A DNA stretch of 32,088 nt, taken from NCBI GenBank assembly GCA_009908735.1, contig JAAAOR010000087.1, positions 1 to 32,088 on the forward strand, written 5' to 3'. The first letter of the stretch is position 1. Each line of letters begins with the position of its first letter. This document shows positions 1-32,088 of this stretch, piece by piece. The translations under genes and the position numbers were made by a program. The notes beneath the pieces are model-generated. The model had not been told where the DNA came from. It searched no databases and saw only the letters and a program-made list of their open reading frames with translations. This DNA is from Spirochaetota bacterium. GTDB lineage: Bacteria; Spirochaetota; Spirochaetia; DSM-27196; PWMO01.

Positions 1-609
1 ACTGAGAGCGGCATTCACGAATGAGCTCGCGGCCACACCCGGAAAGAGCTTCCTGCGCTCGCGTGAGACACCGATCATCTCACGCGGGTTCGACCAGGCC
101 CCGGGCGCGCGATTCATGTGAAAGGCGATCGGGAAAAGAATGACCGGCCGGCCGGTTTTCTCGGCGAGCTCCAGAGCCCACGGCAGGTACTTGAGCCAGG
201 ACTTCTCGTTCAATCCGTGGAGGAGGATGATCGCGCCGCCTGAGGGTGCCCGGGCGCCTTCGCCTGCTGCAGAGCTCTGTGCGCGCCTTGGGACGAAGAC
301 CGGGTAGCGAAACCGAAGATTCTCCGGGACGTCGCGATCGGAGGGCTGCAACTTCCCGAAGAAGTTTCGCTCCGAGTATGGGTACCGCTCGATGTACTCA
401 CCGACAACCCGGCGCAACGCGGGGTTAGTGTTTTCCTCATCCTCCGGCGGATGAACCCCCCAGTTGGTGGAGCGGAACTCTCGTGTGAGGATTTGAGCCG
501 GACGGCCTGTCTGTGACTCGAGGTCAATCTGCTCACGGTCCAGTTTGAATATGGCGCCGAGCGCCCTGTGAAGCGCCTGGTAAGTGTCGGTTGCGATCTG
601 GGCGCTCAT
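1..609 (-). CDS. DUF6051-like alpha/beta hydrolase, partial (C-terminus outside window)
   Basis: The open frame begins with ATG at 609 on the minus strand and stays open to base 1, giving 203 residues with no stop. An alpha/beta-hydrolase-like strand and oxyanion segment (GGAIILLHGLNEKSW, near residues 124-138) is followed by GRPVILFPIAFHMNRAP. This pattern of a charged N-terminal helical part, then LLHGLNE, then a conserved PIAFHMNR block is what I recall for DUF6051 proteins. Their substrate is unknown; a serine hydrolase acting in the cytoplasm is the family-level expectation. No signal peptide is visible. The start codon overlaps the stop of the upstream MerR gene as ATGA, so the two are probably translationally coupled and the regulator may control it. 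The catalytic Ser region is not in the window, so activity cannot be judged. The family name comes from memory and was not searched. Confidence 0.75.
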   Translation of the reverse strand, partial: MSAQIATDTYQALHRALGAIFKLDREQIDLESQTGRPAQILTREFRSTNWGVHPPEDEENTNPALRRVVGEYIERYPYSERNFFGKLQPSDRDVPENLRFRYPVFVPRRAQSSAAGEGARAPSGGAIILLHGLNEKSWLKYLPWALELAEKTGRPVILFPIAFHMNRAPGAWSNPREMIGVSRERRKLFPGVAASSFVNAALS

Positions 610-1319
610 TCTGTCTCCTCCGTCCCCCGCTTCCCGTTCTTGCGCCTGAGATCGGCGATGAGTTTCTTGTGCTTGTTCAGAAGCTTCTCCCATCGTTCAA
701 TGCCGCTGCGCAATTGTGCGGTCGTCTGGAACAGGTTATCGATTTCGGCGAGCATCTCGCCGAGTTTTCGTTCCGCCTCCTCGGCGGAGTACTGGGTGAG
801 GTCTTCACGGAGTACCATGAAGTCCCTGAAGTAATCCGATATCTGTTTGATCTGATCGAGTGAGTAGCCGAAGAGTTGCAGGTCCTGGATCAGATGGCAG
901 AGGTAGACGTAGTGCTCCTGATAGAGCCTGAAGCCGCCCTCGCTGCGCGCATCGGCTTCGATAATCCCCTTGTCTTCCCAGTGCTTGATGGTGCGAGGGC
1001 TTACGCCGACGCTCTCGGCCAGAGCGCCGACGGTCAGAAGATTCTCAGCCTCGGATCTGCCGCCGCGCCGCCGTCCTTCCTCGGGAAGGCCGACCTTGCG
1101 GAGGATCTTGGCGATCTCCTCCTCCCCGTATCCCATCTCGAGAAAGCGTCGGATATGGCCGATACGCTCGATTACCGACTCGCTGAAGAAAGGAACACCG
1201 GTCGATCCCCTGCCGTCGGGCTGCACGAGACCGGCATCAACCCATCGGTCGAGTGTGTCCTGCTCTATGCCCGCTCGCTCCGCGAGCTCGCCTGCCGTGA
1301 AAACCGTTCGCTCTGCCAC
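606..1319 (-). CDS. MerR-family regulator with two tandem HTH domains
   Basis: The product has 237 residues. The GTG start at 1319 is supported by an AGAGGA Shine-Dalgarno sequence five bases upstream. Two MerR-type winged helices are visible. The first is residues ~6-75 (FTAGELAERAGIEQDTLDRW, then VDAGLVQPD and a helical segment ending EEEIAKIL). The second is residues ~93-165 (LLTVGALAESVGVSPRTIKH, then WEDKGIIEADARS and GFRLYQ). A long coiled coil follows (residues ~165-230, rich in E, L and K), the usual dimerisation helix. The second domain keeps the canonical RTIKHWEDKGII core and looks like the better DNA-binding unit; the first resembles a degenerate copy. It overlaps the DUF6051-like hydrolase gene by ATGA. 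No Cys-rich metal loop or drug-binding domain is present, so the signal is unknown. The perfect inverted repeat upstream at 1374-1400 is a candidate autoregulatory operator. Confidence 0.88.
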   Translation of the reverse strand: MAERTVFTAGELAERAGIEQDTLDRWVDAGLVQPDGRGSTGVPFFSESVIERIGHIRRFLEMGYGEEEIAKILRKVGLPEEGRRRGGRSEAENLLTVGALAESVGVSPRTIKHWEDKGIIEADARSEGGFRLYQEHYVYLCHLIQDLQLFGYSLDQIKQISDYFRDFMVLREDLTQYSAEEAERKLGEMLAEIDNLFQTTAQLRSGIERWEKLLNKHKKLIADLRRKNGKRGTEETE

Positions 1320-1373
1320 AGTTATCCTCTACGTATGCGTTCCTGCCTGGCAACATGCTATACGTGCGCGTGC

Positions 1374-1400
1374 ATGTTACATACTATATGGCTGTAACAT
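1374..1400. promoter_or_regulatory. Perfect 8-bp inverted repeat, candidate MerR operator
   Basis: ATGTTACA (1374-1381) and TGTAACAT (1393-1400) are exact reverse complements separated by 11 bases. The spacer contains the AT-rich TACTATATGG. The centre lies about 68 bases upstream of the MerR start codon. The surrounding 60 bases are also unusually AT-rich, with several ATACGT or ACGTAT words, in an otherwise GC-rich region. MerR proteins normally bind dyads placed between -35 and -10; that this is the operator is inference. Confidence 0.55.
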
Positions 1401-1480
1401 ATACGTCAAGGGATATTTTGACCGACGTATGGAAACCGCGGACGACGCAGGGGCGCGCGGCCGGCGTTGCGCCCCGGCCC

Positions 1481-1540
1481 CGTGTCCGGCGGGAGCTTGC
1501 CCCGGTATCCGGTGCCCGGCGAGAGCTTGCCCCGGCGTCC
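1481..1540. repeat. Tandem direct repeat, two 30-bp units
   Basis: The units 1481-1510 and 1511-1540 match at 25 of 30 positions and share GAGCTTGCCCCGG-like cores. A shorter decayed copy may precede them at about 1461-1480. The repeat lies in the non-coding gap before the OYE gene, and the TTGCCC of the second unit could serve as its -35 box. The rest of the gap (1401-1480) shows no gene. Confidence 0.7.
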
Positions 1541-1555
1541 GCGAGCTGATATAGC
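1527..1555 (+). promoter_or_regulatory. Candidate sigma70-type promoter for the OYE gene
   Basis: TTGCCC (1527-1532), a 17-base spacer and TATAGC (1550-1555). The -10-like box ends nine bases before the ATG at 1565 and no Shine-Dalgarno sequence is visible, so the transcript would have almost no leader. Confidence 0.4.
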
Positions 1556-1564
1556 TATCGGACT

Positions 1565-2641
1565 ATGAACAGTCTCCTCGATTCCCTCCGTCTCAGAGAT
1601 ATGCATCTCAGAAACCGCCTTGCCGTCTCGCCGATGTGCCAGTACTCGAGTACCGACGGCTTCGCCGACGACTGGCATCTCGTTCACCTCGGGGCCAGGG
1701 CGGTCGGTGGGGTCGGCCTGGTTCTGACCGAGGCGACCGCAGTGACCCCCGACGGGCGGATCTCGCCGCAGGATCTCGGGATCTGGAAGGATGAGCACAT
1801 ACCCGGCCTCGCACGCGTCGCTTCATTTATCAGGGAGCAGGGGGCGGCCTCCGGGGTGCAGCTTGCCCACGCCGGGCGCAAAGCGAGCCACGCGCCGCCA
1901 TTCGACGGGGGCCACCGGCTTGGCCCCGACGAGGGAGGATGGAACGAGGTGTTCGCCCCGAGCCCGGTGGCCCACCGCGACGGCGTGCCTGCGCCACGCG
2001 AAATGTCGATTTCCGATATCGAAGGAGTGGTGGAGGCGACCGCCCGCGGCGCCGCTCGCGCCGTTGAGGCGGGCTTCGACTCGGTGGAGCTCCATTTCGC
2101 ACACGGATATCTCGTCCACGAGTTTCTCTCGGGACTTTCGAACCTGCGCAAGGACAGCTATGGAGGGGGCTTTGCCGGGCGTACCCGGCTTGCACTCGAG
2201 ATCCTCGACGCGGTGCGGGCGCGGGTACCGGAGCGTACCGCAGTGCTGGCTCGGCTCTCGGCGACGGACTGGGTCGACGATCCTGCGGCCTGGACGATCG
2301 AGCAGACGGTGGAGCTTTCGCGTGAGTTGAAGGCCCGCGGCGCCGACCTCATTGACTGTTCATCAGGCGGCCTGAGCATAGACCAGATGGTAGATGCCGG
2401 ACCGGGGTATAACACCGCTTTTGCAGAGCGGGTTCGACGGGAGGCGGACATCGCGACCGGCGCGGTCGGAGAGATCACCTCCGCCGAGCAGGCTGAGCAC
2501 ATTATTCGCACGGGACAGGCCGACGTGGTGCTCATGGGCCGCGAGCTCCTGCGCCGCCCGTACTTCCCGCTGGCGGCTGCGACGCGACTGGGCGGCGAGA
2601 TTGCGTGGCCGAAGCAGTACCGGCGCGCGCACCGGGGCTAA
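1565..2641 (+). CDS. NADH:flavin oxidoreductase, Old Yellow Enzyme family (YqjM-like)
   Basis: A 358-residue FMN-binding TIM barrel predicted to reduce activated C=C bonds (enones, nitro compounds) using NAD(P)H in the cytoplasm. The N-terminus reads straight into the family motif NRLAVSPMCQYSS: Cys25 and Tyr27 correspond to the FMN-tuning Cys and the Tyr of the YqjM subclass. The substrate-binding pair is His177 and His180 in ELHFAHGYLVHEF, followed by LSGLSNLRKDSYGG. The FMN phosphate-binding end is GEITSAEQAE with VLMGRELLRRP near residues 297-335. The length is typical for the 'thermophilic-like' OYE class. No Shine-Dalgarno sequence precedes the ATG; the start is chosen because the N-terminus matches the family. 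It is a single-gene unit convergent with a carboxylesterase. The physiological substrate cannot be read from the sequence. Confidence 0.95.
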   Translation: MNSLLDSLRLRDMHLRNRLAVSPMCQYSSTDGFADDWHLVHLGARAVGGVGLVLTEATAVTPDGRISPQDLGIWKDEHIPGLARVASFIREQGAASGVQLAHAGRKASHAPPFDGGHRLGPDEGGWNEVFAPSPVAHRDGVPAPREMSISDIEGVVEATARGAARAVEAGFDSVELHFAHGYLVHEFLSGLSNLRKDSYGGGFAGRTRLALEILDAVRARVPERTAVLARLSATDWVDDPAAWTIEQTVELSRELKARGADLIDCSSGGLSIDQMVDAGPGYNTAFAERVRREADIATGAVGEITSAEQAEHIIRTGQADVVLMGRELLRRPYFPLAAATRLGGEIAWPKQYRRAHRG

Positions 2642-2644
2642 TCG

Positions 2645-2682
2645 GCCCGCCCGGGGAAGGCGGGCGTCGCGGGCCTTCCCCG
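2645..2682. terminator. GC-rich hairpins between convergent genes
   Basis: Two overlapping perfect stems occur just after the OYE stop: GCCCGCC/GGCGGGC (2645-2651 with 2659-2665) and CGGGGAAGGC/GCCTTCCCCG (2652-2661 with 2673-2682). They are mutually exclusive. There is no T-tract, so this is a likely but non-canonical terminator serving one or both convergent genes. Confidence 0.5.
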
Positions 2683-2717
2683 CGAGCCGGCGGCGCCCAC
2701 GAGGGGTGCGGGATGCG

Positions 2718-3353
2718 TCAGGAACGGACGGCGCGCAGGATGTCGTTCGCCCGTGCGATCTCCTCGGCATTCACCGTGTGGGGCATCCCGGGGTAGAGCT
2801 GCATCTCGGCAGCGGACCCGGCACGAGTGAAGGCTTCGTGGCTTTCCCGCACGCGTTCGGCGGGGATGTGGGGATCAACATCGCTGCAGCCGAGGAACAC
2901 AGGTGTGCCCTCGAGATCGCCCGCGGGACGGAACTCGGTTCCGGGCGGTCCGATGAGCCCGCCGCTCAACGCGATAACGCCACCGTAGCGGCCGGGGCGG
3001 TTGAAGGCGTAGTCGGAGGCAAGACAGGCCCCCTGGCTGAAGCCGAGGAGCACCGTGCGCCCGCGGTCCACACCCGCCGCCGCGAGCTCACCGATGATGT
3101 GTTCGATGGCGGTGAAGGCGGCATCAATTCCCGGCTGATTGACCTCCCGCGGCGCGAGAAAGCTCTGCGGATACCAGACATTGCCCTCGGCCTGAGGCGC
3201 GAGGACCGTAAAGCCGGTCGTATCGAGCTCGTCCGCGAGGGAAATGATGCTCTGCGCCGAGGCCCCGCGCCCGTGAAGCATGATCAGGGCAGCTTCGGCA
3301 TCAGCCGGGGCTGCCCCTCTTCTGACGTCAGTTCGCCTGCTTGTCCAACTCAT
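2718..3353 (-). CDS. Phospholipase/carboxylesterase-family alpha/beta hydrolase
   Basis: A 211-residue cytoplasmic serine esterase of the small carboxylesterase/acyl-protein-thioesterase fold. The sequence shows the oxyanion segment LIMLHGRGAS (residues ~23-32), the nucleophile elbow GFSQG with Ser106, the acid in CSDVDPHIP (Asp160 most likely, Asp158 as alternative) and the base His192 in PGMPHTVN. All parts of the triad are present and the length is normal for the family. Substrates are short acyl esters as a family statement; the native one is unknown. The ATG at 3353 is preceded by GGAGGAG six bases upstream, a clear ribosome binding site. It is convergent with the OYE gene and divergent from the DUF4168 gene, so it is probably monocistronic. 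Confidence 0.92.
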   Translation of the reverse strand: MSWTSRRTDVRRGAAPADAEAALIMLHGRGASAQSIISLADELDTTGFTVLAPQAEGNVWYPQSFLAPREVNQPGIDAAFTAIEHIIGELAAAGVDRGRTVLLGFSQGACLASDYAFNRPGRYGGVIALSGGLIGPPGTEFRPAGDLEGTPVFLGCSDVDPHIPAERVRESHEAFTRAGSAAEMQLYPGMPHTVNAEEIARANDILRAVRS

Positions 3354-3420
3354 TCCGTACTCCTCCGGCGATTATCCGGCTCGCGTAAACCCAACTCCGA
3401 ATCGGCTATCCGGACCTGTT

Positions 3421-3452
3421 CTTTGACCCAATTGGGGGCTTATTACTACGTT
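3421..3452 (+). promoter_or_regulatory. Promoter-like motif CTTTGAC-N19-TACGTT with palindrome
   Basis: CTTTGAC (3421-3427) and TACGTT (3447-3452) lie just before the DUF4168 gene. The first box runs into the perfect palindrome CCCAATTGGG (3427-3436). The same two words with identical 19-base spacing occur upstream of the propeller lipoprotein at 9025-9056. A TTGAC -35 with a poor -10 could indicate an alternative sigma factor or an activator-dependent promoter. Confidence 0.4.
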
Positions 3453-3458
3453 AAAGAT

Positions 3459-3956
3459 ATGGATTCGAACACTCACAGACAATTCGGCAGTGGTTCGCCC
3501 GTGCGAACCGTAATGATTGGACTTGCGATCGCGCTCTTTCTCGCACCGGTCGCAATCGCGCAGAGTAGTAACGGCGAAAGCGTGTCGGACACGGAGCTCG
3601 AAAACTTCGCCGCCGCTCTCCAGGATGTTCAGGAAATTCGCCAGGGTATGGCCGAGGAGACACAGCAGGCCGTGGGCGAATCACCCCTCGAGCAGCAGCG
3701 GTTCGAAGAGATCTACGGTGCGCGTCAGAGCGGAGGTCAGCAGGACGCAGGCACGACCGAAGCGGAGAACCGTCAGTTCGAAGAGCTCATGAGCCAGATC
3801 CAGGAGATCCAGCAGCAATCGAACGAAGAGATGGTACAGGCCGTCGAGGAAGAGGGTCTGAGCGTCCAGCGCTTTAATGAGATCGCCCAGGCGATCCAGC
3901 AAAACCCCGAGCTCCAGCAGGAGTTTCGTGAGATGCAGCCCGGTAGCAGCTCGTAA
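3459..3956 (+). CDS. Secreted DUF4168-domain protein
   Basis: A 165-residue exported protein. The ATG at 3459 is chosen because it lies just before a Sec signal peptide: a short polar stretch, then MIGLAIALFLAPVAIA (residues 19-34) with likely cleavage before Gln35. The frame is open far upstream but that part is non-coding and antisense to the esterase gene. The mature part is all-helical and Gln/Glu-rich. It contains two copies of the same ~44-residue unit: residues 46-89 (pattern ELENFAAALQDVQ to QQRFEEIY) and 107-150 (FEELMSQIQEIQ to VQRFNEIAQAIQQ). This duplication is what DUF4168 proteins show. Function is unknown; family members are small periplasmic or surface helical proteins. It is followed by a strong hairpin at 3982. 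Confidence 0.88.
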   Translation: MDSNTHRQFGSGSPVRTVMIGLAIALFLAPVAIAQSSNGESVSDTELENFAAALQDVQEIRQGMAEETQQAVGESPLEQQRFEEIYGARQSGGQQDAGTTEAENRQFEELMSQIQEIQQQSNEEMVQAVEEEGLSVQRFNEIAQAIQQNPELQQEFREMQPGSSS

Positions 3957-3981
3957 GGGGCCACAGTCGAGACGGAATGCT

Positions 3982-4003
3982 CGGCCGACGGAAACGTCGG
4001 CCG
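3982..4003 (+). terminator. Hairpin with GAAA tetraloop after the DUF4168 gene
   Basis: A perfect 9-bp stem, CGGCCGACG and CGTCGGCCG, closes a GAAA loop 25 bases after the stop codon. GAAA is a stable GNRA tetraloop. There is no T-tract, so termination may rely on the stem alone or on Rho. It could also serve the convergent dehydrogenase gene. Confidence 0.65.
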
Positions 4004-4043
4004 CCGCCGTCCACATCAGCCCGCCCAGCTTCGACCGGCGTCG

Positions 4044-4928
4044 TCAATCGGCGTCGGGTCGTTTGCCGTTGGCGAGAAGCTCGAAAACCGCCGAGACGTC
4101 TTCTTTCCCGAGGCCCGCACGTGTCGCCATGGCGTAGAGCTCTTTTACCGAGGCGCCGCTGGGCAATGGTGCCCCAGCCTCGTATGCGGTTTGCGCGATG
4201 AGGTGAAGATCCTTGTGCGCAAGCTCTAACGGGAACTGCACGGGATACTCATGCTTTTCGAAGTTTTCCCGTTTTCCGTTGAGGAAGGGCGCGGTCATGG
4301 GGCCTTCGAGAAGTGTGTCGAGCATCAGATTGCGGTCGATTCCGAGACGCTCGCCGAGATTGGCAGCCTCTGAGAAGCCCGCAAGCGAATGTGCAAGCAT
4401 GAAGTTTATAACCATCTTCAGCGAGCTGCCCTTCCCGACTTCCCCCACGTGAACCGTCTTTTTTCCCATGGCATCGAAAATAGGCTGAGCTTCGGCGATA
4501 TCCGCCTCATTTCCTCCCGCAAGAACGATAAGCTCTCCCGATTCCGCCGGCGTCGTCGTGCCCGCAACCGGGGCATCGACAAAGCGGATGCCTCGTCCGC
4601 GGGCGAAGGCGTCCATGGTCCGCGAGAAGGAGGGGTTGACCGTGCTGCAATCGATCCATAGCTTGCCTTTTTCGAGCGTCCCAAGAAAGCCCTGTTCTCC
4701 GCTCGACACCCGGGCGACGACGTCGGGGGAGGAGAGCATGGTGACGACGACGTCGGCCTCGGCAGCCGCGGCCTCCGGGGTTTCGCGAACCTGCGCACCG
4801 ACGGCGACGAGCTCATCGGCCTTTTCCCGGGTGCGATTGTAGACGATGAGGTCTTTCTGCAGCCGGGACTGGATGTTGGCGGCCATGCGACTTCCCATGA
4901 GACCGAGGCCGATAAATGCGATGTTCAT
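4044..4928 (-). CDS. NAD(P)-dependent oxidoreductase, 3-hydroxyisobutyrate dehydrogenase family
   Basis: A 294-residue beta-hydroxyacid dehydrogenase, cytoplasmic. The N-terminal Rossmann domain starts at once with MNIAFIGLGLMGSRMA (the dinucleotide motif GLGLMG, residues 7-12), then VYNRTREKADEL, whose NRT suggests NADP preference as in the glyoxylate-reductase/GLYR1 branch. The substrate-binding motif FVDAPVAGTTTPAESGEL is at residues 117-133. The catalytic Lys171 and Asn175 are in GKGSSLKMVINFML. Substrates of this branch include glyoxylate, succinic semialdehyde, tartronate semialdehyde and 3-hydroxyisobutyrate; the sequence does not decide among them. The ATG at 4928 has AAGGAG six bases upstream. 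It follows the gamma-carbonic-anhydrase-like gene by 58 bases on the same strand and may be the last gene of that transcript. Confidence 0.92.
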   Translation of the reverse strand: MNIAFIGLGLMGSRMAANIQSRLQKDLIVYNRTREKADELVAVGAQVRETPEAAAAEADVVVTMLSSPDVVARVSSGEQGFLGTLEKGKLWIDCSTVNPSFSRTMDAFARGRGIRFVDAPVAGTTTPAESGELIVLAGGNEADIAEAQPIFDAMGKKTVHVGEVGKGSSLKMVINFMLAHSLAGFSEAANLGERLGIDRNLMLDTLLEGPMTAPFLNGKRENFEKHEYPVQFPLELAHKDLHLIAQTAYEAGAPLPSGASVKELYAMATRAGLGKEDVSAVFELLANGKRPDAD

Positions 4929-4986
4929 ATGCGCTCCTTCGTTCTTGAATGACGATCTGAGGGATGGTGCGACCCGCCACGCCGCT

Positions 4987-5517
4987 CTACATTTCGAGTG
5001 AGCTTCGATGCGCTTCGGCGTACTCTCGGTAACGAGCCGCCGAGTCTTCGAACTCCCGCATCTCCTCGGCGGTGAGCTCGCGCATCGGCTTGGCGGGTAT
5101 GCCGCCGAAGATCATTCCCGACTGCACCACCGTGCCGGGCGTCACCACCGCCCCGGCGGCAACCATTGCGTATTTCTCGACCACGGCGCCGTCAAGCACG
5201 ACGGCGCCGATGCCGACGAGCGAGCGGTCCTCTACCGTGCAGCCGTGAAGCACGGCTTTGTGCCCCACCGTCACCTCGTTTCCGACGACGGCGGGATGGG
5301 TGTCATGGGTCACGTGGATGACGCTTCCATCCTGTATATTCGTGCGCTCCCCGATTCGGATGTAGTGGATATCACCGCGCACGACGCTCCCGTACCAGAT
5401 GCTCGAGTCGCGCCCGATTTCTACGTCCCCGATGACATAGGCCCCCGGCGCGACGAAGACGTTTTCGCCGAGTGTGGGCTCGAGCCCCTCGTAGGGGAGA
5501 ACCCCGTCAGCCTGCAA
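4987..5517 (-). CDS. Gamma-carbonic-anhydrase-like hexapeptide-repeat protein
   Basis: A 176-residue left-handed beta-helix protein of the YrdA/PaaY/gamma-CA group. Hexapeptide repeats run from about residue 17 to 140 (GENVFVAPGAYVIGDVEIG and following). The metal ligands expected for gamma carbonic anhydrases are visible: His68 in SVIHVTHDTHP, and His86 and His91 in VGHKAVLHGC. Arg47 and Asp49 in VVRGD match the conserved trimer-interface residues. It could therefore hydrate CO2 reversibly, but many members of this group lack measurable activity or act on acyl-CoA thioesters, so the reaction is open. The C-terminal helix (residues ~147-176) is charged. Its start overlaps the end of the thioredoxin-like gene by 11 bases, suggesting translational coupling. 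Confidence 0.9.
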   Translation of the reverse strand: MQADGVLPYEGLEPTLGENVFVAPGAYVIGDVEIGRDSSIWYGSVVRGDIHYIRIGERTNIQDGSVIHVTHDTHPAVVGNEVTVGHKAVLHGCTVEDRSLVGIGAVVLDGAVVEKYAMVAAGAVVTPGTVVQSGMIFGGIPAKPMRELTAEEMREFEDSAARYREYAEAHRSSLEM

Positions 5518-5893
5518 CTCCGGCCTCCTCGAAGCGGGCGAGAAAGTCCCCCGAAGTGGTGTAGTTGCTCTCGCTCACGGGCTTGCCGTGCTTGTAGTAG
5601 CGGATGTAGGGAATCTCGTAGTTGCCGAAGTGATTCTCCTTGAACGACATGAACTGAGGAAAGAAATCCACCTTGTCATAGATGAACTCGAGCACGGTAA
5701 TTTCGAGGTCTTTGGGCTTCCCCCGTCGTTTCATGAAACCGAGCCAGACGTTCATGGAGGTCCACTGCGGGCACCATCCCTGGGTCATGACGACCGCAAC
5801 GTTCTCGTCCGCGTTCCTCACGTCTTCGCCGAACTCCCCATGCTCCATGGCGAAGCGGGCCTGTTCCTCTGAGAGCTTGGTCCGTTTGAGCAT
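5507..5893 (-). CDS. Thioredoxin-like protein with a single cysteine (CPQW)
   Basis: A 128-residue cytoplasmic protein. The ATG at 5893 is chosen because GGAGGA sits a few bases upstream and a promoter lies just before it; a longer frame continues into repetitive intergenic DNA and is not credible. The segment NVAVVMTQGWCPQW (residues 31-44) followed by a helix resembles the thioredoxin active-site loop, and YEIPYIRYYKHGKPV (near residue 92) resembles the cis-Pro strand and beta hairpin of the fold. Only the first Cys of a CxxC motif is present (Cys41; Trp44 replaces the second), so it could reduce substrates only monothiol-fashion or act in binding. I do not recognise a named family. It leads a likely operon with the gamma-CA-like gene and the dehydrogenase. 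Confidence 0.8.
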   Translation of the reverse strand: MLKRTKLSEEQARFAMEHGEFGEDVRNADENVAVVMTQGWCPQWTSMNVWLGFMKRRGKPKDLEITVLEFIYDKVDFFPQFMSFKENHFGNYEIPYIRYYKHGKPVSESNYTTSGDFLARFEEAGVAG

Positions 5894-5911
5894 CCGTCCT
5901 CCTGCGCCTAA

Positions 5912-5940
5912 AGTGTACAAATTGACACGTAACAGGGCAA
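5912..5940 (-). promoter_or_regulatory. Promoter of the thioredoxin-like/gamma-CA operon
   Basis: On the minus strand TTGCCC (5940-5935), a 17-base spacer and TACACT (5917-5912). The -10 box lies about 18 bases before the ATG at 5893, leaving room for the AGGAGG ribosome binding site. Confidence 0.55.
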
Positions 5941-6013
5941 CGCGGCCCCCGGCTGCCGGCCCTGCGGCAATGCGGCCCCGCGGGTGCCGTCGCGACTCTG
6001 CGGCTGCCGGCCC
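5937..6013. repeat. GC-rich imperfect direct repeats in intergenic gap
   Basis: GGCTGCCGGCCC occurs at 5951-5962 and again at 6002-6013, and GGCAACGCGGCCCC / GGCAATGCGGCCCC at about 5937-5950 and 5966-5979. The stretch fills the gap between two minus-strand genes and codes for nothing I can support. Confidence 0.55.
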
Positions 6014-6042
6014 CCGAGTCACTATTGCCCTCGCCACGGTGT

Positions 6043-6489
6043 CTACCAGGTGTAGTCGTTACCCGTGTATTCGAGGTCGTCGGGCGGATACTGGTTTCGG
6101 TAGGTGAAAAGCAGTCGCAGGCTGACCATGCGCCCGTCGTACTCGATGTAGGTGTGGTCCCAGTCTACCGGATCTCCGTTAAGCGTGAGGTCGTAGCGCG
6201 CGCGGTGGCCCGGCGGCAGGCCCTCAACGAAGCCGACCCGCAGAGCCTCAACCTCGCGCACGCGAATGGTGTCGGGCGCACCGCTCCCGTACCATAGCTG
6301 GATGAAGCCCACCCGGTGCATCATGGCGCGAGCGTGAAGCGCGTCGTAGGCACTGAGGGAGAACGGCTCGGGAGCAGGCTCGATGACGTGCGGCGGTCTG
6401 CGATCGAGCTCTATGCGCTGGGCGCTCAGGTGGTACGCGGGCACTGAAAAAAAGAGAAGAAATGCTGCAGTGACGGCGGCACGAGTCAT
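6043..6489 (-). CDS. Small secreted protein of unknown function
   Basis: A 148-residue product with a Sec signal peptide: short basic N-terminus, hydrophobic core VTAAFLLFFSVPAY (residues 6-19), cleavage likely after LSA before Gln24. The mature part is about 125 residues, mostly predicted beta with many aromatics (FIQLWYGSGAPDTIRVREVE, then RYDLTLNGDPVDWDHTYIEY). No Cys is present, no family is recognised and no catalytic motif is visible. It starts 21 bases after the stop of the sensor kinase gene, so the two are probably co-transcribed. A periplasmic partner or target of that kinase is possible but only inferred from position. Confidence 0.75.
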   Translation of the reverse strand: MTRAAVTAAFLLFFSVPAYHLSAQRIELDRRPPHVIEPAPEPFSLSAYDALHARAMMHRVGFIQLWYGSGAPDTIRVREVEALRVGFVEGLPPGHRARYDLTLNGDPVDWDHTYIEYDGRMVSLRLLFTYRNQYPPDDLEYTGNDYTW

Positions 6490-6510
6490 CCTACCACGAG
6501 TGTCGGCGTA

Positions 6511-7899
6511 TCAATCGGCAAAGTGGAGAAGCGGCAGGCGAAGCTCGAACTTCGTCTCCGCGTCCCGATGTACCCCGATGCTGCCCCGCAGCTGCCCCAC
6601 CAAAGACACGACCAGGCGGAGCCCGGTGCTTCCGGGGCTTTGCAGATTTACCTCCTCGGGAAGGGCCCCGGCGTTATCGGCGACCTCAATGAGAAAGCTC
6701 CGCCCGTCCTGCGCCTCCCGGCCGGCGACGCGGAAGTGGTTTGCCCGCCCCGAAGAAAACGCGTGCTTTACGGCATTGATGGCAAGCTCGCTCACGATGA
6801 GCCCGAGCGGCGTCGCGCTTTTCGCCGCCATGCGGCGGGGCGGGACGTCCACCTCGACGGTGACGCCGGTCTGCTCTCCCTGATGGAAGACGCCGTCCAG
6901 GATCTCGGAGATATAGGTGCGCACATTTACCGTGCCTTGAGCGTCTCGGCTATCGAGGCGCTGGTACATCACGCGCAGCGCCCGGATCTGATGGTAGAGG
7001 TCGGCGAGGTCGTAGCCGTCCGGAAGCTCCCTCTCGGAGAAATGCACCAGTGACTGTACCAGCGCGAGGTTATTCTTGATGCGATGGTTGACCTCTTCCA
7101 GCCGCAACTTCGACTGCTCGAGCTCATTGGCAAGCCTCCGGCGGTCCTCGACCACTTCGGTCACGTCGATTGAGACAAGGAGGTAGGCATCCTCGTGGGT
7201 GTCCCAGACGATGGGGGAGACCGTCACCGCGTACCACCGGCCCGAGTCCTCGTGGTAGAGGAGGCTCTCATCGTCGGTGATCGTTCGCGACAACTTACGC
7301 TCCGGCGTGTCGCTGGGGCCGACGTCGTCCTCGAGTTTCGATAACTGCCCGATCAGGAAGATCTCCGTGTTGGAGATAGTTGCACGGCCGTCCAGCTGCT
7401 CTCGCGCCGCCTCGTTTAGAAAGAGGACCGAGCGCCTCGCTCGGTCAACGACGTATACAAGCAGGTCGAGCCCGTGAACGAGCGAGAGTAGCGCTTCATA
7501 CCTCCGTGACATGGAGTGTTCGGCGCGCCAGCGGCGGACCGCCTGCTCGATGGAGCTCACCAAGACTTGCAAGTCGCCGTCTGCCTTGAAGACGCAGCCG
7601 TACGCGTCGGCGGTGCGGGTCGGGACCACGGTCTGCGCATCGGTATGCCCGGTATAGAACACGACCGGGAGGTCGTGGCGGGTCCGTATTTCCCTGGTCG
7701 CCTCGGCACCCGTCATGTGGCCGGGGGCGAGATCTATATCCATGACAACGATGTCGTAGCTCGGATCGGTCTCAAGACGCGAAATGCACTCTTCTCCCGA
7801 AACGACGAAATCAGCGGCGTATCCCTCGCCTGCGAGGTTCAAGCATACATGCTCGGCGGTGATGGCCTCATCTTCCACAAGCAGGACGCGAGCGCCCAT
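6511..7899 (-). CDS. REC-PAS-HisKA_2 cytoplasmic sensor histidine kinase
   Basis: A 462-residue soluble protein. Order: receiver domain (1-125) with acidic pocket Glu9/Asp10, phospho-acceptor Asp54 (VVMDID), Thr83-Gly84 and Lys105; PAS-like domain (~130-250); HisKA_2 dimerisation box (residues 262-300) with phospho-His272 in EEVNHRIKNNLALVQ; HATPase (360-460) with N-box SELAINAVKHAF (Asn375) and STGLRLV. The start is the second ATG (7899): AGGAG lies six bases before it, whereas the ATG at 7914 has no such site, and longer forms run into AT-rich promoter DNA. The G1 box reads DNAGALP where DxGxGLP is usual, so ATP binding may be weakened. There is no transmembrane segment. A receiver at the N-terminus implies it receives phosphate or signal from another kinase; no dedicated response regulator is adjacent. 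Confidence 0.92.
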   Translation of the reverse strand: MGARVLLVEDEAITAEHVCLNLAGEGYAADFVVSGEECISRLETDPSYDIVVMDIDLAPGHMTGAEATREIRTRHDLPVVFYTGHTDAQTVVPTRTADAYGCVFKADGDLQVLVSSIEQAVRRWRAEHSMSRRYEALLSLVHGLDLLVYVVDRARRSVLFLNEAAREQLDGRATISNTEIFLIGQLSKLEDDVGPSDTPERKLSRTITDDESLLYHEDSGRWYAVTVSPIVWDTHEDAYLLVSIDVTEVVEDRRRLANELEQSKLRLEEVNHRIKNNLALVQSLVHFSERELPDGYDLADLYHQIRALRVMYQRLDSRDAQGTVNVRTYISEILDGVFHQGEQTGVTVEVDVPPRRMAAKSATPLGLIVSELAINAVKHAFSSGRANHFRVAGREAQDGRSFLIEVADNAGALPEEVNLQSPGSTGLRLVVSLVGQLRGSIGVHRDAETKFELRLPLLHFAD

Positions 7900-7978
7900 A
7901 TGTTTCTCCTGCATTCCGACGTTCGCGAAAACACGAGGGCGGGTTTTCGCAGACGGAACTCGGTCAGATATTAATAGT

Positions 7979-8007
7979 TTTAAACTTTTTTTAATCCGCG
8001 ACTTCAA
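7979..8007 (-). promoter_or_regulatory. Promoter in AT-rich divergent region, reading into the kinase
   Basis: Minus strand: TTGAAG (8007-8002), 17-base spacer, TTTAAA (7984-7979). It sits in an AT-rich island (about 7966-8025) that contrasts with the GC-rich surroundings and leaves a leader of about 70 bases. Confidence 0.45.
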
Positions 8008-8043
8008 TTTAACACAGCTTTGCGGTCGTGTAAACGTCTCCTG

Positions 8044-8073
8044 TTGGATTACCCGTGTCGGCGGTGGTAGGAT
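8044..8073 (+). promoter_or_regulatory. Candidate promoter of the CDF transporter gene
   Basis: TTGGAT (8044-8049), an 18-base spacer and TAGGAT (8068-8073). The box ends 15 bases before the ATG at 8089, and no ribosome binding site is visible. Confidence 0.35.
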
Positions 8074-8088
8074 GCGCCCGACGCATAC

Positions 8089-9018
8089 ATGGAACACCTA
8101 AGAGCAGAGCCCGAGAGCAACACAGGCGGACAGCCGCGGCGCCGCGCCGCCTACCGGGCGGGGTGGATCGCCCTCGCCGTAAACGTCGTGCTGTTCGGCC
8201 TGAAATACTGGGCCGGTGTCGTCAGCGGATCCCTTGCCATCATTGCGGACGCCTGGCACACCCTGTCCGACTCAGTCACTTCCCTCGTAGTGATTGCGGG
8301 CACCGCCGTCGGTGCGCGGCCGGCCGACAGCAAGCACCCATTCGGACATGAGCGCGCGGAGGTGATCGCCGCGCTCGTCATCGGCATTCTTCTGGCTGTA
8401 CTCGGGTTCAATTTCATCGCCGAGGGCGTAGAGAAGCTCGGTGACGGCACGGCTGCCGGTTTCGGAACCATTGCGATTGCTATCACGGCGCTGTCCGTCC
8501 TTGCCAAGGAGGGACTTGCGCAGTATGCCTTCCACGCCGCCCGGGTCTCGGGAAACTCCTCGCTTCGCGCGGACGGATGGCATCACCGCAGCGACGCCCT
8601 GTCCTCGGTTCTCATTCTCGTCGGGATACTTTTCGGTCGTAGCTTCTGGTGGGTGGACGGGGTGCTTGCGTTGGTCGTGGCGGCGCTTTTACTGCATGCC
8701 GCGTGGGACGTCATGTGGCAGTCGGTCAGCAAGTTGATGGGAGAAAGTCCGAGTGACGAGCTCCTCGAACGGATCGAGCGGATTTCAAGCGAGGTCGTGG
8801 GCCGTCCCGCCAATAGCCACCATGTACACCTACACACCTACGGCACGGTTCACGAAATTTCCTTCCACATCGAGCTTCCCGGAGATATGAGTCTGGGCGA
8901 GGGGCACCGACTTGCCACACGCATCGAGGATCGGCTGCGGGTCGACGCCGGCGTGGAGGCCACGGTTCACGTAGAGCCGGAGCAGGATACATCCCGTGGC
9001 GGCCACCACCGGACGTGA
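8089..9018 (+). CDS. Cation diffusion facilitator (CDF) family metal transporter
   Basis: A 309-residue inner-membrane antiporter that exports divalent metal ions (typically Zn, Fe, Mn, Co or Cd) against protons. Six membrane segments are visible between about residues 26 and 208, then a cytoplasmic ferredoxin-like domain (~215-300). The transport site is His57/Asp61 in ADAWHTLSDS (helix 2) and the HxxxD of ADGWHHRSDALSS (helix 5), that is an HD-HD arrangement as in zinc-type transporters. The cytoplasmic domain is His-rich (SHHVHLHTYG, and a terminal GGHHRT), which may bind regulatory metal. Helix 3 is preceded by KHPFGHERAE, the usual CDF signature. It is divergent from the REC-PAS kinase and followed by a lipoprotein gene. 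The substrate metal is not decided by sequence. Confidence 0.95.
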   Translation: MEHLRAEPESNTGGQPRRRAAYRAGWIALAVNVVLFGLKYWAGVVSGSLAIIADAWHTLSDSVTSLVVIAGTAVGARPADSKHPFGHERAEVIAALVIGILLAVLGFNFIAEGVEKLGDGTAAGFGTIAIAITALSVLAKEGLAQYAFHAARVSGNSSLRADGWHHRSDALSSVLILVGILFGRSFWWVDGVLALVVAALLLHAAWDVMWQSVSKLMGESPSDELLERIERISSEVVGRPANSHHVHLHTYGTVHEISFHIELPGDMSLGEGHRLATRIEDRLRVDAGVEATVHVEPEQDTSRGGHHRT

Positions 9019-9024
9019 ACCCAA

Positions 9025-9056
9025 CTTTGACGTTTCGCAGGCGAAATGCATACGTT
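9025..9056 (+). promoter_or_regulatory. CTTTGAC-N19-TACGTT motif with internal dyad
   Basis: CTTTGAC (9025-9031) and TACGTT (9051-9056), the same pair and spacing as at 3421-3452. Between them lies the inverted repeat TTTCGC-AG-GCGAAA (9033-9046), placed where a repressor would block polymerase. It suggests the lipoprotein gene has its own promoter despite being close behind the CDF gene. Confidence 0.4.
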
Positions 9057-9074
9057 GTGGGTCGGAGCGTGCCA

Positions 9075-10466
9075 ATGAAACATTATCACATTACTATACT
9101 TTCGTTTGCGTTAATGCTGGTACTCGGCCTCGCCGGGTGCAGTTCGTCGGATGACGGGCCACAGCTTGGGTTTCTTGACTCCGCCGGCGAGGGGTTCGAA
9201 GACATCTTGTACATCGGCCTCGACAAGAACGTCTACACAGTCAGTCCAACCGGCGAATCTACCGTCCCGGTGACCCAGGAAGCACCTGACGAGGAGGCTC
9301 TTACGCCCAACTTCAGCCTGGCCACCTGGGCGCCCGACGGGCAAAAGATCGCGTTCATGGGATTTGCCGCGGAGGAAGTTGAGCCGGGCAATGTCGAGTT
9401 ACGGAGCACCCTTTACGTGGCCGACGAGGGCAAACGAGAGATCTCGACGAGCTTTTCGAGCATCGATACCTCGCCGTTCTATATCTACTGGGCTCCGGAC
9501 AGTCGGCGCGTCAGCTTCGCAAGCACCTATCAGGACAAAGACCTCGGTCTGTCCTTGCAGGTGGTGGGGGTCGACGGGAGCAGCCACAGTAACCTCCTAA
9601 GCGGTCGCCCCATGTATTGGGCCTGGTCTCCCGACGCCTCAAGCCTTGTCACGCACTCGGGAGCCGGTGGCCGCGGCAGTATTCGCCTGGTAGACCCTGA
9701 GAATACCCGTCGCGAGGCGGATACGCTTTCCGCGCGCCCTTCATCTTTCCAAGCGCCTGCCTTTTCCCCCGACGGCTCTCGCATTGCGGCGGTTGTAGAG
9801 AGCGGTTCCGGGTCGAAGCAACTCGCAACAATACCCGCCGCGGGGGCGCCGGTGCAGCCCATAGCCGACCTCAGCGGCTTCGCGGCGTTCGGATGGTCGC
9901 CATCCGGAAATCACATTGCCTACATCGACGGCTATAGTGCGCGGACGGGTGGCGTGAGAGGCCAGTTGCACGTCATCACTCCGGAGCCGATTCCATCCAC
10001 CGTGTCGACGCACGGAGGCGGATCGACGAGGGTTCCCGCCGGCGACGGTGCAATCGCTTTCTTTTGGTCTCCCGACGGCTCGAAGCTGGCGTTCTTCCGG
10101 CCGCTGGCCTCTACGGGCGGCCCCCAGCAGATCGTGATGACGCTCTACGTCTACGACCTCGAGGCGCGGGAAGTGAAGAGCTACGGGACCTTCCCCGCAT
10201 CGCGTACCTTTGCCTATCAGGTGCTGCCGCAATTCGATCAGTATCAGCGCTCGGCCAATATATGGTCGCCTGATAGCTCGAAGATCGTGTTGAGCGCCAT
10301 GGCGGACGAGAAAACTCCTGCGGTATACGTGGTTGACCTCGACGGTGGCGAGCCGACGCAGGTCGCAGAGGGGCACCTGGCCTTCTGGCGGCCCGGCGGG
10401 CAGAGCGAGGTGAGAGTCGGTTACTCCTCCACCACGATTGAGCCGGATGAGACGCCGAGATACTGA
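9075..10466 (+). CDS. PD40/TolB-like beta-propeller lipoprotein
   Basis: A 463-residue lipoprotein. The ATG at 9075 is chosen because it directly precedes a lipoprotein signal peptide with lipobox LAGC (Cys22); the frame is open further upstream into the end of the CDF gene but that part is not plausible. The mature protein has at least seven WD40-like/PD40 repeats recognised by WSPDGxxIAF-type motifs: WAPDGQKIAF, WAPDSRRVSF, WSPDASSLVT, FSPDGSRIAA, WSPSGNHIAY, WSPDGSKLAF and WSPDSSKIVL. These should form one beta propeller like the C-terminal domain of TolB. No enzymatic residues are visible; binding of protein or sugar partners is the usual role. It lies 56 bases behind the CDF transporter. 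Its last 46 bases overlap the 3' end of the convergent flavoreductase gene. Confidence 0.9.
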   Translation: MKHYHITILSFALMLVLGLAGCSSSDDGPQLGFLDSAGEGFEDILYIGLDKNVYTVSPTGESTVPVTQEAPDEEALTPNFSLATWAPDGQKIAFMGFAAEEVEPGNVELRSTLYVADEGKREISTSFSSIDTSPFYIYWAPDSRRVSFASTYQDKDLGLSLQVVGVDGSSHSNLLSGRPMYWAWSPDASSLVTHSGAGGRGSIRLVDPENTRREADTLSARPSSFQAPAFSPDGSRIAAVVESGSGSKQLATIPAAGAPVQPIADLSGFAAFGWSPSGNHIAYIDGYSARTGGVRGQLHVITPEPIPSTVSTHGGGSTRVPAGDGAIAFFWSPDGSKLAFFRPLASTGGPQQIVMTLYVYDLEAREVKSYGTFPASRTFAYQVLPQFDQYQRSANIWSPDSSKIVLSAMADEKTPAVYVVDLDGGEPTQVAEGHLAFWRPGGQSEVRVGYSSTTIEPDETPRY

Positions 10467-11086
10467 AGCATGTCGCGGATATCGCGTACCATAACATCGG
10501 GGCCGCAGACGTAGAAGTATCGCGAGGTGTCGGGGGCGTGGCGCCGGAGGTAGGAAAGATCGATCATGCCGGAGTTGTATTGCCGGCTTGGCTGGTGGCT
10601 GAGGCTGTAGACGACGTTTCCGTTAAGCATTCTCTCTAGCTCCGGGGGAAGGATGATGTCGTCCGCCGTGCGAACCGAATACAGGAGGGTGCTGTCGCCG
10701 ATGTTTCCATCCCGCGCGAGACGCCTGAGAATCGCGATGAACGGGGTGATGCCGGTGCCCCCGGCTATGAAGTAGCCTTCGCCGTGGTAGCGAATCGTTC
10801 CGAAGGGCTCAGTCAGTAAGAGCTTTGCGCCCGGCTCGAGCTCAGAAAGTTGCCGGGTTACCCCTTCGTGCGTCGTGTATATCTTGACGATGAATTCAAT
10901 CTCATCGTCTTCCTCCAACGAGGTGAAGCTGAAGGGGCGGCACTCCTCGCGCCATGCCGGCCGGTCGATAGCGATCTCGGCCGCCGCCCCCGCCTCGTAC
11001 CGGTAGCCGGGTGGTTTCTCGAGCACGAGGCGCCTGGTATCGTGGGTGACGGTTTCCAGCTTCAGCAACCGAACCGAGTGTTCCAT
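10421..11086 (-). CDS. Ferredoxin/flavodoxin-NADP reductase-like FAD oxidoreductase
   Basis: A 221-residue flavoenzyme of the FNR superfamily. FAD-binding beta barrel (1-100) with the FAD motif RPFSFTS (50-56); NAD(P)-binding domain with GGTGITPF (109-116) and CGPDVM (194-199). It lacks a fused [2Fe-2S] domain, so it should transfer electrons between NAD(P)H and a separate flavodoxin, ferredoxin or other acceptor. The start is uncertain: ATG at 11086 gives the family-like MEHSVRLL, ATG at 11092 adds two residues. I prefer 11086 because a TATACT box at 11102-11097 would place the transcript start between them. A GTG further upstream is unlikely. No ribosome binding site is visible for either. 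The 3' end overlaps the convergent lipoprotein gene by 46 bases. Confidence 0.9.
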   Translation of the reverse strand: MEHSVRLLKLETVTHDTRRLVLEKPPGYRYEAGAAAEIAIDRPAWREECRPFSFTSLEEDDEIEFIVKIYTTHEGVTRQLSELEPGAKLLLTEPFGTIRYHGEGYFIAGGTGITPFIAILRRLARDGNIGDSTLLYSVRTADDIILPPELERMLNGNVVYSLSHQPSRQYNSGMIDLSYLRRHAPDTSRYFYVCGPDVMVRDIRDMLQYLGVSSGSIVVEE

Positions 11087-11096
11087 TCCCATAATT

Positions 11097-11102
11097 AGTA
11101 TA
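11097..11102 (-). promoter_or_regulatory. -10-like box directly before the flavoreductase start
   Basis: TATACT on the minus strand, ten bases before ATG 11086. No good -35 is seen at normal spacing. It would give a transcript with almost no 5' leader. Confidence 0.35.
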
Positions 11103-11154
11103 TCGACATACGTGCGGTAAAGGCGAATGCTCAAGCTTGCCGCGAAACGGCCTT

Positions 11155-11184
11155 TTGCAATACAATTTGCTAGATTTCTAATAA
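11155..11184 (+). promoter_or_regulatory. Promoter region of the outer-membrane protein gene
   Basis: TTGCAA (11155-11160) with TAATAA 18 bases on (11179-11184), or alternatively the extended -10 TGCTAGATT at 11168-11176. The second leaves room for the GGGGG ribosome binding site at about 11187-11191. Confidence 0.4.
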
Positions 11185-11197
11185 ACGGGGGCACGAT

Positions 11198-12298
11198 GTG
11201 CGAGCACGCGGAATTTTTGCACTGTTGATCTTTCTGTCGCTGCTAACCCCGGCGGGTGCTCAGACCGCCGAGGAGCCGGACTCGCGGGCGGAGGATCGGG
11301 ATGTGGGAGTCGTCCCCCTGCCGGTCGTCGGGTATTCTCAGGACACGGGCACACTCTTCGGTGCCGCTGCCTTCATTTTCTGGCAGCCCGCCACCAACGT
11401 AACCTCGACCACTAACAACACGCTTTCCGTCGTGGGTTTCTACGGCACACGCAATGTCGTGGGCTTTCCGATGAACCTGACCCTCAACCTCGCGGACGGG
11501 CTCTACCGGCCCGAGCTCGGCTTTTTCATCGGCCGCGCGCCGTCGGATTTCTACGGGATCGGACCGGACGCCGAGCTCGACGACGAGGAGGTCTACACGA
11601 GCTTCACGATGGACGCGGAGGTGGCCTTCCTGTTCAGGCTTTACCCGCAGCTCTACGCGGGACCCGCCGTCAACTGGATCTACCAGGACGTTCTAGAGAC
11701 CGAAGACGGCGGCATTCTCGATACCCGGGACATCACCGGAAACGAGCGGATCCGCACCGTCGGAGCCGGCGCCCGCATCGACTGGGACACACGGGAGCCC
11801 CAACTCTATCCCTTTTCCGGCCGGCTCCTCAGCGTTTCCACCATCGGTTACCCCGGCGGCATTGCCTCTCATGCGGGTTACACCATCGCTTCGCTCGACT
11901 ACCGGAGGTTCTTCAACCCCTGGGGCCGGCACGTGATCGCGCTACAGGGCAAAATCGACTGGGCCCTCGGGGACACGCCCGTGCATTACCTTCCGTACCT
12001 CGGCGGTTCGAGCGCGATGCGCGGGTACCCCGAAGGGCGTTACCGCGACGACATTGCCGTGCAGGGGCAACTAGAATACCGCTTTCCCATCGTGTGGCGC
12101 TTCGGCGGCGTGGTTTTCGGGGCTGCCGGGCAGGTAGCCCCCTCGATCGGCGAGCTCGAGGCCGCGGGCCTCCCTCTTGCCGGCGGGCTCGGGTTGCGCT
12201 TCGCCTTGAATACCGAGGAGAATATCAATCTCCGGATCGACTTCGCCGTTACGCGTGAGGGAACCGGCTTTTACGTGAATCTGCGGGAGGCGTTCTAA
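11198..12298 (+). CDS. BamA/TamA-like outer-membrane beta-barrel protein
   Basis: A 366-residue protein starting with GTG at 11198 behind a G-rich ribosome binding site. Signal peptide MRARGIFALLIFLSLLTPA with cleavage near residue 21 (AGA-Q). The mature part begins with about 20 acidic residues and then alternates amphipathic strands to the end, finishing ...FYVNLREAF with a C-terminal Phe, the outer-membrane insertion signal. The motif GGSSAMRGYPEGRYRDD (near residue 268) matches the conserved RGY/RGF loop of Omp85-type barrels (surface-antigen/D15 family). No POTRA domains precede the barrel, so it is a barrel-only member; such proteins act as porins or as partners of inner assembly factors rather than as full BamA. 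It ends four bases into the convergent DHH gene. Confidence 0.88.
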   Translation: MRARGIFALLIFLSLLTPAGAQTAEEPDSRAEDRDVGVVPLPVVGYSQDTGTLFGAAAFIFWQPATNVTSTTNNTLSVVGFYGTRNVVGFPMNLTLNLADGLYRPELGFFIGRAPSDFYGIGPDAELDDEEVYTSFTMDAEVAFLFRLYPQLYAGPAVNWIYQDVLETEDGGILDTRDITGNERIRTVGAGARIDWDTREPQLYPFSGRLLSVSTIGYPGGIASHAGYTIASLDYRRFFNPWGRHVIALQGKIDWALGDTPVHYLPYLGGSSAMRGYPEGRYRDDIAVQGQLEYRFPIVWRFGGVVFGAAGQVAPSIGELEAAGLPLAGGLGLRFALNTEENINLRIDFAVTREGTGFYVNLREAF

Positions 12299-13476
12299 CT
12301 TACCGCCTGCTTGAGGGTTGCAACCAGTCTGTCAACGTAGGCGGCAAAGTCGCCGACCTCCGACTTCTCCACGCGGAACCCGATCGCCCCTTCATGGCCG
12401 CCGCCGTTCTCGACCTCCAGCTTCGGGAGCACGTTTCGCAGGTCAAGAGCGCGATAGGCAAGGCTTCGGCGTACCCTGAACTGAATGAGATCCGAGCTCT
12501 GTGGCGAGTCATAGTAGCCGACCATGCTCAGGTATCCGCTTTCCTCGGCCAGCTCGTCGGCAATACCGCGGGCCACGGAGATGATCGTGTCGCCGTCGAA
12601 GTTGCGGTGGGCTTCCTCGCTCTCGGTCTCGTCGAGTACGGCGTACCCCACCGGGCCGTCGAGCCGGCGGTGCCGGGATATATAGGCGTGAAAGCGTGCC
12701 TCGTCGTCGGAGAGGCGGCGCAACTCCCCGTAGATCTGCTTCATGTTGAAAAAGTTGGTATCCTTCGTCGTTTTCTTGGCGAGCAGCTCGTTGAACATTC
12801 GAGAGAACATGTCGTAGAAGCGCTGCTCCCGACGCGACTTGATGAACTTTCCCATTTGGGTGTCGCCGACGATTCCGGTCAGGAGGGTAAGCACCATATT
12901 GCGAGAGAACATGTCGCCGACCTCGAACTGCTCCATAATATCCGGCTGCTCGCTCATCTTGCAGGCAAGCAGGCCGATGAGCTCGCAACTCGAGGATGCC
13001 TCGGCCACAAGACAGTATTCTTCGTCGCCGTTGTACCGCGCATCCGCCTGCAGATGATGGTCCATCTCGATGCGAAGAATGTCGGGGTGACCGAGGAGCT
13101 CTCGAACTTCGTCGGTTGCCTGCAGCATGCTCGGCTTCGGGGTATCGCAAATTATCACTGTGTCCACGCGAGATAGGGCGTCTGCGCAGCCGGAGTTGAT
13201 CTCGATGGAGTTGTACTTGCAGATGTCGAGGAGGTACTGGTAATGCTCGGGGAGCTCAGGAGAGGTGCAGATGATGGGTTTCTTCGACATCTTGCTCAGA
13301 ATCAGCGATACGGAAACCATCGCCGAGATGCAGTCCTCGTCGGGGCTCTGATGGCCGACGATCAGAAAGTTCTCACGCTCGACGAAGGCCCGCGAGATAT
13401 TTCGTATGATCCGGTTTTTTCGGGCGATGGTCGGAATATCCTGTTTGCGAACCTCAGTTCGGTCAGATCGGTTCAT
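12295..13476 (-). CDS. DHH/DHHA1-family phosphoesterase
   Basis: A 393-residue cytoplasmic Mn-dependent phosphodiesterase. Motif I GHQSPDEDC (His42, Asp46, Asp48), motif II CDTP (Asp111), motif III EMDHH (Asp139-His140-His141), a further Asp in GIVGDTQ (near 219), and the C-terminal DHHA1 motif GGGHEGAIGF near residue 359. Every metal-binding element is present. Soluble DHH/DHHA1 proteins degrade short RNAs and linear dinucleotides (NrnA-type, including pGpG and pApA) or pAp; GdpP-like relatives cleave c-di-AMP but carry PAS/GGDEF and membrane parts missing here. It is the third gene behind two cNMP-GGDEF genes and its start overlaps the previous stop by 14 bases. This suggests it clears pGpG or another nucleotide product of that module; substrate is inferred. 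Confidence 0.9.
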   Translation of the reverse strand: MNRSDRTEVRKQDIPTIARKNRIIRNISRAFVERENFLIVGHQSPDEDCISAMVSVSLILSKMSKKPIICTSPELPEHYQYLLDICKYNSIEINSGCADALSRVDTVIICDTPKPSMLQATDEVRELLGHPDILRIEMDHHLQADARYNGDEEYCLVAEASSSCELIGLLACKMSEQPDIMEQFEVGDMFSRNMVLTLLTGIVGDTQMGKFIKSRREQRFYDMFSRMFNELLAKKTTKDTNFFNMKQIYGELRRLSDDEARFHAYISRHRRLDGPVGYAVLDETESEEAHRNFDGDTIISVARGIADELAEESGYLSMVGYYDSPQSSDLIQFRVRRSLAYRALDLRNVLPKLEVENGGGHEGAIGFRVEKSEVGDFAAYVDRLVATLKQAVS

Positions 13477-14482
13477 CTCGACCTCTGCTTGATTCAGCCT
13501 GCGCCACCTCTACACGGTTGCGCCCGGCGGATTTTGCGGCATACAGGGCCTCATCGGCGCGCGCCGAAAGGGTCTGCAGATCGTTGGCGTGCTCGGGGAA
13601 TGCGGCTATCCCGTGGCTCGTGGTGACCCGAGTGATGGTGCCGCCGCGGTGCGCGAGGACATCGAGTGCCTCGACCTCACGTCGCACCTGCTCCGAGAGT
13701 AACCGCGCGGTCGCGGCATCGGTATCGGGAAGAACGAACGTGAACTCATCCCCTCCGTAGCGTGCGAGTACGTCCGATTCCCGATAGACCGACCGAAATA
13801 CCGGTATCACCGCGGCAATGACCTCATCGCCGACGGCTTCGCTGTACTCCTGGTTTATATCGTTGAAATGATCGAGGTCGAGCATGACGAGGCATAGCGG
13901 CCGGCGAGAGGACTTGGCGCGCTGGAACATACCGGAGAGCGAATCGTCGAGGAAGCGCCTGTTGAACAGGCCGGTGAACTCGTCGGTTACCGCGCGCTTT
14001 TTCGCGCCCTCGCCCCACCGAACCATCTCGCCGAGAATGCCGCTGGTGTTTTCCAGGCGACCGCTGGTGATGCGAAGCATTTCGTACATTACCTTCATCG
14101 CTATCTCGGGCTCGCGCCTGAGCAGGCCGTGGAAGTCGGTATCACTGAGGCGCAGGAGTTCCGTACCGGCATCCGCTACGCAGGTTGCCGACCGGGGTGC
14201 TCGCTCGAAGATGGACATCTCACCGAAGAAATCTCCCTCGCCGAAGCGTGCAACCTCCTGCTGGGTGCCGTCGGGCAGCCCGACTCTTGCGGCAACCGAC
14301 CCGCGGCGCACCACAAATAGCTCTTCTCCCTCCGCGCCTTCGCTGAAGAGAGTCCTGCGGTCTCGCGCCGTCAACGGCGTGAGGTGAACCGCAATACGGT
14401 CGAGCTCATCTTCGGAAAGGGTTTGAAAAATCGCGACGCGATGCAGGAAGCTTCGCGCCTCGCGTGATGTTGCCAGAGCCAT
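13463..14482 (-). CDS. Cyclic-nucleotide-binding diguanylate cyclase (intact GGDEF)
   Basis: A 339-residue soluble protein. Cyclic-nucleotide-binding domain (~15-135) with phosphate-binding cassette FGEMSIFERAPRSAT; Glu88 and Arg97 are the residues that normally hold cAMP or cGMP. GGDEF domain (~165-325): GGDEF at 243-247, first metal Asp in LDLDHF (Asp202), guanine-contacting Asn210 and Asp219. The inhibitory-site motif RESD (234-237) lies five residues before GGDEF, so c-di-GMP feedback inhibition is expected. The loop NDINQEYSEAVGD departs from the usual KxINDxxGHxxGD, but active-site acids are kept. The ATG at 14482 is set by GGAGGAG immediately upstream. It follows a degenerate paralogue by 13 bases and overlaps the DHH phosphoesterase by 14 bases. 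Confidence 0.93.
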   Translation of the reverse strand: MALATSREARSFLHRVAIFQTLSEDELDRIAVHLTPLTARDRRTLFSEGAEGEELFVVRRGSVAARVGLPDGTQQEVARFGEGDFFGEMSIFERAPRSATCVADAGTELLRLSDTDFHGLLRREPEIAMKVMYEMLRITSGRLENTSGILGEMVRWGEGAKKRAVTDEFTGLFNRRFLDDSLSGMFQRAKSSRRPLCLVMLDLDHFNDINQEYSEAVGDEVIAAVIPVFRSVYRESDVLARYGGDEFTFVLPDTDAATARLLSEQVRREVEALDVLAHRGGTITRVTTSHGIAAFPEHANDLQTLSARADEALYAAKSAGRNRVEVAQAESSRGRDEPI

Positions 14483-14495
14483 AGCTCCTCCGCTG

Positions 14496-15485
14496 CTAAG
14501 ACGAATACCTGACGGCATTGCCACCGCTCTCCCTCGCTGCAAAGGCGCGCTCGTGCGCTGCCTCGATCAGAGCCTCGGCATCGTAGGTCCACTCGGTCGA
14601 CGAGGCGATCCCGATACTGACGGTAAGCTGGAAACCGTCGGCAGCGATAATGTCGGATATGTCGATGGCGTTCATGGCCGGCTGCACTTCGCCGGCCCGC
14701 GCGACGGCCGCGTTAAGGTCGGTTTCCGGCATGAGGAGCGCGAGCTCGTTCCCTCGAAAACGCACAGCCGACTCACCCGGAAGTGCCAGTTTCTGTAGCG
14801 TTCGGGCCATACGTTTCAGGGTTCGGTCCCCCGCCTCGTGACCGTAGGTGTCGTTCACCGCCTTGAAATTATCCGGTTTTACCATCATGACCGAAACAGG
14901 GACGGATTCGCCGCCCGCGACGTAACTGCTGTCGCTGCCGAGGAGGCGGGCTAGTTCATCGAGGAGATACGCATCGTTGTAGAGCCCGCTGAGCTTGTCC
15001 ATGTGGAGCTGGTGGCGCAGCTCTTTGACCCAGGTTGCGTTCTCGGAGATGACCCGGTTGGTGGAGCGGATGCGGGATGCAACCGTGGCGATGAGGCGAT
15101 AAAGGACCCGTGCAAACATGGAGGGGTGCTCGTGGATGATATCCTCGAGGGCGAGATTACGGCGAGGAAACAGCAGTACGCGCGTGTCGCCGTCCGCCAC
15201 GGCGGCTGCGGTCCGGGCGCCGCCGCCCATTAGATCGAGCTCTCCGAAGGACTCTCCCGAGATGAAGCGGGCCACGTCCACGCCATCACCGTCATCTCGG
15301 CGAATGACCACCGCGCCGCGATCGATCAAGCAGAGCTCCTGCGCCTGTGCACCCCGCTCGAAGATGTGCTCTCCATCGGCGAACTCGTAGTAGGCACCGT
15401 AGCCGGCGATGATCGTCATCTCATCATCGGCGAGATCATCGAAGATCGTCGAATTTCGAAGCAGTGATACTGTCCGGTCCGACAT
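14496..15485 (-). CDS. Cyclic-nucleotide-binding protein with degenerate GGDEF domain
   Basis: A 329-residue paralogue of the next gene. cNMP-binding domain (~10-130) with cassette SFGELDLMGGGARTAA keeping Glu82 and Arg91. The GGDEF domain (~163-325) has RGNEL (244-248) in place of GGDEF, and Lys203 in place of the first metal-binding Asp (VKPDNFK), so it should not make c-di-GMP. The guanine-recognition part FKAVNDTYGHEAGD is however intact, so GTP or c-di-GMP binding as a sensor or regulatory subunit is plausible. No RxxD inhibitory site is seen. ATG 15485 is preferred over 15503 because the promoter's -10 box covers 15502-15507. It is the first gene of the operon that continues into the active cyclase and the DHH phosphoesterase. 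Confidence 0.9.
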   Translation of the reverse strand: MSDRTVSLLRNSTIFDDLADDEMTIIAGYGAYYEFADGEHIFERGAQAQELCLIDRGAVVIRRDDGDGVDVARFISGESFGELDLMGGGARTAAAVADGDTRVLLFPRRNLALEDIIHEHPSMFARVLYRLIATVASRIRSTNRVISENATWVKELRHQLHMDKLSGLYNDAYLLDELARLLGSDSSYVAGGESVPVSVMMVKPDNFKAVNDTYGHEAGDRTLKRMARTLQKLALPGESAVRFRGNELALLMPETDLNAAVARAGEVQPAMNAIDISDIIAADGFQLTVSIGIASSTEWTYDAEALIEAAHERAFAARESGGNAVRYSS

Positions 15486-15501
15486 CGCGTTCACGAACCT
15501 C

Positions 15502-15530
15502 ATTATCGTGATGCGCGGGGCGTGTGACAA
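15502..15530 (-). promoter_or_regulatory. Strong promoter of the cNMP-GGDEF/DHH operon
   Basis: Minus strand TTGTCA (15530-15525), a 17-base spacer and GATAAT (15507-15502): five of six consensus bases in each box. The expected start is near 15495, about ten bases before ATG 15485, so the leader is very short. Confidence 0.65.
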
Positions 15531-15573
15531 CCGTGCGCCGGATAACCCCGGGTGGTTTATTTTTGTGAATGAG

Positions 15574-16692
15574 ATGGCTATCCTTAAGTGGATGGGATAC
15601 GAAAATGCCCCCCGAGGCGGCGGGACGCGCTCTCTCGTCTTTAGCCGCGTGTCCTTCGTGCTCATCCTTCTCGGAATTACTGTGGTGTTCGCGTTTCTCG
15701 TGCGGCGCTTTGTCATGCCCACTCTTCTCGCCGCCATTACCAGCGCGCTGTTCGCGCCCCTGTATCGGTGGATGGAGCGCCGGCTGCGCGGGCCGAAGCC
15801 GGCGGCCGCAGCGACTCTCGGCGTTGTCCTGCTGGTATTCGTGATACCGCTTGGCGCTTTCGGCTACCTCGCAGTTGACAATCTGATCTTTCAGCTCGAT
15901 CGCGTCGGCCGCAACAGCGAGCAGATTGGGGCATGGCTCACCGATGCGGCGGAGCGCCTTTCCTGGATGCCGGTTATTCGGGGCCTCGAGGTGGAGACGT
16001 TCGTGGATAGTGGAGAGATTCCGGAATCGCTGTCCGGATTCACCTCGCGGCTGGCAAGCGGGGTGCGGGACTTCGTGAGCGGTGTCGGCAACTTCTTGCT
16101 GCTCCTCTTTATCTATCTCTACTGCCTATACTTCTTCCTCAAGGACGGCAACCGCATGCTCGAGGCCGTATTCGATAAGGTTCCCATGCGGAGTGCCGAC
16201 AAGCGCGATCTCCTCGCGAAGTTCGTCTCGGTCACCCGCGCAACCATCAAGGGAACCTTCGTTATCGGCCTTTTCCAGGGGGCCATCGGCGGTATCGTTA
16301 TGGCCGCTCTCGGCGTCCCAGGCGCTCTGGTGTGGGGCGTGCTGCTCGTTTTTCTCGCGGCGATCCCCAACTTCGGCGCCGTGCTCATCTGGTTGCCGAT
16401 ATCCGTGGGCCTTTTCGTTCAAGGGGAGCTGGTTCGTGGAACGCTCATGGTGGTTCTCGGCGGCGGGCTCGTGGGAATGGTGGATTATCTCCTCCGTCCC
16501 CGACTGATCGGCGACGATATCCGGATTCATGAGATTCTCGTGCTCTTCGGCGTTCTCGGTGGCTTGGTTGTCTTCGGCGTGTTTGGGCTCATCATCGGTC
16601 CGATCGTTATGGCCGTCTTCGTGCAGCTCTGGAGCATCTACGCCGAGATGTTTAGGGGTGAGCTTGAGTACACATCGAACGACACCCAATGA
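15574..16692 (+). CDS. AI-2E family transporter (DUF20/PerM-type membrane protein)
   Basis: A 372-residue inner-membrane protein. The start is taken as ATG 15574 (MAILKWMGYE); GTG 15565 and ATG 15592 are alternatives, none with a strong ribosome binding site, and longer forms run over the divergent promoter. Hydrophobic segments: two at ~25-75, one at ~90-110, then after a soluble loop (~115-180) a block of five from ~195 to 360, ending in the typical family C-terminus (PRLIGDDIRIHEILVLFGVL then FGLIIGPIVMAVF). The family includes the AI-2 exporter TqsA and Na+/H+ antiporters, so the substrate is not determined. It is divergent from the cNMP-GGDEF operon, and the TraR/DksA gene follows after 109 bases. 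Confidence 0.92.
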   Translation: MAILKWMGYENAPRGGGTRSLVFSRVSFVLILLGITVVFAFLVRRFVMPTLLAAITSALFAPLYRWMERRLRGPKPAAAATLGVVLLVFVIPLGAFGYLAVDNLIFQLDRVGRNSEQIGAWLTDAAERLSWMPVIRGLEVETFVDSGEIPESLSGFTSRLASGVRDFVSGVGNFLLLLFIYLYCLYFFLKDGNRMLEAVFDKVPMRSADKRDLLAKFVSVTRATIKGTFVIGLFQGAIGGIVMAALGVPGALVWGVLLVFLAAIPNFGAVLIWLPISVGLFVQGELVRGTLMVVLGGGLVGMVDYLLRPRLIGDDIRIHEILVLFGVLGGLVVFGVFGLIIGPIVMAVFVQLWSIYAEMFRGELEYTSNDTQ

Positions 16693-16764
16693 TTCACTCG
16701 TTTTAGCCGGTTCCCCGCTCGAGAATAACCCGACAGGTGTATGCTGCTCTGAACCGCCTCCGCC

Positions 16765-16795
16765 TATACTGGCCTCAGTTCCTATGTGAAGGAGG
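16765..16795 (+). promoter_or_regulatory. -10 box and ribosome binding site of the TraR/DksA gene
   Basis: TATACT at 16765-16770 lies in the 109-base gap; the -35 position holds no good match. AAGGAGG at 16789-16795, six bases before the ATG, is the strongest Shine-Dalgarno sequence in the window, suggesting high translation. Confidence 0.45.
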
Positions 16796-16801
16796 AAAGG
16801 C

Positions 16802-17179
16802 ATGAATAAGCATTTTCGTGAGCGAATGAGCAGAAACCTGCGACGAATGGAGCAGGAAATAGTGGACCGGCTGAGCGTTGAGTATGATTCGATGCAGACG
16901 ATGGTGGAATCCGCGGCCGGCAAGGATGAGATCGACCTCGCAGAGGAGCATGTCGATCGGGAAACCTTGGAAATGCTCGGCGAGCAGGACAGAAACCGCC
17001 TGTCGCGTGTAAGCGCCGCACTGCGGCGGATGCATACCCGCGGTTACGGAAAGTGTCAGCAATGCGGCCGTCCGATATCGGAGAAGCGACTCGAGGCAAT
17101 ACCGGATGCACTGTTGTGCTTTGAGTGTAAACATTCGAGGGAGCAGGGCGGTCGGCGCTGGACCGCGGTGCGCCTTTAG
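16802..17179 (+). CDS. TraR/DksA-family zinc-finger protein
   Basis: A 125-residue cytoplasmic protein. An N-terminal coiled coil (~1-75) leads to a C4 zinc finger: Cys85/Cys88 (KCQQCG) and Cys106/Cys109 (LCFECK). The coiled-coil tip region contains Asp42-Glu-Ile-Asp45-Leu-Ala47, matching the DxxDxA motif by which DksA acts in the RNA polymerase secondary channel. DksA itself is about 150 residues; this shorter version resembles general DksA/TraR-type proteins, so ppGpp-linked control of transcription initiation is plausible but not certain. The start is fixed by a strong AAGGAGG six bases upstream. The HAD gene follows on the same strand after 50 bases. Confidence 0.92.
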   Translation: MNKHFRERMSRNLRRMEQEIVDRLSVEYDSMQTMVESAAGKDEIDLAEEHVDRETLEMLGEQDRNRLSRVSAALRRMHTRGYGKCQQCGRPISEKRLEAIPDALLCFECKHSREQGGRRWTAVRL

Positions 17180-17229
17180 TGGCCGCCGCGGGCTGACGAA
17201 GTGCCGGCATTCGTGGTATCCCGTCTGTC

Positions 17230-17904
17230 ATGCGCTACCGATGCCTGATCCTCGACCACGATGACACCAGCGTCCGAAGCACAGCGGATATCCACTACCC
17301 CTCCTACGTGGAGGTGATGCGCCGGCTGCGTCCCGGCGTGGAGCCCCTCGATATTCACGGCTTTCTCGAGAAGAACTTCGACCCCGGCATCATCGCATTT
17401 CTCACCAGGGAGGTGGGCCTCACCTCCGACGAGCTCAAGCTCGAGTACGAGATTTGGCGCAGTTTCACGAGCTCCACGGTCCCGTCTTTTTTCCCCGGCG
17501 TAGTAGAGCTCTTGGAAGAGTACCGAGGCCATGGCGGCCTCGTCGCCGTAGTGTCGCACTCCGAGGAAGACATTATTCGGTGGCATTACAGGGAGGCGTC
17601 CGGCGGGGTGTTCGCGCCTGACTTCATCATGGGCTGGCACAACGAGGAGCATAAGCGAAAACCGAGCGCATATCCGGTTGAGCGGGTGCTCGAAGAGCTC
17701 GGCGTGGGTGCCGATGAGGCCCTGGTCGTTGACGATCTCAAACCCGGGGTAACCATGGCCCGGGCTGCCGGCGTCGCGGTGGCCGGAGCCGGGTGGGGAC
17801 ACGAAGTAGGGTCAATCGTCGAACAGATGCGCAGCCTGTGCGACGTTTATTTCAAGAGTGTTGACGATCTTCGGGAGTATCTCCTGGCGCCCGCGTCCGG
17901 TTGA
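17230..17904 (+). CDS. HAD-superfamily hydrolase
   Basis: A 224-residue cytoplasmic phosphatase-type enzyme. Motif I is LILDHDDTSV with nucleophile Asp9 and general acid Asp11; a helical cap (~20-95) follows; motif II is AVVSHSEED (Ser near 110); motif III is the Lys in EHKRKPSAYP; motif IV is ALVVDDLKPG. Subfamily I architecture similar to phosphoglycolate-phosphatase-like or beta-phosphoglucomutase-like enzymes; the substrate is not predictable. ATG 17230 has no good ribosome binding site, but the next in-frame ATG would remove motif I. It may be co-transcribed with the TraR/DksA gene. Its last 58 bases overlap the end of a convergent membrane-protein gene. Confidence 0.9.
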   Translation: MRYRCLILDHDDTSVRSTADIHYPSYVEVMRRLRPGVEPLDIHGFLEKNFDPGIIAFLTREVGLTSDELKLEYEIWRSFTSSTVPSFFPGVVELLEEYRGHGGLVAVVSHSEEDIIRWHYREASGGVFAPDFIMGWHNEEHKRKPSAYPVERVLEELGVGADEALVVDDLKPGVTMARAAGVAVAGAGWGHEVGSIVEQMRSLCDVYFKSVDDLREYLLAPASG

Positions 17905-18404
17905 TTCGTGCGGCCACGCGCCTTCGTCGCAACACGCACGATGACGCCGGCGGCGCGGCCGCAGAGGCCAAGCAGGAGAAGCCGAAGCAGGTAGGTTGTG
18001 CCCTCTGTCGCGGTGAAGCCGGCCACTGTTACCACCGCCACTGCCGCCGGTGATTGCAGCGCCCACAGCGCGGTGCAGTGAAGGGCTTCCGCCGCCATGA
18101 TCGCAGTCCCCTGCGGAACGGAACCGGGGACCGGTAGCCGGTCCCGTGGCTCCGTCCCCGAGAGGTAGACCAGTCCAAAACCCAGTCTCACCTGCACGAG
18201 CGGGAAAGCGATCGGCAGAAGCCACTTGGCGAGAAACAGCGCGAGCTCGATAGACGATGCCTCCTCCGATCCCGCGGTGGATGGCCAGAGGGCCAGAACA
18301 AGCAGGAGCAGCAGGAACAGATAGGCACTCTGGGCGCGGCGGTAGCGCCGGTCGTTCGCGAAGTTTGCCATGCTCATCTTAAAGAGGCCCCGTACCCTGC
18401 GCAT
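17847..18404 (-). CDS. Membrane protein of unknown function
   Basis: A 185-residue protein with three or four hydrophobic segments (~27-41, ~53-80, ~100-130 and ~137-158), flanked by a basic N-terminus (MRRVRGLFKMSMANF) and a very basic C-terminal tail (RVATKARG...RRYSRRSS). The topology puts both ends in the cytoplasm by the positive-inside rule. I do not recognise a family. The ATG lies three bases after the stop of the 625-residue envelope protein, with GCAGG just before it inside that gene's end, so the two are certainly one operon and probably partners. The final 58 bases are antisense to the HAD hydrolase gene, and the C-terminal tail is the least protein-like part. Confidence 0.75.
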   Translation of the reverse strand: MRRVRGLFKMSMANFANDRRYRRAQSAYLFLLLLLVLALWPSTAGSEEASSIELALFLAKWLLPIAFPLVQVRLGFGLVYLSGTEPRDRLPVPGSVPQGTAIMAAEALHCTALWALQSPAAVAVVTVAGFTATEGTTYLLRLLLLGLCGRAAGVIVRVATKARGRTNQPDAGARRYSRRSSTLLK

Positions 18405-18407
18405 GTC

Positions 18408-20285
18408 TTACCTGCTCCCCCGGATACCACTCAAGAGCGGGTGCTGAAGCGAGAACATGGCCACCGTGACCGCACTACGTCCGTACGTGTCGGAGACGAC
18501 AACCGGCAAGAGGGGCTCATCGACGAACGCAATCAGGACGGGGCCGATGCCGGAAACCACCTCTCGAAACCTCCTTAGCATGCGAGCCCTTTCAACGCCC
18601 ACTGATCGCTGCATGCTTCGCTCGGAGACTGCCGTGACAAGGTTCGCGCGAAAAACGCCTCCGCGTTCGATGTCGCCGAGCTCGAAGAGCTTGCCGTTCC
18701 ACAGGAGCACCCCGTCGGTAAGACTCCTTGTCGAGGCGTTTCGCAGGGAGAGATTGACTCCTCGCGACGAAAACGCGAGGCCCGCGGTGACGTCGAGGGC
18801 GAGGGTCGTCTGCAAAAAGTGGTAATTCTGTTCTCCCCGCTCAAGCGAGGTGAGGAGCGTGCTCTCCGTTGTCCCCTGTCGCACGGAAACCATGCTGCCT
18901 GCGAGCGGTACCGGTTGCAGCGCGGTGGGAAGGCCGATTTCAAGCCCGCCACCCGTCCGCGATGCGGCAATCAGATCCTTTTCCAGGATGCCCGGCGTAG
19001 GTTCGCTATCGTGGCTCAAGGCCGACCCACGAAAGAGCTCGCCCTCGGCGATGGCAGCCGGCTTCGTCCAGCTGCCCCGGGCCGTCCCGTGCAGCAGCAG
19101 TATCGAGACCGCCACTGCGAGCGCAGCCGGGCGCACTACGGCGGCACGCGCGGGGAGGTGGCTGCGGGAAAGTCGTCTTGTGAGGACGGCCATGAAAACG
19201 ACATACAGCAGGCCGACTGCGGCAACCGCGCCGCGACCCGGAAATAGCCGGGCGCCGTTGGAGACGATGGCTTCTCCGACGACGCTGTCCGAAGCCGTCC
19301 GTCGAATCATGGTGGGGACGCGGACCCGCCCGACCGGTGACAGAGGCGGAAACGCCTCTCGCCATACGCCGCTGCCCGGCATTGCGATACGGCCGAGCGT
19401 TGAGACACTCGTGGCGACGAAGGCGATGCTGCCTTTCCCGCGGTCCTCATAGGCAATGAGTGGGATACCGCGGCGGGGGACCGTTTGTGCACCCTCATCG
19501 GGATCGAAGCTGGAATAAAAAATGCTCGCGCTCCTCCCGATGATGCCAAGGGGAAAGAGGTCGTTCCATTCGGCCGGCATGCCCCGTGTGAGATCTCCCA
19601 CGCGCCCCGGCAGGAGCTTACCGATTGTGGCCCCGTCGGCCGGCGACAGATGCGGGCCGCCGACAGTGATCACCCTGCCTCCCCGCCTCACCCAGACATC
19701 GAGAGCCGCCACCGTCTTGGTGGAGAGACTCGCGAGACGCGAGTCGTAGAGAACCACCGTGTCAATCGTGTCGTATCCGAGCGGGTCGGCAGGTAGCTCA
19801 CTTGGGCTCACGTATATGATGCTCGCGTTATCGGCCATGGTGGCGCGGATACGATCGAGAAGCTCGAGCGCGCCCGGGCGCCCCGCCACCAGGACGATTC
19901 TACCGGAGCGGGCAGGCGCCGAGAGGGTCCACAGAACGTTCCGCGGCGCTCCGTCGTCGGGTCGCAACGAAACCTTCACTTCGAACTCCGATGCCGGTGT
20001 AGGTATCACGATTTCTATGGGCAGACTGCCCGCGGTGTCCATCTCGATGCGGCGAATAATCCGGTAGCGGGTTTCCTCTGTTTCGACTACGGTGAAGGAC
20101 ACATCGCCCCGAAAGGGAGCCGTGGGCGAAATCAGGCGGGTGTGCACGGGGACCCAGGATCCCGCGAGAAACATCCCGTCGAATCCCGCAATCGGATCTG
20201 TCAGCCGCACCTCCTCGGCATGAGACGTCGGGCCGGCGACCAGGAATATAAGGGAGATGATGTGAGCAGCCCTGCGGAGCAGCAC
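18408..20285 (-). CDS. Envelope protein with GATase-like domain and two membrane segments
   Basis: A 625-residue protein, GTG start at 20285 with AGAGG ten bases upstream. Layout: signal peptide (1-23, AAHIISLIFLVAGPTSHA), a periplasmic part (~24-350), two transmembrane helices (~352-369 and ~383-400), then a second soluble domain (~405-625). In the first part, TIDTVVLYDSRLASLSTKTV then WVRRGGRVITVGG (residues ~173-210) is a flavodoxin/class-I-glutamine-amidotransferase-like strand-helix-strand pattern, as in large membrane proteins that accompany BatA/MoxR-type clusters. No catalytic Cys-His pair is visible, so it is probably non-enzymatic. It is 12 bases behind the DtxR gene and three bases before a small membrane protein, suggesting metal-linked expression of a two-protein envelope complex. 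Function unknown. Confidence 0.82.
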   Translation of the reverse strand: MLLRRAAHIISLIFLVAGPTSHAEEVRLTDPIAGFDGMFLAGSWVPVHTRLISPTAPFRGDVSFTVVETEETRYRIIRRIEMDTAGSLPIEIVIPTPASEFEVKVSLRPDDGAPRNVLWTLSAPARSGRIVLVAGRPGALELLDRIRATMADNASIIYVSPSELPADPLGYDTIDTVVLYDSRLASLSTKTVAALDVWVRRGGRVITVGGPHLSPADGATIGKLLPGRVGDLTRGMPAEWNDLFPLGIIGRSASIFYSSFDPDEGAQTVPRRGIPLIAYEDRGKGSIAFVATSVSTLGRIAMPGSGVWREAFPPLSPVGRVRVPTMIRRTASDSVVGEAIVSNGARLFPGRGAVAAVGLLYVVFMAVLTRRLSRSHLPARAAVVRPAALAVAVSILLLHGTARGSWTKPAAIAEGELFRGSALSHDSEPTPGILEKDLIAASRTGGGLEIGLPTALQPVPLAGSMVSVRQGTTESTLLTSLERGEQNYHFLQTTLALDVTAGLAFSSRGVNLSLRNASTRSLTDGVLLWNGKLFELGDIERGGVFRANLVTAVSERSMQRSVGVERARMLRRFREVVSGIGPVLIAFVDEPLLPVVVSDTYGRSAVTVAMFSLQHPLLSGIRGSR

Positions 20286-20297
20286 CGGGTGATACCT

Positions 20298-20975
20298 CTA
20301 TCGCACGAGTATCTTCTGTCCGAGGTCGTATCCGAGCGTGAACGAGACGCCCGACTCAGTTGCCTGGACGGATATGGTGCCGGCGGTCTCGTTCTTCTCG
20401 GTGAGTACGAAGCGGGCGCCCGGTATGAGGCCCCGCTCCTTCATGAGGGTCAGGAAATCGGCGTCGTCGGACCCAATGCGGGCCACTTCAAACTCGGCTC
20501 CGTGGGGGACCTCAGACAGCGGAACGAAATGAGGGGCCTCGACGGTGCCGTCGGCACGCGGGATCGGGTCACCGTGAGGGTCTACTGTCGGATATTCGAG
20601 CAGCATGTCCACGCGCTCAATAAATGTCTCAGAGACAGCGTGCTCGAGCTCCTCCGCTTCGAGGTGGAGCTCGCTCCAGTCATAGCCGAGCACCCGCTCG
20701 AGGAAAGTCTCGATCAGCCGGTGGCGCCGGATCATTCGCAGTGCGAGGCGTCGCCCCTCCTCGGTAAGCTCTGCGCCCTTTCGCGGGTAGTACGTGATCA
20801 TGTCCGCCTCGTGGAGATGCTTCACCATGGCGGTAGCCGAGCCCGGTGTTACGTCCATAGCCGCTGAGAGCGTCTTCATCTGAACCACGTTTCCCGTCTT
20901 GAGGTGCTCAAGTAGATAGAGTGTCTTTACGTATTGTTCAACGGTTCGTGTGGGCAATCGGGCTCCTGTCGTCAT
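20298..20975 (-). CDS. DtxR/MntR-family metal-dependent repressor with FeoA-like C-terminal domain
   Basis: A 225-residue regulator. Winged helix (~8-72: TVEQYVKTLYLLEHL, then recognition helix TPGSATAMVKHLHEADMI), metal-binding dimerisation domain (~73-135) with His85 in RRHRLIETFL and Glu110/Glu111/His112 in EAEELEHAVSE, and an SH3/FeoA-like domain (~150-225: VPLSEVPHGAEFEVARIG). Glu13 replaces the first MntR Asp position. The three-domain form is that of DtxR/IdeR. Iron or manganese is the expected co-repressor; which is not decided. ATG 20975 is chosen as the family-like start; the longer frame begins with an Arg-rich stretch inside the promoter. It heads an operon with the two envelope proteins that follow at 12- and 3-base gaps. 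Confidence 0.9.
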   Translation of the reverse strand: MTTGARLPTRTVEQYVKTLYLLEHLKTGNVVQMKTLSAAMDVTPGSATAMVKHLHEADMITYYPRKGAELTEEGRRLALRMIRRHRLIETFLERVLGYDWSELHLEAEELEHAVSETFIERVDMLLEYPTVDPHGDPIPRADGTVEAPHFVPLSEVPHGAEFEVARIGSDDADFLTLMKERGLIPGARFVLTEKNETAGTISVQATESGVSFTLGYDLGQKILVR

Positions 20976-21014
20976 GCGCCCCGTCGGTATGGGCCGGCGG
21001 AGCGATAAAGCGTT

Positions 21015-21043
21015 ATTGTATCCGCGGCGGCGGCGCCGCACAA
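21015..21043 (-). promoter_or_regulatory. Promoter of the DtxR operon
   Basis: Minus strand TTGTGC (21043-21038), 17-base GC-rich spacer, TACAAT (21020-21015). The start would be about 21008, giving a leader of about 33 bases. Autoregulation by the DtxR protein is possible, but no clear 19-bp dyad is seen. Confidence 0.5.
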
Positions 21044-21080
21044 GCGAAGACTACAGTCACCCTGCAGTCCGCGCGGCCAC

Positions 21081-22100
21081 TCAAGTTCCATGCTCTTCGA
21101 GAAGATACCAGCGCAGGAAGCGGGTAATCGGATCCGCCGCCCGCATGCCGTACCCTCCGGCCTTCAAATAGGCGCGAGGTATGTGTCGATCGGCGAGGAA
21201 TCGGTAGACAAGCTCATCGCGGTCGGCCATCTGTGACAGGGTGAGTTTGATGCCACCGGAGGAGGGGAGCTCGTCGTACTCGTATGGATCGGCGCCGTAG
21301 AGTACAATCGCGAGGTCTGGTGCTTCTGAAGCATCGAGCTCAGCGAGCTGCTCGAGTGCCTCCTCGAGGCGGGGTGCGTAGGTACCCTCGTCACCCTCGG
21401 CGATAGGAACGTCGATGTCACTCGGGATATGCGAGGGGTGAAGAGAGCCGTCCGGCAGGCGCTCGCGCCGGTCGAGGGGCCATCCGCGGGCCATGTGAAT
21501 GCTGAGGGTGCGGATCGAGTCGTCACCCACGGTAAGCTCGGCGGTACCGTCACCCTTATGGACATCGAGATCAATGATCCAGATCCGCTGCGCGCGGTCG
21601 TCCGCCTGGATCTTCCGGGCGGCAAGCACCACGTCGTTTACCAGACAAAACCCGTCGCCGGTTTCGCGCTTACCGTGGTGCATTCCGCCGCCGAGATAGA
21701 AACAACTTCCGTGCTCCAACGCATGTCGGCAGCATTCGTAGCTTCCGGCAACGGTCTGGAGGGCAAACTCGAAAAGCTCGTCGAGAGGGCGCTCGGCACG
21801 GTCGGGATCGTATCGATGATACTTGCCCTCGGAGTCGATGAGCTCGAAGGTTCGCTGGATCTCGAGCGTCACCCTCTTCGAGTAGAGCCGCCCCACGTAT
21901 TCCTCACTGTGCACTCTTTCGAGGTCTGCGCGAGTGATGTTCGTATCGCCGCGCGGGGTGAGGGCGGCCTCGAGGAGAGGAGCCACGTCAGGCTCCCTCC
22001 GCAGGTTATCGAGGGCTTGTCGGGTTGCATTCGGTCCGATCGGGATGGCGATGCCGTATGCGCTCAGCGCGGCCCGGGGGTCGGGCGTATAGAGGATCAT
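21081..22100 (-). CDS. Histone-deacetylase-family zinc amidohydrolase
   Basis: A 339-residue enzyme of the arginase/deacetylase fold, predicted to remove acetyl or other acyl groups from lysine, polyamines or related amines. Active-site parts are all present: His141-His142 in GGGMHHG, GFCLVNDV, the zinc ligands Asp179 and His181 in IIDLDVHKGDG and Asp271 in YGADPYEYD, and the transition-state Tyr317 in AGGYG. Length matches bacterial acetoin-utilisation-protein-like members. Between residues 205 and 225 there is an insertion around the active-site rim (RGWPLDRRERLPDG). The gene starts 12 bases after the stop of the REC-GGDEF gene and is the third member of the kinase operon. No signal peptide. 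The target substrate is unknown. Confidence 0.93.
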   Translation of the reverse strand: MILYTPDPRAALSAYGIAIPIGPNATRQALDNLRREPDVAPLLEAALTPRGDTNITRADLERVHSEEYVGRLYSKRVTLEIQRTFELIDSEGKYHRYDPDRAERPLDELFEFALQTVAGSYECCRHALEHGSCFYLGGGMHHGKRETGDGFCLVNDVVLAARKIQADDRAQRIWIIDLDVHKGDGTAELTVGDDSIRTLSIHMARGWPLDRRERLPDGSLHPSHIPSDIDVPIAEGDEGTYAPRLEEALEQLAELDASEAPDLAIVLYGADPYEYDELPSSGGIKLTLSQMADRDELVYRFLADRHIPRAYLKAGGYGMRAADPITRFLRWYLLEEHGT

Positions 22101-22112
22101 TGGGCGAAGATA

Positions 22113-23129
22113 CTATTCTGAGGCGACTTCAGTCAGCCCGTCTTCGTAGGTAACCGTTTGGTTGCGGCCGCGGCTTTTGCCCTCGTAGAGGGCCCTGTCC
22201 GCCTGTTCGATGCACGTTTCGATGTCCGCCACGCCGCATGAGCTCACGCCGAGGGTGATCGTCACGTGCAGCTCGTGGTCTCCGTAGTGAAATGGGGCGC
22301 TACTAATGGCGGCTCCCAGTTTTTCAGCAAGTACCCGTGCGCCCTCGCACGAGGTGTCGGGAAGGAATATCAGGAACTCCTCGCCTCCCCACCGAGCAAC
22401 TAAATCCTGGCCGCGAACCGTCTGCCGCATTCGCTCCGCTATCTCGCGAAGTATATCGTCCCCGCACTCGTGGCCGTGGGTGTCGTTTAAATCTTTAAAG
22501 TGGTCGACGTCTCCAAGGATAAACGAGTATGAGGATTCTACACGCGTTGCGCGCTCGTGTTCATATTCGGCAATAGCCATCATGTGGTAACGATTAGCCA
22601 GCCCGGTCAACTGATCGGTACTCGCCCGTTCGAGCAGCGTCCGGTTGAAACGGGCCATCTCCTCCTGCTGTGCCTGTAGCTCGTTCTCGTGCTGCACCGA
22701 GATCAGTAGCTGCTTCGAGAGGTCGTCCACGGCCGCCTCGAGCAGTTGTTGTGCTTCGAGGGCTCGAAGCTGCGCATCGACCCTCGAGCGGACCTCCGGC
22801 CCGTAGAAGGGCTTGGTGACGTAATCCACGCCGCCCGCCGCGAAACCCGCCAAGACCGTCTCTTTGTCTTCCCTCGCGGTCAGGAAGATTACCGGAGTAT
22901 CCCTGTACTGCGGCCGTTCTTTGAGCTTGCGGCAGACCTCCAACCCGTCCATCTCCGGCATCATGATGTCCAGAAGAACCAGATCGAACTGCTTATGCGT
23001 GCTTTGCTCGAGTGCCTCCGGACCGCTTCGTGCGAAGGCGATGCCGTAGTCGCCTCCTTCGAGCTCGGCCGCTACGAGTCGAATGTTGCTTGCGTTGTCA
23101 TCAACGATAAGAATATCGTGCTGACTCAT
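22113..23129 (-). CDS. Response-regulator diguanylate cyclase (REC-GGDEF)
   Basis: A 338-residue cytoplasmic protein that should make c-di-GMP from two GTP when phosphorylated. Receiver domain (1-122): Asp10/Asp11, phospho-acceptor Asp54 in LLDIMMPEMDG, Thr/Lys switch in FLTARED and VTKPF. A coiled coil (~122-165) links to the GGDEF domain (~168-330) with GGEEF, first metal Asp in LGDVDHFKDLNDTHGHECGD and the inhibitory site RGQD five residues before GGEEF. All catalytic residues are intact. The start codon overlaps the stop of the large sensor kinase as ATGA, so this cyclase is the obvious phosphorylation target of that kinase. The histone-deacetylase-like gene follows 12 bases later. Confidence 0.95.
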   Translation of the reverse strand: MSQHDILIVDDNASNIRLVAAELEGGDYGIAFARSGPEALEQSTHKQFDLVLLDIMMPEMDGLEVCRKLKERPQYRDTPVIFLTAREDKETVLAGFAAGGVDYVTKPFYGPEVRSRVDAQLRALEAQQLLEAAVDDLSKQLLISVQHENELQAQQEEMARFNRTLLERASTDQLTGLANRYHMMAIAEYEHERATRVESSYSFILGDVDHFKDLNDTHGHECGDDILREIAERMRQTVRGQDLVARWGGEEFLIFLPDTSCEGARVLAEKLGAAISSAPFHYGDHELHVTITLGVSSCGVADIETCIEQADRALYEGKSRGRNQTVTYEDGLTEVASE

Positions 23130-26100
23130 CCCTTTTCGTCTCCGTTGGGGGCGGGTTCCATAGCCGGATCAAGCTCCACGTCGAGGGCGCGCGCGAGATC
23201 GCGGAACCTGTCGAGGCCCTGCTCCATCGCCTCAACGTCGAACTCCCGCGCAGCCTCGGCAAGATCATGACCGTTTCGAGCGAGGGCCTGAACGCCGAAC
23301 TCGCCACCGAGGGATTCGATCCGCTCGGCAAAGCCCACAATATCGTCACGCATTTTTACCTCTTGGGTGCGCCGCCACTGCGGGCGTACGCGGTCCTTTA
23401 TTGCCTGTCGCAGCCGCTCCCGTTCCTCATCCGGGAGTTCAGCGAACTCGCTCGCCGGCACCCGCGCGGCCTCATCGGGCGTGGCCGGGGCGGGCCTCTC
23501 GGCGGTGGGCGTGGCCGCGGCGGGCCCGGCGACATCCGGTTCGGTGCGCGATGGCGTTTCGTGGCGGCAGGGCAGGCTTGGGAGGCGGACTACAAACCGG
23601 GTTCCCTCCCCCTCACTGCTGCTCACCTCTATGCTGCCGTCCATGCGCTCGACGAGCCGCTTCGTAATTGCCAGACCCAGTCCGGTTCCGCCGTAGGTGC
23701 GGCCGGTGTCGCTCCGTCCCTGGGAGAACGGCTCGAACATGTGCGCTTGCGTGGCCTCGGACATGCCGATGCCGGTATCAGTGACGGTGAGTTCGAGGTT
23801 GAAGCCGTCATCCTCGGAGGGCTCGAGAGCAATTTCTATCGATCCCCGCTCGGTGAACTTTATCGCGTTACCCACCAAGTTGACGAGAATCTGGCGGAGG
23901 CGCGCCTTGTCGAAATAGAGAAGCGCAGGTAAATCATCAGCGACAGACGACGTAAGCTCTATGCCGGCGTCCTGTGACTGCGGCGCGAAGAGGGCTATCA
24001 CTGCCGCCACGAGCTCCCGCGGATCCTCGAACTCCGGCGAGATGTCGAGGTGGCCCGCCTCGACCTTGGAGAGATCGAGGATGTCGCTGATAAGCTGAAG
24101 GAGGGTTTGGGCCGATTCTTCGATGGTTCCGATGTAGTGATGCGCCGTCGCGTCGCTCGTACGCCGGCGCAGGAGCTCGCCGAACCCCATGATGGCATGC
24201 AGCGGCGTGCGTATCTCGTGGCTGACGTTGGCGAGGAACTCGCTCTTTGCCTGGCTCGCCGACTCGGCCTGAGCCTTGGCCTCCTTCAACCGCTCCTGTA
24301 TGTGGATCCGCTCGGTTACGTCACGTGATACCGCGACGATTGCCGAGACCGACTGGCTGTCCTCGTCCCAGATGGTCTTATTGGTTGACTCGAACCACGT
24401 GTAGGTGCCGTCTTCGCGTCGGATGCGGTAGGTCACGTAGGTGATCTCCGGCCCGCTGAGTATGGTGTCGTGCGATTCCTGTATCTTCGCCACGTCCTCG
24501 GGATGGAAGAGGTCGTAGGAGTTGAGCCCGATGAGCTCTTCCGGCTCATAGCCCAGCAGGTACCGACACGCAGGGGAAACGTAGGTATAGGTCCCGTCCG
24601 CGGAGTGCTGGGAAATCATGTCGGTGGCATTTTCGGCAAGCAGACGATACTGACGCTCGTTCTCCACCCGATCGGTTTCGTCGGTCTGCACGGCGACGAA
24701 CCACTCTATTTCGCTTCGGTCATTCAGGACTGGGGCAATGGTCTGGTTCGCATAGTAGAGCGTCCCGTCTTTTCGGCGGTTGACGATCTGCTCCTGCCAC
24801 GTGCCACCGGCTTGAATCGCCTCATAGAGGCCTGCGTAGTAATCATCCGGCATGCGGCCGGATTTCACAAGACGGGGGTTGCCTCCAATGGCCTCTTCGC
24901 GGGAGTATCCGGTGATCCGCTCAAACGCCGGGTTCACGTAGTTGATGGTCCCATTGACGTCGGTGATGTAGACCGCGTGGCCGGCTTCCTCTACCGCTTT
25001 ATGGAGGCGCCGGAGCTCTTCCTCGATGGACTTGCGCTCCGACATATCGCGGATCGTTCCCACGATGCGCTCCTCATCGGCGCTCAAACCCTCGAGTCTG
25101 GCTGATATCGAGACGGTTACGGGTCGTCCGTCCGCGGTGTGTATCTCGAGCTCGTAGTCGTCGACGGTAACCTCCGACTCGAGACGGTTTACGAGCTTTT
25201 GCTGCGCATCCGGGTCAACGCGCAGCGCGCTAATCTGCGCGCCGACAAGGCGGGACGGCTCGTAGCCAAACTTGCGAATCGACGGACTTACGGTGATGAT
25301 CCGTCCGTCGGACTTCTGCACCTCAGCATACACGTCGTGGAGGGTCTCGAACATTCTGCGGTAACGGTGCTCGCTGCGGGTGAGGCGCCCCTCAGCGACG
25401 CGCCGGCGAACTATGTTGATGAGTAGAACCGTGACAAGCACGCCGAGAACTATAATGGTTGCCGCACCGGCGATCACCTGGTTTCGGTAGCGGTACCACA
25501 TCGTCTGCGGCTCATTTATGATCCGGCTTCCCGGCGGGAGGCTGCTCATCGCGATACCGTGGCGGTCGAGTGCGGCATGGTCGAAAATAAAGCGATTGGG
25601 GCTATCGGCCACGACCGGAATCGAATCCGCCGGTTCGCCCCGCAGTATCCGCGCTATCATCTCGGCTTGGGTCTGCGCCTGGCCCCGGGCGCTCACCACA
25701 AGCCCTCCCACCAGACCGCCGCCAATGAAAACGTCCCAGGCGGTGTAGACGGGACTCTGTGTATGCTCCGCGATAAAGCGTCCGGCCTCCGCCTCGCTGA
25801 ACACCGTGCCGTCGGATGTGCGAAAGAGAGAGAGGTTGACGACGATGCTTTTAGCGGGGATAGAGCGCAACCGCTCGGCTAACCCCTCCTGGGAGAGACC
25901 CGCAAGGCGGATAAGCTCGATGTCGGAGGTAAGATCCGCGATCTGGCGGTCGAACTCCCGCTGCGTGATGCGTCCGGTGATGGTACTGTCGCTGACCGAT
26001 ACCAGGTGCGTTGCGTCCGGGTGCAGCGTCGCTGCGAGCTCTACCGTCCCCCGAAGATCGGCCCTCTCCGCCACGCCGGTGATGCTGCGGTGTCCCTCAT

Positions 26101-26521
26101 GCGCACGCGGATCGTAATCATTAATGCCCGCGAAGACCATGGGTGTGTCGCCGAAGATACGCTCTTTGCTTTCCAGGAGCAACTCGAATGCCGGATTGTC
26201 GGTTACGGCAACGGCATCCAGGTCCGCGTCCGCGTACTTTGCCGTCAAGAGGGAAAGAAACGTTGATGCCACCTCTTCGAGCTCGTAGCGTTTCGCATCG
26301 AGGTACTCCACAGAAATTTCGATATCGGGAAAGTCCTCGCGGAGATCTGCCTTGATGGTGGCATTCATCGCGGCACTCCAGGAGTAGTCCTCGTTGTAGG
26401 AGTGAACAATGAGCACGTGCCGAGGCGACGATTGGTCCGAGGCATCGCCCACCGCGACTCCGGCAATGAAGATGAGAACAATGATGCATGATAGGCGGAT
26501 TGGTACCGCGCGCGACAACAT
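23126..26521 (-). CDS. Membrane PAS sensor histidine kinase with periplasmic substrate-binding domain
   Basis: A 1131-residue kinase. Order: signal peptide/first membrane helix (~8-25), periplasmic ABC-substrate-binding-like domain (~34-335; starts [15 protein letters not shown] and contains TDNPAFELL and FAGINDYDP, the PF04392 type), transmembrane helix (~347-371), three PAS domains (~385-495, 503-615 and 624-740), HisKA with His768 ([14 protein letters not shown]), HATPase (~870-982) with N881/N885, DTGIGM and GGTGLGL, a Pro/Ala-rich linker and a C-terminal helical domain (~1025-1112, with [12 protein letters not shown]) that resembles the tail seen in several hybrid-type kinases but lacks a clear Hpt motif. 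It has no receiver of its own; the overlapping REC-GGDEF gene supplies it. The periplasmic part suggests sensing of a small ligand. Confidence 0.93.
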
Positions 26522-26538
26522 AGGCGTTGACCGCCGAA

Positions 26539-26567
26539 ACTATACCCCAAAATTGCCCTATCACCAA
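26539..26567 (-). promoter_or_regulatory. Promoter of the kinase/REC-GGDEF/deacetylase operon
   Basis: Minus strand TTGGTG (26567-26562), 17-base spacer, TATAGT (26544-26539, five of six consensus). It gives a start near 26532 and an untranslated leader of only about ten bases before ATG 26521. Confidence 0.6.
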
Positions 26568-26589
26568 GGGCCGAATCGCCATGTGAATG

Positions 26590-26618
26590 TTGCGTATATT
26601 AGAGTTACGTGCTAAATT
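26590..26618 (+). promoter_or_regulatory. Promoter of the orphan PAS gene
   Basis: TTGCGT (26590-26595), a 17-base spacer and TAAATT (26613-26618). The direct repeat TTAGAGTTA (26599-26607 and 26617-26625) overlaps the box. The start would fall at about 26625, on the first ATG. Confidence 0.5.
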
Positions 26619-26666
26619 AGAGTTATGGGTGTGGATGGTGGTTGGGGCAATGATCGGGGAGAACGA

Positions 26667-27434
26667 GTGCACGGCAAGGCTCCGGATTCGAACGTGGTAC
26701 AACAGCTCTCACATGAATTGTTGCTGCTGATCGCTCGGTTTGCCGCTGAGGACAGTGAGGCCGGCGCGTTACGACTGTTTCGCGAGACGGTGAACGCGGT
26801 CCACGGCAGTGAGCTCATTGGTGAGTTCCGCGCCGACCCCGAAGTTCCCAATCTCTTGCTTGCTACTCCCCGCACCCGCTTCGGGGGCTATCCGTTCGCA
26901 GACGAGCCGCACACCGTGACCCCCGACGTGCTCGCGATGCTGCGTGCCGCCGCCGACGCCGTCGCAGTTATCCTCGAGTCGCATGCGGGCATGCACGAGG
27001 TTCGAAGCCGCGAGCGTCGGCTCGAGCAGGATATCGAGGCGGCGACCCGCGAGCTGAACGCTCGGACTGAGTCCTACCGTTTGGTGCTGGACAGCATGAA
27101 GGAGGCGGTATATTTGTGGGAGCTGAGTAGTGACGGAGCGCTCCGCTGCATGGAGGCCAATGTCGCCGCCTCCCGTATGCTGGGTTACGGGCGTGAGGAG
27201 CTCGTGGGACTGAGCCCTCCGGAACTCACAGGTGCATCCGAGCGGCGCTCGGTAGCCGACTGCCTGCAGCGTCTGCGCCGCGAGGCGCGGTGCTCGTTTA
27301 CTACGACCCACGCCTCCCGCGACGGCACCGACGTGTCGGTAGAGGTCGAAGCGTGCGCGCTGGTCACCGACACCGCATTCCACGTGGTCACCCGCGCCGT
27401 TCGCCGATCAGCCGTCGACCACGTTTCGGATTGA
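26667..27434 (+). CDS. Orphan PAS-domain protein without output domain
   Basis: A 255-residue soluble protein. GTG 26667 is preferred because GGGGAG lies five bases before it; ATG 26625 would add 14 residues and would be leaderless given the promoter at 26590. The first ~100 residues (LLLLIARFAAEDSEAGALRL then FPFADEP-like segments) form an unrecognised helical domain, followed by a coiled coil with many Arg/Glu (~105-140) and one PAS domain (~142-250: YRLVLDSMKEAVYLWELS, then MLGYGREELVGL). No kinase, GGDEF or HTH output is present, so it probably works by binding another protein. It is divergent from the kinase operon and may belong to it functionally. The last 27 bases overlap the convergent aminotransferase gene. 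Confidence 0.8.
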   Translation: MHGKAPDSNVVQQLSHELLLLIARFAAEDSEAGALRLFRETVNAVHGSELIGEFRADPEVPNLLLATPRTRFGGYPFADEPHTVTPDVLAMLRAAADAVAVILESHAGMHEVRSRERRLEQDIEAATRELNARTESYRLVLDSMKEAVYLWELSSDGALRCMEANVAASRMLGYGREELVGLSPPELTGASERRSVADCLQRLRREARCSFTTTHASRDGTDVSVEVEACALVTDTAFHVVTRAVRRSAVDHVSD

Positions 27435-28598
27435 TACACCGATACGCTCTATCGCCGTACGAATACTCTCTTCACTGTTCACGGTGAAATTGAGCCGCAT
27501 GGTGGCCCGTCCGGCCGCCGGATCGCTGTAGAAGAACTTGCCCGGAACAAAGGCGACTTTGTTCCGGATACCCTCCTCGTATATCTTCTCCATGTCGGTC
27601 TCCACCGGGCCCTCCGCCCAGATGAACATCCCCCCATCGGGCTGTGACCAGGAGAAACTCTCGGGAAAGTGCCGTTTCATCTCTTCGAGCATGACTTCCT
27701 GCTTCGGCCGGTAGATTTCGATGATCTTCGGCAGATGGCGAGCGTGGTAGCCGCCGGCTATGAACTCCGTGCACAGCGCCTGCGTGAGGGAGCTTGTGTT
27801 GAGGTCGACGCCCTGCTTCGCAATGACCAGCCACTGCCGCACGTGCTCGGGCGCCACGTAGTAGCCGACGCGCAGCCCCGGTGCGAAAACCTTGGAAAAC
27901 GATCCGGTGTAGACTACCTGCTCCGGTGCAAAGGTCTGGATCGGTGGCACCCACTCCCCGCGGTACCGCAGGGCGCCATAGGGATCATCCTCGATGACGA
28001 GCGTGTTGCTGCGCTTGATGATATCCGCCACGCGTTTGCGTCTCTCGAGGGAGAGGGTGCGGCCTGTCGGGTTCTGGAAGGTCGGGCTGAGATACGCGAA
28101 CTTTGGTGCGTGCTCGGCGATGACACGCTCGAGTGACTCGGGTATCAGGCCGTATTCGTCCGTCTCTATCTGTAGGTAGTCCGGCTCGTAGGGGTTGAAG
28201 GCCTGCAGTGCGCCCAGATAGGTGGGTGCCTCCACGGCGACCGGGTCACCGGGTGAGACCAGTATCTTGCCCATGGCGTCGAGCACCGACTGAGAGCCGG
28301 TGGTCACGAAGACCTCGTCGGGGCCGACCTCGATATGCTGCGCGGCAAGGTGGTCAACGAGCGCCTCCCGGAGCGCCGGGAACCCTTCGGTGCGGGTGTA
28401 CTGCAGCGCTTCGGTGCCGTAGTGCTCCAGGGCTTTGCGGTACAGCTCGTCGATGAACTCGGTGGGAAAGGCATCCGGGGAAGGCATCCCGCCGCCGAGT
28501 GAGATAATGTCCGGTTGCGCGGCGAGTTTGAGAATCTCCCTGATGGCACTTGAGCCCATGTTGCGGGTGCGGCCCGCGAGAAATGATTCCTGTTGCAT
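27408..28598 (-). CDS. PLP-dependent aminotransferase, class I/II (2-aminoadipate aminotransferase-like)
   Basis: A 396-residue fold-type I enzyme of the Aro8/LysN/MocR-catalytic group, transferring amino groups between an amino acid (aminoadipate, aromatic or branched-chain) and 2-oxoglutarate. PLP contacts: N-terminal SLGGGMPSPDAFP (33-45), Tyr127 in EAPTYLGAL, SPTFQNPTGR (Asn176), DDPYG (Asp205-Tyr207) and the Schiff-base Lys236 in GSFSKVFAPGLRVGYY. The length is that of the free-standing enzyme; no GntR domain is fused. ATG 28598 has a GAGAGGA ribosome binding site six bases upstream. It is divergent from the GSA-aminomutase-like gene, a second PLP enzyme, across 125 bases, and its 3' end overlaps the PAS gene by 27 bases. 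Exact substrate not determined. Confidence 0.92.
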   Translation of the reverse strand: MQQESFLAGRTRNMGSSAIREILKLAAQPDIISLGGGMPSPDAFPTEFIDELYRKALEHYGTEALQYTRTEGFPALREALVDHLAAQHIEVGPDEVFVTTGSQSVLDAMGKILVSPGDPVAVEAPTYLGALQAFNPYEPDYLQIETDEYGLIPESLERVIAEHAPKFAYLSPTFQNPTGRTLSLERRKRVADIIKRSNTLVIEDDPYGALRYRGEWVPPIQTFAPEQVVYTGSFSKVFAPGLRVGYYVAPEHVRQWLVIAKQGVDLNTSSLTQALCTEFIAGGYHARHLPKIIEIYRPKQEVMLEEMKRHFPESFSWSQPDGGMFIWAEGPVETDMEKIYEEGIRNKVAFVPGKFFYSDPAAGRATMRLNFTVNSEESIRTAIERIGVSIRNVVDG

Positions 28599-28604
28599 GT
28601 CCTA

Positions 28605-28628
28605 TCCTCTCCACGTTGCACTCTAACA
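28605..28628 (-). promoter_or_regulatory. Extended -10-like box and ribosome binding site of the aminotransferase
   Basis: Minus strand TGTTAGAGT (28628-28620) fits the extended -10 form TGnTAnnnT, and GAGAGGA (28611-28605) is the Shine-Dalgarno sequence. No convincing -35. Confidence 0.4.
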
Positions 28629-28648
28629 TGAGCCCGCGTATTGCGCAC

Positions 28649-28664
28649 CCGGCCGGCGGGCCGG
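28649..28664. promoter_or_regulatory. GC hairpin/dyad between divergent PLP-enzyme genes
   Basis: CCGGCC (28649-28654) and GGCCGG (28659-28664) flank GGCG. The perfect dyad lies between the two divergent promoters and could be a shared operator or a structured leader; neither is proven. Confidence 0.35.
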
Positions 28665-28685
28665 ATTGCAAAGTGAGGAGCCGCA

Positions 28686-28715
28686 TCGACAGATCGGGGG
28701 GAGCTGCTGCATAAT
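28686..28715 (+). promoter_or_regulatory. Promoter of the class III aminotransferase gene
   Basis: TCGACA (28686-28691) and CATAAT (28710-28715), each five of six consensus bases, 18 bases apart. The -10 ends eight bases before ATG 28724, so the transcript is close to leaderless. Confidence 0.5.
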
Positions 28716-28723
28716 GGTGTGCC

Positions 28724-30106
28724 ATGGACAGACAGGCATACCGTTCAGAGCTCTTCGATTACCACGTGAGCAAGCACCCCAGCTCCCGCGAGCACTACGA
28801 GTGGGCAAGCGGCGTGCTGCTCGGGGGCGGCAGTCATAATCTGCGGCTTTTCCCGCCGTTTCCCTTCTATCTCGCGGACGCACGTGGCGCCACCATCACG
28901 GATATCGACGGGAACACCTATGTCGATTTCTGGCAAGGGCATTTCGCGAACCTGCTCGGGCACAACCCGCAGGTCGTGCTCGATGTTATGCGGAAGGAAT
29001 TTGACGCCGACCGCGGGCTCATAAGCGGATTTCCCACGCGCCAGCAGGCCGAGCTTGCCGAGCTCATTCGGGCCCGCGTGGATGCCGAGCGGGTGCGATT
29101 CACCACGAGCGGTGCGCTGGCCACAATGAACGCCACTCTGCTCGCGCGCGCCTACACCGGTCGACGAATCGTGGTCAAGATTGCCGGGGGCTGGCACGGC
29201 GGACAGCCGTTCGCGCTCAAAGGCGTGCACACCTACGAAGACGGCCTCGGAGTGATGGAGTCGGCGGGGCTGCCCGAGTGCTCGAACGCGGACGTAGTCG
29301 TCACGCGGTTCAACGACATCGAGGAGCTGGAGCGGGTCTTCGAGACGCATGGCTCTGAAATTGCCTGCTTCATCACAGAGCCCATGGTAGGGAGCGGTGG
29401 ATTAATATTTGCCGACCCCGCATACCTCCGACGGGCGCAGGAGCTCACCAAAGAGCACGGCGCGCTCCTCATTTTCGATGAGGTCATTACGGGTTTCCGC
29501 CTCCACGCCGGCCCGCTGCAGGCCTTGTACCGAATCAAGCCGGATCTCACCGTATTCGGCAAGGCCATTGGCGGCGGCATGCCGGTGGCCGCGGTTGCCG
29601 GTCGCGAGGACGTGATGTCACTTGCCGCCCCGGGTGCGCCCCACGACCGCGCGGTGAAGTTCGACGGCGGGACCTTCAGTGCCCATCCGGCGGCGATGAC
29701 CGCCGGCGTGGTGTTTCTGCGCTACCTCATCGAGCACGAGGACGAGATCTATCCCTACATTGGGCGCCTTGGTCGCATGGCGCGGGAGGGGATCGAGGAG
29801 CGGCTCGCCGCCTACGGAATCAACGCGCGTTGCGGCGGTGACGCCGGGTCGGTGAGCGAGAACAGCTCGCTCGTCGCGGTGCACGTGCTGACCGACGGGG
29901 CCGATTCGGTTCGCTCTCCCGATCAGGTCTATGATCCTGGGCGAAGTGATATCGAGCTGCGAGATGAGATCTTCAAGCTTGCCATGCTCAAGGAGGGTCT
30001 CAATGTCGTTCACGGCTACGGCGGGATCAGCTTTGCACATACCGAAGAGCAGATTCAGGAATCGCTGGATGCCTTTGAGCGCATTGCGAAGCGACTCGCG
30101 GACTAG
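28724..30106 (+). CDS. Class III aminotransferase, glutamate-1-semialdehyde aminomutase-like
   Basis: A 460-residue PLP enzyme. Landmarks: YLADARGATITDIDGNTYVD (substrate entry strands), FTTSGALATMNATLLARAYT with TSGALATM contacting PLP phosphate (residues 127-135), ITEPMVG, LLIFDEVITGFR with PLP-binding Asp252, and the Schiff-base Lys280 in VFGKAIGGGMP. GGTFSAHPAAMTAG is the second phosphate-binding loop. It resembles HemL but is about 30 residues longer, has an insertion near residues 372-395 (GSVSENSSLV, then GADSVRSPDQVYDPG) and no other haem-biosynthesis gene lies nearby. A transaminase or aminomutase on a different amino acid is therefore at least as likely as 5-aminolevulinate synthesis. 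ATG 28724 has no Shine-Dalgarno sequence at usable distance. Confidence 0.9.
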   Translation: MDRQAYRSELFDYHVSKHPSSREHYEWASGVLLGGGSHNLRLFPPFPFYLADARGATITDIDGNTYVDFWQGHFANLLGHNPQVVLDVMRKEFDADRGLISGFPTRQQAELAELIRARVDAERVRFTTSGALATMNATLLARAYTGRRIVVKIAGGWHGGQPFALKGVHTYEDGLGVMESAGLPECSNADVVVTRFNDIEELERVFETHGSEIACFITEPMVGSGGLIFADPAYLRRAQELTKEHGALLIFDEVITGFRLHAGPLQALYRIKPDLTVFGKAIGGGMPVAAVAGREDVMSLAAPGAPHDRAVKFDGGTFSAHPAAMTAGVVFLRYLIEHEDEIYPYIGRLGRMAREGIEERLAAYGINARCGGDAGSVSENSSLVAVHVLTDGADSVRSPDQVYDPGRSDIELRDEIFKLAMLKEGLNVVHGYGGISFAHTEEQIQESLDAFERIAKRLAD

Positions 30107-30170
30107 GTGAACCGGCCGAAGTTCTCGCATCATGGCGCAACGCTTTGATTTTTGGCCGATTTCATGGAAT

Positions 30171-30176
30171 TATAGA
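30171..30176 (+). promoter_or_regulatory. -10-like box directly before the DUF4954 gene
   Basis: TATAGA lies five bases before ATG 30182. TTGATT at 30145-30150 is 20 bases upstream, longer than usual. No Shine-Dalgarno sequence precedes the ATG. Confidence 0.3.
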
Positions 30177-30181
30177 CGGCC

Positions 30182-32088
30182 ATGGATACGGTACACCTGC
30201 TTCCCGGCAACGCCATGGGCCGCGAGTTCGTGCCGCCGGAGTTTGTCCCCGACGGTACGGACGAGTACTACCTTCGAAACCGTCAGCTCGCAGGCGAGCT
30301 CGGGCGCCCGCTCGAGGACTTCCGTCATCTGCGTACAGCCGAGATAGAGCTCCTCGTCAAGAACGGTAACGTGGCGGACGACTGGGACGACGTGCTCGTC
30401 ACCGACGAGTTCGATCCGTCCCGGATCCTCAATTCCTCGTTCCACGGACTGGTTCGCATCGGCGCGGTTTCACGGGCCGCTCTCGAACACCACGACCTGC
30501 AGCTTCAGGTGGGCATCGCCAACAGCACGATCTCCTCGTGTGATATCGGGGACCACGTTGCCATTCACAACGTGCGCTACCTTGCACATTACATCGTGGG
30601 CAACCGCTGCATCATCACCAACATCGACGAGATGCACACCACGAATCACGCCAAGTTCGGGAACGGTATCCTGAAAGACGGCGAGACCGACGAGGTGCTC
30701 ATTACCCTCGACGTGATAAACGAGACCGGCAGTCGTGCCGTGCAACCTTTCGACGGGATGGTCACCGCGGATGCCTACCTCTGGTCCCGCTACCGCGACG
30801 ACGAGGCCCTGCAGAGACATCTCGCCGAAATGACGCAGAACCGATACGACTCCCGGCGCGGGTACTATGGGACCGTCGGCAAGCAGAGCGTGGTCAAGAA
30901 CTCGCGGATCATAAAGGATGTGAAGATCGGCTCCCACTGCTACATCAAGGGCGCCAACAAGCTGAAGAATCTCACCATCAATTCCAACGTCGATGAGCCG
31001 ACCCAGATTGGCGAGGGCGTGGAGCTCGTGAACGGCATCATCGGCTACGGGTGTCGTATCTTCTACGGCTGCAAGGCCGTACGCTTCATCATGGGGAACA
31101 ACTCGTCGCTGAAGTACGGCGCGAGGCTCATCCACTCCTTCATGGGTGATAATTCCACGGTCTCCTGCTGCGAGCTGCTGAATAACCTCATGTTCCCGGC
31201 GCACGAGCAGCACCACAACAACTCCTTTCTCATTGCCTCGGTGGTGATGGGGCAGAGCAATATCGCGGCCGGTGCTACGATCGGCTCCAACCACAACAGT
31301 CGCGCGAATGACAACGAGATCCAGGCCGGTCGGGGTTTCTGGCCCGGGTTGTGTACGAGTCTCAAGCACTCATCGCGCTTTGCCTCTTTCGTCCTCCTGG
31401 CGAAGGGGCACTATCCCGCCGAGCTCGACATCCCGTTTCCCTTCTCGCTTCTGAGTAACAACACTTCCGAGAACCGGCTCGAGGTGATGCCCGCCTTCTT
31501 CTGGACACGCAACATGTATGCCCTCGCGCGGAACAGCTGGAAGTTCGGTGCCCGCGATACGCGCAAGCAGAAAACGCAGCATATCGAGTTCGACGCCCTC
31601 GCGCCGGACACCATCGAGGAAATCATTGCTGCGCGCGAGCTGCTGGCGATATGGACCGCGCAGGCGAAGGACGGCGAAGGCGCGGGGGGCGCGGTCGGCG
31701 ACAACGCCGGCGGCGACGACGCGGGCGGCGAGCGGGCCGGGGCCGGGGACGCCGGCGAGGAGCGTGAGCTTGCCGCGCGGGGACACGAGCTGCTCTCCGC
31801 GGACAGCCGCGAAACCGAGGGGCTTCTCGTTCGCGGGGAGCACATGGAGAAATCCCGCCGTGAGACCATCATCCTGAAACCGCGGGAGGGATACCTGGCC
31901 TACAGGGAGATGTTGCAGTACTACGCCGCGGTGAACCTTCTGGCCTACCTTGAAGCCGACGAGGGGCGCGGTTACGAGGCAATGTGTGACGCGCTTGGCG
32001 GTGAGCGGGTGCAGAGCTGGGTGAATCTCGGCGGTCAGCTGGTGTCCGAGGCGGAGGTTGATGAGCTGCGCGCCGACATCGGTTCCGG
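30182..32088 (+). CDS. DUF4954 family hexapeptide-repeat protein, partial (C-terminus outside window)
   Basis: The frame opens at ATG 30182 and has no stop before the window end, giving 635 residues. The N-terminal part (~1-80) contains REFVPPEFVPDGTDEYYLRN and RHLRTAEIELLVKNGN. A long left-handed beta-helix follows (~80-400), with hexapeptide-like turns (IGDHVAIHNVRYLAHYIVG, IGSHCYIKGANKLKN) and conserved NIDEMHTTNHAKFG and GSNHNSRANDNEIQAGRGFW. This is the DUF4954 pattern; relatives are similar to nucleotidyl- or acyl-transferases such as GlmU, but no function is established. Residues ~497-529 are a Gly/Ala/Asp/Glu-rich insertion that looks disordered. Start chosen because homologues begin close to this point. 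The upstream gap (30107-30181) holds a -10-like box but no ribosome binding site. Confidence 0.92.
   Translation, partial: MDTVHLLPGNAMGREFVPPEFVPDGTDEYYLRNRQLAGELGRPLEDFRHLRTAEIELLVKNGNVADDWDDVLVTDEFDPSRILNSSFHGLVRIGAVSRAALEHHDLQLQVGIANSTISSCDIGDHVAIHNVRYLAHYIVGNRCIITNIDEMHTTNHAKFGNGILKDGETDEVLITLDVINETGSRAVQPFDGMVTADAYLWSRYRDDEALQRHLAEMTQNRYDSRRGYYGTVGKQSVVKNSRIIKDVKIGSHCYIKGANKLKNLTINSNVDEPTQIGEGVELVNGIIGYGCRIFYGCKAVRFIMGNNSSLKYGARLIHSFMGDNSTVSCCELLNNLMFPAHEQHHNNSFLIASVVMGQSNIAAGATIGSNHNSRANDNEIQAGRGFWPGLCTSLKHSSRFASFVLLAKGHYPAELDIPFPFSLLSNNTSENRLEVMPAFFWTRNMYALARNSWKFGARDTRKQKTQHIEFDALAPDTIEEIIAARELLAIWTAQAKDGEGAGGAVGDNAGGDDAGGERAGAGDAGEERELAARGHELLSADSRETEGLLVRGEHMEKSRRETIILKPREGYLAYREMLQYYAAVNLLAYLEADEGRGYEAMCDALGGERVQSWVNLGGQLVSEAEVDELRADIGS

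Follow-up and report, generated by a model that had tools for sequence, protein, structure and literature searches.

Related systems

In design, the nearest known relative of the locus described here is GdpP/YybT (COG3887), which the initial annotation of this DNA did not name and which, like the present module, unites a DHH/DHHA1 phosphoesterase with a GGDEF domain and a sensor domain. GdpP is a membrane-anchored protein. The architecture of GdpP/YybT is given as PAS-GGDEF-DHH-DHHA1 (PMC12943098), and the protein, with its PAS and GGDEF domains, is described as cleaving c-di-AMP (PMC12709177). Control of c-di-GMP enzymes by cNMP or cAMP has precedents in Bd1971 and Lcd1, as described in PMC6717892. 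Degenerate GGDEF domains are reported to serve as c-di-GMP receptors in PelD and Filp (PMC5932348) and as a GTP sensor controlling a partner domain in the GGDEF-EAL protein CC_3396 of Caulobacter (PMC12943098), whilst NrnA, a DHH-family enzyme, is reported to cut pGpG and short RNA (PMC6256023). An open literature search found no description of the three-gene module reported below.

Gene organization of the locus

The window, meaning the whole 32,088-nucleotide stretch of Spirochaetota DNA analysed here (contig JAAAOR010000087.1), carries three minus-strand genes: a degenerate cNMP-GGDEF gene (G1), an intact cNMP-GGDEF gene (G2) and a DHH/DHHA1 phosphoesterase gene, as the initial annotation had claimed (Table 1). 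The gap and the overlap between them are of the sizes it gave, and a ribosome-binding-like sequence, GGAGGAG, lies within the gap. It had also placed all three genes under a single promoter, a claim that could not be upheld, as the sole sigma-70-like match was no better than chance. This match overlaps the upstream candidate start codon of G1. A search for a terminator-like site at the operon found none. A plasmid or viral origin was considered and rejected, plasmids giving 1 distant match (22.9% identity) and viral contigs none.

Table 1. Positions of the three genes and of their sequence features in the window
Feature	Coordinates	Strand	Evidence or remark
DHH/DHHA1 phosphoesterase, 393 aa	12295..13476	-	PF01368, 5.9e-11
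Asp-His-His motif of DHH domain	13054..13062	-	sequence; invariant in alignment and in 120/120 listed fused relatives
Overlap of G2 and DHH genes, 14 bp	13463..13476	-	
G2, cNMP-binding domain and intact GGDEF (diguanylate cyclase), 339 aa	13463..14482	-	Pfam, alignments
GGDEF motif of G2, closely preceded by a RESD motif (inhibitory site)	13742..13756	-	sequence, alignment
Gap between G1 and G2, 13 bp	14483..14495	-	
G1, cNMP-binding domain and degenerate GGDEF	14496..15503	-	start 15503 or 15485; Pfam, alignments
RGNEL where GGDEF is expected, G1	14742..14756	-	sequence
Lys codon at first metal-binding Asp position of G1	14877..14879	-	Lys203 if start is 15485
Sigma-70-like promoter match TTGTCA-17-GATAAT	15502..15530	-	1 found vs 1.1 expected in shuffles

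A degenerate and an intact cNMP-GGDEF lineage

Both cNMP-GGDEF proteins were matched by Pfam well above the cut-off (G1: GGDEF PF00990, 2.3e-30, and cNMP PF00027, 3.4e-14; G2: GGDEF, 4.5e-42, and cNMP, 1.7e-19). G2 reads MLDLDHF, RESD and GGDEF, in keeping with its earlier description as intact with an RxxD site, and possesses the GGDEF motif, metal-binding Asp, guanine-contacting Asn/Asp and C-terminal Lys/Arg of a diguanylate cyclase. G1 lacks both the metal-binding Asp and the GGDEF motif, having a lysine (VMMVKPDNFK) and RGNEL at these positions, and keeps the guanine-contact segment NDTYGHEAGD; its degeneracy had been correctly recognized. Both window proteins retain the phosphate-binding-cassette Glu and Arg of a CRP-like cNMP domain (FGE...ARTA and FGE...PRSA), again as annotated.

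Within the fetched Spirochaetota loci, the metal-Asp position was Lys in 80/80 aligned G1-type domains, a count that is partly built in because the G1-defining profile came from Lys-bearing sequences. GGDEF was read in only 3 of these 80 domains, and 74 retained the guanine contacts Asn and Asp. Lys was likewise found in 7/7 further loci and in every one of the 120 database relatives listed out of 309, the three sets overlapping in part. Of 21 other GGDEF domains from three genomes, none had Lys there. Among 74 G2-type domains, the first metal Asp was present in 74, GGDEF in 65, Asn and Asp together in 60 and Lys and Arg together in 68; since one or both guanine-contact residues were absent from 14 of the 74, some G2 proteins may be something other than ordinary diguanylate cyclases.

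In 60 of the 84 fetched Spirochaetota loci holding either type, G2 was immediately preceded by G1 on the same strand (57 identified by script, with L048, L119 and L164, which had over-long ORF starts, added from coordinates), and 10 more loci encoded G1 and G2 as a single-ORF polypeptide. In a FastTree phylogeny the two types separated as two lineages with local support of 100. More than one pair was present in nine genomes, which suggests that G1 and G2 are duplicated together. Solitary copies also occurred, of G1 in 8 loci that no contig end truncates and of G2 in 4 loci, and hence neither strictly needs the other. A structure model of a natural G1-G2 fusion was discarded, its packing not being interpretable (pTM 0.42 from 10 rows).

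The cNMP pocket, scored as an acidic residue plus Arg, was kept in 49/80 G1-type and 61/74 G2-type domains, which indicates that cNMP control is not universal; among DHH-linked G1 domains it was present in 11/19 (4/12 in one set and 7/7 in another). The proposal in the initial annotation that the dead subunit senses cNMP therefore suits only part of the family. Across 69 G1-G2 pairs, L146 having been dropped for a gap, both pockets were present in 27, that of G2 only in 30, that of G1 only in 12 and neither in 0 (Fisher p 0.0007). Reciprocal pocket loss was nonetheless rejected as evidence: the G2 pocket was lost only once on the tree, which leaves the lack of pairs without either pocket carrying no weight, and a test on independent pairs had no power.

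The DHH phosphoesterase and its linkage to the pair

The DHH, Asp and GGGH residues were invariant across 31 aligned DHH sequences. In the window protein the Pfam match to DHH lies well above the cut-off; Pfam calls no DHHA1 domain there, though the GGGH motif is present; PF02272 is listed for some close relatives. An AF2 model (mean pLDDT 91.6) predicts the DHH/DHHA1 fold of NrnA/DhhP nanoRNases and matches nanoRNase and cyclic dinucleotide phosphodiesterase structures. Against the curated NrnA family NF053633 the protein scored 23.4 bits, the cut-off being 350. When its profile was compared with solved structures, the best sequence match was the GdpP catalytic domain, nearly tied with others. 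Assigning the substrate from structure or sequence was abandoned, as DhhP, GdpP, TmPDE and NrnA were too close to call; pGpG is thus one candidate among several, indistinguishable here from c-di-AMP or other dinucleotides.

The initial annotation had made recurrence of the gene order in related genomes a test of its own proposal, and the outcome favoured it: of 296 genomes in a first sample, 45 carry this DHH family at 1e-70 or better, and 11 of these have G1-G2-DHH in that order. A second, overlapping sample of 392 genomes added 7 triplet genomes, with G2 and DHH fused in 6. Neither G1 nor G2 was found in the fetched stretch around DHH in 33 of the 45; of those lacking an adjacent pair, at least 2 are cut by a contig end. 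In 8 of the 392 genomes G2 and DHH formed one ORF, with G1 directly upstream in 8/8. Of 196 database relatives of this fusion, 119 of the best 120 carry cNMP, GGDEF and DHH domains, and all 120 listed are intact at the metal Asp, the GGDEF motif, the guanine contacts and the DHH/GGGH residues. Adjacency to DHH took 3 changes to explain on the DHH tree and 5 on that of the pair, which, like the minority of genomes with the triplet, weighs against a single complex. That the trio is kept, and its parts fused, in some relatives suggests that the encoded proteins operate as one machine. A distant DHH group (8/53 genomes, about 28-30% identity) was excluded from counts on the 45 closer genomes; in half of its loci DHH sits behind an HD-GYP-cluster gene.

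Other pathway genes were judged in the relatives' genomes. A c-di-AMP synthase domain was present in 44 of the 45 genomes with this DHH, an oligoribonuclease over the cut-off in 0/45, and three or more DHH-family matches in 19/20 genomes. The wider pathway was represented in the 12 first-sample genomes with G2 beside DHH, of which 12 had class III cyclases, 12 HD-GYP and 10 EAL domains.

Proposed function and alternatives

We propose, with a probability of roughly 0.55, that the products of the three genes form a single cNMP-gated complex for dinucleotide signalling, composed of a pseudo-cyclase, a live diguanylate cyclase and a dinucleotide hydrolase. The sequences themselves show how the genes are ordered, which residues are kept or replaced, how far this is conserved and where the parts are naturally fused; beyond this we infer the heterodimer, its ligand, GTP holding by G1, cNMP gating and the DHH substrate. 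G2 would be a working diguanylate cyclase carrying a cyclic-mononucleotide sensor, and G1 its non-catalytic partner, which could hold GTP without turnover because guanine-recognition residues are kept and Lys replaces the metal-binding Asp. G1 would pair with G2 by way of its cNMP and linker helices and in this manner set when G2 is active. The heterodimer with a dead subunit tuning a live one that the initial annotation envisaged gains support as joint action from the Lys in all G1, the tandem inheritance and the G1-G2 fusions; physical association of the two would be a further step. The DHH enzyme, which probably cuts messenger dinucleotides, would be tied to the G1-G2 complex and hydrolyse linear pGpG/pApA or c-di-AMP, bringing messenger synthesis and dinucleotide removal under the same cNMP signal.

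The module might instead be a c-di-AMP phosphodiesterase of the GdpP kind, its cNMP-GGDEF parts being regulatory only and G2 making little or no cellular c-di-GMP. The GdpP catalytic domain as best, nearly tied match, the accompanying c-di-AMP synthase domains and the GdpP/YybT architecture and activity outlined above favour this reading, which we nevertheless consider somewhat unlikely given that the catalytic residues checked are kept in every listed fused protein, whereas the GGDEF domain of COG3887 is described as modified and likely inactivated (PMC1183210). The frequency of DHH genomes in which G1 and G2 were missing from the fetched stretch, the oligoribonuclease result and the activity of NrnA would suit a housekeeping nanoRNase or pAp phosphatase merely sharing a transcript with two GGDEF genes. 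This appears rather unlikely in view of the DHH fusions to G2 in 8 genomes and 120 listed database proteins, and other DHH proteins could do the housekeeping where three or more DHH-family matches occur.

The role of G1 invites a different division of labour, in which G1 is a receptor or GTP sensor for other targets and G2 a homodimeric cyclase of the ordinary sort, co-expression being the only reason for their genes to lie together. Solitary G1 and G2 genes fit such an arrangement, as do the receptors PelD and Filp and the GTP-sensing domain of CC_3396, but the ten single-ORF G1-G2 proteins, the fixed order and the multiple pairs in nine genomes point to a physical unit, making it doubtful; an RxxD site in only 34/80 G1 domains, compared with 43/74 G2 domains, also argues against c-di-GMP reception via the usual I-site as the general task of G1. 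A far-fetched possibility is that G1-G2 forms an asymmetric diguanylate cyclase, comparable for c-di-GMP to class III adenylate cyclases with their two unlike halves. The Lys of G1 would replace the metal ion and hold a GTP used as partner substrate only, with the bond being formed at a single half-site; the first product could then be linear pppGpG, destroyed by the attached DHH unless cNMP lets c-di-GMP close.

If the cNMP-gated complex is real, a small assembly would link the sensing of cAMP/cGMP to both c-di-GMP synthesis and the hydrolysis of dinucleotides, and a pseudo-cyclase subunit would be inherited with its live partner across many Spirochaetota genomes. This poses a testable question, namely the role of a dead GGDEF domain with conserved guanine contacts and Lys for a metal ligand, for which the natural G1-G2 and G2-DHH fusions offer suitable single proteins.

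Comparison with described systems

As in GdpP/YybT, the DHH, Asp and GGGH residues of the window DHH protein are intact. The GGDEF and DHH domains that share one polypeptide in GdpP/YybT are encoded by separate genes in the window and are fused in the relatives' genomes and database proteins described above; furthermore, the GGDEF domain joined to DHH in COG3887 is described as likely inactivated, whereas that of the window G2 and of all listed fusions is intact. The sensor is PAS in GdpP/YybT and PF00027 cNMP here, with no PAS reported, and an extra, separate degenerate cNMP-GGDEF protein precedes G2. The module was found in Spirochaetota, in contrast to COG3887, described from most Firmicutes (PMC1183210). 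DhhP of Borrelia, NrnA and TmPDE have chains of about 310-340 aa, shorter than the window DHH protein, and are 16-20% identical in the alignments made here. Bd1971 of Bdellovibrio (cNMP-EAL) resembles the module in having a cNMP domain control a c-di-GMP enzyme; it degrades c-di-GMP by EAL, and the available excerpt mentions no pseudo-enzyme partner gene or DHH (PMC6717892). Lcd1 of Leptospira (GAF-GGDEF), also from a spirochaete, is described there as a cAMP-sensing GGDEF protein whose sensor is a GAF rather than a CRP-like cNMP domain. In CC_3396, as far as described, the degenerate GGDEF domain acts on an EAL domain of its own polypeptide, whereas in the module its partner would be a live GGDEF.

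Gene layout and sequence features in the window

The window carries three genes, encoding a degenerate cNMP-GGDEF protein (G1), an intact cNMP-GGDEF protein that is a putative diguanylate cyclase (G2) and a DHH/DHHA1 phosphoesterase (DHH). On one side of them lies a divergent AI-2E-type transporter gene, on the other a convergent gene for an outer-membrane protein. The 13-bp gap between G1 and G2 and the 14-bp overlap of G2 with DHH, as reported in the initial annotation, match the window sequence exactly. Sequence and alignment likewise bear out the degeneracy claimed for G1 (first metal Asp replaced by Lys, GGDEF by RGNEL) and the intact GGDEF domain claimed for G2, whose RxxD site reads RESD, and the Glu and Arg of the cNMP pocket are present in both proteins.

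Coordinates of GGDEF and DHH genes in the window
Feature	Position	Strand	Remark
G1	14496 to 15503 or 15485	minus	two candidate starts
G2	13463-14482	minus	
DHH	12295-13476	minus	
Further GGDEF-domain ORF	22113-23129	minus	338 aa; G2-profile match spans the GGDEF part only

Conservation of the G1-G2-DHH module

The G1-G2-DHH module is real and is conserved across part of the Spirochaetota. The DHH protein was searched against 296 genomes of the phylum, of which 53 matched at ≤1e-20 (45 at ≤1e-70 and 8 much weaker). Conservation of the triplet, which the initial annotation had proposed as a check, was found in 11 of the 45 genomes, with G1, G2 and DHH together in the same order; in two of these 11, G2 and DHH form a single ORF. 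One further genome of the 45 had G2 and DHH without G1, and 33 had neither G1 nor G2 within the fetched stretch around DHH; in at least two of the 33 (L072, L080) the contig breaks off immediately upstream of DHH. The closest genome found, the Spirochaetes metagenome-assembled genome GSL.Bin19 (G001), has one contig on which G1 and G2 are followed, in window order, by the beginning of DHH; its DHH gene is broken across two contigs, the pieces being 92% and 90% identical to the window DHH.

In a second, overlapping sample of 392 genomes, queried with a G2-DHH fusion, an unbroken G2-DHH ORF was found in eight genomes, including the two from the first sample, and G1 lay directly upstream in all eight. 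One additional new genome (locus L207) encoded G1, G2 and DHH as three separate genes. The protein database yielded 196 relatives of the fusion at ≤1e-40. Among the best 120 of these, 119 combined cNMP, GGDEF and DHH domains and one lacked a cNMP call. All 120 retained the DHH and GGGH motifs and, in the GGDEF domain, the motif itself, the first metal Asp, the Asn and Asp that contact guanine, and Lys and Arg at the C-terminal positions. The cNMP Arg was likewise present in all 120 and an acidic partner in 119, the remaining sequence showing a gap; the I-site varied (Arg in 83, Asp in 88). The six organism-labelled entries were all Spirochaetota.

Other DHH neighbourhoods were also observed. 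In a distant DHH group, DHH directly follows genes of one cluster in four of eight loci (L085, L086, L087, L090; gaps 4-52 bp), and the scanned member (L087) combines GAF with HD-GYP; in L085, DHH is itself followed by a GGDEF gene. These HD-GYP and GGDEF neighbours hint at c-di-GMP turnover. In 13 loci (L045, L050, L055-L058, L061, L062, L065, L067, L068, L070, L071), DHH lies near genes of a single cluster, of which the member scanned, from L045, encodes a CHASE2-adenylate cyclase; in L062 and L071 the cluster gene sits immediately upstream of DHH.

Arrangement and divergence of the G1-G2 pair

G1 profile matches at 1e-45 were detected in 59 of the 296 genomes. Domain types were assigned with three profiles across the fetched loci, 84 of which hold a G1- or G2-type domain. 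Same-strand G1 lay directly upstream of G2 in 60 of these (a script counted 57, to which L048, L119 and L164 were added from their coordinates), both occurred within one ORF in 10, G1 was alone in 10 (two, L168 and L169, ended by a contig edge) and G2 was alone in four. At least two pairs occurred in nine genomes (G072, G088, G108, G144, G163, G175, G179, G184, G208). When 80 G1 and 74 G2 domains were placed on a FastTree tree, within which the program warned of long branches, the two types separated with local support of 100, and the G1-G2 fusion arises as one single change on the pair tree. Genes of one cluster, with a phosphofructokinase as scanned member (L047), stand directly upstream of G1 in L040, L047 and L103.

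The first metal position was Asp in 74/74 G2-type domains and Lys in 80/80 G1-type domains, the latter figure being partly built in because the G1 profile was made from Lys-bearing sequences. Lys was also found in seven of seven additional G1 loci, two of which had lost the motif Glu as well, and in all 120 listed among the 309 database relatives of G1, where the 14 organism-labelled entries were Spirochaetota. A count using the general GGDEF family, free of this profile bias, gave Asp (n = 16), Glu (n = 2), Asn (n = 2) and Ser (n = 1) but no Lys among 21 non-G1 GGDEF domains in three genomes. Literal GGDEF was present in 3/80 G1 and 65/74 G2 domains (the remaining G2 motifs being GGDEY, AGDEF or SGDEF), and the guanine-contact Asn and Asp in 74/80 and 60/74. 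The C-terminal positions were Lys and Arg in 68/74 G2 and mostly Arg and Gly in G1 (63/80).

The acidic residue and Arg of the cNMP pocket were kept in 49/80 G1 and 61/74 G2 domains, in 11 of 19 DHH-linked G1 proteins (4/12 in one set, 7/7 in another) and in all 14 solitary domains. All 69 pairs retained at least one pocket, a pattern that is not evidence of a rule, since G2 pocket loss is one event on the tree. Eight loci (L109, L111, L112, L114, L115, L116, L129, L138) held a solitary Lys-type G1 with no G2 in the fetched stretch, all with the cNMP Glu and Arg.

Proposed mechanism

GGDEF enzymes act as dimers with one GTP bound per half and two metal ions per half coordinated by the motif Glu together with the first Asp, and CRP-like domains signal cAMP or cGMP via a helix at the dimer interface. 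Beyond the demonstrated gene order, fusions, residue states and co-inheritance of the module, its anatomy suggests that G1 and G2 probably form a heterodimer of cNMP-set activity, coupled to dinucleotide removal by DHH. The G1 half would hold GTP and be unable to activate it, cNMP could act by binding to one or both sensors, and DHH, at times in the same polypeptide as G2, would remove the dinucleotide at the same place.

Comparison with known systems

In its design the module comes closest to GdpP. According to PMC1183210, most Firmicutes have COG3887, in which DHH is joined to a GGDEF that is modified and likely inactivated; PMC12943098 gives YybT the architecture PAS-GGDEF-DHH-DHHA1. The present module is not assigned to the GdpP family, because here the DHH-attached GGDEF is intact and a cNMP domain serves as sensor. 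Control by cNMP is known in the EAL protein Bd1971, and Lcd1 senses cAMP through GAF, according to PMC6717892. Titles and abstract openings in the open-licence literature, among the matches listed, describe neither a cNMP-GGDEF-DHH protein nor a degenerate/intact cNMP-GGDEF pair. Within that literature and those matches, the module is a so-far-undescribed variation on a known dinucleotide-signalling protein type, and its most unusual part is the pseudo-cyclase partner.
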